Both the position numbers and the translations under genes were made by a program. A stretch of DNA of 64,000 nucleotides, taken from NCBI RefSeq assembly GCF_000812465.1, contig NZ_JWMA01000199.1, positions 62,001 through 126,000 on the forward strand, in the 5' to 3' direction. How positions within the stretch are numbered: position 1 is the first letter of the stretch; each line of letters opens with the position of its first letter. This document shows, piece by piece, positions 1 to 64,000 of this stretch. The notes under the pieces were generated by a model. The model worked only from the letters and a program-made list of their open reading frames with translations, was not told where the DNA came from and did not search any database. This DNA comes from Cupriavidus sp. IDO (lineage in GTDB: Bacteria; Pseudomonadota; Gammaproteobacteria; Burkholderiales; Burkholderiaceae).

Positions 1-323
1 CGGCGATCGAGGGCGCGCCGCGCAGCGAGAACTACGCCGCCACCAAGGGCGGCGTCATTTCAATGATGCGCGGCCTGGCCGTCGAGTACGCCCGCCGCGG
101 CATCCGCGCGCATTCCATCCTGCCGGGCTGGATCAAGACCGAGATGACCGGCGCCGCGCAGGCCAACGACGCCTTCCAGGAAATGGTGCACAAGCGCGTG
201 CCGATGCGCCGCTGGGGCGAAGGCAGCGACTTCGGCGGCATTGCCGTGTACCTGATGAGTCCGGCGTCGGCCTACCACACCGGCGATACTTTCGTCATCG
301 ACGGCGGCTATACGCTGTTCTGA
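1..323 (+). CDS. SDR-family oxidoreductase, C-terminal part (5' end outside window)
   Basis: The open frame enters from the left edge, with complete codons from base 3, and stops at 321-323. It shows the short-chain dehydrogenase/reductase active-site motif YAATKGG (catalytic Tyr and Lys) near the edge. The usual C-terminal half follows: a helix, the PGWIKTEM segment after the active site, and a terminal GDTFVIDGGYTLF, the classical SDR C-terminal signature. The enzyme would be a cytosolic NAD(P)-dependent alcohol/ketone oxidoreductase. The N-terminal cofactor motif is not visible, so substrate and cofactor cannot be judged. It converges on tauY; a perfect hairpin lies between them. Confidence 0.9.
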   Translation, partial: AIEGAPRSENYAATKGGVISMMRGLAVEYARRGIRAHSILPGWIKTEMTGAAQANDAFQEMVHKRVPMRRWGEGSDFGGIAVYLMSPASAYHTGDTFVIDGGYTLF

Positions 324-377
324 GTGAAGCTGGCCAGGCACCGCGCGTCGAGATGCTCCTGCCCTCTCCCCCTGCCC

Positions 378-397
378 CTCTCCCGCAAGCGGGAGAG
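378..397. repeat. REP-like 20-bp palindrome, copy 1
   Basis: Perfect inverted repeat CTCTCCCGC-AA-GCGGGAGAG in the gap between the convergent SDR gene and tauY. An identical 20-mer occurs at 13423-13442 between xsc and pta. The short GC-rich hairpin lacks a T-run, so it is a dispersed intergenic palindrome or processing/stabilising hairpin rather than a clear terminator. Confidence 0.7.
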
Positions 398-438
398 GAG
401 AGACCACCACCGGCATATCCAGGGCTGCCGGCGGCGTG

Positions 439-1878
439 CTACAGCACGTCGTCCTTCAGGTGATACCAGTGGTAGAGGACCCGCTGGCCAAGCCGGCGGA
501 ACGGCGCGAATGCCTGCGATTCCACCATCTCGCGCACATTGGGGAACGGCAATGCCGAGCGGAAGATCGGCAGGTCCGGTCCCGGGCTCTTGCCGGCAAC
601 CATCGCGGCCATGCGGCGGCCGGCCTGGGCGGAGTACATGACGCCGTTGCCGCCATAGCCCAGTGCATAGAACACCGACTGCGCGGGATCAGGACGGAAG
701 ATGCGGGGCATCATGTCATGGCTCACATCCACCCAGCCCCACCACGAGTAGTCGACCTGGATGCCCTGCAGCGCCGGGAATTTGCGGTGCATGTCGGCAA
801 TCAGCTTCTGGCGGTACTGGTCCTGCGGGGCGTCGTTGCCGGTGATGGCGCTGCGGCTGCCGATCTGCAGGCGGCCATCGGGCATCAGGCGGTAGTAATG
901 GCGCAGGATGCGGGTATCCGTGATGACCTGCGTCGTGCGGAAGTTGCACGCCTCACGCTCCTGCGCCGTGAGCGGGCGCGTGACGATGGAGTTGGAAAGG
1001 ATCGGGAAGAGCCGGTTCTTCAGTTGTGCGTGCAGCGACTGCGACGTATAGCCGCCGGTCGCTACCGCCACCGTGCGCGCGCGCACGATGCCGCCAGGCG
1101 TGCGCAGGTAATGCACGCCGTTGCGCGTCTCCCAGCCGGTCACCGGGCTGGACGGGTGGACTTTCGCGCCGAGCGCGCGGGCGCGGCGCAGGTAGCCGAA
1201 GGCAAGCTTGCCGGCGTGGATGCCGATGCCTTCCGGTTCGTGCATGGCGCCGGCGGCTTCCTTGTCGTCGACGTATTCGCGCTTGACGGTATCGGCGTCG
1301 AGGATGCGTGCGTCGTACTTGAAGACTTCGCGCAGGATCTTCGCTTCCTTCTCCAGCGCCGGCATGACCTTGGCGCGATGGGCGATGTACAGGTGCCCGC
1401 CGGGCTGCGGATCGCAGTCGATGTCCTTGATCAGGCTCTTGAAGGTCTCCATGCCGGCGCAGACTTCTTCATGCAGGCGCAGCGCCGTGTTCAGGCCATA
1501 GCGCTGGATCCATTGCGAGCGCTTCAGCCGCCCCGACGCGCACTGCGCCTGGCCGCCGTTGCGCGTGCTGCAGCCCCAGCTGACGCGGTTGGCTTCGAGC
1601 ACGGTGGCCTTGATGCCGTGTTCCTGCGCCAGGAAGATCGCGCAGGTCAGGCCGGTGAAGCCGGAACCGATGATGGCCACGTCGACATCGATGTCGTGCG
1701 TGATCGGGCCGTCGTCTGCCGGCGGTTCGCCGGCGGTGCCGATCCAGTACGTCGGCGCGTACTCGCGGCCGTGGCCGGGGGTAGGGGTATGCAGCGGATC
1801 GTAGGCGGGATCGTACGGGCGCGACGGCGCCGTCGAATGTTCACCGGTGAGGATGCTGCGTGTGGCAACGGCTTGCAT
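439..1878 (-). CDS. tauY: Taurine dehydrogenase large subunit TauY (FAD-dependent oxidoreductase)
   Basis: 479 aa DAO-fold flavoprotein. The Rossmann motif DVAIIGSGFTGLTCAIFLAQ at about residues 65-84 binds FAD. The family's RNGGQ segment follows, and a C-terminal FYALGYGGNGVMYS closes the FAD site. The fold matches gamma-glutamylputrescine oxidase/TauY-type oxidases. The TauY call rests on the gene directly upstream, a small SnoaL-like subunit 16 bp away, and on xsc, pta and tauE nearby. Known TauXY oxidatively deaminates taurine to sulfoacetaldehyde and passes electrons towards cytochrome c. The start has a GGGAGA ribosome site. Without the context it would be called a generic amine oxidase. 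Confidence 0.82.
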   Translation of the reverse strand: MQAVATRSILTGEHSTAPSRPYDPAYDPLHTPTPGHGREYAPTYWIGTAGEPPADDGPITHDIDVDVAIIGSGFTGLTCAIFLAQEHGIKATVLEANRVSWGCSTRNGGQAQCASGRLKRSQWIQRYGLNTALRLHEEVCAGMETFKSLIKDIDCDPQPGGHLYIAHRAKVMPALEKEAKILREVFKYDARILDADTVKREYVDDKEAAGAMHEPEGIGIHAGKLAFGYLRRARALGAKVHPSSPVTGWETRNGVHYLRTPGGIVRARTVAVATGGYTSQSLHAQLKNRLFPILSNSIVTRPLTAQEREACNFRTTQVITDTRILRHYYRLMPDGRLQIGSRSAITGNDAPQDQYRQKLIADMHRKFPALQGIQVDYSWWGWVDVSHDMMPRIFRPDPAQSVFYALGYGGNGVMYSAQAGRRMAAMVAGKSPGPDLPIFRSALPFPNVREMVESQAFAPFRRLGQRVLYHWYHLKDDVL

Positions 1879-1894
1879 GGCGCGTCTCCCGGGT

Positions 1895-2305
1895 TCAGGC
1901 AGCAGCCTTTACAGCGACGGGAGGCCGGTCCTTGCGGTAGGCGTTCTTCACCGCGATCTTGCCGTCGCGGAAGGTGAACACGTCTACCATGCGCGCCTCG
2001 ATGCGCGCGCCGTCGGCACGGGTGCCGCGGAAGGTGGATTCGCTCACGCCGCGATCGCCGGCCACGAAGTGCTCGCCGTCCACCCACGCCGCATCCGGGA
2101 AAGTCTGCCAGGCCAGCAGGAAGCCTTCGCGCACGGCTTCGCGGCCGATAAAGCTGCGGCCGAGCAGCTCGCCGCCGGCCACGCCGTGGAAGGCGCAGTC
2201 ATCGGCCATGAAGCTCATCAGCGCTTCGATGTCGTGGCGGTTCCAGGCGTCGTTGAAGGCCTGCAGGAGGTCGGTGCCGACCTGGTTGGTGTTGCTTGCG
2301 CGCAT
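1895..2305 (-). CDS. tauX: Taurine dehydrogenase small subunit TauX (SnoaL-like)
   Basis: 136 aa single-domain protein of the SnoaL/NTF2-like alpha+beta-barrel fold. The N-terminal FNDAWNRHDIEALMSFMADDCAFHG and the later GREAVREGF are typical of the family. The start at 2305 was chosen because AAGGAGA precedes it; an upstream in-frame ATG at 2389 has no such site. It is 16 bp upstream of tauY and surely cotranscribed. SnoaL-like small subunits paired with a DAO-type large subunit characterise TauXY. The pairing is seen directly; the taurine assignment is inferred from context. Confidence 0.75.
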   Translation of the reverse strand: MRASNTNQVGTDLLQAFNDAWNRHDIEALMSFMADDCAFHGVAGGELLGRSFIGREAVREGFLLAWQTFPDAAWVDGEHFVAGDRGVSESTFRGTRADGARIEARMVDVFTFRDGKIAVKNAYRKDRPPVAVKAAA

Positions 2306-2383
2306 GTCTGGTCTCCTTGGTGTTGTCTGCCGGTGTCGGGTGTGGGATGCACACGCGCACCGGCCATGACTCGAGGATAGGGA

Positions 2384-2399
2384 AGCCACGCGCGTGGCT
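2384..2399. promoter_or_regulatory. 16-bp perfect palindrome upstream of tauXY
   Basis: AGCCACGC followed by GCGTGGCT forms a perfect dyad about 80 bp upstream of the tauX start, in the 144-bp gap after tauR. It may be an operator for tauXY or a hairpin ending the tauR message; there is no T-run, so an operator or processing hairpin is preferred. Confidence 0.4.
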
Positions 2400-2449
2400 G
2401 TAGCACCAGTTGGCAGGAATCGCTTGGGCCAGCGCTCGGGACGGGCGGG

Positions 2450-3991
2450 TCAGGCCGCGGAGGACACCTGTGGTGCGGCAGGCGCCGCTGCCTGCAGCTC
2501 GCGCACCACGGCGGCCAGCACGCGGATGCCGGGCTCGATGCGCTCGGTGGCGATCGACGAGTAGCCCAGCCGGAAGCCGTTGCGCGGCGCGGGCTCGGCC
2601 ATGAAGAAGACGCTGCCGGGCTCGATCAGCACACCCTGCGTCTCGGCCACGCGCGCCAGCGCATCGGCATCGAGCCAGGCCGGCCCCTCGATCCAGCAGG
2701 ACGCGCCGCCGGCGATGGGCACGGCGCGGAAGTCCGGCATGTGCGTGGCCAGCGCCGCCAGGACGGCTTCGGCACGCTCGCGGTGCGAGGCGGACAGGCG
2801 GCGCAGGTGCGCATCGTAGTGCCCGAGCGACAGGAACAGCGAGAAGGCGCGCTGGATATACGCGGAAGGATGCCGCAGCATCAGCCGGCGCACGCCGCGC
2901 AACTCGGCAATCAGCTTGGCCGGACCGACGATATAGCCGATACGCAATCCCGGCGCCAGGCTCTTGGACAGGCTGCCGACATAGATCACGCGGTTGCTGC
3001 GGTCCAGACTCTTCAGCGTCGGGGTGGGGTCGCCTTCGAAGCGGCTTTCGCTTTCGTAGTCGTCCTCGATCAGCACGAAGTCCGCTTCTTCGGCCTGCCG
3101 CAGCAGTGCCTGCCGGCGAGCCAGCGGCATGGTCACCGTGGTCGGGCACTGGTGGCTGGGGGTGACATAGACGTAGTCGCAGGCGCGCTGTGCGTCGGAC
3201 AGCACCAGCCCGTCGGCGTCGATGGGCAGCGGCACCAGTTGCGACGTATGGGTGCCGAAGATATTGCGCGCATCCGGATAGCCGGGTTCCTCGATGCCCA
3301 CGGGCGTGTCGCTGCTCACCAGCAGGTCGGCCAGCAGGTAAAGCGCCTGCTGCGCACCCACCGTGATCACGATCTCGTCCGCGCTCGCCCACACGCCGCG
3401 CCGCGGCAGCACGCGCGTGCGGATCTGCTGCACCAGGGACTCGTCGTCGCGCAGGAACATGTCCTGCGCCCACTCGTGGATGTCGAGCACGCTGAGCGCC
3501 TTCAGGCAGCATTCGCGCCAGTCGGCCGTGGGGAACAGCGCAGGGTCGTACTGGCCGTAGATGAACGGGTAGGGGTAGTCGCGCCAGTTGGCGCGCTTGA
3601 CGATATTGCGCTGCTGGGTGGGACGAAAGACGAAACGCCTATCCCAGTCAGGCTCGCCGTCGCGGGTGGGGACTTGCGCGCCGCGCAGCGAAGCGACACC
3701 ACTCACCCGCGTGCCGAGGATATCGGGATTGACGAAGTAGCCGCTGCGTTCGCGGGCGACGAGATAGCCTTCGTCCACCAGTTGCTGGTAGGCCAGCACC
3801 ACCGTGTTGCGGGCCACGCGCAGTTGCGCGGAGAGTTCGCGGCTGCTGGGCAGCGGCACGCCCAGCGGCAATTGCTCGTCCAGGATGGCGGAGACAAGCA
3901 TCTGGCGGATCTTGCCTTGCAGGCTCAGGCCGGACTGGGCGTGTTGCTGGAAGAGTTGGGCCCAGAGGGTGGTGGGGGATTTCAGGCTCAT
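2450..3991 (-). CDS. tauR: MocR-type transcriptional regulator with aminotransferase domain (TauR-like)
   Basis: 513 aa two-domain protein. Residues about 20-90 form a GntR winged helix-turn-helix (PLPSSRELSAQLRVARNTVVLAYQQLVDEGYL). The rest is a fold-type I aminotransferase-like domain with the PLP lysine in YVGSLSKSLAPGLRIGY and the cofactor segment FVLIEDDYESE. Such MocR regulators sense amino compounds or PLP, and TauR activates taurine genes in Rhodobacter. Here the gene sits directly upstream of tauXY and downstream of the permease, all on the same strand, which supports the TauR role. The ligand is inferred from context only. Confidence 0.82.
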   Translation of the reverse strand: MSLKSPTTLWAQLFQQHAQSGLSLQGKIRQMLVSAILDEQLPLGVPLPSSRELSAQLRVARNTVVLAYQQLVDEGYLVARERSGYFVNPDILGTRVSGVASLRGAQVPTRDGEPDWDRRFVFRPTQQRNIVKRANWRDYPYPFIYGQYDPALFPTADWRECCLKALSVLDIHEWAQDMFLRDDESLVQQIRTRVLPRRGVWASADEIVITVGAQQALYLLADLLVSSDTPVGIEEPGYPDARNIFGTHTSQLVPLPIDADGLVLSDAQRACDYVYVTPSHQCPTTVTMPLARRQALLRQAEEADFVLIEDDYESESRFEGDPTPTLKSLDRSNRVIYVGSLSKSLAPGLRIGYIVGPAKLIAELRGVRRLMLRHPSAYIQRAFSLFLSLGHYDAHLRRLSASHRERAEAVLAALATHMPDFRAVPIAGGASCWIEGPAWLDADALARVAETQGVLIEPGSVFFMAEPAPRNGFRLGYSSIATERIEPGIRVLAAVVRELQAAAPAAPQVSSAA

Positions 3992-4060
3992 GGCTTGGGT
4001 ATTGGGGGCGCATCAACGACCGCTGACGCATCCGGCAATCTGATCGCGCCCCAGCATACC

Positions 4061-5497
4061 TCAATACTCATGCAGATCCGGCCGAGGCACCTCCGCCAGC
4101 GGCACTACCGGCACCACGCCACGGCGAAACAGCTGCCTTGCCCCGAAGGCACCCAGCAGGATCGCCAGGCTCACCACCCCCAGCGCCAGCGGCGTACGCT
4201 GATCGGGAATGAATGCCATGGCCACCACGATGCCCAGCATGCCGATAATCGCCACATAGGTGAGATACGGAAAGCACCACATGCGCACACGCAGTTTCTC
4301 GGGGGCTTCACGCTCCAGCCGGCTGCGCAGCCGCAGTTGCGAGACGGCAATCAGGATGTAGACGAAGATCGCAACCGTGCCGTACGAATTGACCAGGAAG
4401 GCAAACACCTTGTCCGGCGAGACATAGGACATCACCACCGCGCCGTAGCCGAACAGCGTGCCCACCAGGATGGCGCGCACCGGCACGCCGTTGCGGCTCA
4501 CGCGGGCGAGCGACTTGGGGGCGTCGCCGCGGCGCGTCAGGGCGAACAGCATGCGCGAGGAGGCATAGAGGCCGGAGTTGAGCGCGGACAGCACGGCGGT
4601 CAGCACCACGGCGTTCATGATCTGCGCGGCGGCCGGCACGCCCATGGCGTTCAGGGCGCTGACATACGGCGTGGCGATGTTCGTGGAGTTCCACGGCACC
4701 AGGCAGACCACCAGCAGGATCGAGCCGACATAGAACACCAGCACGCGGGTAATCACCGAGCTGGTGGCCTTGGCCACGGCCTTCTGCGGTTCGGCGGTTT
4801 CCGCGGCGGCGATGGTGACGATCTCGGCGCCGAAGTAGAAGCCCGTGGCGGCCACCGCCCCGGTCAGCACCGGTACGATGCCATGCGGCATGAAGCCGCC
4901 GTTGGCGGTCAGGTTGGCGACCTGCATGCCGTGCGCGCCGGGAGCCAGGCCCAGCACGTACACGCCGGCGACGAACAGGAACACCATGATCGCGGCGACC
5001 TTGATCGACGCAAACCAGAACTCGAATTCGCCGAACGACTTCACGGAAATCAGGTTGGTCAGGGTCAGCATGACCAGCAAGACCAGGCTGATGATCCAGT
5101 TCGGGACGTCTGGCAGCCAGTAGCGCACCAGGTCGGCGCCGGCTACGGCCTCCAGCGCGACCACGATCACCCAGAAATACCAGTACATCCACCCGGTGAG
5201 GAAGCCGGACAGCTCGCCGACGGCGGGGCGGTCGCGCCAGGCTTCGCGGGCGTACTCGTAGAACGAGCCGCCGCCGGGCATGGCGCAGGCCAGTTCGCCC
5301 AGCATGCGCATCACCAGCACCACGAGCGTGCCGGTGATGAGAAAGGAAAGGACCGCGGCGGGTCCGGCCGACTTGATGACGACGCCACTGCCGACGAAGA
5401 GGCCGGCGCCGATGACGCCGCCCAGCGCGATCATTGTCATGTGGCGCTGCTTCAGGCCGTGCGACAGCCCTGTTTCGGGCTTCGGGTTGCTGATCAT
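4061..5497 (-). CDS. APC-superfamily amino acid permease (GabP-like), candidate taurine importer
   Basis: 478 aa integral membrane protein with about 12 hydrophobic segments. It carries the amino-acid transporter signature near the N terminus (LKQRHMTMIALGGVIGAGLFVG) and EYAREAWRDRPAVGELSGFLTGWMYW in the TM3-4 region, as in GABA/aromatic amino acid:H+ symporters. The start at 5497 has AGGAGA upstream; the longer frame to 5629 lacks one and runs into the leader. It lies 70 bp upstream of tauR on the same strand, and no tauABC transporter is present in the window, so taurine or a related amino acid is the likely substrate (inference). Its leader carries the GGAAC-GTTCC box shared with xsc. Confidence 0.85.
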   Translation of the reverse strand: MISNPKPETGLSHGLKQRHMTMIALGGVIGAGLFVGSGVVIKSAGPAAVLSFLITGTLVVLVMRMLGELACAMPGGGSFYEYAREAWRDRPAVGELSGFLTGWMYWYFWVIVVALEAVAGADLVRYWLPDVPNWIISLVLLVMLTLTNLISVKSFGEFEFWFASIKVAAIMVFLFVAGVYVLGLAPGAHGMQVANLTANGGFMPHGIVPVLTGAVAATGFYFGAEIVTIAAAETAEPQKAVAKATSSVITRVLVFYVGSILLVVCLVPWNSTNIATPYVSALNAMGVPAAAQIMNAVVLTAVLSALNSGLYASSRMLFALTRRGDAPKSLARVSRNGVPVRAILVGTLFGYGAVVMSYVSPDKVFAFLVNSYGTVAIFVYILIAVSQLRLRSRLEREAPEKLRVRMWCFPYLTYVAIIGMLGIVVAMAFIPDQRTPLALGVVSLAILLGAFGARQLFRRGVVPVVPLAEVPRPDLHEY

Positions 5498-5669
5498 GTT
5501 GTGTCTCCTGTACTGCGGATAGTCAGGCGCCACGGCTTCTTTCTGGTATAGGCGGCGCTGCAGGGAAATGCAGGCCCGGGCCGTGGTCGGTTCCACTCCT
5601 TGGGTGTCCTTGGAGGATCGGGAAATCATCCGTCCATGTCTGGCGTTCTCCGGTGGCTACTTAAAAAAT

Positions 5670-5684
5670 GGAACTTAAAGTTCC
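5670..5684. promoter_or_regulatory. IclR-type operator, copy at permease promoter
   Basis: GGAAC-TTAAA-GTTCC inside the permease/IclR divergent region. On the minus strand it reads TTTTTC-GGAAC-N5-GTTCC-ATTTTTTAAG. The same arrangement, with flanking T- and A-runs and a -10-like element, occurs upstream of xsc. Arms and spacing resemble IclR-family binding sites, and an IclR gene begins about 120 bp away. Confidence 0.65.
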
Positions 5685-5802
5685 GAAAAATGTTTTGTTA
5701 ACGGGAATGTAGGTCGCCAGAACGAAGAGGTCAACCGGAAGTTTCGATAATTGATATGATTTGTATCTGAAACTGAAACTTGTCTATGATGGGAGCCAGG
5801 TC

Positions 5803-6630
5803 ATGAACGATATGCGCCTCACCAAAAGTGATGCCCGGCCTGACGGGGACACGCCTGCACTGCGCCTGTTCGGCTTGCTGGAGGTCATCGCCGCCAAGGA
5901 CCACGCCTTCAACCTGCAGGCGCTGGTGGAAGAAACCGGCCTGCCCAAGCCCACGCTGCACCGCATGCTGCAGCAGCTGGAGGCGGCCGGCATGGTCCAG
6001 CGCAATGGCGACGGGCGCCAGTACGGCACCGGCCTGCGCCTGCGCCGGCTGGCTGAAAACCTGCTGCTGAACAACACCTCGCACGGCGCGCGCCACATGG
6101 TGCTGCGCAAGCTGGTGGAAGACGTGGGCGAGAGCTGCAACCTGACCGCGTTTTCGAGCGGCGAAGTACTGTACCTGGATCGTGTGGAGACGGCGGCGCC
6201 GCTGCGCTTCTACCTGCACCCGGGCTCGCGCGTGCCGGCCCATTGCTCGGCAACGGGCAAGCTGTTCCTGGCACAACTGGCGCCGGCGCAGCGCCAGCGC
6301 TTGCTGGCGCACACGGAGCTGGAGCGCTATACGGCGAACACGCTGACCGACCACGCGCAGCTGGAAGCCGAGCTGGAGCGCGTGAAGGGCGACGGCTATG
6401 CGATGGATGACGAAGAGTTCCTGCCGGGACTGATCTGCATCGGCGTGCTGGTGCCGGCGGCAGACGGCGGGAAATCGAACCTGGGACTGGCGCTGCAGGC
6501 ACCGGTCATGCGCGTGACGCGCGAGAAGGCGCTGCAGCTGCTGCCCGCATTGCAGCGTGCGGCGGGCGCGCTGGCGGCGATCGAGGCCGAAAGCGGCAAC
6601 GCCTGGGGCGGCGCGGACGAGGAGGAGTAG
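5803..6630 (+). CDS. IclR-family transcriptional regulator
   Basis: 275 aa. The N-terminal winged HTH (ALRLFGLLEVIAAKDHAFNLQALVEETGLPKPTLHRMLQQLEAAGMV, residues about 17-62) is followed by the IclR effector domain, with its typical GSRVPAHCSATGKLFLA loop at about 145-161. The start at 5803 is preferred (GGGAG upstream) over the TTG at 5761. It is divergent from the permease and lies 75 bp before cobS on the same strand. The GGAAC-N5-GTTCC boxes at the permease and xsc promoters are plausible targets. Effector unknown; a taurine-pathway intermediate would fit. Confidence 0.88.
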   Translation: MNDMRLTKSDARPDGDTPALRLFGLLEVIAAKDHAFNLQALVEETGLPKPTLHRMLQQLEAAGMVQRNGDGRQYGTGLRLRRLAENLLLNNTSHGARHMVLRKLVEDVGESCNLTAFSSGEVLYLDRVETAAPLRFYLHPGSRVPAHCSATGKLFLAQLAPAQRQRLLAHTELERYTANTLTDHAQLEAELERVKGDGYAMDDEEFLPGLICIGVLVPAADGGKSNLGLALQAPVMRVTREKALQLLPALQRAAGALAAIEAESGNAWGGADEEE

Positions 6631-6705
6631 CAGCCGCTGAGCGGCACCGCTGGCTCCTGCCCGTCATCGTCCAGATGAAGACAAGACGAGCAAGAGGAGC
6701 ACAAG

Positions 6706-7704
6706 GTGACGCAAGAGAAGTTTGGCAAGCCGGACCGGATGATTTCGGTGCGCAGCGCGTTCGGCATCGATTCCGGCCTGATGGTGCCGGCCTTCAGCGA
6801 GCGTGACGATCACGTGCCGGAGATCGATCCGGCCTACCGCTTCCAGCCCGAGGTGACGCTGGCGATTCTCTCTGGCTTCATGCGCGACCGCCGCGTGATG
6901 GTGCAGGGCCTGCACGGCAGCGGCAAATCCACGCATATCGAACAGGTGGCGGCGCGGCTGAACTGGCCATGCGTGCGCGTGAACCTCGATGGCCACATCA
7001 GCCGGCTGGACCTGGTCGGCAAGGACGCCATCGTGGTGCGCGACGGCCGGCAGGTCACCGAGTTCCAGGAGGGCATCGTACCGTGGGCGCTGCAGCGGCC
7101 GGTGGCATTGATCTTCGACGAATACGATGCGGGCCGGCCGGACGTGATGTTCGTGATCCAGCGCATCCTGGAGCGCGACGGCAAGTTCACGCTGCTCGAC
7201 CAGAACCGGGTGATCCATCCGCATCCGTCTTTCCGGCTGTTTGCCACATCCAATACCGTCGGGCTCGGCAACGTCAACGGCCTGTACCACGGCACGCAAC
7301 TGCTCAACCACGCGCAGATCGACCGCTGGAACGTGGTCGCCACGCTGGACTACCTGCCGCATGACGAGGAGGCCAGCATCGTGCTGGCGCGCGTGCCGGA
7401 GCTGGACAACGAGGCGGGGCGAGAGCTGGTGGACGCGATGGTTGCGCTCGCCGGCCTGACGCGCCGCGGGTTTGCCGCGGGCGACGTCTCCGCGCTGATG
7501 TCGCCGCGCACCGTGATCAGCTGGGCCGAGAACTGCCAGATCTTCCGCGACACGGCGCTGGCCTTCCGCCTCACGTTCCTGAACAAATGCGACGAGGCCG
7601 AGCGGCCGGTGGTGGCGGAGTACTTCCAGCGCTGCTTTGGCCATTTGCCTGGCGAGTCGGCCGGCGCATCCGGCGAGGCGGCCGAGCCGGAGCGCGCGCA
7701 ATGA
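6706..7704 (+). CDS. cobS: CobS-like AAA+ ATPase (cobaltochelatase subunit family)
   Basis: 332 aa, GTG start preceded by GAGGAG. The Walker A motif GLHGSGKST is at about residue 68, Walker B LIFDEYDAG follows, and the sensor-1 FATSNT is present. The whole length matches CobS, the MoxR-type ATPase that with CobT drives cobalt insertion by CobN in aerobic cobalamin synthesis. Its stop overlaps the cobT start (ATGA), so the two are translationally coupled. No cobN or other cob gene is in the window, so the partner enzyme is unknown; these proteins may serve another metal insertion or remodelling job. Confidence 0.85.
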   Translation: MTQEKFGKPDRMISVRSAFGIDSGLMVPAFSERDDHVPEIDPAYRFQPEVTLAILSGFMRDRRVMVQGLHGSGKSTHIEQVAARLNWPCVRVNLDGHISRLDLVGKDAIVVRDGRQVTEFQEGIVPWALQRPVALIFDEYDAGRPDVMFVIQRILERDGKFTLLDQNRVIHPHPSFRLFATSNTVGLGNVNGLYHGTQLLNHAQIDRWNVVATLDYLPHDEEASIVLARVPELDNEAGRELVDAMVALAGLTRRGFAAGDVSALMSPRTVISWAENCQIFRDTALAFRLTFLNKCDEAERPVVAEYFQRCFGHLPGESAGASGEAAEPERAQ

Positions 7705-9431
7705 CATCGCCGCCGGCAGGATCGGCCGCACAGCAATTGCGCCGGCGCCAGCAGCAGGATGCGCTCAGCGGCGCGGCGGTGCGGGCGATCACGGGCGATG
7801 CGGCACTGCACTTCCGCGACGGGCAGCTCTGGCACGCCATGCGCCCGGTCCCGCAACACGCGCCGCACTTGCGCACCGATCCCGGCATCGACACGGCCGC
7901 CTGCCTGCGCGGTGCCGCCGACGGTGCCGCGCTGCGCCAGGCGCACTCCGATGCCGCGCTGCATCGCCGCCTTTGCCCCGTCGATCCGGTTGAACGGCTG
8001 GTGTTCGAACTGCTCGAGCAGTTGCGTTGCGAAACCCGGCTGCCGCGCGGCATGCATGGCGTGGCGGCCAACCTGCGGCACCGTTTCATGGCGTGGTCGC
8101 AGGCGTTCCATCGTTCCGGGCTGGTGGAAGGCCATCTTGGCATCCTGCTCTACACCGTGGCACAGGTGGCGTGGTCACGCTTGACCGGCGAGCCCGTGCT
8201 GGCCGAGACCGAAGACCTGATCGAAGCCACGCGCGCGGCCATCGTGCCCGTGCTGGGCACCTCGCTGGCTGGGCTGCGCGCGCATCGCCACGACCAGGCC
8301 GCCTACGCTATCCATGCGCTCGCGCTGGCACGCGCGGTGGCGGACATGGTCCATGCCGAAGCGCCCCGCACCGCAGAGGACGAAGGCAATGCGGCCACGG
8401 CTGCCCGCGCGGGCTTTGCGCTGTGGCTCGATTTCGAAGAGACCCCCGAAGATGCCTTCGCGCTTGCACCCAGCGGCCACAGCCGCGTGCTGGCCGACGC
8501 CACCGATGGCTATCGCGTCTTCACCACCCGCTATGACCGCGAAGTGCGCGCGGCCACGCTGGTGCGGCGCGCCTTGCTGGACGAGTACCGAACGCGGCTT
8601 GATGCACGCATTGCGCGGGCCGGCGTCAACGTGGCGCGGCTGGCGCGCCGGCTGCGCGCCGCATTGGCACAGCAGCGCGTGGACGGCTGGTCCTTCGGCG
8701 AGGAAAGCGGACGCATCGACGGCCGGCGCCTGGCGCAACTGGTCAGCTCCCCCGCCGAGCGGCGCCTGTTCCGGCGCGAGGACCACAAGCCGCATGCCGA
8801 TTGCGTGGTGGGCTTCCTGGTGGACTGCTCGGGCTCGATGAAGGCGCAGGTCGAACCGCTTGCCATCCTGATCGACATGCTGGTCCGCGCGCTGGACCAG
8901 GCCGGCGTGGCGACCGAGGTGCTCGGCTTCACCACCGGCGCCTGGAACGGCGGCCGCGCGCGCGCCGACTGGCTGGCGCGCGGCAGGCCGGCACACCCGG
9001 GCCGCCTGAACGAAACCTGCCACATGGTGTTCAAGGACGCGCCACGCAGCTGGCGCCGCGCGCGCACCGATATCGCCGCGCTGCTCAAGGCCGACCTGTT
9101 CCGCGAAGGCGTGGACGGCGAGGCCGTGGAATGGGCCTGCACGCGCTTGCATGGCACCGGCAAGGCGCGCCGCATCCTGGTCGTCGTCTCCGATGGCAGT
9201 CCGATGGACACTGCGACAGGGCAGGCCAACGACGCCTGCTACCTGGACAACCACCTCAAGGCCGTGGTCGCACGGCACGAGGCATTGCGCGATGTCGAGG
9301 TGCTGGGGCTGGGCGTGGGGCTGGATCTGAGCCCGTACTACCGGCATACGCTGGCGCTGGATTTGTCGCAGCCGGTGGACATGGCGATGCTGGAGGAGGT
9401 GGCAGGGTTGGTTGCGGCGCGGCGGCGGTGA
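7701..9431 (+). CDS. cobT: CobT-like VWA-domain protein (cobaltochelatase subunit family)
   Basis: 576 aa, starting in the ATGA overlap with cobS. The C-terminal von Willebrand A domain has a MIDAS motif, DCSGSMK, at about residue 375. CobT-specific stretches follow: LGFTTGAWNGG, a GRPAHPGRLNE-like loop and VVSDGSPMD. The N-terminal half is helical and rich in Arg/Ala. In the known complex CobT couples CobS ATP hydrolysis to CobN. Here it stands with cobS alone between the two taurine blocks, so the function is family-based and the real client protein is open. Confidence 0.82.
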   Translation: MTSPPAGSAAQQLRRRQQQDALSGAAVRAITGDAALHFRDGQLWHAMRPVPQHAPHLRTDPGIDTAACLRGAADGAALRQAHSDAALHRRLCPVDPVERLVFELLEQLRCETRLPRGMHGVAANLRHRFMAWSQAFHRSGLVEGHLGILLYTVAQVAWSRLTGEPVLAETEDLIEATRAAIVPVLGTSLAGLRAHRHDQAAYAIHALALARAVADMVHAEAPRTAEDEGNAATAARAGFALWLDFEETPEDAFALAPSGHSRVLADATDGYRVFTTRYDREVRAATLVRRALLDEYRTRLDARIARAGVNVARLARRLRAALAQQRVDGWSFGEESGRIDGRRLAQLVSSPAERRLFRREDHKPHADCVVGFLVDCSGSMKAQVEPLAILIDMLVRALDQAGVATEVLGFTTGAWNGGRARADWLARGRPAHPGRLNETCHMVFKDAPRSWRRARTDIAALLKADLFREGVDGEAVEWACTRLHGTGKARRILVVVSDGSPMDTATGQANDACYLDNHLKAVVARHEALRDVEVLGLGVGLDLSPYYRHTLALDLSQPVDMAMLEEVAGLVAARRR

Positions 9432-9475
9432 GCGTCGGTCGGTTATCCCCTTATGATGTTCGGTCAACCCTCTTT

Positions 9476-9492
9476 GTTCACGTTACGTGAAC
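9476..9492. promoter_or_regulatory. Palindromic operator 1 of the AbiE-like operon
   Basis: GTTCACGTTACGTGAAC, a dyad mismatched only at its central base. A second copy lies 72 bp downstream, the two flanking the probable promoter (-10 TATGAT at 9531-9536). This fits autorepression by the antitoxin. Confidence 0.65.
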
Positions 9493-9530
9493 ATGGATAA
9501 AAACCGTACATCCTGCAGCTGATCGTGTTG

Positions 9531-9536
9531 TATGAT
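9531..9536 (+). promoter_or_regulatory. Candidate -10 element of the AbiE-like operon
   Basis: TATGAT lies between the two operator copies and about 55 bp upstream of the proposed GTG start at 9591. No convincing -35 is seen, so the call rests on position and the good -10 match. Confidence 0.4.
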
Positions 9537-9547
9537 ATTTCCAGACT

Positions 9548-9564
9548 GTTCACGTTACGTGTAC
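9548..9564. promoter_or_regulatory. Palindromic operator 2 of the AbiE-like operon
   Basis: GTTCACGTTACGTGTAC, 16 of 17 bases identical to operator 1 at 9476-9492. It lies just downstream of the TATGAT element, where a bound antitoxin would block transcription start. Confidence 0.65.
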
Positions 9565-9590
9565 AGCTAGAAAATTCATACAACCAAAAC

Positions 9591-10640
9591 GTGACTCAAG
9601 AGACGCGCCCGATCGACGCCGCATTGCTGGATGCCGCTGCCCAGGCTTTCCGCGAAGCTACCGGCATGCGTGCCGAGCCCGGAGCCGAGGTGCTGGCAGG
9701 CACAGGCTTCGGGCTGGACGGGACCATGCGTTTCGAGTTGGGACAGGGACGAAAGGTCATGATGCCGGTGGCCGTGAAGCGCTCGATTGACCGGTTTTCC
9801 TTCGTAGCGCGGCTGGCCGAGCTCCAGGTCCAGGCTGGGGAAAAGCTGCTTCTGGTGACTTCGTACGTCTCCCCGGAGATGGCCGGGCGGCTACGGGACC
9901 ATGACATCGCATTCCTCGATACCGCGGGGAACGCATCGCTGAACCTGCCGGACACCGTGGTATATGTCGTGGGCAGGCGTCCGGCGGCGCACGTGCCGGC
10001 AACGCCGCGCGGGCGGACCGGGAGCCCGAAGCAGCTCGAAGTCCTGTTCGCCCTGATCACCAATCCTGGGCTGGTGACGGCGCCTTACCGCACGATAGCC
10101 ACGGCTGCCGGCGTTGCGCTGGGCACAGTCAAGATTGCGCTCGACGACTTCGTGACGCGTGGCCTGCTGGTCGTCGGCCCCGACGGCAAGCGCCGGTTCG
10201 GCGACTGGGATCGCGTGGTGGACGAATGGGCGTCGCTGTATCCGATCCGTCTGAGGCCAGGATTGCCTGCGCGACGATTTGCGGCCACGCGGCCCGACTG
10301 GTGGCGTGCCATCGACCTGGCCCGGCACAATGCCGTCTTTGGCGGCGAGGTTGCCGCGGAGAAGCTGGCGCACACCCTGCGGCCGGAGCGCGTGACGCTG
10401 TATGCCGACACGGCGACACCCAGGGAACTCATCCTGGAAGCGAGGCTGAAAGCCGATCCGCAAGGGGAGGTGGAGATCGTGCAGCGCTTCTGGCCCGCTG
10501 CGGCCACACCCGCGGCGGCAATTCCGACCGGCGTGGCACACCCCGTTCTGGTGTACGCCGACTTGCTGGATACGGGCGAATCGCGCAACGTCGAAGCCGC
10601 CCGGCAGATACGAGAGCAATACCTTGCCCATCGTCCATGA
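9591..10640 (+). CDS. AbiEi-family antitoxin-like transcriptional regulator (type IV TA)
   Basis: 349 aa from the GTG at 9591. A GTG at 9525 would put operator 2 inside the gene, so the later start is preferred, although its ribosome site is weak. An N-terminal alpha/beta region (LLVTSYVSPEMAGRLRDHDI, FLDTAGNASL) is followed by a winged-helix segment (residues about 150-200: QLEVLFALITNPGLVTAPYRTIATAAGVALGTVKIALDD) typical of AbiEi-type antitoxins. It overlaps the downstream nucleotidyltransferase gene by 17 bp, the normal antitoxin-toxin layout. AbiEi proteins repress their own operon through repeated sites, matching the paired palindromes here. Confidence 0.75.
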   Translation: MTQETRPIDAALLDAAAQAFREATGMRAEPGAEVLAGTGFGLDGTMRFELGQGRKVMMPVAVKRSIDRFSFVARLAELQVQAGEKLLLVTSYVSPEMAGRLRDHDIAFLDTAGNASLNLPDTVVYVVGRRPAAHVPATPRGRTGSPKQLEVLFALITNPGLVTAPYRTIATAAGVALGTVKIALDDFVTRGLLVVGPDGKRRFGDWDRVVDEWASLYPIRLRPGLPARRFAATRPDWWRAIDLARHNAVFGGEVAAEKLAHTLRPERVTLYADTATPRELILEARLKADPQGEVEIVQRFWPAAATPAAAIPTGVAHPVLVYADLLDTGESRNVEAARQIREQYLAHRP

Positions 10641-11541
10641 ACTCCCTGCTGCGCGTCCGCTGGATGCGGACAGCAAATCGCTGCTTCGCGACCTGGATGC
10701 GAGCGCGCAAAAGCTTGGCATCCGATACTTCGTCGGCGGTGCAACGGCCAGGCAGGTCATATTGGAAAACATCTTTGGCAACCGGCCCGGGCGGCGCACA
10801 TACGATATCGATATTGGCGTTTGCGTCGCTGACTGGGCCGAGCATGAGGCATTCAGGCAGGAACTTGTTGCCACGGAACGATTCCGGACGGTAGCGAAGA
10901 ACCCGCACAGGCTGACCTACCACCGCGGCGCGGAACGGCTGATGGTGCTTGACGTGATTCCGTTCGGCGACATCGAAAAGCCGGCTGCGAGCATCGCCTG
11001 GCCGCCGGCCATGGACACGGTCATGAATGTGGCCGGGTTCCGCGAGGCCTTCGACGCGGCGATCCGCATTGTGCTTGACGACGGCCTGGTCATTCCATTC
11101 GCATCGCTGCCGGGTCTCGCATTGCTCAAACTGCTGGCATGGCATGACCGTCATCACGAAGACAGGCGCGACGCCACGGATCTTCTTACCTTGCTATGCA
11201 GCTACGAGACGGCTGGAAACCAGGGTCGGCTGTACGAGGAGGAGGCCGCCTTGCTGGAGGCCTCCGACTTCGACATGGACATTGCCGCCGCGGCATTGCT
11301 CGCCCGCGATGCAGCGGCGCTTGCGCGCGGCTCGGAAGCCGTGACAACGCAGATCACCGCGATCCTCGCGGACGAGCGCGTTTTCCGCTTGCTGTGCGAG
11401 CATATGGCATTCGGCGACCGCCAGGCGGTGCCAGGCGACAGCATGGATCCCAGACGCGTATACGCCCGCATGAAAGCGTTCCGGTCAGAGTTCCTGATAT
11501 CGCTTGAGATGAAGCCGTCGTCGCCGGGCGGCGCCGCATGA
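10624..11541 (+). CDS. Nucleotidyltransferase, AbiEii-family toxin-like
   Basis: 305 aa, TTG start overlapping the antitoxin gene end; no in-frame ATG exists near the N terminus. The nucleotidyltransferase core has GG at about residues 38-39 (YFVGGATARQVI) and the catalytic DID in TYDIDIGV (about residues 61-63), followed by LDVIPFGD with a third acidic residue. AbiEii-type enzymes transfer nucleotides to cellular RNA targets and cause growth arrest or phage abortive infection. Paired with an AbiEi-like regulator, it completes a candidate type IV toxin-antitoxin module inserted between cobT and the convergent tauE. Target and antiphage activity are unknown. Confidence 0.75.
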   Translation: MPIVHELPAARPLDADSKSLLRDLDASAQKLGIRYFVGGATARQVILENIFGNRPGRRTYDIDIGVCVADWAEHEAFRQELVATERFRTVAKNPHRLTYHRGAERLMVLDVIPFGDIEKPAASIAWPPAMDTVMNVAGFREAFDAAIRIVLDDGLVIPFASLPGLALLKLLAWHDRHHEDRRDATDLLTLLCSYETAGNQGRLYEEEAALLEASDFDMDIAAAALLARDAAALARGSEAVTTQITAILADERVFRLLCEHMAFGDRQAVPGDSMDPRRVYARMKAFRSEFLISLEMKPSSPGGAA

Positions 11542-11554
11542 AATCGCCGGGCGC

Positions 11555-12325
11555 TTACCGGACCCAACCCGCAATCGCCGGCAGCATCAGGCTCACGCCG
11601 ATCCCGATCAGCACGCCAAACGCAACCCTGCGCGTGGTGGTGGCAGAGAACGGCGGCGGGAAGCGCCGGCCCAGCAGCGTGGCGATGACCACTACCGGCA
11701 CGGCAATGGCGGCCTGCAGGCAGACGTGGGCGTCCAGTTGCCCCTGCCAGGCCGAGAATACTGTGCGCACGCTGGAGGTCACGGTGAAGACGAGGATCAG
11801 CGCACAACGGATTTCCACCGGCTTCATCGGCTGCCGGTAGAACTGGAAGATCAGCGGCGGGCCCGAGACGCCGAACATGCCGCTCAGCAATCCGCCGAAT
11901 ACGCCGCTCATGAAGAAGCTGCCATCGCCGGAGCGATTCGCCAGTGGTGCCGGCTTCAAGGCGGCGCTCAGGCCGCCATACAGGATCACCGCACCGAGCA
12001 GCAGTTGCAGGAGTGTTGCCGCACTGGTGCTCAGGTAGTTGAGTACCAGCACGCCAACCACCACGGAAGGCAGGATGCCGGCGGCGGCCGCGCCAACCGC
12101 GCGCCAGTCGATGTGCTGCAGCTTGCCGGGCAGCGCGCACGCGCTGTTGGCGAGCGTGACCAGGCTCACGACCGCGGCCACGGTGGCCACGGGCGCCAGC
12201 TGCAGTCCGCTGGTGGCGCCCATCACGATCATGCCGAGGCCGAAGCCGGTCACCGTCTGGAAGTAGGTGCCGGCGCCGAGCAGCGCCTGCAGTCCCAGCA
12301 GCGGCAGCAGCAGTTCTGTTTTCAT
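11555..12325 (-). CDS. tauE: Sulfite exporter TauE (TauE/SafE family)
   Basis: 256 aa polytopic membrane protein (about 7-8 hydrophobic segments) with the family features GFGLGMIVMGA near the N terminus and GGLLSGMFGVSGPPLIFQFYRQP at mid-protein. It overlaps the end of pta by 4 bp, so translation is coupled. TauE of Cupriavidus necator is described as a sulfite exporter in taurine metabolism. Its place directly after xsc-pta, whose reaction releases sulfite, supports the same role here. Confidence 0.9.
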   Translation of the reverse strand: MKTELLLPLLGLQALLGAGTYFQTVTGFGLGMIVMGATSGLQLAPVATVAAVVSLVTLANSACALPGKLQHIDWRAVGAAAAGILPSVVVGVLVLNYLSTSAATLLQLLLGAVILYGGLSAALKPAPLANRSGDGSFFMSGVFGGLLSGMFGVSGPPLIFQFYRQPMKPVEIRCALILVFTVTSSVRTVFSAWQGQLDAHVCLQAAIAVPVVVIATLLGRRFPPPFSATTTRRVAFGVLIGIGVSLMLPAIAGWVR

Positions 12326-13356
12326 GCCGCCGCCTGCTCGCCCTGGCCGGTACCCGCCGAAGCGGCCTGTGCCTGCACCACGGTGACGGCGATGACATGG
12401 AACACATCGTCGGCGCTGCAGCCGCGCGACAGGTCGTTGGCCGGCTTGTTCAGCCCCTGCAGCATCGGCCCGATGGCCTTGGCGCCACCAACGCGCTCGG
12501 CGAGCTTGTAGCCGATATTGCCGGCTTCGAGGTTGGGAAACACCAGCACGTTGGCGCGCCCGTTCACCTGCGAATGCGCGACTTTGCGTGCCGCGATTTC
12601 GGCGACGATCGCGGCATCGAGCTGCACGTCGCCGTCAATGGCCAGCGCGGGGCGCTGCGCGCGCACGCGCTCGGTGGCGGCCACCACCTTGTCTACTGCG
12701 GCATGGCTGGCACTGCCGCTGGTCGAGAACGACAGCATGGCCACGCGCGGCTCCTCCATCAGCAGCGCGCGGGCGCTGTCGGCGGCGGCCATGGCGATCT
12801 CGGAGAGGGCCTCGGCGTCGGGGTCGACCACCAGCCCGCAATCGGAAAAGATGATGCCGCCCTTGAGCGTGTGGAAGGGCTCGCAAAGCATCATCAGGAA
12901 GAAACTGGAAACCAGGCGGAACGTAGGCGCCAGCCCGATCAGCTGGATCGCATGGCGCACCACGTCGGCCGTGGTGTGGACGGCGCCGGCCACCGAGCCA
13001 TCGGCATGGCCGAGCCGCACCATCAGGTTGGCAAAACAGAGCGGGTCCTGCACGGCGCGCTTCGCTTCATCCAGCGTCATGCCTTTCTTCTGGCGCAGTG
13101 CGAAGAGCTGCTGTGCGAAGGAGGGCGTCAGTGCAGAGGTGGACGGGTCGACCAGCGTCATGCCGGCCAGGTCGATGCCGTGGATGGCTGCGGAGGCATT
13201 GATCTGGCGAGGATTGCCGACCAGCACGATGCGCGCGATGCCCTCGCGCGTGGCACGCTCGGCGGCCTGGAGGATGCGCGGGTCTTCCGCTTCGCACAGC
13301 ACGATGCAGCGGGGGGCGGCGCGGGCACGGTCGATGATGCGGAGGATGGCTTTCAT
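12322..13356 (-). CDS. pta: Phosphate acetyltransferase
   Basis: 344 aa single-domain Pta (PTA_PTB fold) without the long N-terminal regulatory domains of the E. coli enzyme. Family segments include GHADGSVAGAVHTTADVVRHAIQLIG, MLSFSTSGSASHAAVDKV, DGDVQLDAAIV and NVLVFPNLEAGNIGYKL. It converts acetyl phosphate, the product of Xsc, to acetyl-CoA with release of phosphate. It is downstream of xsc on the same strand and overlaps tauE, giving the order xsc-pta-tauE. Short Pta proteins of this type are standard companions of xsc. Confidence 0.93.
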   Translation of the reverse strand: MKAILRIIDRARAAPRCIVLCEAEDPRILQAAERATREGIARIVLVGNPRQINASAAIHGIDLAGMTLVDPSTSALTPSFAQQLFALRQKKGMTLDEAKRAVQDPLCFANLMVRLGHADGSVAGAVHTTADVVRHAIQLIGLAPTFRLVSSFFLMMLCEPFHTLKGGIIFSDCGLVVDPDAEALSEIAMAAADSARALLMEEPRVAMLSFSTSGSASHAAVDKVVAATERVRAQRPALAIDGDVQLDAAIVAEIAARKVAHSQVNGRANVLVFPNLEAGNIGYKLAERVGGAKAIGPMLQGLNKPANDLSRGCSADDVFHVIAVTVVQAQAASAGTGQGEQAAA

Positions 13357-13422
13357 GGCTGGACGGCTCTGAAAAACTGAAAAAAGGGCCAGCGGCTTGC
13401 GCTATGCCCTTGGCGATCTCAC

Positions 13423-13442
13423 CTCTCCCGCAAGCGGGAGAG
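13423..13442. repeat. REP-like 20-bp palindrome, copy 2
   Basis: CTCTCCCGC-AA-GCGGGAGAG, identical to 378-397, in the 136-bp gap between xsc and pta. A second, weaker hairpin (CAGCTAG ... CTAGCTG, 13455-13477) is beside it. Hairpins between cotranscribed genes may cause partial termination or mRNA processing so that xsc message exceeds pta-tauE. Confidence 0.65.
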
Positions 13443-13492
13443 GGAGCACACCGACAGCTAGCGGGAAGCACTAGCTGGATGCAGTGCGCCGA

Positions 13493-15349
13493 TCAGACGT
13501 AGTCCTTGTACTTGTCCAGCATCCGCACCGGCTTGGCCAGCGCATCGCGGCGGAACGGGTCGCCCAGTTCGCGGGTGCACATGATCTCGATGATGGTCGT
13601 CTTGCCATGGTTCATCTGCAGGTCGATGGCGCGCTTGAGGGCCGGGCCCACGTCTTCGAGGCGGTCCACCACGATGCCTTCCGCACCCATTGCCTTGGCG
13701 ATGTCGGCAAAGCTCTGGTTGTCGAGCTCGCCCGCGACGAAGCGGCGGTTGTAGAAGTCCACCTGATTCTTCTTCTCGGCGCCCCACTGGCGGTTATGGA
13801 AGACCACCGCGGTCACCGGGATGTTGTGGCGCACGCAGGTCATGGTTTCCATCAGGCTCATGCCCCAGGCACCGTCGCCGGCGTAGGAGACTGCCGGGCG
13901 ATGCGGTGCGGCCACCTTGGCGCCGATGATGGTCGGGAAGGCGTAGCCGCAGTTGCCCCAGCTCATTGCCGCGAAGAAGCTGCGCGGCTTATCGAAGCGC
14001 AGGTAGCTGTTGGCCACCGAGTTGATGTTGCCGATGTCGGTGGACACCATCACGTCTTCGGGCATGGCCTTTTCCAGCTCGCGCAGCACCTGGCGCGGAT
14101 GCAGGTAGTTGCCGCCGGCGGGCGTGCGCTCCTGCTTTTGCTCTTCGATCATGTCGAGGCTGTACGGATCGCGTTCATGCGTCCAGCCGTCCAGTTCCTT
14201 CTCCCAGGCAGCCTTCTCGCTGGCGATTTCCGTGGCGCGGCCGTCGCGGGTGGCGTCACAGGCGAGCGTGCGGCTGGCCAGGCGCTGGGTCAGCGCGATG
14301 GCGGCGGCCTTGGCGTCGCCGCAGATGCCGACCGAGATCTTCTTCACCAGGCCAAGCATCTTGTGGTCCGCATCGATCTGGATGATCTTGGCGGTCTTGG
14401 GCCAGTAGTCCATGCCGTGCTGCGGCAGCGTGCCGAACGGCCCCAGGCGCGAGCCGAGCGCGATCACCACGTCGGCGCGCGAGATCAGCTTCATCGCGGC
14501 CTTGGAGCCCTGGTAGCCCAGCGGGCCGCACCACAGCGGATGGCTGGCCGGGAACGAATCGTTGTGCAGGTAGCTGTTGACTACCGGCGCGCCCAGGCGC
14601 TCGGCCAGTGCCTTGCATTCTTCGATCGCATCGGCCATCACCACGCCGCCGCCCGAGATGATGACCGGGAACCTGGCGTTGGCCAGCAGCTCGGCTGCTT
14701 CATTCAGGCTCTGCTCGCCGCCGGGGCCGCGGTCCAGGCGCTGCGGCTGCGGAATCTCGGCCTTGATCTGGCCGTAGAAGTAGTCGCGGGGGATGTTCAG
14801 CTGCGTCGGGCCCATTTCGGCCATGGCGCGGTCGAAGCAGCGCCCAGTGAATTCGGCCATGCGCGCCGGGTGCGTGACGTGGCCCTGGTACTTGGTGAAC
14901 TCCTGGAACATCGGCAGCTGGTGCGCTTCCTGGAAGCCGCCCAGGCCAATGCCCATGGTGCCGGCCTCGGGCGTCACGATCACCACCGGGCTGTGCGCCC
15001 AGTAGGCGGCGGCAATGGAGGTCACGCAGTTGGAGATGCCCGGGCCGTTCTGGCCGATCACCACACCATGGCGGCCCGACACGCGGGCGTAGCCGTCGGC
15101 CATATGGCCGGCGCCTTGCTCGTGCACCACCGGGATCAGGCGGATGCCGGCCGGCGCAAAGATGTCCATGGCGTCCATGAATGCCGAGCCCATGATGCCG
15201 AACATATCGGTCACGCCGTTGGCGGCCAGGGTCTCGACAAAGGCCTCGGACGGCGTCATGGCCTGCGGGCCCGCCGGAAGCTGTTTGTCGGTAGCGGCGG
15301 CCGAGCCACCGGAAACGGCAGGATGCGAGGTAGTGTCGAGGTCGCGCAT
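13493..15349 (-). CDS. xsc: Sulfoacetaldehyde acetyltransferase
   Basis: 618 aa thiamin-diphosphate enzyme. The N-terminal PYR domain has the activating glutamate in VVHEQGAGHMADGYARVSG. The central domain follows, and the C-terminal PP domain carries GDGAWGMSLMETMTC...VVFHN, the ThDP/Mg motif. Length and segments such as IPRDYFYGQIKAEIPQP match Xsc. It converts sulfoacetaldehyde plus phosphate to acetyl phosphate and sulfite. The start at 15349 has AGGAGA; an upstream ATG at 15388 lies in the promoter/operator. It heads the xsc-pta-tauE unit, with an IclR-type box 33 bp before the start. Confidence 0.95.
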   Translation of the reverse strand: MRDLDTTSHPAVSGGSAAATDKQLPAGPQAMTPSEAFVETLAANGVTDMFGIMGSAFMDAMDIFAPAGIRLIPVVHEQGAGHMADGYARVSGRHGVVIGQNGPGISNCVTSIAAAYWAHSPVVIVTPEAGTMGIGLGGFQEAHQLPMFQEFTKYQGHVTHPARMAEFTGRCFDRAMAEMGPTQLNIPRDYFYGQIKAEIPQPQRLDRGPGGEQSLNEAAELLANARFPVIISGGGVVMADAIEECKALAERLGAPVVNSYLHNDSFPASHPLWCGPLGYQGSKAAMKLISRADVVIALGSRLGPFGTLPQHGMDYWPKTAKIIQIDADHKMLGLVKKISVGICGDAKAAAIALTQRLASRTLACDATRDGRATEIASEKAAWEKELDGWTHERDPYSLDMIEEQKQERTPAGGNYLHPRQVLRELEKAMPEDVMVSTDIGNINSVANSYLRFDKPRSFFAAMSWGNCGYAFPTIIGAKVAAPHRPAVSYAGDGAWGMSLMETMTCVRHNIPVTAVVFHNRQWGAEKKNQVDFYNRRFVAGELDNQSFADIAKAMGAEGIVVDRLEDVGPALKRAIDLQMNHGKTTIIEIMCTRELGDPFRRDALAKPVRMLDKYKDYV

Positions 15350-15371
15350 GGCGGGTGTCTCCTGGTCTGGT

Positions 15372-15396
15372 GTTATAAAATGGAACATATCGTTCC
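15372..15396 (-). promoter_or_regulatory. xsc promoter with IclR-type operator
   Basis: GGAAC-ATATC-GTTCC at 15382-15396 stands directly upstream of a minus-strand -10-like TATAAC (15377 to 15372). Flanks (ATTTTTC before, ATTTTATAA after on the minus strand) match the box upstream of the permease at 5670-5684. The region 15400-15500 further upstream is AT-rich and otherwise empty. Confidence 0.65.
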
Positions 15397-15640
15397 GGAA
15401 AAATATGCGTTGGTGAAAATGTAGGTGGAAGATCGATGATGGTCAATAAGAAGTTCAGCTTTTCGGAATAAAAAAAGCGAAAAATTGAGATAAAAGTGAC
15501 ATCAAGAGATTCTTGTGGCACTTTTCCGGTGGTCGGCGGGGAGGGAAAGCAGGGGAGGGAACTGCGCGGCCGTCATGGCCGGAGGGGGAAGGGACCTGAT
15601 GAACGCGCCGGGGCGCGTTCGGGGGAAGCTGATGGCCGGT

Positions 15641-16180
15641 CTATTGGCCGGTATCGCGCCGGCGCTTCTTCCCCGTAAACATGGTGGCGATGAGGTTTTC
15701 TTTGTGGAGCAGGCTCATGACGATGGCCGCCGTCACATGCACCACGATCAGCGCCAGCAGGATCCTGGCCAGCACCGCATGCACGTCCTTGGGCCAGTCT
15801 TCACCCCAGAAGGCGTCGAGCCGTGACAGCCAGCCCGTTGTGGCGAGCGCCAGGATCAGCGCCCACATCGCGAGCATGACGACGCCGCCAAGCGGCGTAT
15901 GGCTGAGATGGCGGACAGGACGGCGGGCAATCAGTGCCCGGATGTCCGCGGAGATGCGGGAGGGCGTGGGTAGCCAGGTAGTGAGCCGCGCCGGTTCGCT
16001 GCCGATCACGCACCAGAGTAGCCGGAACAGGACCAGTCCGGCAGCGGCATAGCCGGCGGCGCGGTGCAGCGGTCCGCCGGAGTCTTCGATCAGATCCCAC
16101 AGCACCAGCGCCGCTACGCTCCAGTGGGTCAGCCGGACGGCCAGATCCCAGACGCGTACCGAGCCTTTGCCTGTTGCCAT
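15641..16180 (-). CDS. Cytochrome b561 family membrane protein (di-haem b-type cytochrome)
   Basis: 179 aa, four predicted membrane segments. Candidate haem-ligand histidines lie in VRLTHWSVAALVLWD (TM1), PLHRAAGYAAAGLVLFRLLW (TM2), SHTPLGGVVMLAMWALI and DVHAVLARILLALIVVHVTAAI (TM4). This is the b561/Ni-Fe hydrogenase b-type layout of membrane electron carriers. The PepSY-domain gene lies 43 bp upstream on the same strand, a common pairing with b561 proteins. It could take part in quinone-linked electron transfer; a link to TauXY electron flow is only positional. Confidence 0.85.
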   Translation of the reverse strand: MATGKGSVRVWDLAVRLTHWSVAALVLWDLIEDSGGPLHRAAGYAAAGLVLFRLLWCVIGSEPARLTTWLPTPSRISADIRALIARRPVRHLSHTPLGGVVMLAMWALILALATTGWLSRLDAFWGEDWPKDVHAVLARILLALIVVHVTAAIVMSLLHKENLIATMFTGKKRRRDTGQ

Positions 16181-16223
16181 GGGGAAGCCTGTCAGGCCGC
16201 GGTTACCAGCGCTTACCTTTCGC

Positions 16224-16490
16224 TTACTTTTCGATTTCCGACTTCACGACATCGAGCGTCTTGGTGTCGTAGTAGATCTCGGCTTTCTTGCCTTCCTTGG
16301 TGGTGCCGTAGATTTCGTAGCAGTTGCCGTCCACCTTGAACTTCTTGATGGTGTAGCCCTGCGCCTCGATCTTCGCCCTGGCATCGGCTTCCGTCATCCA
16401 TTCATTCTTGGGATGGGAAGCGCATTTGGCGCTGGCGAACGCGCCCGTGGAAAACACGCCAGCCAGCAGGAACAAGCCAATTCTCAGCAT
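16224..16490 (-). CDS. Small periplasmic PepSY-domain protein
   Basis: 88 aa with a signal peptide (MLRIGLFLLAGVFSTGAFAS). One PepSY domain follows: WMTEADARAKIEAQGYTIKKFKVDGNCYEIYGTTKEGKKAEIYYDTKTLDVVKSE. Two cysteines, one before the domain and one within it, may form a disulfide. Small PepSY proteins next to cytochrome b561 genes are common; the b561 gene follows after 43 bp. Function unproven; a redox or inhibitor-like periplasmic role is usual in the family. A Fur-like sequence lies about 50 bp upstream. Confidence 0.85.
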   Translation of the reverse strand: MLRIGLFLLAGVFSTGAFASAKCASHPKNEWMTEADARAKIEAQGYTIKKFKVDGNCYEIYGTTKEGKKAEIYYDTKTLDVVKSEIEK

Positions 16491-16537
16491 AGGAAGCCTC
16501 CGGTTCCGTCAATTGGACGAAACAGCATAATGGAGGC

Positions 16538-16554
16538 GATAACGATTCGCAATA
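16538..16554 (-). promoter_or_regulatory. Candidate Fur box before PepSY-cytochrome b561
   Basis: GATAACGATTCGCAATA resembles the GATAATGAT-type Fur consensus with several mismatches. It lies between the divergent-facing ends of the PepSY and Arg/Trp-rich protein genes. Weak by eye; a weight-matrix score would be needed. Confidence 0.35.
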
Positions 16555-16577
16555 CGGATTTGTCCCTGTGCCGGGAT

Positions 16578-16886
16578 TTAATCGTCGTCGTGCCAGCGGC
16601 GCCATTCGCGGTGACGCTCTCTCCACTCGTGCTCACGCCACCTTTGCTCGCGCCGCCATTCGCGCTCGCGCCAGTCGTCCCGGTAATACCCGGGAGCCAC
16701 CACGACCGGCTGGGGCTGGACCACCACGGGCGGCGGGGGAACGTAGACGGGGGCAGGCGCGTAGACGGGCGCCGCTTCGTACACGGGCACACCGATGCCG
16801 ATACCGACATCCACGCGCGCCTGGGCGCTGGCTGACGCAATGGCTGCGGCCACGGTCAGGAAACCAAGTGCTAAGGCTTTTTTCAT
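16578..16886 (-). CDS. Small secreted Arg/Trp/Glu-rich protein of unknown function
   Basis: 102 aa. Signal peptide MKKALALGFLTVAAAIASASAQA, then a short Gly/Val stretch and a Pro/Val/Tyr-rich linker (repeats of PVYAPAP, PPPPVVVQPQP). The C-terminal tail of about 40 residues is almost only R, W, E, H and D (REREW, RREQRW, REHEW units). Similar small envelope proteins are common in Burkholderiales and unassigned. The start at 16886 was taken because it opens the signal peptide; 16898 is an alternative. The charged, tryptophan-periodic tail could bind polyanions or membranes (inference). Confidence 0.75.
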   Translation of the reverse strand: MKKALALGFLTVAAAIASASAQARVDVGIGIGVPVYEAAPVYAPAPVYVPPPPVVVQPQPVVVAPGYYRDDWREREWRREQRWREHEWRERHREWRRWHDDD

Positions 16887-17226
16887 TGTCACGCTCATCC
16901 TTGAGTCTGGCCGGCGCGGCCCGTCACTATGCAGACGATTCCGCGCACGAATTGGAAATGGTTGCCCCATGCAACGGGAGGTTGGAGAGCCTCGTTGACA
17001 TTTAGGTCACATCCAATTGTTTCCAAATGTCAACTTAGGCGCAGCACCGGCGGGCGCACCGATAGCAGCTGAAATATCAGGGCCATCATCTTTCAGCAGC
17101 GGGGCGGGCTGTGGGTGCGAAAAGAACCGTCTCGCTCCTGATATTGACATTATCGTCATGATGACGATAATGTCATAAAAACATCGGGTGTCACCTATGG
17201 CGGCGCCCGGCCATTCAGGAGACGCC
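16887..17226. other. 340-bp intergenic region before the extradiol operon
   Basis: No credible ORF. It holds the promoter of the Arg/Trp-rich protein (leftward) and, near its right end, a 31-bp perfect palindrome (17145-17175) before the dioxygenase operon. No regulator gene adjoins the palindrome. Confidence 0.6.
17140..17180. promoter_or_regulatory. 31-bp palindrome: two overlapping TetR-like operators
   Basis: TGACATTATCGTCAT, a central G, and its exact reverse complement (17145-17175) form a perfect dyad. It can be read as two overlapping 24-bp sites of the form CATNATGAC-N6-GTCATNATG (17140-17163 and 17157-17180, each with two arm mismatches). Sites of that form also lie at 39297-39320 and 41092-41115 beside the two TetR genes. 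It ends 47 bp upstream of the dioxygenase start. Confidence 0.6.
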
Positions 17227-18369
17227 ATGACCCGCCCGCCCCGCAGCGTGCTGCGCACGCCGACGGCTTTCCCCGAAAGCGCGCTGCCTGCCTTCGTCCA
17301 GAAGCTCGACCGGCCCGAAGCCCTGGTCAAGGCCCAGGCGCTCGCCTTCCTGATGTTCGAGAAGCGCGACCTGCGCGCGACGGAGACCTTCCTGACGGAT
17401 TTCGGCATGCGCTGCGTGTCGCGCACCGGCAGCCGGCTGTTGATGCGCGGCGCCGGCCCCCAGCCGTGCCTGATGCTGGCGACGCAAGGCCAGCGCTCGC
17501 GCTATGTCGGCGCGGCCTTTTCGGTGCGCAGCGAGGCAGACCTGGTCCGCCTCGAGGCCAACGCGAGTGCGCGCCGCCTGTCGGCCGACGAGATTCCGGG
17601 CGGCGGCGCCGGCGTCGAGCTGACCGATTCCGCCGGGAACTTGCTGTGGCTGGTGACCGGCCAGCAGCCGTTCGACCCGCTGCCATTGCGGGATCCGCTG
17701 CATTCGCTCACCAACGACCCGGGACAGCTTCGGCGGGTGAATGCTACGGTCCGGCCGCCGCTGGAGCCCGCGGCCGTGGTCAAGCTCGGCCACGTCGTGC
17801 TCCAGACCGTCGACTTTCCCGGCATGGCGCGCTGGTATATGCGTCATCTCGGCCTGATCCCGACCGATGTCCAGTATCTGGAGGACGGGTCGCCCAATCT
17901 CTGCTTCTTCCGCCTGGACCTCGGCAGCACGCCCGCGGACCATCACGCCTTCGTGCTCGCCGGCGGCATCGAGGAGAAATACGAGCACAGCGCCTACGAA
18001 GTGCTTGACTTCGACGCGCTCGGCCAGGGCCACAACGTGCTGCGCGCGAACGGCCATCGCCATATGTGGGGTATCGGGCGCCATGTGCTCGGCAGCCAGC
18101 TGTTCGATTACTGGTTCGATCCGGACGGCATGGAATTCGAGCACTACGCCGACGGCGATGTCTTCACCGCCGACCGGGAAACCCACTACGTGCCGCTGGA
18201 AATGTCCGGCATCTGGGCATGGGGCGACGACGTCCCCGCCAGCATGGGCGTCAAGCGCAATCTCGCCACGGTGTTCCGGGTCGCGCGGCTGTTGCGCGCC
18301 GGCCGGCTCTCGGCCGCGCGGCTGAAGCTGCTCGGGCGCGCGATGACCCAGGCGCGGCCCTGGCTCTGA
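17227..18369 (+). CDS. Extradiol ring-cleavage dioxygenase (VOC family)
   Basis: 380 aa two-module VOC protein. The C-terminal module carries the likely Fe(II) triad: His189 (KLGHVVLQT), His239/240 (ADHHAFVLAGG) and Glu305 (MEFEHYADGD). The characteristic HRHMWGIGRHVLGSQLFDYWFDPDG lies between them. The N-terminal module has lost such residues, as usual. It would open a catechol-type ring meta to the hydroxyls. The start at 17227 has AGGAG. It is first in an operon with an FAH hydrolase, MDR oxidoreductase, acyl-CoA synthetase and FAD hydroxylase. It is longer than typical catechol 2,3-dioxygenases (about 300 aa); the substrate is unknown. Confidence 0.85.
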   Translation: MTRPPRSVLRTPTAFPESALPAFVQKLDRPEALVKAQALAFLMFEKRDLRATETFLTDFGMRCVSRTGSRLLMRGAGPQPCLMLATQGQRSRYVGAAFSVRSEADLVRLEANASARRLSADEIPGGGAGVELTDSAGNLLWLVTGQQPFDPLPLRDPLHSLTNDPGQLRRVNATVRPPLEPAAVVKLGHVVLQTVDFPGMARWYMRHLGLIPTDVQYLEDGSPNLCFFRLDLGSTPADHHAFVLAGGIEEKYEHSAYEVLDFDALGQGHNVLRANGHRHMWGIGRHVLGSQLFDYWFDPDGMEFEHYADGDVFTADRETHYVPLEMSGIWAWGDDVPASMGVKRNLATVFRVARLLRAGRLSAARLKLLGRAMTQARPWL

Positions 18370-18417
18370 GCCTGCGCTCCCGCTCCCGTACGAACCCTCT
18401 CACGTCAAGGAAAGCAA

Positions 18418-19374
18418 ATGTCCGTCAAAGTCGTCCGATATCTCCACGGCGGCGAGCCCGGCTGGGGCGTGGTCCACGACCGCCGCATCGCGCCCCTGCC
18501 TTGCGGCGCCGCCAGCACCGCCGACTTCGTCGCGAACGGCCTCGAAGCCGCGTGGCGCAGCACCCCCGACCAGGCCACGCTGCCGCTCGACGCCGTCACG
18601 CTGCTGCCGCCGGTCACGTCTGACCGCCAGTTCCTGTGCCAGGGCACCAACTACGCCAGCCATGTGCGCGAGTCCGGCATGGATCCCGGCAAGATCGGCT
18701 TCAACACCCTGTTCACCAAGGCCTCGTCCTGCCTTGCGCCCGCCGACGCCGACGTGGTGCGGCCGGCGCATGTGCACTTGCTCGACTACGAGATCGAGCT
18801 CGGTCTGGTGGTGCGCAAGTCGCTGAGCGGCGCGGTCGACGTCGGGCCGGACCAGCTGCACGAGTTCCTCGCTGGCGTAACCATCGTCAACGACATTTCG
18901 GCGCGCGACGTCCAGCTGCCGCAGGCCCAGTTCTACAAGGGCAAGAGCTACCGCAGCTTCGGCCCGGTCGGGCCCTTCCTGGTGCTGTTGAACGCGGAGG
19001 AATGGCGGCGCTGGCCCGAGTTCCGTATGCGGCTGCATGTAAACGGGCAGCCCCGCCAGGACGCCCATTGCGGCGACATGATCTTCAAGCCGCACCAGAC
19101 GCTTTCCGAGCTGTCCGCCTTGCACGACCTGCAAGCCGGCGATCTGATCGCCACCGGCACGCCGGCCGGCTGCGCCGCCCGGGCGCCTGGCAAGCTGGCG
19201 ATGTGGGTGTTCCGGCATGTGCTGTCCGAGAGCGCGAAGTGGCGCCTCTTTATCAAGAAGGGCCTGTCGAACCCGGCTTACCTGCAGCCAGGCGACATCA
19301 TGACCGCTTCAATCCGCACCGACGACGGCGCCATCGACCTGGGCGAGCAGCGCAACCGGGTGGTGGCGTCATGA
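18418..19374 (+). CDS. Fumarylacetoacetate hydrolase-family protein
   Basis: 318 aa. The FAH fold is shown by LLDYEIELGLVV (metal-binding acidic residues near residue 123), VNDISARDVQ, KSYRSFGPVGPFLV and LIATGTPAG. Family members hydrolyse, decarboxylate or hydrate ring-fission products such as 2-hydroxymuconate derivatives, or fumarylpyruvate. Directly after the extradiol dioxygenase, it most likely processes that product. AAGGAAAG precedes the ATG. The stop overlaps the next start (ATGA). An insertion of about 25 residues near residues 260-290 (FRHVLSESAKWRLFIKKG) is unusual compared with short FAH enzymes. Confidence 0.88.
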   Translation: MSVKVVRYLHGGEPGWGVVHDRRIAPLPCGAASTADFVANGLEAAWRSTPDQATLPLDAVTLLPPVTSDRQFLCQGTNYASHVRESGMDPGKIGFNTLFTKASSCLAPADADVVRPAHVHLLDYEIELGLVVRKSLSGAVDVGPDQLHEFLAGVTIVNDISARDVQLPQAQFYKGKSYRSFGPVGPFLVLLNAEEWRRWPEFRMRLHVNGQPRQDAHCGDMIFKPHQTLSELSALHDLQAGDLIATGTPAGCAARAPGKLAMWVFRHVLSESAKWRLFIKKGLSNPAYLQPGDIMTASIRTDDGAIDLGEQRNRVVAS

Positions 19375-20393
19375 GCCACAGCTATATCGCCGCCATCGAC
19401 GGATTTGGCGATGCCGTCGCGTTGGGACTGCGCTCGGCCCCGTGCCCGCAGCCACGCCACGGCGAGATCGTGGTGCGAGTGGAGGCAGCGGCGGTCAATC
19501 CCATCGATGTGCGCCGCCGCGGCGGCTACGGCAGCAGGCTTTTTTCTCTCATGGGCGCGGCGCGCATGCCGCTCGTGCTCGGTAACGATTTTGTCGGGAC
19601 GGTTTACGCGGTGGGTCGGGGTGTGAGCGGGCTGCGCGAAGGCGATGCCGTGTTCGGCGCCAAGCCGCCATCGAGCGCGGGCACGCATGCCACCCATGCC
19701 ACCATGCGCGCCGAGCACGCTCGCCTCAGGCCGTCGTCTGTTCCGGCCGCCGCCCTGGCGACGCTACCGTACAACTTCCTGACCGTGACGCGCGCGTTCG
19801 CCGACGCGGGGATCTGCCGCGAGACCGTGAACGGGCGTCCCGTGCTCGTGCACGGCGCGACCGGTGGCCTGGGCCAGATCGCGGTCTGGTTGCTGCACAG
19901 GCTGGGAGCGAGTGTGACTGCCGTCGGCGGACGTAAAGGGCTCGATGCCTGCCTGGCCGCTGGCGCCGCCGAATTCGTCGATCGCCACCGCCAATCGCTG
20001 GCGAGCCTGCCGCGGCATTTCGCCGCCACCCTGAATTTCGCCAACTGGGACGACGAAGTCGACCTGCTGCACCGGCTGGCGCCCGACGCGGCCGGTCATG
20101 CGACCACTGTCCATCCGCTGCTCGGCAACTTCGACCGGCTAGGACTGCTCGGAGGCGGCGTGGCCACGGTGGTTGGCAAGCGTGGCAAACGCGGGCTGAT
20201 ACCAAGGGGCGCGCGCTATGGGTGGACGACCTTCCGCCCGAACCCGTCGGCCTTGCAGGCACTGGCCAATTGCGCGGCGGCGCTCGCTCCGCCCGCGGTG
20301 AAGACCTTTACGCTCAGCCAGGCCGGCCAGGCGTACCTGCACGTCGAGCAAGGCCAACCCCGGCGGGCCGTCCTGCTGCCAGGGCAACTCTAA
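19371..20393 (+). CDS. Zinc-less MDR oxidoreductase (quinone reductase/enoyl reductase-like)
   Basis: 340 aa medium-chain dehydrogenase/reductase. The GroES-like N-terminal part has VEAAAVNPIDVRRRGGYG and the GNDFVGTVYAVG segment. The Rossmann part has VHGATGGLGQIAVWLLHRLGASVTAV from about residue 160. Structural- and catalytic-zinc cysteines are absent, as in NADPH:quinone reductase-type members. It starts within the FAH stop codon, so it is cotranslated. It probably reduces an unsaturated or carbonyl intermediate of the ring-cleavage pathway; the exact step is not deducible. Confidence 0.82.
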   Translation: MSHSYIAAIDGFGDAVALGLRSAPCPQPRHGEIVVRVEAAAVNPIDVRRRGGYGSRLFSLMGAARMPLVLGNDFVGTVYAVGRGVSGLREGDAVFGAKPPSSAGTHATHATMRAEHARLRPSSVPAAALATLPYNFLTVTRAFADAGICRETVNGRPVLVHGATGGLGQIAVWLLHRLGASVTAVGGRKGLDACLAAGAAEFVDRHRQSLASLPRHFAATLNFANWDDEVDLLHRLAPDAAGHATTVHPLLGNFDRLGLLGGGVATVVGKRGKRGLIPRGARYGWTTFRPNPSALQALANCAAALAPPAVKTFTLSQAGQAYLHVEQGQPRRAVLLPGQL

Positions 20394-20423
20394 AAAAAAC
20401 AGCGCCACAACAAGGAGACAAGC

Positions 20424-22352
20424 ATGCCCGATACCACACACGACCGCGGGACGCGTACCGGCGGCATCCGGACCCAGGCCGATATCGACGACTTCGAACG
20501 CACGCCCTGGCAGGAAAAGCTGCCCGCGCAGAACACTTACGAACTGCTGTGCCAGGCCTGCGACAGTCATCCGGACAAGACCGCGTTGCGCTTTGTCATG
20601 ACCGGGGCGGCCGACGCGCCAGAGTTTGTCGTCGATTACGCAACCCTCAAGGCGCGCGTGACGCAAGCGGCCAACGCTTTCCACCGCGCCGGCATTACCA
20701 CCGGCACGGCGGTGGCGTTGCTGCTGCCCAATCTGCCCGAGACCCATTACGCCTTGCTGGGCGCGCAGGCTGCCGGCATCGCCAGTCCCATTAACCCGAT
20801 GCTGGAGGTTGACCATATCGCCGCCATCGTCAATGAGACGGGGGCGCAAGCGCTGGTCGCCTGCGCCCCAGTCTCTGACAGCGCGCTCTGGGACAAGGCC
20901 GTCGCCGTGGCCGACCGTTGCCCATCGGTGCGGACCCTGTTCGTTGTCAGCGCTGCGGCGTATCTTCCTGCCGCGGCGCGTGCGCGGGTTGACGCGGCCT
21001 TCGACACGACCTCAAGGCCGTGCCGCGCGGACGTGAAGATGGTCGGTTTTGACCAGGCGCTGGCGGCCGAGCCGTCGGACACGCTGGTTTCGAAGCGCCG
21101 CATCCTGGCGACTGACATCTGCTCGTATTTCCATACCGGCGGCACGACCGGCCTGCCCAAAGTCGCGACGCACACGCATCTCAATGAAGCCTTCGTCGCG
21201 TCGATGCTCAAGGCGCTGATCCCGTCGCCAAACACGATCCTGTGCGGCCTCCCGCTGTTCCACGTGAACGGCGCGATGATCACCGGCCTTGCTGCCTTCC
21301 ATGCCGGTTGGGAGGTCGTGATGCTGACGCCCGCCGGCTATCGGGGCCACGCCGTGATGCCGAACTTCTGGAAGCTGGTCGAACGGTTCCGCGCCACCAG
21401 CTTCAGCGGCGTGCCGACGATCTACGCCGCGCTGGCCGATCTGCCGCGGGAAGGCGCCGACATTGCCTCGTTGCGCTTCGCGTTTTGCGGCGCCGCGCCG
21501 CTGCCGGCCGAGGTCGCGCGGCGCTTCGAAGCCGCCGCCGGCATTCCGCTGTACGAGGGCTACGGCCTGACCGAAGGCGCGTGCGTCTCGGCCCTCAATC
21601 CGCCGCAGGGCGAACGCCGCCTCGGCACGGTCGGCCTGCGCCTGCCGCACCAGGCCATCGGCGTCTGGAAGGTCGACGGCGTCGGCCACGCCACCAAGCC
21701 TTGCGCGCCGGGCGAAACCGGCGTCATCGGCATCAACGGCCCGAATGTGTTTCCCGGCTATCTGCGCGAGCAAGACAATGGCGGCATCTGGCTCAATCCG
21801 GGATGGCTCAATACCGGCGACCTCGGCCATCTCGATGCCGACGGCTATCTGCATCTGACCGGCCGTGCCAAGGAGCTGATCATCCGCGGCGGCCACAATA
21901 TCGATCCGGCGATGATCGAAGACGCGCTGCTGCGGCACCCGGCCGTGGCAATGGCGGCCGCGGTCGGCCAGCCGGATGCGCACACCGGGGAATTGCCAGT
22001 CGCCTACGTCACGCTCAAGCCAGGCTTCACCGCGGCTGCCGACGAACTGCTGGCGGCCGCGCGCAACCTCGTGCCGGAACGCGCTGCAGTGCCAGTGCGC
22101 ATCGACATCCTGCAGGAGATGCCGCTGACCTCCATCGGCAAGGTCGCCCGGGCGGAGCTGCGCATGCGCGCTGCCGAGCAGGTGTTCCAGGAGATCCTGG
22201 CGCAGGCCGGCACGGCCGCCAGCGTTCGCGTGGGGCCGGATATCCGGCGCGGCACCGTCGCCTTCGTCCAATGCCCCGCCGCGGACGTGGCGTACGTGCA
22301 GGATCTGCTCGGACGGTTTCCGTTCCCTCTCGACTTCAACTGCCCGGTGTGA
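20424..22352 (+). CDS. Acyl-CoA synthetase (AMP-forming)
   Basis: 642 aa ANL-superfamily ligase. The P-loop YFHTGGTTGLPKVATHTH is near residue 236, and the acyl/AMP motif YEGYGLTEGACV at mid-protein. The hinge/C-terminal region has LNTGDLGHLDADGYLHLTGRAKELIIRGGHNIDP, with the catalytic lysine region in LTSIGKVARAELR. A C-terminal extension of about 60 residues beyond the usual end is notable. It would activate a carboxylic acid to its CoA thioester. In this operon the substrate may be an aromatic side-chain acid or a ring-cleavage product. AAGGAG precedes the ATG. Confidence 0.88.
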   Translation: MPDTTHDRGTRTGGIRTQADIDDFERTPWQEKLPAQNTYELLCQACDSHPDKTALRFVMTGAADAPEFVVDYATLKARVTQAANAFHRAGITTGTAVALLLPNLPETHYALLGAQAAGIASPINPMLEVDHIAAIVNETGAQALVACAPVSDSALWDKAVAVADRCPSVRTLFVVSAAAYLPAAARARVDAAFDTTSRPCRADVKMVGFDQALAAEPSDTLVSKRRILATDICSYFHTGGTTGLPKVATHTHLNEAFVASMLKALIPSPNTILCGLPLFHVNGAMITGLAAFHAGWEVVMLTPAGYRGHAVMPNFWKLVERFRATSFSGVPTIYAALADLPREGADIASLRFAFCGAAPLPAEVARRFEAAAGIPLYEGYGLTEGACVSALNPPQGERRLGTVGLRLPHQAIGVWKVDGVGHATKPCAPGETGVIGINGPNVFPGYLREQDNGGIWLNPGWLNTGDLGHLDADGYLHLTGRAKELIIRGGHNIDPAMIEDALLRHPAVAMAAAVGQPDAHTGELPVAYVTLKPGFTAAADELLAAARNLVPERAAVPVRIDILQEMPLTSIGKVARAELRMRAAEQVFQEILAQAGTAASVRVGPDIRRGTVAFVQCPAADVAYVQDLLGRFPFPLDFNCPV

Positions 22353-22387
22353 ACGCGCCGAGTCCCCTCTCGTAGAGAAACCCGTTT

Positions 22388-24043
22388 ATGAACACCACAT
22401 TGCCCGAGCAGGTCGACGTCCTGCTGGTGGGCCTGGGTCCGGTCGGCGCCGCCGCGGCCAACCTGCTGGGCCGCTACGGCGTCCGTACCCTGGCCATCGA
22501 CAAGGCCACGGATATTTTCACCGCGCCCCGGGCCATCGTGCTCGATAACGAAGCGCTGCGCATCCTGCAGATGGCAGGACTCGAGGAAGGCGCGTTCGAT
22601 ACGCTGGCCATTGCCAAGGTGCAGATGCATTCGCCGCTGTTCGGCAGCTACGCGCGTGCCAACACAGCGGGCACCATGGACTGCCACCCGCGACTGGTCA
22701 CGTTCTATCAGCCGGATCTCGAACGCGCCTTGCGCGCCCGCTTCAGCCGCTATCCCTGCGTGAGTATCGCTCTCGGCGCCGATCTCACCGGTTTCGACGA
22801 CGACGGCGAAGCGGTGCGGTGCACCGTGCGCCTTCCCGGCGGCGACACGGCCACCGTGCGCGCGCGCTATATCGTGGGCGCGGACGGCGCCAATTCTTTC
22901 GTGCGGCGCCACGCCGGCCTTGCCTTTGCCGGCAAGACCTTCACGCAGGACTGGCTGGTCATCGACGCCCTGAACGTGCCCAACCCGATCGATCATGTCG
23001 AATTCCTGTGCGACCCGCGCCGGCCTACGCCGCACATGGTTGCCCCGGGCGGCAGGCAACGCTGGGAGTTCATGCTGCAGCCCGGCGAGACGCGTGAACA
23101 GATGGAATCGCCGGACAAGATCCGCGAACTGCTGGCCCCCTGGTGCAAGCCGGAGGACATCACGATCGAGCGCACGGCGGTCTACCGGTTCCATGCGCGC
23201 ATCGTCGATCGCTTCTCCAGGGGCCGGGCCTTCCTGGTGGGCGATGCCGCGCATATCACGCCGCCCTTCGTCGGCCAGGGGCTCGTTGCGGGACTGCGCG
23301 ACGTGGCCAACCTGTGCTGGAAGCTCGCATGGGTCGTGCAGGGAAGGGCGACGCCCGCCATTCTCGACACCTACGACACCGAGCGGCGCCCACACGCGCG
23401 CTCCATCATCAATCTGGCGCTCCTGATGGGCCGGCTGGTGATGCCGCGCAACCGGCTGGCGGCATTCGCCGTCCATGGCGCGATGGCGCTGATGCAGCGC
23501 ATGCCCTGGGCGCGAGCCTTCTTCGAGGACCTGAAGATCAAGCCGCCCGCGCGTTTCAGGCGCGGCCTGTTCCAGCGCGGCAAGACGCGCGCGAAGCTGG
23601 TGCGCGGCGGTCTGCTGCCGCAAGGGCTTGTGCGCCGCGGGCCGGGCGCCCCCATCGTGCCGAGCGACGATGCGCTCGGGTCGCGGCTCGTGCTGGCGGG
23701 ATTCGGCTGCGATCCCGCGCCGCTGTTAGACCGTAACCTTCTGGCCGCATGGCAGCAGGCGGGCGGCGACATCGTGCAGCTGCGCCATTGCGGGCAAGGC
23801 GAACACGGGCCGCAGGAGGCGCACGAACGGCGGGATCAACATTCCTGGGAGGACATGTCGGACCAGCTTGTCCCGGGGGCCGCACCCGTCGGCTGGATCG
23901 CGGTCGTGCGTCCCGACCGCACCGTGCTGCACGACGGCCCGCTCGAAGCCGTCGACGACATCGTCCGGGAGTCGCTTGCCATGCTGGGGGTGGGCGGCCC
24001 GCTGCCAGAAGGCTTGCCTCCCGCGTTGCGGGCCTTCAGCTGA
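22388..24043 (+). CDS. FAD-dependent aromatic hydroxylase (MhpA/PheA-type monooxygenase)
   Basis: 551 aa class A flavoprotein monooxygenase. The FAD Rossmann motif LLVGLGPVGAAAANLLGRYG is at the N terminus, the DG motif in YIVGADGANSFVRR, and the GD motif in FLVGDAAHITPPFVGQGLVAGLRDVANLCWKLAWV. A thioredoxin-like C-terminal domain, as in MhpA, follows. Best fit is bifunctional 3-(3-hydroxyphenyl)propionate hydroxylase-like enzymes, which add a hydroxyl ortho to a phenolic OH to make an extradiol substrate. As the last enzyme gene of the operon it could supply the catecholic substrate for the first gene. Confidence 0.87.
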   Translation: MNTTLPEQVDVLLVGLGPVGAAAANLLGRYGVRTLAIDKATDIFTAPRAIVLDNEALRILQMAGLEEGAFDTLAIAKVQMHSPLFGSYARANTAGTMDCHPRLVTFYQPDLERALRARFSRYPCVSIALGADLTGFDDDGEAVRCTVRLPGGDTATVRARYIVGADGANSFVRRHAGLAFAGKTFTQDWLVIDALNVPNPIDHVEFLCDPRRPTPHMVAPGGRQRWEFMLQPGETREQMESPDKIRELLAPWCKPEDITIERTAVYRFHARIVDRFSRGRAFLVGDAAHITPPFVGQGLVAGLRDVANLCWKLAWVVQGRATPAILDTYDTERRPHARSIINLALLMGRLVMPRNRLAAFAVHGAMALMQRMPWARAFFEDLKIKPPARFRRGLFQRGKTRAKLVRGGLLPQGLVRRGPGAPIVPSDDALGSRLVLAGFGCDPAPLLDRNLLAAWQQAGGDIVQLRHCGQGEHGPQEAHERRDQHSWEDMSDQLVPGAAPVGWIAVVRPDRTVLHDGPLEAVDDIVRESLAMLGVGGPLPEGLPPALRAFS

Positions 24044-24112
24044 CATCGGCTTGCCTGGGCACAAGGGCTCCGCTATCAACGCATGACAATTATTACAACG
24101 GGAGACAAGACG

Positions 24113-25285
24113 GTGAAAATTCGTTCAATCATGTCCGCAGTATTCGCGCTAGGCGCAGTGCCTGCATCGGCGCAGTCCAGCGTTACGCTATACGGCGTAG
24201 TTGATACCAACGTGGAGTATGTCAATCGGGTCGGATCGGTCCCGCTGCCGACGAACTTTTACAACGCAGGGCAAGCACATAGCGTTGTCCGTATGAACAC
24301 CGGTGGCGTTGCTGGCTCACGTTGGGGTCTACGGGGAGAGGACGATCTGGGTGGGGGGATGAAGTCGCTTTTCGTATTAGAGGGCGGGTTCCAGGCCGAT
24401 ACCGGCGCCCTGGAGATGCCGGGCACACTCTTTGATCGACAGGCATACGTTGGGCTGCGCAGCAATAGTTTCGGCCAGCTGACCTTCGGGCGCCAGTACA
24501 CGTCCCTCTTTCTGGGATTGGCCAATTTCATGCCTGCGAGCTACGCCGTTCAGTATGAACCGATCGCAGTGATAGCCGGTCCGAACTTCCGGGAGAACAA
24601 TACAGTCCAGTATGCGGCCGCAGCAGGGCCTGTGACAGCGATTGCCCATTGGTCCTTTGGTGTCGGCTTATCTTTGCCGCCTACCAGTCCGTTTGCACAG
24701 CAAGTCATGGTCGGCGGCAATGGTGAGATGCCGGGGCAGTTCCGCGCTGACACCGGGTATGGTGCTGCACTGATCTATATGCCTGGCGCGTTCGGCTTCA
24801 CGGTGGACTACGATCAGTACAACCCGTCAATCGCTCAGGGCAGTGGTACCAATAAGCGCGCAGCGGTCGCCGCGAGCTATACGTTCGATGGCAAGGCCAA
24901 GGTAATGGGTGGGTACCGTTGGGGGCAAAACAAGGATCAGAATGGCTTGACAGTCCTGCGCGATGACTACTACTGGTTGGGCGCGAACTACCAATTGACT
25001 CCCGTGGTCGAGCTGACGCTTGAGTATGACTACGAGAATGTCCGGCGTCTGAACGGCAACGCAGCGGTGGCGAATCCCTGGCAACTGATTTTTATGGCGA
25101 GATATAGCTTGAGCAAGAGAACGGATCTATATCTGTCCACAGCCTATGCGCGGAACACCGGATTGATGCTCGAATCATCGGCGTCGGGCTATGGGGCAAG
25201 CCTTTTTCTGAATAACAGTTACGCGCCAGGGGTCGGGCAGACATCGATGATCGGCGTGGCTGCAGGAGTCCGCCATATTTTTTGA
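24113..25285 (+). CDS. Gram-negative porin (Burkholderia type)
   Basis: 390 aa from a GTG preceded by GGGAG; an ATG at 24083 would add ten residues before the signal peptide. After the signal sequence (cleavage near ASA/QSS) comes SSVTLYGVVDTNVEY, the standard opening of betaproteobacterial trimeric porins. Alternating beta-strands follow, with RWGLRGEDDLGGGMKSLFVLEGGF and FDRQAYVGLRSNSFGQLTFGRQ, and a terminal GVAAGVRHIF ending in Phe. Base composition is slightly less GC-rich than its neighbours. Same strand, 69 bp after the hydroxylase: likely the uptake channel for this catabolic operon. Confidence 0.9.
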   Translation: MKIRSIMSAVFALGAVPASAQSSVTLYGVVDTNVEYVNRVGSVPLPTNFYNAGQAHSVVRMNTGGVAGSRWGLRGEDDLGGGMKSLFVLEGGFQADTGALEMPGTLFDRQAYVGLRSNSFGQLTFGRQYTSLFLGLANFMPASYAVQYEPIAVIAGPNFRENNTVQYAAAAGPVTAIAHWSFGVGLSLPPTSPFAQQVMVGGNGEMPGQFRADTGYGAALIYMPGAFGFTVDYDQYNPSIAQGSGTNKRAAVAASYTFDGKAKVMGGYRWGQNKDQNGLTVLRDDYYWLGANYQLTPVVELTLEYDYENVRRLNGNAAVANPWQLIFMARYSLSKRTDLYLSTAYARNTGLMLESSASGYGASLFLNNSYAPGVGQTSMIGVAAGVRHIF

Positions 25286-25426
25286 TGCGGTTCGACGCCG
25301 AGTGCCCATCCGCAGCGGCAAGCACCGCGCCATCCTGATGACGGCATACGCGGCGGCCACGACCTCGCGCCATTACGCATAGCAGAACGTTATGGCCGAG
25401 TATCCTCGGGCCGCCGAAGGCGCGGT

Positions 25427-26419
25427 TTATTCCGGCTGGATGCCGGCGGCTTTGATCACCTCGGCCCATTTCGCGGTTTCACTGCGCACGAACGCGGCCA
25501 GCTCTTCCGGCGTCGACGGGGAGGGTTGGCCTCCTGTCTGGCTGAAGTGCTCGGTAGCCGCCGGGCTCGTCAGCCCCTGTCGAATCAGCTGGCTCATACG
25601 TGCGATGACTGGTTTTGGCGTGGTGGCGGGGAAGAAGGCAGCAACCCAGGCCGTCATCTCGTAGCCTGGCAGGCCGCTTTCCGCCATGGTCGGAACATGG
25701 CCGAGCAAGGGATTGCGCCTGGATGTGGTCACGGCGACTGCGCGCAGCTTGCCGTTCTGAATCAGGGGCAGGGCTGGATTGATGTCGGAAATCATGAAAT
25801 CGACCTGGTGGCCCATCAAGTCGGTCAGGGCCTGCGGCACGCCCTTGTAGGGCACATTCAGTGCCGGTGCGCCGCTCATCATCTTGTAGAGCTCGCTGGC
25901 GACCCGGGTGGAGGAACTGCCGCTGGCGAAGGTCATCTTGCCTTGCCGGTTTTTCGCCAGCGTGGTCAGTTCTCCCACCTTCTGCACCGGGCTGTCGGAT
26001 GGCACGACCAAAACCAATCCGCTCCTGGCGATCAACGAAACCGGCGCGTAGTCCTTGATGGGATCATAGGGCAGCTTCCTGAACAGGGACGCATTGGCCG
26101 CGTGAGTGGTGTTTGTCGTGATGAGCATCGTGTAGCCATCTGCGGGCGCTCTCGCGACGGCCGTGGCCGCGATGAACCCGTTGGCGCCCGGACGGTTTTC
26201 CACGACGACGGACTGGCCGGTCTGGGCGGTGATGGTCTGCGCGATGTAGCGCGCGGTGTTGTCCGTGCCGCTGCCTGCGGGGAACGGCACCACGATGCGG
26301 ATCGGCTTGTCCGGATACTCGTTCGGGCCGGCGGCCCACACCAGTTGCGGCGCCGCGCAAGCAGCGGCCAGTCCGGACAGCATGGCGAGCATGCGTCGCC
26401 GGGGAAATCGCTGGATCAT
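25427..26419 (-). CDS. Bug/TctC tripartite-tricarboxylate-type periplasmic binding protein
   Basis: 330 aa. An Arg-rich signal peptide (MIQRFPRRRMLAMLSGLAAACAAPQLVWA) is followed by the Bug family opening YPDKPIRIVVPFPAGSGTDNTAR and VVENRPGANGFIA. Later comes VPYKGVPQALTDLMGHQVDFMISD, typical of the family. Bug proteins bind small carboxylates in the periplasm. No membrane TctAB partners are in the window, as is usual for orphan Bug receptors. The start at 26419 is backed by GGGAGGAGA. It is the distal gene of the minus-strand CaiB-AtuA cluster and may bind the substrate of that pathway. Confidence 0.92.
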   Translation of the reverse strand: MIQRFPRRRMLAMLSGLAAACAAPQLVWAAGPNEYPDKPIRIVVPFPAGSGTDNTARYIAQTITAQTGQSVVVENRPGANGFIAATAVARAPADGYTMLITTNTTHAANASLFRKLPYDPIKDYAPVSLIARSGLVLVVPSDSPVQKVGELTTLAKNRQGKMTFASGSSSTRVASELYKMMSGAPALNVPYKGVPQALTDLMGHQVDFMISDINPALPLIQNGKLRAVAVTTSRRNPLLGHVPTMAESGLPGYEMTAWVAAFFPATTPKPVIARMSQLIRQGLTSPAATEHFSQTGGQPSPSTPEELAAFVRSETAKWAEVIKAAGIQPE

Positions 26420-26472
26420 CTTGTCTCCTCCCGTATCTCGGGATCTGATTGATTGACCTGGCCGGGCTTGCG

Positions 26473-27234
26473 TCAGGACAGCGGATCGTGTGCGCGAATG
26501 ACAATCAGCTCGCACGTCCCGTCCGACGATTGGAGGCTGAGCTCCGCACCATCGGGTACGTAGACCCACTCCCCGGTCCCGGCGGCGAAGCGCTCCCCGT
26601 CGATGCGCCCATGGAGCGTGCCGCCGCGCACGAAGAGCACCTGCTCGTTCTCGCCAAGCCGGTGCGGCTCGGCGCCGCCATCCGTGTCAAGGTCGACCAT
26701 GTAGATGTCGAGAAACCGGGAATCGACGGTCTGGCGTGTAATGACCGGCCTGGCGAACGCGCCACGGTAGTGCGGCAGTTCGATTGCTTCGGTGCTGGCT
26801 GGCACGTCGCGCACATCGGCGGCGCCGGCCTGAAGGCGCGGATCGTCGGGGCCGATCGCGGTCACTGCCGCGTTGGGGTTTTCGCTGTACGGCGGAGCGT
26901 AGACCACCATCACCCGCACCGGTTCGTCGCTGATGACCTCGAAGCGATGGAAGACGCCGGCCGCGTTGAAGCTCCAGTCCCCTGCGCGCAAGATGCGCTG
27001 CTTCCCGGGTAGTTCGCCCAGACCCTCGCCGGCGAGCAGGAACGACGCCTGCTCGAGGTTCGGGTGTGCATGCGGCAACGCGCCGTGGCCCCGCGAAATC
27101 GTGCCGAGCAGGACCTCGAGCCGGCGCGCGCCGACAGTCTCCTTGCCGATGATGCGCTGGTTCGCCGTTCCCGTGTGGTTGGCCGGTGCGTACGCGGCCA
27201 CGTCGGTGGCCCTCCGTACATAGGATGATGTCAT
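26473..27234 (-). CDS. Two-domain cupin protein
   Basis: 253 aa bicupin. The N-terminal cupin has the metal-binding pattern ALPHAHPNLEQASFLLAGEG with a later FHRFEVIS. The C-terminal cupin has EPHRLGENEQVLFVRGGTLHGRIDG. Possible roles include a dioxygenase, isomerase or ligand-binding accessory in the pathway. It starts after AAGGAGA, between the GntR regulator and the Bug receptor genes on the same strand. Substrate unknown. Confidence 0.8.
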   Translation of the reverse strand: MTSSYVRRATDVAAYAPANHTGTANQRIIGKETVGARRLEVLLGTISRGHGALPHAHPNLEQASFLLAGEGLGELPGKQRILRAGDWSFNAAGVFHRFEVISDEPVRVMVVYAPPYSENPNAAVTAIGPDDPRLQAGAADVRDVPASTEAIELPHYRGAFARPVITRQTVDSRFLDIYMVDLDTDGGAEPHRLGENEQVLFVRGGTLHGRIDGERFAAGTGEWVYVPDGAELSLQSSDGTCELIVIRAHDPLS

Positions 27235-27273
27235 TCCGATGTCTCCTTACTCAAATGGTGAAGTCTGTCGCGC

Positions 27274-28089
27274 TCAGCGGCGGCTGTCGGGGATGGCCAG
27301 CGCCGGGTAGTGCTCGGTCAGCTTGGCCGGCATCTCCACGTCCAGGATGAAACGGTCGCCGCGATACCAGAACTGCCCTGCCAGGAGCACATTGCCGTCG
27401 ACGTCCAGCGTCGATCGGACGATCCTGGCGATTGGCGCCCCGAAGCCATAGGCGAGGTCGCGTGCCAGGATGTAGTCGGCCGGCTCGACCGTCATGGTCT
27501 GCTGCATCATGCCAAGGCGGTCGCCTTCGACCTGGCGCAGCAGATGACCGAGCTTGTGGTGCTTTTCGCTGCCGCGGGGAAAGCGGGCAAAGACCGACGA
27601 GGCCACATACATCTCGATCAGGCAGAATGGCGTGCCGCCATGTACATGCAGTTTGCGCACCATTACATAGCTGTCCAGCGGCGTGCCGCGCCGGGCCAGG
27701 CCCGGCCGCAGCGCCACGCCCTCGCGCATTTCCAGGATGCGGATTTCCAGGTCGCTGCCATGGGCTGATTCGTCATTGATGGCCGAGCGCAGCCCTTGTC
27801 CGGGTTCGGATGGCTGCCTGATGACGTGGGTGCCACGCCCGCGCTGGCTGCTGACCAGCCCCTCTTCCGTCAATGCGGCAAAGGCCTGGCGCACGGTGAC
27901 CTTGGCGATCCCGTAGGTTTGCGCGAGGCTGTCCACGGTTGGCAGCTGCATGCCCACCGGGTACTCGCCCGAAACGATCCTGTGCCGGATGACGCTGGCC
28001 AGTTGCCGATATCGCGTCACGCCGCCAGTGCCGTCGTCGGCGAGGATGACGCCGTCGTTGGCAGCTGCGCTGGACGCATTCCTCGTCAT
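27274..28089 (-). CDS. GntR-family regulator with UTRA domain (HutC subfamily)
   Basis: 271 aa. An N-terminal winged HTH (residues about 28-90: ASVIRHRIVSGEYPVGMQLPTVDSLAQTYGIAKVTVRQAFAALTEEGLV) ends in the RGRGTHV hinge. A C-terminal UTRA ligand-binding domain follows. It overlaps the end of the AtuA-like gene by 4 bp and is probably a self-regulated repressor of this catabolic operon. The effector would be a pathway intermediate. Confidence 0.9.
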   Translation of the reverse strand: MTRNASSAAANDGVILADDGTGGVTRYRQLASVIRHRIVSGEYPVGMQLPTVDSLAQTYGIAKVTVRQAFAALTEEGLVSSQRGRGTHVIRQPSEPGQGLRSAINDESAHGSDLEIRILEMREGVALRPGLARRGTPLDSYVMVRKLHVHGGTPFCLIEMYVASSVFARFPRGSEKHHKLGHLLRQVEGDRLGMMQQTMTVEPADYILARDLAYGFGAPIARIVRSTLDVDGNVLLAGQFWYRGDRFILDVEMPAKLTEHYPALAIPDSRR

Positions 28090-29876
28090 GACAACAACTC
28101 CCGCGGCACGCGCACCGGCATGGTCAGCAGGATCTGCGCCATGCCCTTGCCGAGCGGATCATTGCGCAGCGAGGCCATGCCGCCGCCATCCAGGGCCGAC
28201 TCGCAGACAAAGTTCATGGCGTCGAAGCCGGGGAGGTCGTAGCATGTGACCGGCCCCTCCACCAGGTGCCCAAGCCAGTCCGCCACGCGCGCCACCGTCA
28301 CTTCGGCCCGCAGCACGGGCAAATACGCCGGCCGGCGGGCGATCAGCCCGATATTCGAGGTATCCCCCTTGTCGCCGCTACGGCCGTAGGCAAGCCGTAT
28401 CAGCGGCACTTCGACGGTATCGCGTTCCGCGGGGCCGGTGCCCGTTTGTTCAGCGACGGCAGGTGCCGCGGGCGCGACCGGTGCCGCCGGGCTGCCCGAA
28501 GGAACGGCGACGCCGCTGCGTACGCCATCCATCACCACCGCCGGGGTCAGGGCGGCCTTGTCGAGCAGGAATGCATACTGGCGAATCGAGGGCGAGGGAC
28601 TGGAACGTCCACCAGTAGAGCCTGTCGTGCCCGGCGCCCAACTGGTCCCCGCCGCGGCAACTTCCCGCGCGAACAGTTCCAGCGCCGCCTTCTCCGGATG
28701 CATGACCGCCAGCCGCATCACTGCCTCGCGGGTGTGCCGGACGGCAGCACGTGGCCCAAAGCAGGACTCCGCTCCCAGCACCTCGATCCGGGTGCGGCTG
28801 TAGTCTCCCCACCCGTTCTCACCGAACAGCTTGCGCGTGCGGGCAAGGATCGCCTGCGCCGTGCGTTCCGCCTTGGCGACCGCGTCGACGCCGACGACGG
28901 AAAGCTGCGCGTTGCAGCGAAAGCCGTCGACATAGGTGGCACAGACCTTGTAGGCATGGCCCGGGGCCCGCCCGCGTGCGCCGCTGACTTCCACCAGGTC
29001 CGGTGCGGCTTGCCGAAGGTTTACCTGGGTGAAATCGCAGGTGACGTCTGGCAGCAGGTAGGTGGCCGGGTCGCCGATCTCGTACAGTACCTGCTCGCCG
29101 ACCGTGGCGGTATTGACCAGTCCTCCGGTGGCGGGCGGCTTGCCGACCAGGAAGGTGCCGTCGGCACGGCACTCGACCACCGGATAGCCGATGTCGTGCC
29201 AGTCCGGGACGCTTTCCCAGTCGGTATGCAAGCCTCCCGTGGCCTGGCATCCGCACTCGATGATGTGGCCGGCCAGGCTGCCTTGCGCCAGGCGGTCATA
29301 GTCGTCCGCCAGCCAGCCGAACTCGTGCATCAGCACGCCGAGCGTCACGGCACTGTCCACGCAGCGTCCGGTGATGACGATCTGGGCGCCCTGGTCCAGC
29401 GCCTGCTTGATCGGCAAGGCCCCCAGGTACGCGTTGGCGCTGACCACCTTCTCCGGCAATGGCATGCCTTTCTGCATGTCCTGCACACCGGCTTCGCGCA
29501 GCTGGGGAAGCAGGGGCATCACGTCATCGCCTTCCACCACGGCGATGCGCAGCGTCAGGCCCTGTTCCGCCGCCAGCGCGGCAATTGCCTGCGCACACCC
29601 GTGCGGGTTCATGCCGCCGGCATTGCTGACCACGCGAATCCCGCGCGCGGCGATCTCTCCGAGCAGGGCCTTCATTGTCACCGTCACGAAATCGGTGGCG
29701 TAACCCAGCTCCGGCTTGCGCAATCGGGCAGCGGCCAGAATCGACATGGTCAGCTCGGCCAGGTAGTCGAACACCAGGTAATCGATATCGCCGTGGCGCA
29801 CCAGCTGCGGCGCGCCTACGCTGCTGTCGCCCCAGAAGCCGGAAGCCCCGCCAATGCGTACCGTTTTCGCGTCCAT
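28086..29876 (-). CDS. AtuA-like acyclic terpene utilisation family protein (DUF1446)
   Basis: 596 aa. It opens with VRIGGASGFWGDSSVGAPQLV and DYLVFDYLAELTMSIL, the DUF1446/AtuA signature, and has RVVSNAGGMNPHGCAQAI. The last 110 residues (PLIRLAYGRSGDKGDTSNIGLIARRP onward) are the conserved AtuA C-terminal domain. AtuA is required for citronellol/geraniol catabolism in Pseudomonas but its reaction is undefined. The start at 29876 was chosen because GGGAG fits it and would be too close to 29882. Genes for ECH (upstream) and GntR (downstream) overlap or abut it. Confidence 0.87.
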   Translation of the reverse strand: MDAKTVRIGGASGFWGDSSVGAPQLVRHGDIDYLVFDYLAELTMSILAAARLRKPELGYATDFVTVTMKALLGEIAARGIRVVSNAGGMNPHGCAQAIAALAAEQGLTLRIAVVEGDDVMPLLPQLREAGVQDMQKGMPLPEKVVSANAYLGALPIKQALDQGAQIVITGRCVDSAVTLGVLMHEFGWLADDYDRLAQGSLAGHIIECGCQATGGLHTDWESVPDWHDIGYPVVECRADGTFLVGKPPATGGLVNTATVGEQVLYEIGDPATYLLPDVTCDFTQVNLRQAAPDLVEVSGARGRAPGHAYKVCATYVDGFRCNAQLSVVGVDAVAKAERTAQAILARTRKLFGENGWGDYSRTRIEVLGAESCFGPRAAVRHTREAVMRLAVMHPEKAALELFAREVAAAGTSWAPGTTGSTGGRSSPSPSIRQYAFLLDKAALTPAVVMDGVRSGVAVPSGSPAAPVAPAAPAVAEQTGTGPAERDTVEVPLIRLAYGRSGDKGDTSNIGLIARRPAYLPVLRAEVTVARVADWLGHLVEGPVTCYDLPGFDAMNFVCESALDGGGMASLRNDPLGKGMAQILLTMPVRVPRELLS

Positions 29877-29886
29877 TCCCATCTCC

Positions 29887-30654
29887 CTATCTGCCAGTCC
29901 AATTGGGCTGGCGCTTTTCGCGGAATGCCAGCTGGCCTTCGCGCGCGTCCTCGGTCAGTGCAAACAGCCCGATCTGGCTTTCCGTGAACGCCATGGACTG
30001 CTCGAACGACATGGTTTCCATATGCTTGAGCGTGTACAGCCCCCGACGGATGGCGGCGGGCGAATTGTTCAGCAGGCGGGTCAGCAGCACGTCCAGCCTG
30101 GCGTCGAGATCGTCGCTGACATCGTTGATGAGCCCCGCGGCCAGCGCTTCCCGCGCGGACAGCGGCTCGCCGCACAGGCACAATTCGGTGAGCGTGCGAC
30201 GTGGCACCAGGTGCTGCAGCACGCTCAGTACCTGCGCCGGGAACAAGCCCAGCTTGACCTCCGGCAGGCCGAAGCGGGCGCCTTCGCTGGCTATCGCCAG
30301 ATCGCACATCGCCATCAGGCCCATGCCGCCTGCCATGCAGGCGCCGTTGACACGGGCGATCAGCGGCACCGTTGACTGCCTGGCGCAGCGGAACAGACCG
30401 GCCATCCCCAGGTAGGGCTCGGCGTAATCGAAGGCAAAGGATTTGCCGGTCTGCAGATCGGCGCCGGCGCAGAACGCCTGCTCGCCCGTTCCGGTAATGA
30501 CCACGGCGCGGATGTCGGCATCGCGATTGGCGCGCAGGATGCCGTCGCGAAGTCCCTGGAGCACCCCCGGTGTGATGGCATTGCGGCGCTCCGGCCGGTT
30601 GATGGTCAGGTAGAGTGCCGCGTCCCGGACCTCGCTCAGCAGTTCATCATTCAT
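29887..30654 (-). CDS. Enoyl-CoA hydratase/isomerase family protein
   Basis: 255 aa crotonase fold. It has AFCAGADLQTGK (first oxyanion-hole segment), GACMAGGMGLMAMCDLAIAS (second oxyanion hole) and FGLPEVKLGLFPAQVL, where hydratases have the catalytic Glu region. The start at 30654 is preceded by GGAGGAGA and overlaps the CaiB gene end by 8 bp. It would hydrate or isomerise an unsaturated CoA ester made by the CoA-transferase. Specificity is not evident. Confidence 0.9.
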   Translation of the reverse strand: MNDELLSEVRDAALYLTINRPERRNAITPGVLQGLRDGILRANRDADIRAVVITGTGEQAFCAGADLQTGKSFAFDYAEPYLGMAGLFRCARQSTVPLIARVNGACMAGGMGLMAMCDLAIASEGARFGLPEVKLGLFPAQVLSVLQHLVPRRTLTELCLCGEPLSAREALAAGLINDVSDDLDARLDVLLTRLLNNSPAAIRRGLYTLKHMETMSFEQSMAFTESQIGLFALTEDAREGQLAFREKRQPNWTGR

Positions 30655-31900
30655 GCGGAGTTTCTCCTCCGGTGCGTTGCGCTCTTGACCCATCCCTGGA
30701 GATGCCTGACGCGAACAGCGTATCGATGGCGGCGTCGTCGTAGCCGGCCTCACGCAGTACCTCGCGGCTGTGCTCACCCAGGCTGGGTGCATGGCGGCGG
30801 CTGGTCGGCGGGGTGCCATGCCATTCGCTGGGCACCGCCATCTCCCGGATGCGCCCGACGGCCGGGTGGTCCGATTCGCTGAAGAAACCGATGTCCTGCA
30901 AATGGGGATCATCCAGCAGCGACTCGAACGTGTGCATCGGAAAGACCGGAACATCGGCCTCCTTGAGCAGGGTGCGCCATGTCTCGGTGGTGCGCTTGGC
31001 CATTTCTTCGCTGACCATGGCATACAGGTCGGTGATGTTGGCGGTGCGGGTGTTGATGTTGGCGAAGCGCGGATCGGTGTCGTACAGCTGCGGCTTGCCA
31101 ATGACCTCGAGGAAGGCCCGCCAATGATGATCGTGATAGATCAGGCAGCAGACATGTCCGTCCTTCGTTTTGTACGGGCGCCGCTCTGGCGAGAGCAGGC
31201 GCGGATAGCCGAAGCCGCCCTTGGGCGGGACGAAGGTCTCGCCATACAGGTGGTCTCCCATCACATAGGGAACCATGGTCTCGAACATGGGGACATCAAC
31301 GCGCTGGCCCTTGCCGGTGCTCGTGCGCGAATACAGGGCGGCACAGATCACGCCGAAAGCATAGAGGCCCACCGAGCGATCGGCGATGGTGATCGGCAGG
31401 TACCGCGGACTGTCGCCGCTGCCCAGCGAAACGGCCAGCGGCAGGCCGGTTGCGGCCTGGATCAGGTCATCGAAGGCAGCCTGGGGCGCGTAGCGTCCGC
31501 GCTGCGAAAAACCGAACATGCCGACATAGACCAGGCGCGGATTGATGGCCGACAGCGTTTCATAGTCCAGCCCCAGCCGCTGCATGGCCTGCGGGCGCAC
31601 GTTGTAGGCCAGCACGTCGGCATCCCGTACCAGGCAAAGCAGGGCCTCCCGCCCCTCGGGCGCTTTCAGGTCAAGCACGATGCTGCGCTTGTTGCGGTTC
31701 AGGCCAAGAAAGAGCGGCCCCAGCTTTTCATCGCCGCAGGGACCGATGCCGCGCGTACTGTCTCCGCCCGGAGCCTCGACCTTGATCACATCGGCGCCAA
31801 GGTCAGCCAGCATCTGGGTGGCGGAGGGCCCCATGAATACCGACGTGATGTCAACGACTTTCACGTCGGCCAGCGGCCCCGTTGTCTCCTCTTTTTTCAT
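30647..31900 (-). CDS. CaiB/BaiF family CoA-transferase
   Basis: 417 aa family III CoA-transferase. The N-terminal LADVKVVDITSVFMGPSATQMLADLGADVIKVEAPGGDSTRGIGP is diagnostic, followed by NRNKRSIVLDLKAPEGREALL. The predicted catalytic Asp lies in the AFDDLIQAATGL segment. It moves CoA between carboxylic acids. It is first gene of the CaiB-ECH-AtuA-GntR-cupin-Bug run and overlaps ECH. The start at 31900 gives the standard N terminus with AAGAGAG upstream. Confidence 0.9.
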   Translation of the reverse strand: MKKEETTGPLADVKVVDITSVFMGPSATQMLADLGADVIKVEAPGGDSTRGIGPCGDEKLGPLFLGLNRNKRSIVLDLKAPEGREALLCLVRDADVLAYNVRPQAMQRLGLDYETLSAINPRLVYVGMFGFSQRGRYAPQAAFDDLIQAATGLPLAVSLGSGDSPRYLPITIADRSVGLYAFGVICAALYSRTSTGKGQRVDVPMFETMVPYVMGDHLYGETFVPPKGGFGYPRLLSPERRPYKTKDGHVCCLIYHDHHWRAFLEVIGKPQLYDTDPRFANINTRTANITDLYAMVSEEMAKRTTETWRTLLKEADVPVFPMHTFESLLDDPHLQDIGFFSESDHPAVGRIREMAVPSEWHGTPPTSRRHAPSLGEHSREVLREAGYDDAAIDTLFASGISRDGSRAQRTGGETPHE

Positions 31901-32000
31901 GTTCTCTCTTTGTCTCGGTGGGTCAATGTATAACGGCTGGCGCCAAGGCCGCCGTTCCCTGTCGATTGGCCGCGGCATCGGGCTTGCAGCAATGCATCGG

Positions 32001-33107
32001 TCATCGGTCGAACTCCGGCCCGGCCAGCTCTGGTATCCGCTTCTTGATTTTCGAGACGGTGTGGAGCTTCACCCGCTGCGCCCACGGCCCATCGATGGTG
32101 CGCAGATTCTTGTCCTTGAGATGCGCCAGGCCGAGCTCGTCGCTGAGCTGCGCAAGGGACGTCTCGACATCGAGCGAGAGGTTGGTGACAAGAACGTCGC
32201 CGCCATGGAAGACGAGGCTGTTCGACCAGAGGAAGCCGATGGGCGCCCCCTTGCGATCGATGCCGCCGAAGTCGCCGAGCTTGGCAATCACTCGCCCCTG
32301 CGTCGGCTCGAGCACGAGAATCTCGTTGGACTGGTTGCAGGCGATCCAGAGGTTGTCGTGCTCATCGATCTTCACACCGTCGGGTCCACCGCCGATCCGG
32401 TTGACGAAGACTTCAGGCGTGCCGGGCTCGAGCGTCGAGCCGGTCACCGGTATCCTGACAATGGTGTCGTTCGACGTATTGGCGACGAACAAGGCCGTCT
32501 TCTTGTTGTTGAACGCCAGGCCATTGGCGCCGATGGTCGGTGGTATCCGCGTGGGCTTCAGCAGCGCGCTGGTGACCCATGCCGACGCTTCGCCGCCGTC
32601 GGGCCCGACCTTCCAGATGATGCCCTGGTGGGCGTCGGTCACGTAGACGTTTCCGGCGGGGTCGAACGTCAACCCGTCGAGGCCGGGGTTCTTGCCGGTG
32701 ACCGTCATGAACACGGACGAGGCACCCGTCCTGGGATCGACGCTCAGGACTTTCGCGCCCAGGTAGTCGACCACGAGCAACTGGCCCGTCCGGGGATGGA
32801 AGCCGAGGTCAAGCAACAATCGGCTCGAGCCCTTGATGCCGACAGTGCGCAGGTGCTTGCCCTGCGGGTCGAACACAATGAGCGCGCCCTCGCTCGTCCT
32901 GGGTTTTTCCACCGCCACCGTGACGACGTAGACGTTGCCTTCGCGGTCCACGGTGATCCCCTCGGGATGCGCCTCACCCGCGGGCAAGGTGGCGAATGTC
33001 TCAACCTTGCCGCGCTCCCAGGCTCTCGCGGCCAGCGGCGCCGCCAGCAATACGAGCAAAATCAGCATCGCCAGTATCGGCATCCGCTTGGCTTGGATCA
33101 TTCTCAT
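32001..33107 (-). CDS. Secreted SMP-30/NHL-type beta-propeller protein
   Basis: 368 aa with a signal peptide (MPILAMLILLVLLAAPLAARA). Repeated propeller blades follow: EGITVDREGNVYVVTV, GLTFDPAGNVYVTDAHQGIIWKV, GANGLAFNNKKTALFVANTSNDTIVRI, GPDGVKIDEHDNLWIACNQSNEILVL. This is the SMP-30/gluconolactonase/LRE-like fold. Exported members can be lactonases or binding proteins; the catalytic residues were not resolved. It lies 100 bp before the CaiB gene on the same strand and may belong to the same regulon. Confidence 0.82.
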   Translation of the reverse strand: MRMIQAKRMPILAMLILLVLLAAPLAARAWERGKVETFATLPAGEAHPEGITVDREGNVYVVTVAVEKPRTSEGALIVFDPQGKHLRTVGIKGSSRLLLDLGFHPRTGQLLVVDYLGAKVLSVDPRTGASSVFMTVTGKNPGLDGLTFDPAGNVYVTDAHQGIIWKVGPDGGEASAWVTSALLKPTRIPPTIGANGLAFNNKKTALFVANTSNDTIVRIPVTGSTLEPGTPEVFVNRIGGGPDGVKIDEHDNLWIACNQSNEILVLEPTQGRVIAKLGDFGGIDRKGAPIGFLWSNSLVFHGGDVLVTNLSLDVETSLAQLSDELGLAHLKDKNLRTIDGPWAQRVKLHTVSKIKKRIPELAGPEFDR

Positions 33108-33246
33108 GTTGCACTCTCTCAATCTCGCGGATTGATGGATCGTCACTGATTGATCTGATCGATGTCGTACATGCTGGTCTGTCAGGCGCAGAGGAACGGC
33201 ACCGCGCAGGCCGACGGGCGGCCTGCCATGGTGGTAAGTCGCTTTT

Positions 33247-33795
33247 TTATTCCTCGGTAACGTCGGAGCCGTTGCCGCGGACGTAGGGCAACGGTCCGAT
33301 GCCGCGCGCCGCCGCGAGCGTGTGGAGCGCGTACTGGATCGAGAGCGCGTCATTGAGCGAGTGGAAGGTGCCGTCCTCATTGAAGCTCACTTGCGCGCCT
33401 TCGATCCAGGCGATGGTGATCGTGTCCTCGGTGTTGTCCTCGGGGGTGTAGAAGGTGTGCACCGAGCCGCCCGGCTCGTACAGGTAGGAGCCCGCCGTCT
33501 GCGGCTGGTCGGGGTACTCGCGATACTTCCAGCATCCCTGGATCGTCCACACCTGCGCCGTACCGGTGTGGTAGTGAATCGGCAGGGAACAACCAGGTTC
33601 CACGATGGCCATAAAGACCCACTCTCCGCGCTCCGGGTCGAGGCGCAGCGGCTTGATGTGGATGCCCGGAAAGACATCCTTGATCAGCGGAATCTGCTCG
33701 ATGTTGACGGTCAGGAGCTTGTCCTGCGGCAGGGCGGGCAGCGGCAGCCTGGCGCCGGTGGACGTGGTGGGCTGCTCGAGAGTTCTTGCATTCAT
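33247..33795 (-). CDS. Cupin protein, 2,4'-dihydroxyacetophenone dioxygenase-like
   Basis: 182 aa single cupin. The metal site is suggested by LPIHYHTGTAQVWTIQGCWKYRE (His-X-His) and GSVHTFYTPED, with a late His. The layout resembles 2,4'-dihydroxyacetophenone dioxygenase, a nonhaem-iron cupin that cleaves an aromatic ketone side chain, but only the fold is firm. It is the first gene of this minus-strand stretch after the second GntR gene, and a strong inverted repeat lies about 190 bp upstream. It may catalyse an early oxygenation step (inference). Confidence 0.72.
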   Translation of the reverse strand: MNARTLEQPTTSTGARLPLPALPQDKLLTVNIEQIPLIKDVFPGIHIKPLRLDPERGEWVFMAIVEPGCSLPIHYHTGTAQVWTIQGCWKYREYPDQPQTAGSYLYEPGGSVHTFYTPEDNTEDTITIAWIEGAQVSFNEDGTFHSLNDALSIQYALHTLAAARGIGPLPYVRGNGSDVTEE

Positions 33796-33986
33796 GAGTT
33801 GTCTCCGTTTGTCAGAGGATGTGAAACAGTGGAAGGAAGCCTTCCTTCTATGGGACAGAAGAGTCGCGCCGGTCCGGCGGGAAACTCAGAGCTGCGGCAG
33901 CAATGCGCCGCAGAAATAGAAGCGTCCAGCGCGACGGCGAAGCCTGGCCAACCGCTGCCGGGGCTGCCTCCCACTGAATACTCCTA

Positions 33987-34006
33987 AAGTTCTAATGTTA
34001 GAAGTT
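33987..34006. promoter_or_regulatory. Inverted repeat, candidate GntR/UTRA operator
   Basis: AAGTTCTAA-TG-TTAGAAGTT (one arm mismatch) lies in the 272-bp gap between the cupin gene and the GntR gene that ends at 34068. The surrounding bases are AT-richer than the rest. It would lie upstream of the cupin and downstream of the regulator, consistent with a repressor site for the cupin transcript. Confidence 0.5.
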
Positions 34007-34067
34007 TATAGGCCGCGGAAGGTTTTTTCTGCCCCTTGTTTACCCTAGGGACTGAACGAGGAGGCCT

Positions 34068-34901
34068 TTAGCCTGACTTGCGCTCGCTAGTGTTACCAGT
34101 CGCCCGCCGCTGGGGTTCGGTGATGGCGGGCACCGTCTTCAATGCGGACGCGGGGATGTCGATCTCTGAGACGTAGCGGTCACCCCGATACCAGGTGACG
34201 CCTGCGTACAGCACACCGCCTTTGCCGTCGAGAAGACGCCGCGACATCTTCGCGACGGGCGAGGCGAACGGAATATTCAGCATGTCGCACAGAGGAAAAT
34301 CCGCCGGCATCACGGTCATGCGTTGTCGCACACGTTTGCTGCGCGAGCCCAGTTCATCGAGCACCGCGGCGAGAAGCTTTTTCTTCCTGGCGGTGTCCTT
34401 GGGCAAGGCGTCGAAGACCGGCGCCAACACATAGATCTCCGCGTAGCAGAACGGCTCGCCGGAGTAGGTGTGCAGCTTGCGGACACAGACGTATTCGCCG
34501 TCCGCCTGGTCGCCCGGTCCGAGCAGTTCCTGCGGCACCCCGGTGCGGCGCCGGACTTCGAGTACCTCAAAGGCGAGCGCCTCAGGCGCGGCGAACGGAT
34601 CGTTGATCGCCAGTTCGATGTCGCCCGTGGCGGCGGGCAGGGCAGCCACGTGGGTCCCGATGCCCCGCTGGCTGCGAATCAGCCCTTCTTTGGAAAGCAG
34701 CTCATACGCCTGCCGGACGGAAACGACGGCCACGCCGAGGTCAGCCGCGAGCTGCGTGATCGGCGGCAGCAGCATGCCGAGCGGATACTCGCCTTTTGCG
34801 ATGCGGTACCTCAGCAACGAAGCCAGCCGCTGATATTGCGTAACGCCCCGTTCAGCCGACAGCTCCGCCCGCTCATTCCCCGTAGTTCGATCGTCCGTCA
34901 T
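34068..34901 (-). CDS. GntR-family regulator with UTRA domain, second copy
   Basis: 277 aa with the same domain plan as the regulator at 27274: winged HTH (LASLLRYRIAKGEYPLGMLLPPITQLAADLGVAVVSVRQAYELLSKEGLIRSQRGIGTHVA) then a UTRA domain. The two are paralogous but clearly divergent. It ends about 270 bp before the cupin gene on the same strand and probably controls the 33.8-32.0 kb genes, while the first copy controls the CaiB operon. Its ribosome site is weak (AACGGGA). Confidence 0.88.
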   Translation of the reverse strand: MTDDRTTGNERAELSAERGVTQYQRLASLLRYRIAKGEYPLGMLLPPITQLAADLGVAVVSVRQAYELLSKEGLIRSQRGIGTHVAALPAATGDIELAINDPFAAPEALAFEVLEVRRRTGVPQELLGPGDQADGEYVCVRKLHTYSGEPFCYAEIYVLAPVFDALPKDTARKKKLLAAVLDELGSRSKRVRQRMTVMPADFPLCDMLNIPFASPVAKMSRRLLDGKGGVLYAGVTWYRGDRYVSEIDIPASALKTVPAITEPQRRATGNTSERKSG

Positions 34902-35000
34902 TCCCGTTGCCTGAGACCCAGAACCCTGGAGTATGCACCAGACGGGCCCTGGCTGGCCGGCGTCCGCCGAGCCTTTGCCGTCGAACAGGCGCCGCGATAT

Positions 35001-35495
35001 CTAGCGTTTGTAGAGGCCGGTCAGGGTAGCCGTGGCGAGCGTGTTCCGGTGGATGAAGAAGCGCACCACAGCGTTGGTCGGGTTGGGCGGCAACTCCAGC
35101 TCGGGCACGCCCAGCGCATGCACGGTGAAGATGTAGCGGTGCGCGGGCAAGCCCTTGGGCGGGCAGGGACCGCCGTAGCCGATGGCGCCGTAGTCGTTGG
35201 CGACCTGAGTGCCGCTGGCGCCCAGGTCAGTGCTGTCGCTTGAGCCCAGGCCTGCGTCGAGCCGGGTGACGGACGAATCGATGTCGAACAGGATCCAGTG
35301 CCAGAAGCCGCTGCCGGTGGGCGCGTCCGGGTCGTACAGCGTCACCGCGAAACTCCTGGTGCCTTCCGGCGCCCCCTGCCATTGCAGCGCGGGCGAACGG
35401 TTCTGGCCGGTGCCGTCATAGCCATCGAACTCATGCACCAGTTGCAACGGATCCTGATCCTTGAATTCGGGCGAGGTTAATGTGAAGTTGCTCAT
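35001..35495 (-). CDS. YbhB/YbcL family (PEBP, Raf-kinase-inhibitor-like) protein
   Basis: 164 aa bacterial phosphatidylethanolamine-binding-protein fold. It has NRSPALQWQGAPEGTRSFAVTLYDPDAPTGSGFWHWILFDID (ligand-pocket Asp, Pro and His) and GYGGPCPPKGLPAHRYIFTVHAL. No signal peptide, so cytosolic. AAGGAGA precedes the start. Function of bacterial members is largely unknown. It stands alone, 140 bp from pqiC. Confidence 0.93.
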   Translation of the reverse strand: MSNFTLTSPEFKDQDPLQLVHEFDGYDGTGQNRSPALQWQGAPEGTRSFAVTLYDPDAPTGSGFWHWILFDIDSSVTRLDAGLGSSDSTDLGASGTQVANDYGAIGYGGPCPPKGLPAHRYIFTVHALGVPELELPPNPTNAVVRFFIHRNTLATATLTGLYKR

Positions 35496-35633
35496 GCCAT
35501 CTCCTTTCACTTGATGTTGATAACGCGGAAATCCGTATCGTCCGGCGCTGCCTGCGGCCTCCGGACGAACCCATCGCCGTCAGCCCGCCTCAAAGCGGCT
35601 GGCGCCACCCATGCCTTGCGCATTTCCCCGCGT

Positions 35634-36242
35634 CTAGCGGTTAAGCGATTGCACGCCGGCTGCGATATCGGCCGCCGTTGCCGCGAGGATCTCCCGATAC
35701 GCATTCACCACGCCCTCCAGCTGCCCGGGCGCCGGCACCTCTGTTTCGGTGCGGCCGCTCAGCACCTTGCCGTCCGGCAGTCGCCGCACGGTCCAGGCGA
35801 TGGTCGCTGCTGCCCGCTTGCCCACATCGGCGTCGAGGGCTACCACATCGGTCGTCACCCGAAAGGCCGGCTGCGTCGCCGGCAGGCCGTGCTGGTAGAC
35901 ATCCACCGCATCAAGACTCGCTTGCAGTTGCTGCGACAGCGCATCGCGCAATTCGTTGGGTAACGGCGACGTCCAGCGCGATCTGTCGGACAGCGTGACG
36001 CCCCCGCTGGTGCCGTCACGCACTACCAGCTGAATGCGGTTCAGCCGCTCGGGCACGCGCACCGGCGTGACCTCGATCCATAACGGGGCGCCGCTACGGC
36101 TGGTCCGCCCCGTCACCGCCGGCGTGGCGTCCGAGCGACTGCCAGCCAGCGTGTAGTAGTGCGGCTCGGGCGACGCGCAGCCGTTCATCATGGCCGTGGC
36201 CGCGGCAGCCAGCGTAACAAGCATCATCAGGCGTTTCATCAT
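35634..36242 (-). CDS. pqiC: PqiC outer-membrane lipoprotein (ABC auxiliary family)
   Basis: 202 aa. Lipoprotein signal ending in MNGC (Cys about residue 22), then SPEPHYYTLAG, the usual start of the PqiC/YmbA family. PqiC sits in the outer membrane at the end of the PqiB needle and takes part in lipid transport across the periplasm. The start overlaps the end of pqiB by 4 bp. Confidence 0.88.
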   Translation of the reverse strand: MMKRLMMLVTLAAAATAMMNGCASPEPHYYTLAGSRSDATPAVTGRTSRSGAPLWIEVTPVRVPERLNRIQLVVRDGTSGGVTLSDRSRWTSPLPNELRDALSQQLQASLDAVDVYQHGLPATQPAFRVTTDVVALDADVGKRAAATIAWTVRRLPDGKVLSGRTETEVPAPGQLEGVVNAYREILAATAADIAAGVQSLNR

Positions 36243-37870
36243 TTCTCTTCCCTCTTGCCTTGCAGGAGCGCTTCGGGATGCCGCTCGAGATAATCGGTGA
36301 GCGTGCGCAGCGAGACGGCGGTTTGCGTGAGTTCCTGCATCATCCGGCGCGTATCCTGTTGCAGCGATGCGTCGGGCGCCAGCGCGCCATTGGCCGTGGC
36401 GAGCGTGCGGCGCACATCCTGCAGCGCGGCGACCACCTGTGGTGCCACGTCGCCATTGACCTGTGCCACGAGCTTGTCCGCCTTGACCAGCATCCTGTTC
36501 ATCGACACCATCGCCGTGCGCGCGTCCTGCCCGATCTGGTCGAACGGCACCTTGCCGATCTTGGTCACGATGTCGCCAAGCTTGGCCTGCAGTTCGTCGA
36601 AGGTGCCCGGCGTGGTGGGAAGTTCCGGAAGCGGCGCGTTCAGGTCCGGATCAGCTGGCAGAGGCGCCTTCGGAAAGAAATCGAGTGCCACATATAGCTG
36701 GCCGGTCAGCAGGTTGCCGGTGCGCAACTGCGCTCGCATGCCGCGCTGTACCAGGCTATGCACGATGGCAAGCTTGCGCGTGTCGTCAGCCACGTCTTTC
36801 TCGCGCAGACCCATGCGAGACGGATAGAGCTCCACCACCACGGGCATGCGGAAAGCCTTCTTGTCACGCTGGTATTCGATGCCGATCGAGCGTACCTGCC
36901 CAACCGTCACGCCGCGGAAATCGACCGGCGCACCCGGAGACAGGCCGCGCACGGACTGATCGAAGTTGAGCACTGCCAGCGCGGGGGCCAGTTCCTCGGG
37001 TTCCTTCATGGCTTCGGACTGGTCCGCCGCCAGCAGGAACTCGGTGTTCTCGGCGGCCGCGGCGTGCGCGGTCGAGTGCTCCGGGGCCTGGAAGGCCAGG
37101 CCGCCAAGCATCACGGTGACCAGCGACTGCGTGGACAGCTTAAGCCCGTTCGCGTCGAGCTTGAGATCGACGCCGCTGGCATGCCAGAAGCGCGTATCGG
37201 CCGATACGAGCTTGTCATAGGGCTTGTTGACGAAGACGCGCAGCGTGATGTCGCGGCCGTTCGGCTCGAGTTGATAGGCCACGACGTGGCCGACCTGCAC
37301 GCGGCGATAGTAGACCGGTGAGCCGATGTCGAGCGAGCCCAGGTCTTGCGCACGCAGCACGAATTGCCTGCCTGAGGCATCGGCGGTGACAGTCGGCGGG
37401 ACTTCGAGCCCGGTGAAGCTGCGCGTCGTCTCGCCTGACTTGCCGGCGTCCACGCCGATATATGCGCCCGATAGCAGCGTCTCGAGCCCCGACACGCCGC
37501 TCATGGCAAAGCGCGGCCGCACCACCCAGAAGCGGGTGTCGGCCACGGCGAAGCTCCTGGCATCCTTGGTCAGCGCGATCGTCGCGATCACATGCGAACG
37601 GTCCGCTGCCAGCCGAGCCGTCTTGACCAGTCCGATATCGACGTCCTTGTAGCGCACGGGGGTCTTGCCTGGGGTCAGCCCTTCGGCAGTGCGGAATGTG
37701 ACAGTGATCTCGGGCCCGCGTGATGCTAGCGTGTTGATCAGCAGCGAAAGCCCGACCACCGCCGCAACAAGTGGGATCAGCCAGACGAGCGAAGGGAGCC
37801 AGCGCGCGCGAGGCTTGCGTCCGGGCTGCGGTACACCATGAGGCGGGGGATGATTAACGTGATCTGGCAT
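36239..37870 (-). CDS. pqiB: PqiB MCE-domain lipid transport protein
   Basis: 543 aa, close to E. coli PqiB. One N-terminal membrane anchor (WLPSLVWLIPLVAAVVGLSLLINTL) is followed by MCE domains: first GPEITVTFRTAEGLTPGKTPVRYKDVDIGLV, second near GSPVYYRRVQVGHVVAYQL, third near GAPVDFRGVTVGQVRSIG. A C-terminal helical region forms the tunnel-like needle in known structures. It overlaps pqiA2 upstream by 17 bp and pqiC downstream. Start at 37870 chosen to give the usual short cytosolic N terminus. Confidence 0.93.
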   Translation of the reverse strand: MPDHVNHPPPHGVPQPGRKPRARWLPSLVWLIPLVAAVVGLSLLINTLASRGPEITVTFRTAEGLTPGKTPVRYKDVDIGLVKTARLAADRSHVIATIALTKDARSFAVADTRFWVVRPRFAMSGVSGLETLLSGAYIGVDAGKSGETTRSFTGLEVPPTVTADASGRQFVLRAQDLGSLDIGSPVYYRRVQVGHVVAYQLEPNGRDITLRVFVNKPYDKLVSADTRFWHASGVDLKLDANGLKLSTQSLVTVMLGGLAFQAPEHSTAHAAAAENTEFLLAADQSEAMKEPEELAPALAVLNFDQSVRGLSPGAPVDFRGVTVGQVRSIGIEYQRDKKAFRMPVVVELYPSRMGLREKDVADDTRKLAIVHSLVQRGMRAQLRTGNLLTGQLYVALDFFPKAPLPADPDLNAPLPELPTTPGTFDELQAKLGDIVTKIGKVPFDQIGQDARTAMVSMNRMLVKADKLVAQVNGDVAPQVVAALQDVRRTLATANGALAPDASLQQDTRRMMQELTQTAVSLRTLTDYLERHPEALLQGKREEK

Positions 37871-38528
37871 GGTCGGATTGCGGAAATTCGATGGGGGAAG
37901 GCGGCGTCTCGAGCGCATCCCACAGCAGGCGGGGATCAAAGCTCAGTGACGCGAGCATGGTCAGTACGACAACCGAGGCAAAGGCCAGGGCCCCGGCCCC
38001 GGGCGTAATCGTGGCCAGCGCCCCGGCCTGCACCAGCGAGGCCAGCAGTGCCACCACGAAGATGTCGAGCATGGACCACCGGCCGATGACCTCGACCAGG
38101 GCGTAGAGGCGGGTCTGTTCGCGGATGCGCCAGGTCGATCTGCGACGCACCGATATCAACAGCAATGTCAGGATCATCATCTTCAGCAGCGGGACAACGA
38201 TGCTGGCGATCAGCACCACGATTGCCAGCATGTATGAGCCGGACAGCCACAGATAGGTCACGCCGGACATGATGGTGTCGTGCTGCGTGCCGAAAATTGA
38301 CTGCGTCACCATCACCGGCAGCAGATTGGCCGGGATGTACAGAAGGTAAGCGGCCAGCAGGAAGGCCCAGGTGCGCGACGCGCTGGCCGGCTTGCGATGA
38401 TGCAGTACGGCGCCGCAGCGCGGACACGGCCGGCCCTCGAGCGTCTTCGGACTGAGCCGGTCGCAAGCGTGGCATGACAGCAGTCCGTGCGAAGTGGCGG
38501 TAGCGCGGGGCAATTGAGTCGCGCTCAT
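37854..38528 (-). CDS. pqiA: PqiA-type inner-membrane protein, second half-gene
   Basis: 224 aa. A zinc-ribbon-like CHACDRLSPKTLEGRPCPRCGAVLHHRK is followed by four membrane segments, starting AFLLAAYLLYIPANLLPVM, the signature of PqiA. E. coli PqiA is one protein of about 420 aa with two such modules; here each module is a separate gene with 4-bp overlap. The two products would assemble the inner-membrane part that feeds PqiB. Confidence 0.92.
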   Translation of the reverse strand: MSATQLPRATATSHGLLSCHACDRLSPKTLEGRPCPRCGAVLHHRKPASASRTWAFLLAAYLLYIPANLLPVMVTQSIFGTQHDTIMSGVTYLWLSGSYMLAIVVLIASIVVPLLKMMILTLLLISVRRRSTWRIREQTRLYALVEVIGRWSMLDIFVVALLASLVQAGALATITPGAGALAFASVVVLTMLASLSFDPRLLWDALETPPSPIEFPQSDHARSR

Positions 38529-39205
38529 GATGCGGAGTCCGGCGGGCAGCCTGGCATGTCATCTGCACCGTGCGCATCGAGGTGGCGCCACAGTTCGCGC
38601 GGATCGAAGGACAGGATGGCGGCAAGTACGACCACGAGCGCACCGAACGACCACAGCGCGACGCCGGGCAGTACCTGCGCGATGGTCGACAGCTTCACTA
38701 CCGTCACCAGCACGCCGATCATGAATACCTCGATCATGCCCCAGGGCCGCGTCTGGAGAATGCCGCGCACGATGCGGTCGAACCCGGGCGGCTTGCGCCG
38801 CTGCGCCATCGGCACGAGCAGGTAGCACATCATCAGCAGCTCGGCCAGCGGAAACAGGATGGTCGTGGCGAACACGATGATCGCCACCAGCGCCATGTCG
38901 CCCGCGTAGAGTGCCTGTACCGCGCTCCATAGCGTGGTCTCCATGCGCGAGCCCTTGAGGTCCATGGCGACAATTGGGTACGCGTTAGAAATCAGAAGCA
39001 GGATCAGGGCAGTCACCACGAGCGGAAGCAAGCGGCGATAGGCACGCAAACTGTCGCGATAAAGCGCACCGCCGCAGCGCAGGCACGTGGCACGTTCGTC
39101 CGGTGTCAGCGCTACGCGCGTATGGAGTGCGTCGCAATGCTCGCATGCCACCAGCATGTCCGGAGCCTGCGTCGGAACTGGCAGCGAGGAGTGGTTCTGA
39201 TGCAC
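38525..39205 (-). CDS. pqiA: PqiA-type inner-membrane protein, first half-gene
   Basis: 226 aa. CEHCDALHTRVALTPDERATCLRCGGALYRD zinc-ribbon-like module, then four membrane segments with LLLISNAYPIVAMDLKG, as in the N-terminal module of PqiA. First gene of pqiA1-pqiA2-pqiB-pqiC. The promoter region is shared with the divergent TetR gene at 39450 and contains a TetR-like operator, so this lipid-transport operon may be under TetR control. Confidence 0.92.
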   Translation of the reverse strand: MHQNHSSLPVPTQAPDMLVACEHCDALHTRVALTPDERATCLRCGGALYRDSLRAYRRLLPLVVTALILLLISNAYPIVAMDLKGSRMETTLWSAVQALYAGDMALVAIIVFATTILFPLAELLMMCYLLVPMAQRRKPPGFDRIVRGILQTRPWGMIEVFMIGVLVTVVKLSTIAQVLPGVALWSFGALVVVLAAILSFDPRELWRHLDAHGADDMPGCPPDSAS

Positions 39206-39296
39206 GACGTGTCCTGGGGGAAATTATCGGCCTCGTTGCGTGAGGCAAGCAGCGCGCGAGCGCAGTGGAATCTTTCATGAGTTCCGCATTCTTTCA

Positions 39297-39320
39297 CATA
39301 ATGACTGACATGTCATCGTG
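39297..39320. promoter_or_regulatory. TetR-like operator between pqi operon and TetR gene
   Basis: CATAATGAC-TGACAT-GTCATCGTG, two mismatches between arms, with a central TGACATGTCA palindrome. Same architecture as the site at 41092-41115. It lies between the divergent pqiA1 and TetR starts. Confidence 0.65.
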
Positions 39321-39412
39321 ACACTGTGTATGTTATAAGAAGCGCACTGATGCCGCAGCCGCCAGGGGTTCATGGCCTATGCCAGGCTGGCGGCGTTGTA
39401 GCGGTGTGTTGA

Positions 39413-39418
39413 TATAAT
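39413..39418 (+). promoter_or_regulatory. Extended -10 promoter of the TetR gene
   Basis: TGATATAAT: an extended -10 (TG one base before TATAAT) about 30 bp upstream of the ATG at 39450. No good -35, consistent with an extended -10 promoter. Confidence 0.5.
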
Positions 39419-39449
39419 CGCCCCGTCACATAAGGTCCTCTAATTGAAG

Positions 39450-40160
39450 ATGCCTGCCGATCCAGATCCCAAAGACCATCGTCCTCGCGTGGCCGCAGAG
39501 CGGCGCGCACGGATGCGCCAGCGCCTCATTGAAAGCGCGATGATCGTTTTTGCGCAGAGGGGTGTCGGAGCCAGCGTGATCCCGGAAGTCATCGCGTCAG
39601 CTGGCGTCTCGCAAGGTTCCTTCTACAACTACTTCCGTACCAACGAGGATCTGCTGGCGGCTGTCGGCGACGCGCTCAGCCACGACATGGTGCAAATGAT
39701 CGAGAGCGTGGTCGGCGATATCGAAGAGCCGGCGTTGCGTGTTGCAACGGGTATCCGCTTGTACCTGCACCTTGCGCGATCCTATCCTGTCGTGGCGCAA
39801 TTTCTTTCCGCTACGGGGCTGCTTTTGGTCAGCAACAAGAGTGCTGCCGTGTATGAATACCTGCCCTCGGATATCAAGGAAGGCCTGAAGACGGGCACGT
39901 TCGACGAGGCGTCGGCCGACGTTGCATTGGACATGGTGGCCGGCGCCGGCCTGATCGCTGTTCACCGCATGGCCAAGGGAAGAACAACCAGGGACTACCC
40001 CGAACGGATCGTCCGCGCATTGTTGCGGTCGCTGGGCGTGCCGGCTTCGAGTGCCGTACGGTTGACCTCCGCGCCGTTGCCAAAGCTGGTGGCGCCGCCG
40101 GAATCATTGCTCGAAAAGGCCCAGGAGAAGCTCGCCGCCAAGGCCGAGCCCTCCAGCTAG
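39450..40160 (+). CDS. TetR-family transcriptional regulator
   Basis: 236 aa from the ATG at 39450; a TTG two codons earlier is an alternative. HTH at about residues 25-70: RQRLIESAMIVFAQRGVGASVIPEVIASAGVSQGSFYNYFRTNEDLLAAV, then a helical ligand domain. It is divergent from pqiA and convergent with another TetR gene. A CATNATGAC-N6-GTCATNATG operator lies in its promoter region, so it or its neighbour probably autoregulates. Ligand unknown. Confidence 0.9.
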   Translation: MPADPDPKDHRPRVAAERRARMRQRLIESAMIVFAQRGVGASVIPEVIASAGVSQGSFYNYFRTNEDLLAAVGDALSHDMVQMIESVVGDIEEPALRVATGIRLYLHLARSYPVVAQFLSATGLLLVSNKSAAVYEYLPSDIKEGLKTGTFDEASADVALDMVAGAGLIAVHRMAKGRTTRDYPERIVRALLRSLGVPASSAVRLTSAPLPKLVAPPESLLEKAQEKLAAKAEPSS

Positions 40161-40175
40161 CAAGCGAAGCTGGTG

Positions 40176-40889
40176 CTACGGCGCATCGCTGATCGATTCC
40201 GCGAGCAAGCCGTCGAACAGCGCTCCGCTCGCATGCAGCGGCGACCTGGATATCGCATCGGCCGCTGATTCCTCCACGCCCAGGGCGCGCAATGCCACGG
40301 CCGCGGCGAGTTCCGAAAAATCTTCGCGACCTTCGGTTTCAAGCATGCTCTGCATTGCACTCATTGCAGCGCCGGCAACGATATTGAACCCCAGGGCGAT
40401 CGGCATGCGCTTGAAGCGATTGCGGCGAACGCCTTCCTCTATATCCCTGCGGACAAACTCCAGCATGGTCGGTGCCTGGTAGCCCGCCCATCCGAGCCGG
40501 CCAAGGATCCCAGCCGCACCCGGCTGGTGCACCGTAAGTATCGACGCCAGCCGTATGCCCCTGGCGATATGCTCGGCCGGGTCGTCATGGTCGCGCACGA
40601 TGGGATCGGCCGCCCGTACCCACTGTTCAGCAATCTTCCCGACAAGCTCCTGCACGATCGCGTCAGACGACGGAAAGTACTTGTAGAACGTTCCGCGTGA
40701 AACCCGTGCCGCCGAAATGATGTCGTCGATGGAGGGCGTCGCGGCGCTGTTCTCCATCATCAGGCGCATCGCACTGTTCAGCAACAGCGAGCGCATGCGC
40801 TGCCGTCGCTGTGCAGCAACTCGCTGGCGGTGGTCGCGAGTTACCCGCGGTTCTGTTTCGGCTGCGAATCTCGTCTGCATCCGGGTCAT
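40176..40889 (-). CDS. TetR-family transcriptional regulator, probable RND pump repressor
   Basis: 237 aa. HTH: RSLLLNSAMRLMMENSAATPSIDDIISAARVSRGTFYKYFPSSDAIVQELV. It shares the RRQRMR/RRARMR lead-in with the neighbouring TetR at 39450, suggesting relatedness. AGGAGAG precedes the start. Divergent from the mfp-rnd-tolC operon, with a 24-bp dyad in between: the usual layout of a local efflux repressor (AcrR/MexR-like role). Confidence 0.9.
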   Translation of the reverse strand: MTRMQTRFAAETEPRVTRDHRQRVAAQRRQRMRSLLLNSAMRLMMENSAATPSIDDIISAARVSRGTFYKYFPSSDAIVQELVGKIAEQWVRAADPIVRDHDDPAEHIARGIRLASILTVHQPGAAGILGRLGWAGYQAPTMLEFVRRDIEEGVRRNRFKRMPIALGFNIVAGAAMSAMQSMLETEGREDFSELAAAVALRALGVEESAADAISRSPLHASGALFDGLLAESISDAP

Positions 40890-41258
40890 CGATCTGTTCT
40901 CTCCTCATCGTCAATGCGTCGACAACGCCGCGCGCCGGTTTCCTGCGTCGCTGACCTATGTCCGTCGCATCACTTCACGTATGGCGATTGTCGTTGCGCA
41001 CCACGTCCATCCGGGTGCGCGCGTTTTCTTCGTCTCATGCGGTCCGGGACGTCAAAGTCGCCCGTCGCCACGAACAAAATAAATTATACGTCATCATGAC
41101 ATGTAAGTCATTATGATGTATATTTCGGGCAATCGGAAAGGGCGAAAGCCCGAACAGGCCTGCCGTCACCGACGCCAGCACGAGACCGTTGAACGGCTCG
41201 GTGGCGTGGATTGCTGATGACTCGCAGGCGAGCGACGGACCTTAGTGGAGGGTAGAAA
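40890..41258. other. 369-bp divergent promoter region of TetR gene and RND operon
   Basis: No credible gene. It contains an AT-rich core (41075-41130) with the TetR-like operator at 41092-41115. The remaining left part is GC-rich and featureless by eye. Confidence 0.6.
41092..41115. promoter_or_regulatory. TetR-like operator upstream of RND efflux operon
   Basis: CATCATGAC-ATGTAA-GTCATTATG: arms match at 8 of 9 positions. Same architecture as the sites at 39297-39320 and in the 17.14-kb palindrome. Best candidate binding site for the TetR protein encoded just to the left. Confidence 0.7.
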
Positions 41259-42368
41259 TTGAACAGGAACTATCGAGCGGCGGCTCTTGCCGTCATGGCG
41301 GCGCACGTGCTGGCCGCGTGTACACCGGACCCCGCATCTGAACACGCGGATGTAAGGCCGGTGCGGACCGTGGTCGCCGGACGCAGCGCCGGGTCGGTCG
41401 GTGCGACCTATTCAGGCGAGATTCGTGCGCGTTACGAAAGTCAGTTGGGATTCCGCACAGCCGGCAAGATCGTCGCACGCACGGTGGAAGTTGGAAGTCA
41501 TGTCAAGCGCGGCCAGCCGTTGTTCCAGCTCGATCCTACGCAGGAAACGCTGCAGGTGGCCGCGGCGGGTGCGGAGGCGGATGCGGCAAGAGGCCGGGTA
41601 GCGCAGGCGCGGGTGGACGTTCAGCGCACTGAGCAGCTGCTGGCCCAGAACTTTGCCTCGCAGGCCGAGCTGGACCAGCAGCGGCTGGCCCTTAACCAGG
41701 CGCAAGCACAACTGCGTTCGGCACAGGCGCGCCAGCAGCTGAATGCCAACATGCGCGGATTCACGACGCTGGTAGCCGACCGCGATGGCGTGGTCAGCGC
41801 AATCAACGCGGAAGCCGGCCAGGTGGTTGCAGCCGGGCAGACCATCGCCACCGTCGCGGCTGACGGCGAACGCGAGGTCTCGGTCAGCATTCCGGAGTCG
41901 CGAGTCGACGAACTGCGCAAGGCGTCGACGCTGAAGATCACGGCCTGGGCGCATCCGGACAAGTCCTGGACGGGCAAGCTCCGCGAGCTTGCGCCGGACG
42001 CGGACAGCGTCACGCGGACGTACTCGGCACGCATTTCCATTCAGGACGCGGATCCGGACCTGCTGCGGCTAGGCATGACCGCGTCTGTCATGGCACCCGA
42101 CGTGGACGGCAGTGGCGTTGTCCGCGTGCCGCTGACCGCCATCGTCGATCATGAACATGGCCGCCAGGTATGGGTGGTTGACCCGAAGACGTCGCGGGTG
42201 ATCGCGCGTGAAGTCAAGCTGGGCGCCGCGCAGAACGACAGCGTCATCGTGGTTGGGGGACTGGCGGGCGGAGAGACCGTGGTCAGTGCCGGTGTGCATA
42301 TGCTGCAGCCTGGCCAGCAGGTGAAAGTGGCCGAGGCGGTGTCTGTCATCGCCAAGGTGGGGGGGTGA
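41259..42368 (+). CDS. RND efflux periplasmic adaptor (membrane fusion lipoprotein)
   Basis: 369 aa, TTG start after GGAGG. Lipoprotein signal ending LAAC (Cys about residue 21). HlyD/AcrA layout: lipoyl-like FRTAGKIVARTVEVGSHVKRGQPLFQLDP, a coiled-coil hairpin (about residues 100-160) and GFTTLVADRDGVVSAINAEAGQVVAAGQTI. It joins the RND pump to the outer-membrane channel. One base separates it from the RND gene. Substrate unknown; probably organic toxicants. Confidence 0.92.
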   Translation: MNRNYRAAALAVMAAHVLAACTPDPASEHADVRPVRTVVAGRSAGSVGATYSGEIRARYESQLGFRTAGKIVARTVEVGSHVKRGQPLFQLDPTQETLQVAAAGAEADAARGRVAQARVDVQRTEQLLAQNFASQAELDQQRLALNQAQAQLRSAQARQQLNANMRGFTTLVADRDGVVSAINAEAGQVVAAGQTIATVAADGEREVSVSIPESRVDELRKASTLKITAWAHPDKSWTGKLRELAPDADSVTRTYSARISIQDADPDLLRLGMTASVMAPDVDGSGVVRVPLTAIVDHEHGRQVWVVDPKTSRVIAREVKLGAAQNDSVIVVGGLAGGETVVSAGVHMLQPGQQVKVAEAVSVIAKVGG

Positions 42369-42369
42369 A

Positions 42370-45300
42370 GTGAAAGGCATCAACCTGTCCGAATGGGCGC
42401 TGAAGCACCAGCAGATGATCGCGTTCCTGCTGTTGCTGTTGTCCGTGGCCGGCGTACTGGCCTACAGCAGCCTGGGCCAGAAGGAGGACCCCGAATTCAC
42501 GATCAAGACCATGGTCGTGCAGGCGTACTGGCCGGGGAGTTCCGCCCAGCAGATGGCCGATCAGGTGACCGACAAGATCGAGCGCAAGCTGCAGGAGGTG
42601 GCGGAGATCGACTATACGTCCACCTACGTGAAGCCGGGCGAAACGCAGGTCAAGGTCAACCTGCGCGAGGACGTACCACCGGGCGCTGTGCCCGATGTGT
42701 GGTACCAGGTCCGGAAGAAGATGGGGGACATCCAGCATACCCTGCCACAGGGCACGCAGGGCCCCTTCTTCAATGACGAGTTTGGGGACACCTTCGGTAA
42801 CCTCTATGCCATCACGGGCGACGGCTTCGACTATGACGATCTGAGACGCATTGCGGACGCTGCGCGTAACGAGTTCCTTCGTGTCGGCGACGTCAACAAG
42901 GTCGACCTGGTAGGCAAGCAGGAACAGAAAATCTATGTGGAGGTCTCCACCGCCAAGCTCGCCTCGCTGGGGATCGACCCGGCACTGATCGCGTCGACGC
43001 TCGCACAAACCAATGCCGTGACTTCGGGCGGGACGGTGCAAACCACCGCGGAACAAGTGCGGCTTGCAGTCAGTGGCGAGTTTGACTCCGTCGAAGGAAT
43101 ACGCGCCATCGGCATCCGTGCCGGCCAGCGTACCTTCCGCCTTGGCGATATCGCAGAGGTCCGTCGCGGCTTTGTGGAGCCTGCCACCTCGAGGATGCGC
43201 TTCAACGGCAACGAGGCGATCGGACTTGCAGTGAGCATGCGCAAGGGCGGTGACGTGATCCGGCTTGGCACAAAGCTTGACGAAGCGGTAAAGCGCATCG
43301 GCTCCAACCTGCCGGTGGGCGTGCAGATCCATGCGGTCAGCGACCAGCCACGTATCGTCGAGCATTCCGTTTTCGAATTCAAGAAGAGCCTGGCCGAGGC
43401 TGTGGTCATTGTGCTCGTCGTGAGCTTCCTGTCGCTGGGCTTGCGCACCGGACTGGTCGTCGCGCTCAGCATCCCGCTCGTGCTGGCCATGACATTCCTG
43501 GCGATGTACGTGATGGGCATCGACTTGCAGCGCATCTCGCTGGGTGCGCTGATCATTGCGCTCGGACTGTTGGTGGACGACGCCATTATTGCCGTCGAAA
43601 TGATGGCGCTGAAGCTCGAGCAAGGCTGGGATAAATTCCGCGCCGCCACGTATGCCTACACGGCCACAGCCTTCCCGATGCTCACCGGCACATTGATCAC
43701 GGCGGCGGGCTTTCTTCCGGTCGGCTTTGCGAAGTCGGGTACGGGCGAGTATGTGTACTCGCTGTTCCAGGTGGTGGGTATTTCGCTGCTGCTGTCATGG
43801 ATCGTGGCCGTCCTCTTTACCCCTTACATCGGCTTCAAGCTATTGAAGGAGCATGCGCACGCGTCGCATGACGAAGATGCGGTCTACCAGCGCGGCTTCT
43901 ATGTCAGGTTCCGCCGCTTCATCGACTTCTGCCTGAAGCATCGCGTGTGGGTGATCGGCATCACGCTCGCTGCGTTCGTGGGCGCACTGGTGCTGTTCAA
44001 GGCAGTGCCCCAGCAGTTCTTTCCGGCATCTGACCGGGCCGAGCTGATTGTTGACCTGTGGATGCCGAGGGCGTCGACCTTCGAGGCGAGCCAGCGCGAG
44101 GTGCAGAAGCTGGAAGGCCTGCTCAAGGGCGATCCGGACATTGCGGCGGTGACCAGCTTTGTCGGCAACGGTGCGCCGCGATTCTACCTGCCGCTCGATG
44201 CGCAGACGCCCAATCTGAACCTGGGCGAGATGCTGGTGATGACGAAGGGCGGTGAGGCCCGGGAGCGCGTCAGGGAAAAGCTCGAGCAGCTGTTCAACGG
44301 AAGATTCCCGAACGTGCGTGGCCGCGTCAATCACCTGGAGAACGGTCCGCCTGTCGGTTACCCGGTGCAGTTCCGCGTGTACGGGCAAGACAACGCCAAA
44401 GTTCGTGCAATCGGGCAGCAGGTGGCGGACATCATGCGTGAAGAGCCGCACGTGCGCCAGGTTAACCAGGACTGGGGCGAACGCATCAAGCGCGTGCAGG
44501 TCGACGTCGACCAGGACAAGGCGCGTGCACTGGGTGTCAGCTCGGGCCAGATCAAAGAGGCCCTTGAAGCCTCGCTGTCCGGCACGCCGATCACGCAGTA
44601 CCGCGAGCAGGACCAGGGTATCGACGTGGTCTCGCGCCTCGTCGCCGCAGAACGCACGGACCTGAACAACCTGAAGGACGCAAAGATCTATGTCCGCGAC
44701 GGCAAGTTTGTACCGGTCTCGCAAGTGGCGCGACTCACGCTTGACAGCGAGGACAGCGAGCTGTGGCGGCGTAACCGCGTGCCAACGCTGACTGTTCGTG
44801 CCGATATCGCAGGGGCGCAGGCACCGGATGTCACGCATGCGCTTCAGCCGAAGATCGACGCACTGGAAAAGGAACTCCCGCTTGGCTACGGCATCGAGAT
44901 CGGCGGCGCTTACGAATCGAGCGCGAAGGCCCAGCGTTCCGTATTCGCGGTGATGCCGGTGACGCTCATCGTGGTGCTCGTGCTGCTGATGATTCAACTG
45001 CAGGACATGAAGAAGATGGCGATGGTCCTGCTGACCGCGCCGCTCGGGCTGATCGGCGTGAGCGCGATCATGGCCGCGTTCCGGATTCCATTTGGTTTTG
45101 TCGCCATGTTGGGCGTGATCGCCCTGGCTGGAATGATCATCCGCAACTCGGTGATCCTGGTCGTGCAGATCGATCAGGACGTAGCCGCCGGTGTCCCGTT
45201 GTGGACGGCCATCGTCGAGGCGGCGGTGCGACGGCTGCGCCCGATCGTGCTGACCGCCCTGGCGGCAATCCTGGCGATGGTGCCGCTTACCCATTCCGTG

Positions 45301-45423
45301 TTCTGGGGCCCCATGGCGTGGGCAATCATGGGAGGGCTCGCCGTCGCCACGGTACTGACGCTCGTCTTCCTTCCCGCTCTGTATGCGACCTGGTACCGGG
45401 CCAGGCGCCCTGCGACCGTCTGA
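42370..45423 (+). CDS. RND-family efflux permease (HAE1-like)
   Basis: 1017 aa, GTG start. 12 TM topology with large loops after TM1 and TM7. The TM4 proton-relay motif GLLVDDAIIAVE keeps both aspartates (AcrB D407/D408 equivalents), which separates it from the metal-type CzcA at 58628. It uses the proton gradient to expel drugs or solvents with the MFP before and the TolC-type gene after. Probably repressed by the divergent TetR. Confidence 0.94.
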   Translation: MKGINLSEWALKHQQMIAFLLLLLSVAGVLAYSSLGQKEDPEFTIKTMVVQAYWPGSSAQQMADQVTDKIERKLQEVAEIDYTSTYVKPGETQVKVNLREDVPPGAVPDVWYQVRKKMGDIQHTLPQGTQGPFFNDEFGDTFGNLYAITGDGFDYDDLRRIADAARNEFLRVGDVNKVDLVGKQEQKIYVEVSTAKLASLGIDPALIASTLAQTNAVTSGGTVQTTAEQVRLAVSGEFDSVEGIRAIGIRAGQRTFRLGDIAEVRRGFVEPATSRMRFNGNEAIGLAVSMRKGGDVIRLGTKLDEAVKRIGSNLPVGVQIHAVSDQPRIVEHSVFEFKKSLAEAVVIVLVVSFLSLGLRTGLVVALSIPLVLAMTFLAMYVMGIDLQRISLGALIIALGLLVDDAIIAVEMMALKLEQGWDKFRAATYAYTATAFPMLTGTLITAAGFLPVGFAKSGTGEYVYSLFQVVGISLLLSWIVAVLFTPYIGFKLLKEHAHASHDEDAVYQRGFYVRFRRFIDFCLKHRVWVIGITLAAFVGALVLFKAVPQQFFPASDRAELIVDLWMPRASTFEASQREVQKLEGLLKGDPDIAAVTSFVGNGAPRFYLPLDAQTPNLNLGEMLVMTKGGEARERVREKLEQLFNGRFPNVRGRVNHLENGPPVGYPVQFRVYGQDNAKVRAIGQQVADIMREEPHVRQVNQDWGERIKRVQVDVDQDKARALGVSSGQIKEALEASLSGTPITQYREQDQGIDVVSRLVAAERTDLNNLKDAKIYVRDGKFVPVSQVARLTLDSEDSELWRRNRVPTLTVRADIAGAQAPDVTHALQPKIDALEKELPLGYGIEIGGAYESSAKAQRSVFAVMPVTLIVVLVLLMIQLQDMKKMAMVLLTAPLGLIGVSAIMAAFRIPFGFVAMLGVIALAGMIIRNSVILVVQIDQDVAAGVPLWTAIVEAAVRRLRPIVLTALAAILAMVPLTHSVFWGPMAWAIMGGLAVATVLTLVFLPALYATWYRARRPATV

Positions 45424-45452
45424 TCGCGAATGTGACGTTGAGAGTAATTTCG

Positions 45453-46817
45453 ATGAAAAGATTGAGTATGGCCCTGCGGGCCGGGCAGGTGGCTTTGGGC
45501 TGCGTGCTTTTCTTGAACGCCGGAGAGTCGGGCGCGATCGATCTCGTGGGGGCCTATCAGCAGGCATTGGCGCATGATCCGACCAGCCTCGCCGCGAATG
45601 ATGCGCTCACGGCGGGGCGGGAGAAGGCAGTGCAGGGCGACGCCTTGCTGCGTCCCCGCGTTAGCCTCCAGGCGACCCTGGACAGGATCAACAATCGTTC
45701 GTCCGGCAACCCGCCGGCCGACCTCGCGCCGTTGGTGTCCAGCGATACTTCGGGAACTGCGCGGCAGGCCGGCGTGGTGCTGGTTCAGCCGCTGTACGAC
45801 AGGACCGCGGTAGCCACGCGGAAGCAGTTCCGCGAGCAATCAAACCTGGCGCAGACCCAGTTCGACCAGTCTCGCCAGGACCTGGCCCTTAGGGTGGCCG
45901 AGGCATACTTCGGCGTAGTGTTGGGTGAGGAAACGCTCCGTGTGGTGCAAGCCGAGAAGGCGGCCTTGCGGCAGCAACGCGACCGCGCGAAGGCGCGCTT
46001 TGACATCGGCCAGGGCAAGATCACTGATCTCCATGAAGCCCAGGCGCGCCTGGATGGGGTCGAGAGTCGCGAAGTCACGGCGCAATCCGCGCTACAGCAA
46101 CGACGCACGCGATTCCAGGAAACCGTCGGCATGCCGCCCGATCAGCTCAGCGGGCTGGCGCCCGGTTTCGCGCCGAGGCCGCCGGAACCGGACAATCTCA
46201 CGGCGTGGCAGGCAAAGGGTGAAGAACAGAGTTACCTGGTCAAGACCAGGCAGTCGGAGCGCGACATTGCCGGCGCGGAGATCGACAAGTACCGCGTCAG
46301 CAGTCGCCCGACCGTCGCGCTCGTGGCGCGTTATGGCGCGCAAGGGCAAACCGGCAACCTGGCTCCCTGGATTGCAGCCAGCAACACCCGAAGCGCGACG
46401 ATCGGCTTGCAGCTCAACATTCCGCTGTACGCGGGCGGCGGACTGGATTCGCGCGAGCGGGAATCCGTTGCGAAGAAGAGCCAGGCGGAGCAGGAGGTTG
46501 CCGCCGCCCGCCGAGACGTGCGCCTGAAGGTTCAGGACGGATTCCTCTCGGTGAAAACGGGCGTGTCGCGCGTCGCCGCACTCGAGCAGTCGCTGACTTC
46601 GGCGCGTAGCGCGCTCGCGGCAACGACGCTTGGCCGGGACGTCGGCACCCGTACGCAACCCGACGTGCTCGACGCGCAGCAGCGCGTGTTCACCGCCGAG
46701 CTCGACCTGGTCCAGGCACGCCTGGACTACCTGCTTGGCCGTCTGCGGCTTGCCGCGGCGGCGGGGGAATTGAGCGAGGAAACCTTGCGCTCGCTGAATG
46801 CCTGGCTCGCAGCCTGA
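45453..46817 (+). CDS. TolC-family outer-membrane efflux channel
   Basis: 454 aa. Signal peptide then IDLVGAYQQALAHDPTSLAANDALTAGREKAVQGDALLRPRVSL, the first TolC repeat. Long helical stretches form the alpha barrel, and GLQLNIPLYAGGGLDSRERES opens the second repeat. The start at 45453 was taken since the upstream frame lies in the RND gene. It completes the tripartite pump; 29 bp after the permease. Confidence 0.92.
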   Translation: MKRLSMALRAGQVALGCVLFLNAGESGAIDLVGAYQQALAHDPTSLAANDALTAGREKAVQGDALLRPRVSLQATLDRINNRSSGNPPADLAPLVSSDTSGTARQAGVVLVQPLYDRTAVATRKQFREQSNLAQTQFDQSRQDLALRVAEAYFGVVLGEETLRVVQAEKAALRQQRDRAKARFDIGQGKITDLHEAQARLDGVESREVTAQSALQQRRTRFQETVGMPPDQLSGLAPGFAPRPPEPDNLTAWQAKGEEQSYLVKTRQSERDIAGAEIDKYRVSSRPTVALVARYGAQGQTGNLAPWIAASNTRSATIGLQLNIPLYAGGGLDSRERESVAKKSQAEQEVAAARRDVRLKVQDGFLSVKTGVSRVAALEQSLTSARSALAATTLGRDVGTRTQPDVLDAQQRVFTAELDLVQARLDYLLGRLRLAAAAGELSEETLRSLNAWLAA

Positions 46818-46829
46818 TCGCGAAACACT

Positions 46830-47564
46830 ATGCTCGGACATCTGCAGCACTATTGGAGTGGCGCCTTCCTCGCCGCCAACGCGTTCATCGGGCTGAACAT
46901 GGTGGGCGCGCTGCTGCTCGGCATGCTGGTTGGCTACGAGCGCTCATACAATGGCCGCGCCGCCGGCATGCGCACTTATGGCCTCGTATGCATGGCGTCG
47001 ACGGCGCTGACTGTGTTCGTCGGCTACCCGGCGCTGTGGTACGGCGGTGTTTCAGCGCACGCCCAGGCAGACCCGACCCATATCGTCCAGGGAGTCGTCA
47101 CCGGCTGCGGCTTCCTTTGCGCGGGCGTCATCATGAAGGACGGCATGAGTATCCGCGGCCTCACGACCGCGGCATCGATCTGGGCTGCCTCGGCCATAGG
47201 CGTGTTGCTAGGCGTTGGATTCTATGCCGCCGCATTGATGCTCGCGGTGCTCTGCGTGGGCTCGATGTCGCTGTTGCACCGGCTGGAGTCCAGGCTACCG
47301 GGGCGCATGACGCTTGATGTATCGCTGACTTTCCAACCGGGAGAAGCGCCTGACCTCGATCTGCTGATCGACAGGGCAAAGTCCCGTGGCTATCGCGTGC
47401 TGCACGACAGCCTGACCATCACATTTGCCGACAACCAGGTCGTGTGGAGAGTCAGCCTGGTCGCACCGGACAAGGCGCGCGCAACATCGCCGGCAGCGCT
47501 GGCGGCCGAGATGGCTGCAACACAGGGTGTCTCTCAGTTCAGCATCCTGCCCGTACGCAGTTGA
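46830..47564 (+). CDS. MgtC/SapB family membrane protein
   Basis: 244 aa. The N-terminal MgtC domain of about five membrane segments has MVGALLLGMLVGYERSYNGRAAGMRTYGLVCMASTAL and GFLCAGVIMKDGMSIRGLTTAASIWAASAIG, which carries the conserved acidic/Gly pattern. A soluble ACT-like C-terminal domain follows. MgtC proteins modulate F-ATPase or magnesium homeostasis. It follows the TolC gene by 12 bp, so it is likely part of the efflux transcript, an unusual association. Confidence 0.9.
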   Translation: MLGHLQHYWSGAFLAANAFIGLNMVGALLLGMLVGYERSYNGRAAGMRTYGLVCMASTALTVFVGYPALWYGGVSAHAQADPTHIVQGVVTGCGFLCAGVIMKDGMSIRGLTTAASIWAASAIGVLLGVGFYAAALMLAVLCVGSMSLLHRLESRLPGRMTLDVSLTFQPGEAPDLDLLIDRAKSRGYRVLHDSLTITFADNQVVWRVSLVAPDKARATSPAALAAEMAATQGVSQFSILPVRS

Positions 47565-47726
47565 GCCGGGTAAGCGAGTACACCGAAACACCCCCACTGC
47601 GGCAAGACGGATGCTGCGCGCTCAAGCCTGGCCGGTATTCATCATGGCACTGCTAGAGCCCCAGCTTCTCCAGAGCGCCCTGGAGAACTGCTTGACTCCC
47701 ATCTGGCAGGGAGGCTCGCGCAAACT

Positions 47727-47751
47727 GGTTAGACATACGGTATGTCTAACC
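47727..47751. repeat. 25-bp perfect palindrome at the left edge of the metal island
   Basis: GGTTAGACATAC-G-GTATGTCTAACC lies 4 bp beyond the stop of the Gly-rich small protein gene (47756). No T-run follows on either strand, so it is a poor intrinsic terminator. It may be a protein-binding or recombination site. Confidence 0.6.
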
Positions 47752-47755
47752 AAAT

Positions 47756-48055
47756 TCAGTGTTTCCGCGCGTGATTGCTGTTGCGATGCATGCGATTTGT
47801 GTGGGCCTTTTCATGACTCGACCCTTCCGAACTCCTCCGGTCCTCGGCACGCTGCAAACCTTTGTCGCGGTCATTGGAAAATGAGCCATTGGAATTCATT
47901 GCGGCCTCATTGCTTGCGTGCCCTGACGCCGCGCCGCCAATATTGCCACCGTTGCCAAAACCGCCGCCTCCCGCGCCCCCACCGCGCGCCGAGGCCGCGA
48001 AGCTCAAACCAATCAGCAGACTCCCAACTGCAACTACCAGTGTCCTCTTGAACAT
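47756..48055 (-). CDS. Small secreted glycine-rich protein, function unknown
   Basis: 99 aa. Signal peptide MFKRTLVVAVGSLLIGLSFAASA, then a Gly-rich linker (RGGGAGGGGFGNGGNIGGAA). The hydrophilic tail is rich in Asn, Ser, Arg and His (NEAAMNSNGSFSNDRDKGLQRAEDRRSSEGSSHEKAHTNRMHRNSNHARKH). No recognised domain. The histidine-rich tail might bind metal (inference). AAGGGGCGG lies before the ATG, and a TATATT -10-like element on the minus strand lies near 48105. Confidence 0.7.
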   Translation of the reverse strand: MFKRTLVVAVGSLLIGLSFAASARGGGAGGGGFGNGGNIGGAASGHASNEAAMNSNGSFSNDRDKGLQRAEDRRSSEGSSHEKAHTNRMHRNSNHARKH

Positions 48056-48570
48056 GACCGCCCCTTTGAGATTTCGAGGATTACCCTCACAAATGCTTAA
48101 TATACAACGGCTGAAATTTGACCTGCGTAACAAACGGTAAGGGTTTTGTGGAACGCCTATCCTTCATGTCGACTGCCTTGGTCTGCGCTTTCAGGGACAC
48201 CATCCTGCGGCTATCCCATCTAATGATGAAAAAAAGACCCCCCGGTACCGGGGGGATCCGGGAGGCCGTGAAGGCGAGGCGAAAACCGGCCCCGCGTATC
48301 CATGCTGGATGATGGCCTTGGAAATGGCATCCGCCTTAGTGCCTAAGCCGTTGCCCCATTAAGTGTGTTTCAGCCGCGAACACGGCGGTTCATCGCCAAT
48401 TCAACGTGATGAAGGCGTTCAGCCAGATCGGGACCTTGTTGTTGCCAGAGCAAATGCGAAAGTGGAAAGCGCCTTTGCTTGGATTGGGCGGTTTCGCACA
48501 GTCGAAGCTGGCGCTTCCGGCCCGCCAGCGCAAAAATTGACTCATTACGAGGTGGCAGGAGCAAGACATC
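48056..48570. other. 515-bp stretch without a convincing gene
   Basis: It holds the leftward promoter of the Gly-rich protein gene, an 18-bp perfect GC hairpin (48238-48255) and the leader of the DUF2188 gene. A 43-codon frame at 48409-48540 is open but lacks a ribosome site and family match. Confidence 0.5.
48229..48255 (-). terminator. Hairpin with T-run on the minus strand
   Basis: CCCCCCGGTACCGGGGGG is an 18-bp perfect palindrome (48238-48255), followed on the minus strand by TCTTTTTTTC. It would terminate leftward transcription, protecting the Gly-rich gene, yet no leftward gene is seen to its right before 49210. Confidence 0.5.
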
Positions 48571-48801
48571 ATGCACGCACACAGCATCCACGTCATCCCA
48601 ACCGGGAAGCACGGCTGGGTCGTCGAGGTTGAAGGGGAAGACGAAGGGAGCGCGGAATACCTGACGCAGGATCAGGCTGTCGCCGCGGGCACAGAAAAAG
48701 CGAAGGAGGATGGCGTGGAACTGTTCGTCCACGGCCGGGACGGAAAAATTCGCGCATGCAAAACCGATAGCAAGGATCCACCCAAGATTGAGGCCAGCTA
48801 G
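48571..48801 (+). CDS. DUF2188 family small protein
   Basis: 76 aa. Single DUF2188 domain: IHVIPTGKHGWVVEVEGEDEGSAEYLTQDQAVAAGTEKAKEDGVELFVHGRDGKIR. These small cytosolic proteins have no known function. Preceded by GGCAGGAG. A second DUF2188 gene occurs at 61868 at the other end of the metal island; both lie near GDCCVxC-type sequences. Confidence 0.85.
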   Translation: MHAHSIHVIPTGKHGWVVEVEGEDEGSAEYLTQDQAVAAGTEKAKEDGVELFVHGRDGKIRACKTDSKDPPKIEAS

Positions 48802-49209
48802 CTGGAAATTCGCTATTCCCGTCCTGGCAAGGCCGTAACCCCTGGCAGGGGCCCGTGGCCATCAGGCAGTGGGTCGTTGCATGGCGACCCTGAGTTCCGG
48901 CCTTGGGCACCATCGAGGGGCGCCTCTGCTTGCGTGGGGGGCTTTTAAATGGTTCTTCGCCGGATTGCGGGACTAGGTTCTTGGATGCGCTGCTGTTTCG
49001 CCGGCGTAGCCGGCGACCTCCTTTTTGGCGCCGTCAAAAAGGAAGTCGCCCGACAGGGCGAAACGGGGCCGTCGAACCATCGACAGCGTCAACCCGCAGC
49101 CACTACCCCCAGGCCCGTCAGCAACAGCCCCTCCAAAACCCAAGCCGCACAAATCGGCAAAAAAAGCCTTTTAAATCTATCTGGTCTGCCGCGTGGCGGC
49201 CGCGGTGGA
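48802..49209. other. 408-bp intergenic stretch with a structured repeat
   Basis: No gene seen. The left half is featureless apart from a GC-rich segment ending in GGGGGGCTTTT near 48950, perhaps a weak terminator of the DUF2188 gene. The right half contains the nested inverted repeat at 48995-49064. Confidence 0.55.
48995..49064. repeat. 70-bp nested inverted repeat
   Basis: Outer arms GTTTCGCC/GGCGAAAC (48995-49002 and 49057-49064) enclose inner arms GGCGACCTCCTTTTTG and CAAAAAGGAAGTCGCC (49012-49027, 49035-49050; 15 of 16 pair). It resembles the T-rich/A-rich dyads common in intergenic regions of Burkholderiales. Between a rightward DUF2188 gene and the leftward GDCCVxC operon it could act as a bidirectional terminator. 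Confidence 0.6.
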
Positions 49210-49437
49210 CTAGCTGTCGACACAAGGCCTGCATGCATCCGCGCGCTGTTGCATTGGCGGGCACTTGCGGCTCCCATACGAACAGAACACGCAGCAATCC
49301 CCTTGCTTTGGCCGAAGCACCGCTTCGCAGCCTTTGCACTGATAGAACCACTGGCAGGCGCTGGTCGGCATGGTCTCTTCCGCGGCGTGACCACACAGCG
49401 GGCAAGTGATGGTGGACTGCAATTGGATACCGCTCAT
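49210..49437 (-). CDS. GDCCVxC-domain small cysteine-rich protein
   Basis: 75 aa. Two CxxC pairs (ITCPLCG, YQCKGCEAV) precede the hallmark GDCCVFCSYGS, then CPP and a late CxxC. This is the GDCCVxC domain family, whose members elsewhere may carry selenocysteine in place of a cysteine; here all are Cys codons. Ten or more Cys in 75 residues point to metal binding or redox work in the cytosol. Cotranscribed with the DUF190 gene 25 bp upstream. A broken relative lies at 62115-62231 under a mercury-type promoter. Confidence 0.8.
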   Translation of the reverse strand: MSGIQLQSTITCPLCGHAAEETMPTSACQWFYQCKGCEAVLRPKQGDCCVFCSYGSRKCPPMQQRADACRPCVDS

Positions 49438-49462
49438 GGCGCAAAGGAGCACGATAGGGGGT

Positions 49463-49786
49463 TCAAGGCTGGGCCTTGCCAACTGAGCCAAACTCTACGG
49501 GTGTCTTGGTGTAGAAGAGATGGATGTCCTCGCGGTTGAGGCGCTCGAAGAGAGCTTCGAGCTCTTCCGCGGTAGCGACCAGCGTAACTTCCTCCGGCCG
49601 GTCGGCAAGTTCGACGAAATGCCAGGAATGGAGGCGGTGGCTATGCCCGATCCCCTCCGCGGCGATCGTATGCGTGGCGCCGCGGACACGCATCTCCTGC
49701 AGCAACTGCATCAGCCAGTGCGAGAGTTGCTTGCCGTGATAGCGACGTCCCTCCTGTGTAAAGAACGTCACCTGGTAGCCTTGCAT
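49463..49786 (-). CDS. DUF190 (PII-like fold) protein
   Basis: 107 aa. DUF190 pattern: YQVTFFTQEGRRYHGKQLSHWLMQLLQEMRVRGATHTIAAEGIGHSHRLHSWHFVELADRPEEVTLVAT. The fold resembles PII regulators and binds small ligands in some members. AGGAGA before the ATG. It lies about 100 bp after the acr3 stop on the same strand and may be read with the ars genes. Confidence 0.85.
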   Translation of the reverse strand: MQGYQVTFFTQEGRRYHGKQLSHWLMQLLQEMRVRGATHTIAAEGIGHSHRLHSWHFVELADRPEEVTLVATAEELEALFERLNREDIHLFYTKTPVEFGSVGKAQP

Positions 49787-49884
49787 TGCCGTCTCCTGCC
49801 ACCCGGTTCCAACGCGTGGCGCGCTGTTCAGGGGCTTTTTTCATGCTAGCTCAATGCCGTCGCCGGTCCAAGGCCCAGATTGCG

Positions 49885-50964
49885 TCAGGCCCTGGCGCCG
49901 GCTTCGTACCACTTCTGTGTCCGGTTGACGATGCCGACGACGAGCAGCATCACCGGAACCTCGATCAGTACGCCTACCACGGTGGCCAGCGCCGCACCGG
50001 ACTGGAAGCCGAACAGGCTGATGGCCGTGGCCACCGCGAGCTCGAAGAAGTTGCTCGCGCCAATCAGCGACGACGGGCCCGCCACGCAATGCGCAACACC
50101 CAGCTTGCGGTTCAGCAGGTAGGCAAGCCCGGAGTTCAGGAAGACCTGGATCAGGATCGGCACGGCCAGCAGCGCGATCACCAGCGGCTGCTCGATGATG
50201 GCCCGACCCTGGAAGGCAAACAGCAGCACCAGCGTCAGCAGCAGCGCAGCGATGGAATACGGGCCGAGCCTGGCCACGACGCGCTGGAAGTGCTGCACGC
50301 CTTTCTTCAACAGCATCTTTCGCGCAAGCTGCGAGATCACGACCGGCACGACAATGTACAGCGCGACGGAAGTCAGCAGCGTGTCCCACGGCACCGTGAT
50401 GGAAGACAAGCCGAGCAGCAGCGCAACCACGGGTGCAAACGCCACGACCATGATGGCGTCGTTCAGCGCGACCTGCGACAGCGTGAAATACGGGTCGCCC
50501 TTGCACAGCTGGCTCCACACGAACACCATCTCCGTGCACGGCGCGGCTGCCAGCAGGATCAGCCCCGCAATGTAGCTGTCCAGTTGCCCGGCCGGCAGCA
50601 TCGGCGCGAACAGGTGCCGCACGAACAGCCAGCCGAGCAGCGCCATCGAGAACGGCTTGACCGCCCAGTTGATGAACAGCGTCACGCCGATGCCGCGCCA
50701 GTGGGATTTCACCTGCCCCAGCGCGCTGAAGTCGATCTTCAGCAGCATGGGGATGATCATCACCCAGATCAGGAAGCCTACCGGCAGGTTTACCTGCGCG
50801 TATTCCATACCCGCGATGGCCTGGAATGCGCCCGGCAGCGCCTGGCCGAGAAAAATGCCAGCCACGATGCACAGCGCGACCCAGATGGTCAGGTAGCGCT
50901 CGAAGAAACTGATAGCGGGCCTGGTTGAAACCGGTGCGCTGGTGACAGCGTCAGGCGCGCGCAT
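49885..50964 (-). CDS. acr3: Arsenite efflux transporter Acr3
   Basis: 359 aa, ten membrane segments. Acr3 signatures: FFERYLTIWVALCIVAGIFLGQ, TLFINWAVKPFSMALLGWLF, AAPCTEMVFVWSQLCKGDPYFTLSQVALND (the conserved Cys in TM4) and GPSSLIGASNFFELAVATAISLFG. It expels arsenite (and perhaps antimonite) using the proton gradient. The start overlaps the arsC end by 14 bp. Last gene of arsR-arsI-arsC-acr3. Confidence 0.95.
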   Translation of the reverse strand: MRAPDAVTSAPVSTRPAISFFERYLTIWVALCIVAGIFLGQALPGAFQAIAGMEYAQVNLPVGFLIWVMIIPMLLKIDFSALGQVKSHWRGIGVTLFINWAVKPFSMALLGWLFVRHLFAPMLPAGQLDSYIAGLILLAAAPCTEMVFVWSQLCKGDPYFTLSQVALNDAIMVVAFAPVVALLLGLSSITVPWDTLLTSVALYIVVPVVISQLARKMLLKKGVQHFQRVVARLGPYSIAALLLTLVLLFAFQGRAIIEQPLVIALLAVPILIQVFLNSGLAYLLNRKLGVAHCVAGPSSLIGASNFFELAVATAISLFGFQSGAALATVVGVLIEVPVMLLVVGIVNRTQKWYEAGARA

Positions 50965-51472
50965 TCGAGGCCTCGACCGGGGTATCGCCAATCTTCTTCA
51001 GTTCCTGGTGAATGGCTGTCTTGTCCAGCACGCTCAGCGGAAGGCTGGCGAACGCGTTCACGCGCTGCATGATCTGGCGGAAGATGCGCTCGAAGGCGGC
51101 ACGCTTCTCTGCATCCGTGCCCTCGACCGCCGCCGGGTCTTCGAAACCCCAGTGCGCGGACGCCGGGTGTCCCGGCCAGATCGGGCAGGCTTCACCGGCG
51201 GCCTGGTCGCAAACCGTGATGATGAAGTCCATCTGCGGTGCGCCGTCCTCCGCAAATTCATCCCAGCTCTTGCTGCGCAGGTTCGAGAGGTCGTAGCCGG
51301 TCTTCGTCACTTGCTCGATGGCGAACGGATTCACCGTGCCAGAGGGCTGGCTGCCTGCGCTGAAGGTCCTGAACCGGCCCTTGCCCATGGTGGCCAGCAG
51401 GGCTTCGGCCATGATGCTGCGCGACGTGTTGCCCGTGCAGAGGAAGAGGACGTTGTAGGTGTCTTTGCTCAT
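50951..51472 (-). CDS. arsC: Arsenate reductase, LMW-PTPase type
   Basis: 173 aa. P-loop FLCTGNTSRS with the catalytic Cys at about residue 12 (C-X5-R). SAGSQPSG and ITVCDQAAGEACPIWPGHP contain further redox Cys, as in thioredoxin- or glutathione-coupled ArsC, and the Asp-Pro general acid is in WGFEDPAAVEG. It reduces As(V) to As(III) for export by Acr3. It overlaps arsI upstream by 4 bp. Confidence 0.93.
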   Translation of the reverse strand: MSKDTYNVLFLCTGNTSRSIMAEALLATMGKGRFRTFSAGSQPSGTVNPFAIEQVTKTGYDLSNLRSKSWDEFAEDGAPQMDFIITVCDQAAGEACPIWPGHPASAHWGFEDPAAVEGTDAEKRAAFERIFRQIMQRVNAFASLPLSVLDKTAIHQELKKIGDTPVEASNARA

Positions 51473-51921
51473 TTGCCGCGGTTCAGGAAGGTAATGGTGG
51501 TTGGCGTGGGGGCGCAGCATGCCGAGGCGCTTGGTTCATCGCGTGATTCGCCGTAGGTGGGCGCGGCATCCAGCGTGTGGTACGACTCCCAGGCAATGCC
51601 TTGCGGATCGACGGTCCAGTACTTGTCGGACTTCGCGTAGCAGCAGTTCGTGCCGATCTGCGCTTCCACCGGCAGCTCGGCGCTGGCCAGGCGCGCCTGC
51701 ATCTCGCCGAGCTCCTCCTCCGACTCCACCTGCACGCCGAGATGGTCCAGCCCGGGCTTGCTGCCGCGCATGGAGAGCGCGAAATTCACGCGCGGGTCTT
51801 CCAGCATCCACTTGGCATAGTCCGGCTTGGTCACGGTGGGCTCGCTGGCGAACAGGGCCGAGTAGAAGCGGATGCTGTCGGCAAGGTTGTCGACCGAAAC
51901 ATGTACGTGCAGGCGTTTCAT
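51469..51921 (-). CDS. arsI: ArsI-type VOC metalloenzyme (C-As lyase family)
   Basis: 150 aa. VOC fold with His ligand in RLHVHVSV and LDHLGVQV, and the vicinal cysteines of NCCYAKSDKYWTVDP, which bind trivalent organoarsenicals in ArsI. A Glu ligand lies in GIAWESYHTL. ArsI cleaves the C-As bond of methylarsenite; the related CadI binds cadmium. The C-terminal tail has another CC pair (SACCAPTP). The start overlaps the arsR stop. Placed between arsR and arsC. Confidence 0.85.
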   Translation of the reverse strand: MKRLHVHVSVDNLADSIRFYSALFASEPTVTKPDYAKWMLEDPRVNFALSMRGSKPGLDHLGVQVESEEELGEMQARLASAELPVEAQIGTNCCYAKSDKYWTVDPQGIAWESYHTLDAAPTYGESRDEPSASACCAPTPTTITFLNRGK

Positions 51922-52256
51922 GGTTGATCTCCACAAGATTCACAGCCCGTGGCCAGCGCCGGCAGGCATGGCTCCCCCTGGCAGCAGTTCTCGGTCAGGT
52001 ACTGGATCAAGTCGTTCATCGTTGCGTAGTTGGCGGTGTAGATGACATACCGGCCATCCTGCCGGGACATCACCAGGCTGGCATGCGCCAGTTCCTTCAG
52101 GTGAAAGGAGAGCGAAGAGGCCGGAAGGCCGAGGGCCTCGGCGATCCGGCCGGCAGGCATACCGTCAGGGCCGGCTCGGACCAGCAGGCGGTAGACCTCC
52201 AGGCGCGAAGCGGCAGCAAGGGCCGCGAGCGAGGCGATGGCTTGGTTCGTTTCCAT
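51918..52256 (-). CDS. arsR: ArsR-family arsenic-responsive repressor
   Basis: 112 aa winged HTH (GRIAEALGLPASSLSFHLKELAHASLVMSRQDGRYVIYTANY). Cysteines Cys91-Cys92 and Cys97 (ENCCQGEPC) lie after the DNA-binding domain, the C-terminal As(III) site also known from Acidithiobacillus ArsR, not the CxC-in-helix type of E. coli. It heads the arsenic operon and likely autoregulates through the dyad at 52258-52275. Confidence 0.92.
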   Translation of the reverse strand: METNQAIASLAALAAASRLEVYRLLVRAGPDGMPAGRIAEALGLPASSLSFHLKELAHASLVMSRQDGRYVIYTANYATMNDLIQYLTENCCQGEPCLPALATGCESCGDQP

Positions 52257-52257
52257 G

Positions 52258-52275
52258 TTTCCACGATAGTCGAAA
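52258..52275. promoter_or_regulatory. Candidate ArsR operator
   Basis: TTTCCAC-GATA-GTCGAAA, one arm mismatch, immediately upstream of the arsR start in the 46-bp gap to the divergent UDG gene. Its position would block arsR transcription and possibly UDG initiation. Confidence 0.5.
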
Positions 52276-52302
52276 TGAAGAAATGCCGCAAATGAAGGTT
52301 TG

Positions 52303-52992
52303 ATGACAGGATTTCCCGGAGCGTCGGGTCACGCGAGGGCACTGGCCGGCCAATACACCTACACTGAGGGCCCCGCACCTGTACATCCCAATCCCGTTTT
52401 GCCAGCCGTTTCAGCTTCCCCGCTTGACCGCCTGCTCGTCGACATCGCCCACTGCCGCGCTTGCGCCTTGCCGCACGAACCGAGGCCGGTTGTCCAGGCC
52501 GCCTCCGGCGCACGCCTGCTGATCGTCGGCCAGGCGCCCGGGCGGCGGGTGCACGAAACGGGCATTCCGTGGAATGACCCCTCGGGCGAACGATTGCGAG
52601 AGTGGCTGCAGTTGCCCCCGGATCGTTTCTACGATCCCGGTCAGGTGGCGATCGTGCCAATGGGGTTTTGTTATCCGGGCAAGGGCGCCAGTGGCGACCT
52701 GCCCCCGCGCCCGGAGTGCGCGCCGCTCTGGCATGCGCCGCTGCTGGCTTCCATGCCGTGCATCCGCCTGACCCTGCTGATCGGCCGCCACGCGCAGGCC
52801 TGGTACCTGAAGAACACAGCCAAAGCGACGCTTGCGGCTACCGTCGCCGCCTACGCCGAGTACCTGCCGCGTTACTTCCCCCTTCCGCACCCGAGCCCGC
52901 GCAATCGCTTCTGGCTGCGCACCCACGCATGGTTCGAGTCCGAGGTGGTGCCGCAACTGCGGCAGCAGGTGGCAATGGCCCTGGCCGACTAG
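52303..52992 (+). CDS. Uracil-DNA glycosylase family protein
   Basis: 229 aa. UDG fold with LLIVGQAPGRRVHETGIPWNDPSGERLREWL (uracil pocket GQAPG as in family 4/5-like enzymes) and a C-terminal PLPHPSPRNRFWL segment (His-Pro-Ser motif of the DNA-intercalating loop). CxxC before the fold (HCRACALPHEP) suggests an iron-sulfur or zinc site. Start uncertain; ATG at 52303 with AAGG is used. Divergent from arsR with only 46 bp between. Confidence 0.85.
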   Translation: MTGFPGASGHARALAGQYTYTEGPAPVHPNPVLPAVSASPLDRLLVDIAHCRACALPHEPRPVVQAASGARLLIVGQAPGRRVHETGIPWNDPSGERLREWLQLPPDRFYDPGQVAIVPMGFCYPGKGASGDLPPRPECAPLWHAPLLASMPCIRLTLLIGRHAQAWYLKNTAKATLAATVAAYAEYLPRYFPLPHPSPRNRFWLRTHAWFESEVVPQLRQQVAMALAD

Positions 52993-53100
52993 CCTGAGCG
53001 GGGCGGGCGCGCTGGCACGTGCCGTTTTCAAATTCTGACGCTGCACCCGAGACGCGTACCACCGGATGCCATGTGCGATTCGCAATGACTCCTATTTTTC

Positions 53101-53111
53101 TCATCATTATC
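53101..53111 (-). promoter_or_regulatory. Candidate Fur/Zur-like half site in AT-rich promoter region
   Basis: GATAATGATGA on the minus strand, in a strikingly AT-rich patch (53085-53160) upstream of the outer-membrane-like gene at 53184. Resembles half of the Fur consensus; weak evidence. Confidence 0.3.
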
Positions 53112-53183
53112 AAAAACTAATAAAGATAGTATCTCAATAACCAATGAATATCATGTAGGGCACGCAGCGATCACTCAGTTCCC

Positions 53184-53960
53184 ATGAAGACTCTCCATTG
53201 TTGGCTGTGCGCCATGACGGCTATCTGGATGGCATCGCCTGTCCACGCGGCCCTGCCGGATGAGATTCAGGTCTATACGGGCGATATCAACACTCCAGGT
53301 GAATTTGGCCTCGAATTGCACCTGAACACCACGCCAAGCGGCAATTCGCAACCGGGCTACGCGGGCGAGGTCACCAATGCGCATGGCTGGCGCGCCACGG
53401 CCGAGTTCTCCTACGGTCTGGCGCCTTCGTGGGAGCTGGGCCTGTACATCCCGACTGTCCTCACGCGCGACAACTCCTACTATGTGACCGGGCCCAAGGT
53501 GCGCGTGAAATGGTTGCCAGTACGGCCCGTGGATGGCACAGGATATTTCGCCGGTGCGAACGTCGAACTCGCCCACGTCGACCATCGCTTTGAGACGGCC
53601 ACCCGGACCCTGGAATTGCGCCCGATCTTCGGCTATCAGGACGCTCGCTGGCTGTTTGCCTTTAACCCCGTGCTTGATTGGGATCTCTCGGGCCCGACAA
53701 AGAGCGGGGTGCCAAGCGCCGTACCGGGCTTCAAGGCCGCGCGCACGGTGCTGCCGTGGTTGCGTGCCGGCGTCGAGTACTACATGGATCTGGGGCGCGT
53801 GAATCATCCGTCAACCGGCCCCGACCAGGCGCAAACCGTCTACATGGCGTTTGATGTCAACCATGGCCCGCTGGTCTTCAATTTCGGCATTGGCCGAGGG
53901 CTTTCGCAAGCGGCTGACCGGTGGACATTGAAATGGATCTTCGAGGTGCCGCTGCCATAA
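53184..53960 (+). CDS. Predicted outer-membrane beta-barrel protein, function unknown
   Basis: 258 aa with signal peptide (MKTLHCWLCAMTAIWMASPVHA). Alternating hydrophobic/polar strands suggest a small barrel: EFGLELHLNTTPSG, WRATAEFSYGLAPSWELGLYIPTVL, KVRVKWLPV, FAGANVELAHVDHRF. A terminal RWTLKWIFEVPLP strand ends it. Proteins like this occur near metal-resistance genes of related bacteria, but no function is established. Position between ars and czc-like genes suggests a role in the island. Confidence 0.7.
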   Translation: MKTLHCWLCAMTAIWMASPVHAALPDEIQVYTGDINTPGEFGLELHLNTTPSGNSQPGYAGEVTNAHGWRATAEFSYGLAPSWELGLYIPTVLTRDNSYYVTGPKVRVKWLPVRPVDGTGYFAGANVELAHVDHRFETATRTLELRPIFGYQDARWLFAFNPVLDWDLSGPTKSGVPSAVPGFKAARTVLPWLRAGVEYYMDLGRVNHPSTGPDQAQTVYMAFDVNHGPLVFNFGIGRGLSQAADRWTLKWIFEVPLP

Positions 53961-54300
53961 GTCCGGCACGAAGGGGGACTGTTGCCCGGTTGGGGGCCGA
54001 TGAAAGGCCGCCCGCAGTTGCGATCAGCCAATTGCCGCAACGGGAACGCGAGGATCCCGCCCGCCTTGGCTGACACGACCGGCCATTTGATCCGACTCGA
54101 TAAGGGATACGAGGCAGGCGTCCGAACGGTGCGGCAGGCCACATGCCGCAGCAACTTCCGCCCCGCCATATGGCGGATGCACCCGGCCCTCACCGGCGGA
54201 TAGCATGCGCAAGCAGGACAAGCCGTTGCCCGCCGCCGCCCGCCCCCCGGCGACGGGCGTTCGCTGTTGTCCTGTCACCAACGTCTCACGGGGTATCGCC
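53961..54300. other. 340-bp gap, no gene recognised
   Basis: GC-rich. A longer in-frame extension of the acyltransferase gene (from 54205) overlaps its end but lacks membrane character. No strong hairpin with T-run or promoter was seen. Confidence 0.4.
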
Positions 54301-55365
54301 ATGGCGCAACGCAACGCACTGCTCGACGGACTGAGGATGGTGGCGGCACTGGCAGTGCTGCTGTACCACTTCGGCTTTCGCGCCTACGAGGGGGGCAACC
54401 CTCAGATTCTCCACTATCCGGAACTGGCGGGCGCTGCCAAGTACGGCTTCCTCGGCGCCGGGCTGTTCTTCTTCATCTCCGGCTACGTGATCCTGATGAC
54501 CCTGCGGCATCGCACACTGCGCGACTTCGCCGTCGCCCGGATCGTCCGGCTGTATCCCACATTCTGGCTGTGCGCCGGCATGACGCTCGTGGTCGGCAAC
54601 CTGTTCGGGCCGGCGCAGTTCTTCCGGACGCCCGTCGAGGCGCTGGCGAACATCCCGATTCTGGCAGGTGCCTTCCGCGCACCCTATATCGACGATGTCT
54701 ACTGGTCGCTCTCGATGGAACTCCAGTTCTATGCGGTGGCGGCGGCACTGTATTTCACCATGCCAGCCCGCTACCTGGCAGGAGCACTGGTGCTGTGGGT
54801 GGCGCTTGGCACTGTGTTCATCGCGACGGGCGAGTGGTTCGACCTCAATGTACGCTATCCGGGATCCACGTACGTTGGCTTCTTCGGCATTGGCGCCGCC
54901 ATCTGTTTCTTCGAACACGGCAAGCGCGGGCCGGATGTCTGGTGCCTGTATGCCGCCTCGGTCGCCGGTGTCGTCATCAAGCTGATCTCGCTGGCCAATG
55001 ACGCGGTGCCAGAGACCGGCGTGCCGGTCAGCGTGCCGGTCATGGTGGCGATCATGGCCGCCTGCGCCGGTGCCGTGCATCTCGCGCACCGCGTGCCGGT
55101 TAGCTCGGCCCGGGCCGCCGGGTGGCTGACGTTCGCCGGTGGCATGACCTATCCGCTGTACCTGCTGCACCAGAATATCGGCATCACGCTACTGAACCGG
55201 TACTTCGACGAGGCTTCGCGCTGGACCGGGCTGGCCTGTGTGACCGTATTCCTGCTGCTCCTGTCGGCGGCCGTGTATCTCCTGTTCGACCGCCCCGTCC
55301 GCAGCGCCCTGAGGCGCTTCTTCCGCGTGAGCAGGTGGCCCGCCCCGCTCGGTGTGCGCGGCTAG
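54301..55365 (+). CDS. OafA/YrhL-type membrane acyltransferase
   Basis: 354 aa, ten or so membrane segments. Acyltransferase-3 family: NALLDGLRMVAALAVLLYHFGF (catalytic-type His), FLGAGLFFFISGYVILMTL, RIVRLYPTFWLC (conserved R-X10-type motif), DVYWSLSMELQFY and the late GGMTYPLYLLHQNIG. Such enzymes O-acylate sugars of LPS, peptidoglycan or exopolysaccharide. Start at 54301 opens the family's usual N terminus; 54205 is possible. No carbohydrate genes nearby. Confidence 0.88.
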   Translation: MAQRNALLDGLRMVAALAVLLYHFGFRAYEGGNPQILHYPELAGAAKYGFLGAGLFFFISGYVILMTLRHRTLRDFAVARIVRLYPTFWLCAGMTLVVGNLFGPAQFFRTPVEALANIPILAGAFRAPYIDDVYWSLSMELQFYAVAAALYFTMPARYLAGALVLWVALGTVFIATGEWFDLNVRYPGSTYVGFFGIGAAICFFEHGKRGPDVWCLYAASVAGVVIKLISLANDAVPETGVPVSVPVMVAIMAACAGAVHLAHRVPVSSARAAGWLTFAGGMTYPLYLLHQNIGITLLNRYFDEASRWTGLACVTVFLLLLSAAVYLLFDRPVRSALRRFFRVSRWPAPLGVRG

Positions 55366-55444
55366 CCGCCTTCCACCCGGGCCGATATGAGCCGCTCGGC
55401 CGGGAACGCCTGAGGCGATTCCGAGTCAATCGTAAGCATTAAGT

Positions 55445-55450
55445 TACAAT
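55445..55450 (+). promoter_or_regulatory. Candidate -10 of the czc-like operon
   Basis: TACAAT about 75 bp upstream of the small periplasmic gene at 55523. The -35 region is poor, which would suit an activator-dependent promoter; no regulator gene adjoins. Confidence 0.35.
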
Positions 55451-55522
55451 GCTGTCCCGCAGCACGACCCCCACAGAGCCAGTAAGTGATCTTTGTGGCA
55501 CCGTGCAAAACCCCCGACCCTC

Positions 55523-55930
55523 ATGCGATTCCTGTTCCTGCTGCTGACTGCCATGTGCCTGTCGCTGCTCTCCTTCGGAGCGGCGGCGCATGCACACGCG
55601 GGTATGCAGGGCAACGGGGCATCCGCCAGGGTTGCCGAGGTGGCAGTGCTCCCGGCCGTCGACGAGATGGGCCGGATCATCGCCCCCGGCGACGACGGCC
55701 TGCATGACGAAGACGCCTTCGACGAGCCGCCGCCGGGCTACTGCAATATCTGGTCGGCCGATCTGCTCGATCCGCTCGACCTGCTGGACGAGATCGAAGA
55801 GTCCAGCGCCTTGTTTGACCTCCCCACGGTGCGGCTGCTGCTGCCCGCCGGCGATGTCGCGCAGGCCCCGCCGGGCCGTGCCGGGCCGCCGCCTTCGGCT
55901 TTCTTCAAGCCGCCCATCTCCCTCGCCTGA
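55523..55930 (+). CDS. Small secreted acidic protein in the CzcI position
   Basis: 135 aa. Signal peptide MRFLFLLLTAMCLSLLSFGAAAHAHA, then a strongly acidic middle (DDGLHDEDAFDEPPPGYC, DLLDPLDLLDEIEES) and a Pro-rich end (PPGRAGPPPSAFFKPPIS). No catalytic domain. In czc-type operons a small periplasmic protein (CzcI) precedes czcC; by place and size this may be its counterpart, but the sequence is not clearly homologous by eye. The acidic patches could buffer divalent cations. Confidence 0.6.
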   Translation: MRFLFLLLTAMCLSLLSFGAAAHAHAGMQGNGASARVAEVAVLPAVDEMGRIIAPGDDGLHDEDAFDEPPPGYCNIWSADLLDPLDLLDEIEESSALFDLPTVRLLLPAGDVAQAPPGRAGPPPSAFFKPPISLA

Positions 55931-56114
55931 TCGCCTTCGCGCCTGACGCACGCGTATGCCGTGCCCGGGCCGCGCCCCCTTTGCCTGATATCGCCAGCCT
56001 GTCCGCTGCTTAGTTAGCCGGGCACGCCGCTGCCGTGGTTCGTCCCCCAGTGCGTGCACACCGGGACGCGCGGCGGCATGGCGCAGGCAGCCGTACCGCT
56101 TGCTTTCCGGACTC

Positions 56115-57458
56115 ATGACACACTCCAAGCTGACCCTGATCGCGTCGCTTTCGCTGATGGCGTTCGCCGTCGCGCCGGCCCGCGCCGCCACGGACACCAG
56201 GCCGCCGGCAACTGCCGCCGTTTCTGCAACTTCCTTGCCGGCCTCGGCGCCGTCTTACTCGCTGCCGCAGCTGCTGACGCTGGCCCAGACCACCAACAAG
56301 GGCGTGGAGGCGGCACAGGCCGGCGTCGATGCCGCCAGCGCGGCCATCGCCAGCGCGCGCGCCTATCCCAACCCGCAGGTCGAAGTGATGATGGGCCGCC
56401 TGCAGGGCCGCCAGCCCGGCGTGACCAGCGGCAACTCGCCCAGCTACGCCATCACCCAGAAGTTCGACTACCCGCAGCAACGCAACCTGCGCCAGGCCAT
56501 GGCGGGCCGCGGGCTGGAGGCCTCCGAGGCGCAGCGCCACGGCTTCCACGCCGAACTCGCCGCGCGCGTGAAGACCGCCTACTACGAGGTACTGCGGCGC
56601 GAGAGTGAACTTGCCGCGGCCACGGAAGACCTGGCGATGATGCGCCAGATCCATTCGCGCGCGCGCCTGCGGGTGGAGGTCGGCGAAGCGCCGCGCTATG
56701 AGCTGATCAAGGCCGAGACCGAACTGCTGGCCACGCAGAAGAGCCAGCAGACCGCCGAACTGCGCGTGAACCAGGCCAAGGCCGCCTTGCGCCAGCAGGT
56801 GGGAGGCGCGCTGCCCGCGCAGTTCGGGCTGGCCGGCACGCTCGGCCAGGCGCCCGACCTGCCGCCGCTGCCTGCGCTGCGCGACACCATGACGGGCAGC
56901 AATGCGGAACTGACCCAGCGCCGCATGGAGCTGGAACGCGCCCGCCTGGGCGTGGACTACCAGCGCTCGCTGCGCTGGCCCGAGGTGGCCCTGCGCGCCA
57001 GCACCGATCGCCAGCCGGACAACAACGTCTCGCAGATCGGCCTGGTCATGACCATTCCGCTGTGGGACCGCCGCAGCGGCCCGGTGGGCGAGGCCACCGC
57101 GCAGGCCACGCAGGCGCGCACCGCGCTGGAAGCGCGCGAGTTCGAGCTGGCGCAGGAACTGGAAACCGCCTACCGCCAGTACGAGATTACCCAGGCGCAG
57201 GTGACGGCACTGGAGTCCGGCATCGTGCGCGAGGCCGAGTCCGCGCTGGGCGTGGCCGAGTCGGCCTACCGCTTCGGCGAGCGCGGCATTCTCGATTACC
57301 TCGATGCCCAGCGCGTGCTGCGCGGCGCGCGCAGCGACCTGATCGCCGCCCAGTTCGACCTGCAGGTGGCCGCCATCCAGATCGAAAAGCTCCTGTCGAC
57401 GAACGCCAACGCGGCTGCCCTGGCTCCGCTGCCGTCCTCCACTACCGAATCCAAGTAA
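56115..57458 (+). CDS. czcC: CzcC-like outer-membrane channel (TolC family)
   Basis: 447 aa. Signal peptide (MTHSKLTLIASLSLMAFAVAPARA) then two OEP repeats: YSLPQLLTLAQTTNKGVEAAQAGVDAASAAIASARAYPNPQVEVMMGR and VDYQRSLRWPEVALRASTDRQ with GLVMTIPLWDRRSGPVGEA. Outer channel of the tripartite HME-RND exporter. Start at 56115 gives the signal peptide directly. Two bp separate it from the adaptor gene. Gene symbol is by family, not proven metal specificity. Confidence 0.88.
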   Translation: MTHSKLTLIASLSLMAFAVAPARAATDTRPPATAAVSATSLPASAPSYSLPQLLTLAQTTNKGVEAAQAGVDAASAAIASARAYPNPQVEVMMGRLQGRQPGVTSGNSPSYAITQKFDYPQQRNLRQAMAGRGLEASEAQRHGFHAELAARVKTAYYEVLRRESELAAATEDLAMMRQIHSRARLRVEVGEAPRYELIKAETELLATQKSQQTAELRVNQAKAALRQQVGGALPAQFGLAGTLGQAPDLPPLPALRDTMTGSNAELTQRRMELERARLGVDYQRSLRWPEVALRASTDRQPDNNVSQIGLVMTIPLWDRRSGPVGEATAQATQARTALEAREFELAQELETAYRQYEITQAQVTALESGIVREAESALGVAESAYRFGERGILDYLDAQRVLRGARSDLIAAQFDLQVAAIQIEKLLSTNANAAALAPLPSSTTESK

Positions 57459-57460
57459 CC

Positions 57461-58621
57461 ATGCGCCCCAATTTCCTGTTTTCGATGACGGCCGCGGCCG
57501 TCATGGTGTTTGCCCTGGCCGGCTGCTCCGACAAGCCCGCGCCTGCCGCCGAGCCGGCCAAACTTCCGCCCGGCGTGATCAAGCCCGAAGCCAACCTGCA
57601 GCAAGGCCTGAAAGTCGCGCCCGTCACCACATCCCCGTTCAGCGAGATGCTGCGCGTGGCCGGCCGCATCGATTTTGACGAGCAGCGCGTGGCCCGCATC
57701 GGCGCCAGCGTGACCGGCCGCGTCACCGATCTCTACGCCATCCTGGGCCAGGAAGTGAAGGCCGGCCAGGTGCTGGCGCGCCTGCACAGCAGCGAGCTGG
57801 GCGCCGCGCAGATGGCCTTTCTGAAGAGCGAAGCGCAGAGCGAGCTGCAGGCGCGCAATGCCGAACGCGCGCGCCAGCTTTTCGCCGCCGACGTGATCGG
57901 CCGCGGCGAGCTGCAGCGGCGCGAGAGCGAACTGGCGATCGCCTCGGCCGAGATGCGCGCCTACCGCGACCAGTTGCGCGTGCTGGGCATGTCCGCCGGC
58001 GCCATCGCCAGACTGGGGAAGAACGGCAGCATCGATTCGTACTCGCCGGTGTTCTCCAGCATCAGCGGCACGGTGGTCGAGCGCAACGTGGCGCAGGGCC
58101 AGGTGGTGCAGCCGGCCGATGCGCTCTACACGGTGGCCGACCTGTCGCGCGTGTGGGTGGTGGCCGAGGTGCCCGAGCAGCAGGCCGCGCAAGTGGCAGA
58201 AGGCCAGACCGTCGAAATTGAAGTGCCGTCGCTCGCCAATGGCGCGGGCCGGCACAACGTCACCGGCAAGCTGATCTACGTGGGCCGCACCGTCAATCCG
58301 CAATCGCGCACGGTGCTGGTCCGCACCGAGCTGGAAAACCGCGAAGGCCGCCTCAAGCCCGCCATGCTGGCGAGCATGCTGATTGCCGGCAAGCCGGTCG
58401 ACCAGCTCGTGATCCCGGCCGCGGCGGTGGTGCGCGACGGCAACGACGAGCTCGTCTACGTAGAAGTGCCTGGCAACCAGTACCGCCTGACAAGGGTCAA
58501 GCTGGGCGCCGAAAGCGACGGCATGCGCGTGGTGCAGAACGGCGTGAAGGCCGGCGACCGCATCGTCGTCGACGGCGCCTTCCACCTGGACAACGAGCGC
58601 AAGCGCCTGGAACAGGGTTAA
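57461..58621 (+). CDS. czcB: CzcB-like periplasmic adaptor (membrane fusion lipoprotein)
   Basis: 386 aa. Lipobox FALAGC (Cys about residue 21). Adaptor features: ARIGASVTGRVTDLYAILGQEVKAGQVLARLHSSELGAAQMAFL (lipoyl half), a coiled coil, then YSPVFSSISGTVVERNVAQGQVVQPADALYTVADLSRVWVVAEVPEQQ and beta-barrel/MP domains. No His-rich N-terminal metal-binding extension as in some CzcB. Next to CzcA-like permease after 6 bp. Confidence 0.88.
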   Translation: MRPNFLFSMTAAAVMVFALAGCSDKPAPAAEPAKLPPGVIKPEANLQQGLKVAPVTTSPFSEMLRVAGRIDFDEQRVARIGASVTGRVTDLYAILGQEVKAGQVLARLHSSELGAAQMAFLKSEAQSELQARNAERARQLFAADVIGRGELQRRESELAIASAEMRAYRDQLRVLGMSAGAIARLGKNGSIDSYSPVFSSISGTVVERNVAQGQVVQPADALYTVADLSRVWVVAEVPEQQAAQVAEGQTVEIEVPSLANGAGRHNVTGKLIYVGRTVNPQSRTVLVRTELENREGRLKPAMLASMLIAGKPVDQLVIPAAAVVRDGNDELVYVEVPGNQYRLTRVKLGAESDGMRVVQNGVKAGDRIVVDGAFHLDNERKRLEQG

Positions 58622-58627
58622 GCGGCC

Positions 58628-61600
58628 ATGATGAAATCCTTAGTCGAAGCCGCGATCAAGCAGCGGCTCGTGGTCTGCGTCATCGCCGTGGTGCTGTTCT
58701 TCTTCGGCCTGCGCGCAGCCACCAAATTGTCGGTGGATGCGTTCCCCGATGTGACCAACGTGCAGGTGCAGATCGCCACCGAGGCCACCGGCCGCTCGCC
58801 GGAAGAAGTGGAGCGCTTTGTCACCGTGCCGGTGGAAATGGCCATGACCGGCCTGCCGGGGCTGGAAGAGATGCGCTCGCTGAACAAGGCCGGCCTGTCG
58901 CTGATCACGCTGGTCTTCACCGACGCCACCGATGTCTACTTCGCGCGCCAGCTCGTCATGGAGCGGCTGATCGAAGTGGCCGGGCGCATGCCGGAAGGCG
59001 TGACGCCGGTGCTGGGTCCGGTCTCCACTGGCCTGGGCGAGGTCTACCAGTACACGCTGGACCGCGCCGACGACGGCGACCGCGAGCTGACGCAGGAAGA
59101 GCTGGCCGAGCGCCGCATCGCCCAGGACTGGGTGGTGCGCCCGTTGCTGCGCTCGATCCCCGGCGTGGCCGAGATCAACTCGCAGGGCGGCTACGTGCGG
59201 CAGTACCAGGCGCTGGTCAACCCGGAGCGCATGCGCCACTACCAGATCCCGATCCAGCAGGTCTACCAGGCGCTGGCCCGCAACAATGCCAACTCCGGCG
59301 GCGGCGTGCTGCCGCACTACGCCGAGCAGTACCTGATCCGTGGCGTGGGCCTGGCCAAGGGCGTGGACGACCTGGGCAGCATCGTGCTGAAGGAAATCGC
59401 CGGCACGCCGGTGTACCTGCGCGACGTGGCCACCGTCACCATCGGGCACGAGGTGCGGCAGGGCGCGCTGGTCAAGAACGGCCAGACCGAGGCGGTCGGC
59501 GGCATCGTCATGATGATGCGTGGCGGCAATGCCAAGGAGGTGGTCAGCCGGGTCAAGGCGCGCGTGGCCGAGATCAACGAGCGCGGCATGCTGCCGGGCA
59601 AGCTGCAGATCGTGCCGTACTACGACCGCAGCGAACTGGTCGATTCCGCGTTGTGGACCGTGACCAAGGTGCTGCTCGAAGGCGTGGTGCTGGTGGTGAT
59701 CGTGCTGTTCCTGTTCCTGGGGGACGCGCGCTCGTCGGTCATCGTGCTGGCTACGCTGGTGCTGACGCCGCTGCTGACCTTCATGGTGATGAATGAGGTG
59801 GGGCTGTCGGCCAACCTGATGTCATTGGGCGGGCTGGCGATTGCGATCGGCCTGATGGTGGACGGCTCGGTGGTGGTGGTCGAAAACGCGTTCGAGCGGC
59901 TCGGACACAAGGATCCTGGCTTGACCAAGACCGAGATCCTGGTCAAGGCCGTGCAGGAAGTGGCCACGCCCGTGATCGTCGGCGTGGGCATCATCATCCT
60001 GGTGTTCCTGCCGCTGATGACGCTGTCCGGCATGGAAGGCAAGATGTTCGCGCCGCTGGCGTTCACCATCTCGATCGCGCTGGCGATCTCGCTGTTCCTG
60101 TCGCTGACGCTGTCGCCGGTGCTGTCGTCGTACCTGCTCAAGGGCGGCGCCGAGCATGACACGCGCGTCATCGCCTTCATGAAGCGCCACTACCTGCGCC
60201 TGCTGCACTGGGCGCTGGGCAACAGCCGCAAGACCGTGATCAGCGCGGTGGGAGCATTCGTCGCCACGCTGGCCATCGTGCCGCTGCTGGGCACCTCGTT
60301 CATCCCGGAAATGAAGGAAGGCTCGATCGTGCCGGCCATCGACCGCGTGCCGAACATCTCGCTCGAAGAGTCGATCAAGCTGGAGAAGGAGGCCAACAAG
60401 CTGGTGCTGAGCGTGCCGGGCGTGAAATCGGTGGTCTCGGGCGTGGGCCGCGGCGAAAGCCCGGCCGACCCGCAGGGCCAGAACGAATCGACGCCCATCG
60501 CCAGCCTGAAGGACCGCGACGAGTGGCCCGACGGCTGGACCCAGGACGATATCGCCAACGCCATCCGCGAGAAGCTCAAGGCCATTCCCGGCGTGCAGAT
60601 CGTGATGGCGCAGCCGATCTCGGACCGCGTGGACGAGATGGTCAGCGGCGTGCGCTCGGACGTGGCGGTGAAGGTGTTCGGCGACGATCTCGACAAGCTG
60701 CGCGAGCTGGCCGGCGAGATCGCGCGCGTGGCCGGCGGCATCAACGGCTCGCAGGATATCCGCATCGAGCGGATTTCGGGGCAGCAATACCTGTCGATCG
60801 AGATCGACCGCCAGGCGATTGCGCGCTACGGGCTCAATGTGTCGGACATCCACGACCTGATCGAGATCGCCATCGGCGGCAAGCGCGCCACGGACATCTT
60901 CGAAGGCGAACGCCGCTTTGCCGCGGCCGTGCGCCTGCCCGAAGAATTCCGCAGCAACGTGCAGGCCGTCCGCCAGCTGCTGGTGCCGACGCCGCATGGC
61001 ATCCAGGTGCCGCTGCAGAGCGTGGCGAAGATCGAAGTCACCGACGGCCCGGCCCAGATCAGCCGCGAAATGGCCAAGCGCCGCGTGGTGGTGATGATCA
61101 ACGTGAAGGACCGTGACCTCGGCGGCTTCGTGACCGAGCTGCAGCAGGCCACCGGCGCCAAGGTGAAGCTGCCGGAAGGCTACTACCTCGAGTGGGGCGG
61201 CCAGTTCCAGAACATGGAACGCGCCATGGGTCACCTGAAGATCATTGTGCCGGTCACCATCGCCGCGATCTTCTTCCTGCTGTTCCTGTTGTTCAACTCG
61301 CTTCGCTTCGCCACGCTGATCATCACGGTCCTGCCGTTCGCCTCCATTGGCGGCATCATCGGGCTGTTCGTCACCGGCGAATACCTGTCGGTGCCGGCGT
61401 CGGTGGGCTTTATCGCGCTGTGGGGCATGGCGGTGCTCAACGGCGTGGTGCTGGTGTCATATATCCGCACGCTGCGCGATTCGGGTTTGTCGGTCGATGA
61501 GGCGGTGGTGCAGGGCGCGACCCAGCGCTTCCGCCCGGTGATGATGACCGCGACCATTGCGATGCTGGGGCTGGTGCCGTTCCTGTTCTCGACAGGGCCA

Positions 61601-61744
61601 GGCTCGGAAGTGCAGCGTCCGCTGGCGGTGGTGGTGATCGGGGGGCTGATTACCTCGACGCTGCTGACGCTGGTGATGGTGCCGACGCTCTATCGCTGGT
61701 TTGATGACCGGAAGGTGGATCCGACGAAGGACGTGCCGGTGTGA
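58628..61744 (+). CDS. czcA: CzcA-like HME-RND heavy-metal efflux permease
   Basis: 1038 aa, 12 membrane segments with two large periplasmic loops; opens MMKSLVEAAIKQRLVVCVIAVVLFFFGLRAATKLSVDAFPDVTNVQVQI, the HME-RND start. TM4 reads AIGLMVDGSVVVVENAFERL: the Asp and Glu of VDG...VEN are present, but the Asp that precedes Phe-Gly in zinc/cobalt CzcA proteins is Ala, as in the copper/silver CusA group. Hence the metal class is unsettled. Proton-driven export from periplasm to outside with czcB and czcC. A strong terminator follows. Confidence 0.93.
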   Translation: MMKSLVEAAIKQRLVVCVIAVVLFFFGLRAATKLSVDAFPDVTNVQVQIATEATGRSPEEVERFVTVPVEMAMTGLPGLEEMRSLNKAGLSLITLVFTDATDVYFARQLVMERLIEVAGRMPEGVTPVLGPVSTGLGEVYQYTLDRADDGDRELTQEELAERRIAQDWVVRPLLRSIPGVAEINSQGGYVRQYQALVNPERMRHYQIPIQQVYQALARNNANSGGGVLPHYAEQYLIRGVGLAKGVDDLGSIVLKEIAGTPVYLRDVATVTIGHEVRQGALVKNGQTEAVGGIVMMMRGGNAKEVVSRVKARVAEINERGMLPGKLQIVPYYDRSELVDSALWTVTKVLLEGVVLVVIVLFLFLGDARSSVIVLATLVLTPLLTFMVMNEVGLSANLMSLGGLAIAIGLMVDGSVVVVENAFERLGHKDPGLTKTEILVKAVQEVATPVIVGVGIIILVFLPLMTLSGMEGKMFAPLAFTISIALAISLFLSLTLSPVLSSYLLKGGAEHDTRVIAFMKRHYLRLLHWALGNSRKTVISAVGAFVATLAIVPLLGTSFIPEMKEGSIVPAIDRVPNISLEESIKLEKEANKLVLSVPGVKSVVSGVGRGESPADPQGQNESTPIASLKDRDEWPDGWTQDDIANAIREKLKAIPGVQIVMAQPISDRVDEMVSGVRSDVAVKVFGDDLDKLRELAGEIARVAGGINGSQDIRIERISGQQYLSIEIDRQAIARYGLNVSDIHDLIEIAIGGKRATDIFEGERRFAAAVRLPEEFRSNVQAVRQLLVPTPHGIQVPLQSVAKIEVTDGPAQISREMAKRRVVVMINVKDRDLGGFVTELQQATGAKVKLPEGYYLEWGGQFQNMERAMGHLKIIVPVTIAAIFFLLFLLFNSLRFATLIITVLPFASIGGIIGLFVTGEYLSVPASVGFIALWGMAVLNGVVLVSYIRTLRDSGLSVDEAVVQGATQRFRPVMMTATIAMLGLVPFLFSTGPGSEVQRPLAVVVIGGLITSTLLTLVMVPTLYRWFDDRKVDPTKDVPV

Positions 61745-61790
61745 TGGGTCTCTGCCACCGGGTGCATACTGCCCGGTGGCGCGAGCATCG

Positions 61791-61826
61791 AAGGCGCCTT
61801 GCGCGATGCGTGGGGCGCCTTTTTTG
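61791..61826 (+). terminator. Intrinsic terminator of the czc-like operon
   Basis: Stem AAGGCGCC (61791-61798) pairs with GGCGCCTT (61814-61821), followed by a T-run to 61826, 47 bp after the czcA stop. Confidence 0.85.
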
Positions 61827-61867
61827 TTTGGGGTTTGGCAGAATTTTGCGGTCGGGCTAGTACGGCG

Positions 61868-62092
61868 TCACAGCGGCGGCTTCTGCTGCTCGTCGCCGCA
61901 CGCGTTGCACCAGTGCACATCGCCGTCGTGACGCTGTATGTGCAGTTCTGCATTCTCTCGCCTGGCCACGTCCCAACCCGCGGCGATTGCCGCTTCCATG
62001 GTGGGAAATCTCTGGGTCTTCATATTGAGGCCGCCAAAATCCAGTGCCCAACCACTTTCTGCGGGCAGAACGCGAATGATCCGCGATTGCAT
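61868..62092 (-). CDS. DUF2188 family small protein, second copy
   Basis: 74 aa from the ATG at 62092. DUF2188 pattern: SRIIRVLPAESGWALDFGGLNMKTQRFPTMEAAIAAGWDVARRENAELHIQRHDGDVHW, then a Cys pair (WCNACGDE). A longer frame to 62272 is rejected because it would begin inside the promoter. It is the only apparently intact gene downstream of the mercury-type promoter at 62273-62303. Function unknown; distinct from the copy at 48571. Confidence 0.78.
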   Translation of the reverse strand: MQSRIIRVLPAESGWALDFGGLNMKTQRFPTMEAAIAAGWDVARRENAELHIQRHDGDVHWCNACGDEQQKPPL

Positions 62093-62114
62093 AATGCCCC
62101 TCTCTGGTGGCCCT

Positions 62115-62231
62115 GGGCCTTGGCACAGCGTGGCAGCGCTCAAACTCATGGCGCCACTGGCAGGCATCAACGGGCTGGTTTCTTCTTTTGCACGCGCGCA
62201 CTTTGGGCAGGTGATCCCCGGCGTTGCCCAT
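62115..62231 (-). pseudogene. Frameshifted remnant of a GDCCVxC-family gene
   Basis: On the minus strand, one frame encodes GITCPKCARAKEETS and the next frame ACQWRHEFERCHAVPRP. Together these align residue by residue with the intact GDCCVxC protein at 49210 (ITCPLCGHAAEETMPTSACQWF, then YQCKGCEAVLRP). Nucleotides agree too (for example GCCTGCCAGTGG in both). One extra G near the ATG (62231) and one missing base mid-gene shift the frame. The GDCCVxC signature itself is lost. A ribosome-like GGAAGGACGGAG precedes the ATG. Confidence 0.75.
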
Positions 62232-62272
62232 CGAAATGCACTCCGTCCTTCCCTTATGCGCGGTTTAGGCAT

Positions 62273-62303
62273 AGCCTAGGTCCGTACCCGGGTACGGAGT
62301 CAA
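62273..62303 (-). promoter_or_regulatory. MerR-type mercury-like promoter/operator (leftward)
   Basis: On the minus strand: -35 TTGACT (62303-62298), a 19-bp spacer and -10 TAGGCT (62278-62273). The spacer contains the dyad TCCGTACCC/GGGTACGGA (62281-62298). The 19-bp spacer and TCCGTAC...GTACGGA arms are those of the mer structural-gene promoter of Tn501/Tn21. MerR is encoded divergently 4 bp away. Confidence 0.82.
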
Positions 62304-62306
62304 GCC

Positions 62307-62747
62307 ATGGAGCACACACTAACAATCGGGAAGCTGGCCAAGGCGGCTGGTGTTGGCGTGGAAACGGTACGTTACTACCATCGGTGTGGCCTGCTGCCGG
62401 TGCCAGAGCGTACCTATGGCGCCATTCGCCAGTATCCGCAGCAGAGCTTGCAGCGGCTTCATTTCATTCGCCAGGCCCAGTCGCTGGGGTTCACCCTGGA
62501 TGAAGTCCGGGTACTGCTGCGACAGCACGATGGCGGCACGTGCAGCACAGCCCGCGCACTGGCCGAGCAAAAGCTCGGCCTTGTGGAGGAAAAACTGAAG
62601 GAATTGCGGCGATTGCGAACGGAGCTGAAGCATCTCATCGGGCAATGCCATGCCAACGCCAATGAGGCTACTTGCCCCTTGATTGACACTTTGTCTGCCA
62701 GCATGAGATCAGAGAACAGGCGTGACGCTCCATTTCGGCAGCGGTGA
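62307..62747 (+). CDS. merR: MerR-family metalloregulator with complete Hg(II)-type cysteine triad
   Basis: 146 aa. MerR HTH TIGKLAKAAGVGVETVRYYHRCGLL, dimerisation helix, and Cys79, Cys114, Cys123. The spacing (35 and 9) equals that of the Hg(II) ligands Cys82, Cys117, Cys126 of Tn501 MerR; ACHA/CHANANEATCPLI resembles its metal loop. It would twist the 19-bp-spaced promoter to activate leftward transcription. No merT, merP or merA is in the window. GGAG precedes the ATG inside the operator. Confidence 0.88.
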   Translation: MEHTLTIGKLAKAAGVGVETVRYYHRCGLLPVPERTYGAIRQYPQQSLQRLHFIRQAQSLGFTLDEVRVLLRQHDGGTCSTARALAEQKLGLVEEKLKELRRLRTELKHLIGQCHANANEATCPLIDTLSASMRSENRRDAPFRQR

Positions 62748-62830
62748 ACGAGGTCCGTGCCGGCACGCACTGAACGGCAAGCGATGTAGCCGGAAGGGGT
62801 GCAGTATCTCGCCGGTAGAAAATGATGACA

Positions 62831-64000
62831 CTAGGTTCTTCCAACCAGAAGCCATGTATGCAGGTCGCCGATGCCCTTCGCTGCAATCAAACCGCGCTCT
62901 TCGAGCAGGAATGGTTCCCCAAGTTGCTGTCGCGTGGCATCAGTTACCTGAACGCGACCGACTATGCCTTGCGATTCCATGCGGCTGGCGATATTGACGG
63001 TATCGCCCCACAAGTCATAGATGAACTTTCTCCTCCCGATCACGCCGGCGACGACAGCTCCACTGTGGATGCCCACTCGCAATTGCAGGTTGTAGCCGCT
63101 TCGCTGATTGAACTGGCCCAGTGACTCAAGCATGTCCAAGGCCATATGTGCGGCCCGAGCGGCGTGATCGGCCGCCGGGACAGGCAGACCCGCGGCTGCC
63201 ATGTAAGCGTCGCCGATGGTCTTGATTTTTTCGAGTCCCCGGCTGTCGGCGATATTGTCAAAATCGGCGAATATCTCGTTCAGGACTGCCACCAGTCGTT
63301 CGGGGCTCATGCTGGGAGAGAAGCGGGTGAACTGCACAAGGTCAGCAAACAACACTGACACTTCCCGGAACTTGTCGGCGATGACGTCCGGAGGGCCTGC
63401 GGCGATGAGATCGGTGCGCAGCTTCAATCGCTCGGCTATGGGGGAGGGCAGCACGTTGAGGAGCAGTCGCTCGGTCACCTGTTGCTCGCAAACGAGCTTC
63501 TCGTAAAGACGCCTGAGTTCATGACTCTGGTGAACGATCGTCTCGCGGCTCGCTTCCAGTTCACGCACCTTCCGCTCGAGTTCCTTGCCGTATTTCAACG
63601 ATTCCCCGTGCAGCAGACGCACTTCCAGCATATTGCGAACCCGCATCAGCACCTCCGCCAGGTCAAATGGCTTGCTGACGAAGTCTTTCGCACCGGCTTG
63701 CAGTGCGCGCAATTTGTGATCGGGCTGGGCAGTGATGACGATCACCGGAAGATAGTTGTCCGGCTGGACTTCCTTGAGGCGTTCCATGACCTCGAACCCG
63801 TCCATGCCGGGCATCTGCAGATCAAGCAGGATCAGGTCATGGTGGTTCCTGCCGTGAAGCTCGCAAACCGTGCGCGGATCGGTGGTTGATTCAATGCAAA
63901 CATAGCCGGCGCCGCGCAGCATCTGCTCGAGCAGCAGGACATTGGCCTCCAGGTCGTCAACGACCAGGATTCTCGCCGCCAGAATGTCCGATGCGTTGAT
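62831..64000 (-). CDS. Response regulator with class III adenylate/guanylate cyclase domain (5' end outside window)
   Basis: 389 codons visible; the start is beyond base 64000. A REC domain (ILVVDDLEANVLLL, phospho-acceptor Asp in ILLDLQMPGMDGFEVM, Lys in DFVSKPFDLAEV) is joined by a coiled coil (KYGKELERKVRELEASRETIVHQSHELRRLYEKLV) to a class III cyclase domain (VSVLFADLVQFTRFS, KTIGDAYMAAAGLP, LRVGIHSGAVVAGVIGRRKFIYDLWGDTVNIASRME). Metal-binding Asp and base-recognition residues are in place. It probably makes cAMP on phosphorylation. Its histidine kinase would lie to the right. Confidence 0.92.
   Translation of the reverse strand: MNASDILAARILVVDDLEANVLLLEQMLRGAGYVCIESTTDPRTVCELHGRNHHDLILLDLQMPGMDGFEVMERLKEVQPDNYLPVIVITAQPDHKLRALQAGAKDFVSKPFDLAEVLMRVRNMLEVRLLHGESLKYGKELERKVRELEASRETIVHQSHELRRLYEKLVCEQQVTERLLLNVLPSPIAERLKLRTDLIAAGPPDVIADKFREVSVLFADLVQFTRFSPSMSPERLVAVLNEIFADFDNIADSRGLEKIKTIGDAYMAAAGLPVPAADHAARAAHMALDMLESLGQFNQRSGYNLQLRVGIHSGAVVAGVIGRRKFIYDLWGDTVNIASRMESQGIVGRVQVTDATRQQLGEPFLLEERGLIAAKGIGDLHTWLLVGRT

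Follow-up and report, generated by a model that had tools for sequence, protein, structure and literature searches.

A mercury-type MerR switch in Cupriavidus that seems to have outlived its mercury genes and adjoins a DUF2188 gene

In the genome of Cupriavidus sp. IDO, a soil bacterium, a MerR-type regulator with the three cysteines associated with Hg(II) binding and a mer-type operator-promoter adjoin a gene encoding a DUF2188 protein instead of mercury resistance genes. Our analysis of a 64,000-nucleotide stretch of this genome (the window), together with comparison of related genomes, supports the proposal, to which we assign a probability of roughly 0.7, that the locus is a working MerR-type Hg(II) switch with a replaced regulon. 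The switch seems to have outlived its mercury genes, with the DUF2188 protein a candidate metal-stress factor. An intact mercury-type switch without a mer operon had been proposed from the window's letters alone (the sequence-only reading), and the anatomy of merR, the promoter and the absence of mer genes all bear this out.

Anatomy of the switch and its neighborhood

The window MerR (Table 1) has cysteines at positions 27, 79, 114 and 123, the last three being spaced by 35 and 9 residues, in agreement with the Tn501-type spacing claimed by the sequence-only reading; the Hg(II) ligands of Tn501 MerR are given as Cys82, Cys117 and Cys126 in a passage of PMC9909328. Cys79, Cys114 and Cys123 are invariant in all 17 aligned members of its clade. 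The top NCBIfam model for the window MerR is that of the mercury MerR equivalog, TIGR02051, at 144.9 bits, which is below the curated cut-off of 150.85 bits and does not by itself confer membership; all 10 orthologues tested, including two adjacent to merT, likewise score under it (131.4-150.0 bits). The closest solved structure is 5crl (mercuric resistance operon regulatory protein; E 8.5e-35), and the window MerR shares 47-48% identity with each of three MerRs from mer operons in an alignment. The genome also has another MerR-like gene, in two pieces, one with an internal stop (G000:C185:70783-71027; L006, L007).

The proteobacterial MerR signal, as set out in a passage of PMC1526738, is a 7-4-7 dyad, TCCGTAC-(4)-GTACGGA, within a promoter with a 19-bp spacer. 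The same arrangement is present in the window, where the predicted TTGACT-N19-TAGGCT promoter with its TCCGTAC/GTACGGA dyad lies at 62273-62303. The dyad pattern matches once in the window and in none of 100 shuffles, and the promoter pattern, with at most one mismatch, matches once in the whole genome (reversed control, 0). Across 60 genomes of the genus there are 38 promoter matches (control, 0), every one of which adjoins a merR match when the two match lists are compared by eye. The mer operons of the same genus have the same promoter layout.

Table 1. Positions of features in the window
Feature	Position	Strand	Remarks
merR-type regulator, 146 aa, Cys79/Cys114/Cys123	62307..62747	+	open frame; Pfam MerR domains
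-35 element TTGACT of leftward promoter	62298..62303	-	
Operator dyad TCCGTAC-CCGG-GTACGGA, TCCGTACCCGGGTACGGA	62281..62298		7-4-7; matches proteobacterial MerR consensus
-10 element TAGGCT	62273..62278	-	19-bp spacer to -35
GDCCVxC remnant	62108..62215	-	start region and 3' half with GDCCVxC motif deleted; one-base gap
Probable RBS of DUF2188, GAGAGGGG	62097..62104	-	spared by deletion (alignment); function inferred
DUF2188 gene, 74 aa	61868..62092	-	intact; first complete gene behind promoter; PF09954 E 1.4e-12
Terminator-like hairpin and T-run, between RND efflux gene and DUF2188	61790..61822	+	1 found; shuffles mean 1.1, weak alone
Intact GDCCVxC paralogue in separate cluster	49210..49491 (ORF); match 49246-49416	-	G000:C146:111246-111416; 105.3 bits

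The reported absence of merT, merP and merA downstream was upheld, both locally, where tblastn found no match to any of the three at 56001-64000 and hence no mer operon, and, for MerT and MerA, across the genome. The genome-wide search, which covered these two proteins, gave no match for MerT, and none of the 20 matches for MerA exceeded the cut-off. As the assembly is in 206 contigs, at a listed completeness of 99.99%, it is possible that a plasmid is missing from it.

Downstream of the promoter lie, as the sequence-only reading stated, a GDCCVxC remnant and a DUF2188 gene, the former partial and the latter intact. The GDCCVxC model NF041374 gives 21.3 bits (E 2.3e-4) on the open reading frame at 61857-62231, over residues 9-41 only; this is under the 40-bit cut-off for a full domain, and the motif itself is missing. 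Of the two deletions in the remnant, one covers the start region and the other runs from mid-gene to within ~15 bases of the start codon of DUF2188. A literature search on 'GDCCVxC' found no paper.

The intact GDCCVxC paralogue in the same window, ~13 kb from the switch, raises the question of whether the main target of the regulator lies elsewhere, that paralogue (49246-49416) being an example. It is without this operator-promoter, the genome's single promoter match being at the switch; weaker sites would be missed by a pattern allowing at most one mismatch, and we regard such regulation in trans as very improbable. The paralogue is the terminal gene of a minus-strand cluster (49210-52256) that also encodes an HTH regulator, a glyoxalase-like protein, a low molecular weight phosphatase-like protein, an SBF-family transporter and a DUF190 protein, and that looks like an arsenic operon.

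The switch in related genomes and the probable order of gains and losses

The MerR clade of the window comprises 20 loci in 18 of the 60 genomes of the genus, at 63-100% identity; the remaining 23 MerR matches in these genomes are 42-50% identical, and 22 of them adjoin a MerT match, as judged by position. In named genomes, among the best 80 of 482 matches, those of at least 68% identity are all from Cupriavidus (12 loci), the next being at most 51% identical. Gene order beside merR, read by tblastn (E 1e-4) at the 20 loci, forms a graded series: merT-merP-GDCCVxC (one locus, L084), merT-GDCCVxC (one, L085), GDCCVxC without DUF2188 (two, L086 and L088), GDCCVxC-DUF2188 (eight, L071-L076, L079 and L083), DUF2188 alone (seven, the window, L077, L078, L080, L081, L082 and L087) and no neighbor gene (one, L089, where merR is broken by a stop). 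Two plasmid records carry the switch, one from C. campinensis with DUF2188 only and one from Paraburkholderia (PGU19, 56% identity) with merR beside merT-merP-GDCCVxC (the homologue L252). Mercury genes are present, then, at two of the 20 loci and in Paraburkholderia, and on this comparison of homologous loci the sequence-only reading is not refuted. There is no sign of merA in the ancestral unit among the merT-bearing loci compared. Among the matches listed in a literature search, nothing names this merR-DUF2188 unit.

In the MerR tree, the 16 DUF2188-bearing rows stand apart from the rest (94/99), and the changes required on it number one for DUF2188, four for GDCCVxC and three for merT. The DUF2188 proteins linked to the switch, 15 in all, group together on a single branch (83/82), itself within a larger subfamily (100/99) with 15 unlinked copies. 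Since the tree requires a single change and the linked proteins form a single branch, DUF2188 was probably captured once, behind GDCCVxC and before the loss of GDCCVxC in this genome. No intact GDCCVxC gene stands beside the switch of this genome, of a five-species group (95/91) or of C. campinensis; it has probably been lost several times. Because a single loss is compatible with the tree test (p 0.09), the independence of the loss in this genome rests on the remnant, which is the only one detectable by tblastn among the DUF2188-only loci.

That merT(-merP) precedes GDCCVxC at two of the 20 loci and in Paraburkholderia makes it probable that the lineage once had mercury genes. The loss of merT and merP is ancient and extends beyond this genome; the idea of a mer operon lost within this genome itself was rejected, close relatives having the same switch without mer genes. 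The sequence-only reading had posed a choice, in which the switch either outlived a lost mer operon or was recruited to control DUF2188. Each half holds in part, and the two are better read as successive steps than as an either/or.

The DUF2188 gene: selection, structure and possible earlier control

The DUF2188 protein of the window scores 48 bits on PF09954, above the gathering score of 22, and the family is present in 58 of the 60 genomes of the genus. Pairwise dN/dS, computed over the first 60 codons at 14 loci, a small sample in which pairs are non-independent, has a median of 0.16 over 91 pairs and of 0.15 over 15 pairs from the six other DUF2188-only loci; it is 0.28 over 21 pairs at loci that also have GDCCVxC. 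The values for this genome versus the 13 others are 0.11-0.26, and the three pairs above 0.5 are all GDCCVxC-DUF2188 pairs. The gene is evidently under purifying selection.

These values bear on a possibility that we consider unlikely, namely that the switch is left over from an operon that has decayed and owes its survival to chance or to merR autoregulation, with DUF2188 a bystander. GDCCVxC is dead in this genome, autoregulation alone could keep the dyad, and damage to the switch is seen in relatives: the L025 merR is frameshifted, the L089 merR has its stop, and at L079 (G050:C2) an insertion of ~1.1 kb, which by our own reading of the DNA contains a transposase-like frame, splits the -10 element. 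To judge by these three loci, the switch is sometimes dispensable. Against a mere leftover, DUF2188 lies behind the promoter at 15 of the 20 loci, it shows purifying selection at loci that have it as sole neighbor, and the -10 element (TAGNCT) with its 19-bp spacing is conserved at 17 of 18 loci in the comparison.

Comparison of DUF2188 with the PDB by sequence gave no match, and Foldseek on a predicted model (mean pLDDT 79.2) gave no significant fold match (best E 0.11). A histidine-rich stretch, HIHRH, is intact in 11 of the 15 linked copies and reads HIQRH in the window copy. Its candidacy as a mercury site is weakened, as many unlinked copies also have the stretch and the window copy is one histidine short, and it provides no evidence for a mercury role. 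A second DUF2188 gene in the window (48571-48801, plus strand; PF09954, 64.1 bits) is without the histidine-rich stretch.

The unlinked members of the subfamily have a distinct conserved leader of ~110 bases, which contains hairpins and closes, immediately upstream of the start codon, with one that is terminator-like and has a T-run (seen at L174-L178, L192, L213-L216 and L219-L222); in 4 of its 30 predicted base pairs both partners vary, and it is possibly an attenuator or a small RNA. An Rfam search with four unlinked leaders gave no match. A model of the leader matches 16 of the 60 genomes at E 0.01, with no match in this genome (E 0.01, stricter filters), and behind some weaker matches there seems to be nothing left of a gene but its first codons. 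Most linked copies have a similar stem from which, by eye, the T-run has gone, and in this genome the stem is deleted. A linked and an unlinked copy occur together in four genomes (G010, G020, G033 and G043), with a second match in G026, at the threshold used. Because the unlinked relatives use another conserved leader, it was probably a pre-existing DUF2188 gene that was captured by the switch; the data fit an exchange of one mode of control for another, in a direction that we infer. To the fuller proposal, that the regulon turned over completely and that DUF2188 encodes a mercury-induced stress protein captured from hairpin-leader control, we give slightly less than even odds.

The inducing metal and relationship to known systems

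Among the 68 homologous loci (L103-L170) that remain of the best 80 of 482 matches when Cupriavidus is set aside, merT is nearby for 24 of the 29 regulators with Cys79, versus none of the 39 with arginine, lysine or histidine at that position; ~14 of the 24 merT-linked loci are near-identical, mostly from Idiomarinaceae, and the independent cases are fewer. Four of the Cys79-less regulators (L123, L137, L152 and L164) have a CCGTAC-N4-GTACGG dyad. L118, L123, L137 and L152, which are 41-50% identical to the window MerR, differ from it in having arginine or histidine for Cys79 and a P-type ATPase neighbor, and all four of these ATPases pass the cut-off of the copper ATPase model TIGR01511; the dyad is found in the last three of these loci and was not found at L118. 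L118-L170 provide a natural set of MerR proteins with arginine, lysine or histidine for Cys79, several of them beside P-type ATPase genes with the same dyad, and these homologues are material for the study of metal specificity.

As the same dyad adjoins copper-type ATPase genes and regulators without Cys79, the operator sequence by itself is not diagnostic of Hg(II). Nor does the cysteine spacing prove it, the lead sensor PbrR691 having the same 35/9 arrangement, and the argument that either feature proves Hg(II) was rejected. We have therefore considered whether the switch drives DUF2188 in response to Cd(II), Pb(II), another thiophilic ion, or several ions. The shared spacing, the shared dyad and the scores under the TIGR02051 cut-off would all be compatible with such a signal. 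We nevertheless think it quite unlikely, given that all 11 clade members tested score 131-150 bits on TIGR02051 versus 81-100 bits on the Zn, Cu and Cd/Pb models, that merT occurs at two loci of the clade and beside the Paraburkholderia homologue, and that Cys79 tracks with merT across the 68 loci. With this cysteine set and these merT-bearing relatives, Hg(II) is most likely the signal that turns on DUF2188.

A working Hg(II) switch at this locus would operate as follows. A MerR dimer on TCCGTAC-N4-GTACGGA, inside the over-long 19-bp promoter, would repress; Hg(II) would be coordinated by Cys79 from one subunit together with Cys114 and Cys123 from its partner, and Hg(II)-MerR would then distort the DNA such that RNA polymerase starts leftward transcription. 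The ancestral leftward transcript would have comprised merT, merP and the GDCCVxC gene. Of these, merT and merP would have been lost in the Cupriavidus line, where a pre-existing DUF2188 gene would have been captured downstream, and in this genome deletion of GDCCVxC would have left DUF2188 as the sole intact gene next to the switch, where it may have a protective role.

Like the merR-PT region of Tn501/Tn21-type operons, the window locus has a divergent layout, a 7-4-7 dyad, a 19-bp spacer and the three Hg(II) cysteines; unlike those operons, it is without merT, merP and merA and has DUF2188 as neighbor instead. Its design appears to be that of a working mer switch; it is not a mer operon. 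More closely comparable are units in which merR stands beside merT(-merP)-GDCCVxC and which are merA-less within the flanks examined (C. basilensis L084/L085, Paraburkholderia L252, Azohydromonas L169, Moraxellaceae L135 and Pseudomonas L136). Their regulators are related and their GDCCVxC gene is that of the window remnant, but they keep the transport genes absent from the window, and no DUF2188 match was found at those loci. CadR/PbrR, ZntR and CueR use the same promoter-distortion principle, with the regulator beside a metal-response gene, whereas the clade scores, given above, favor the mercury model over theirs.

The overall results provide a stepwise series, in living species, in which the sensor and operator of a switch appear to persist as its target genes are exchanged. 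They give DUF2188 a testable function, that is in metal stress. They also serve as a warning that mercury resistance genes should not be assumed wherever a genome has an intact mer-type switch.
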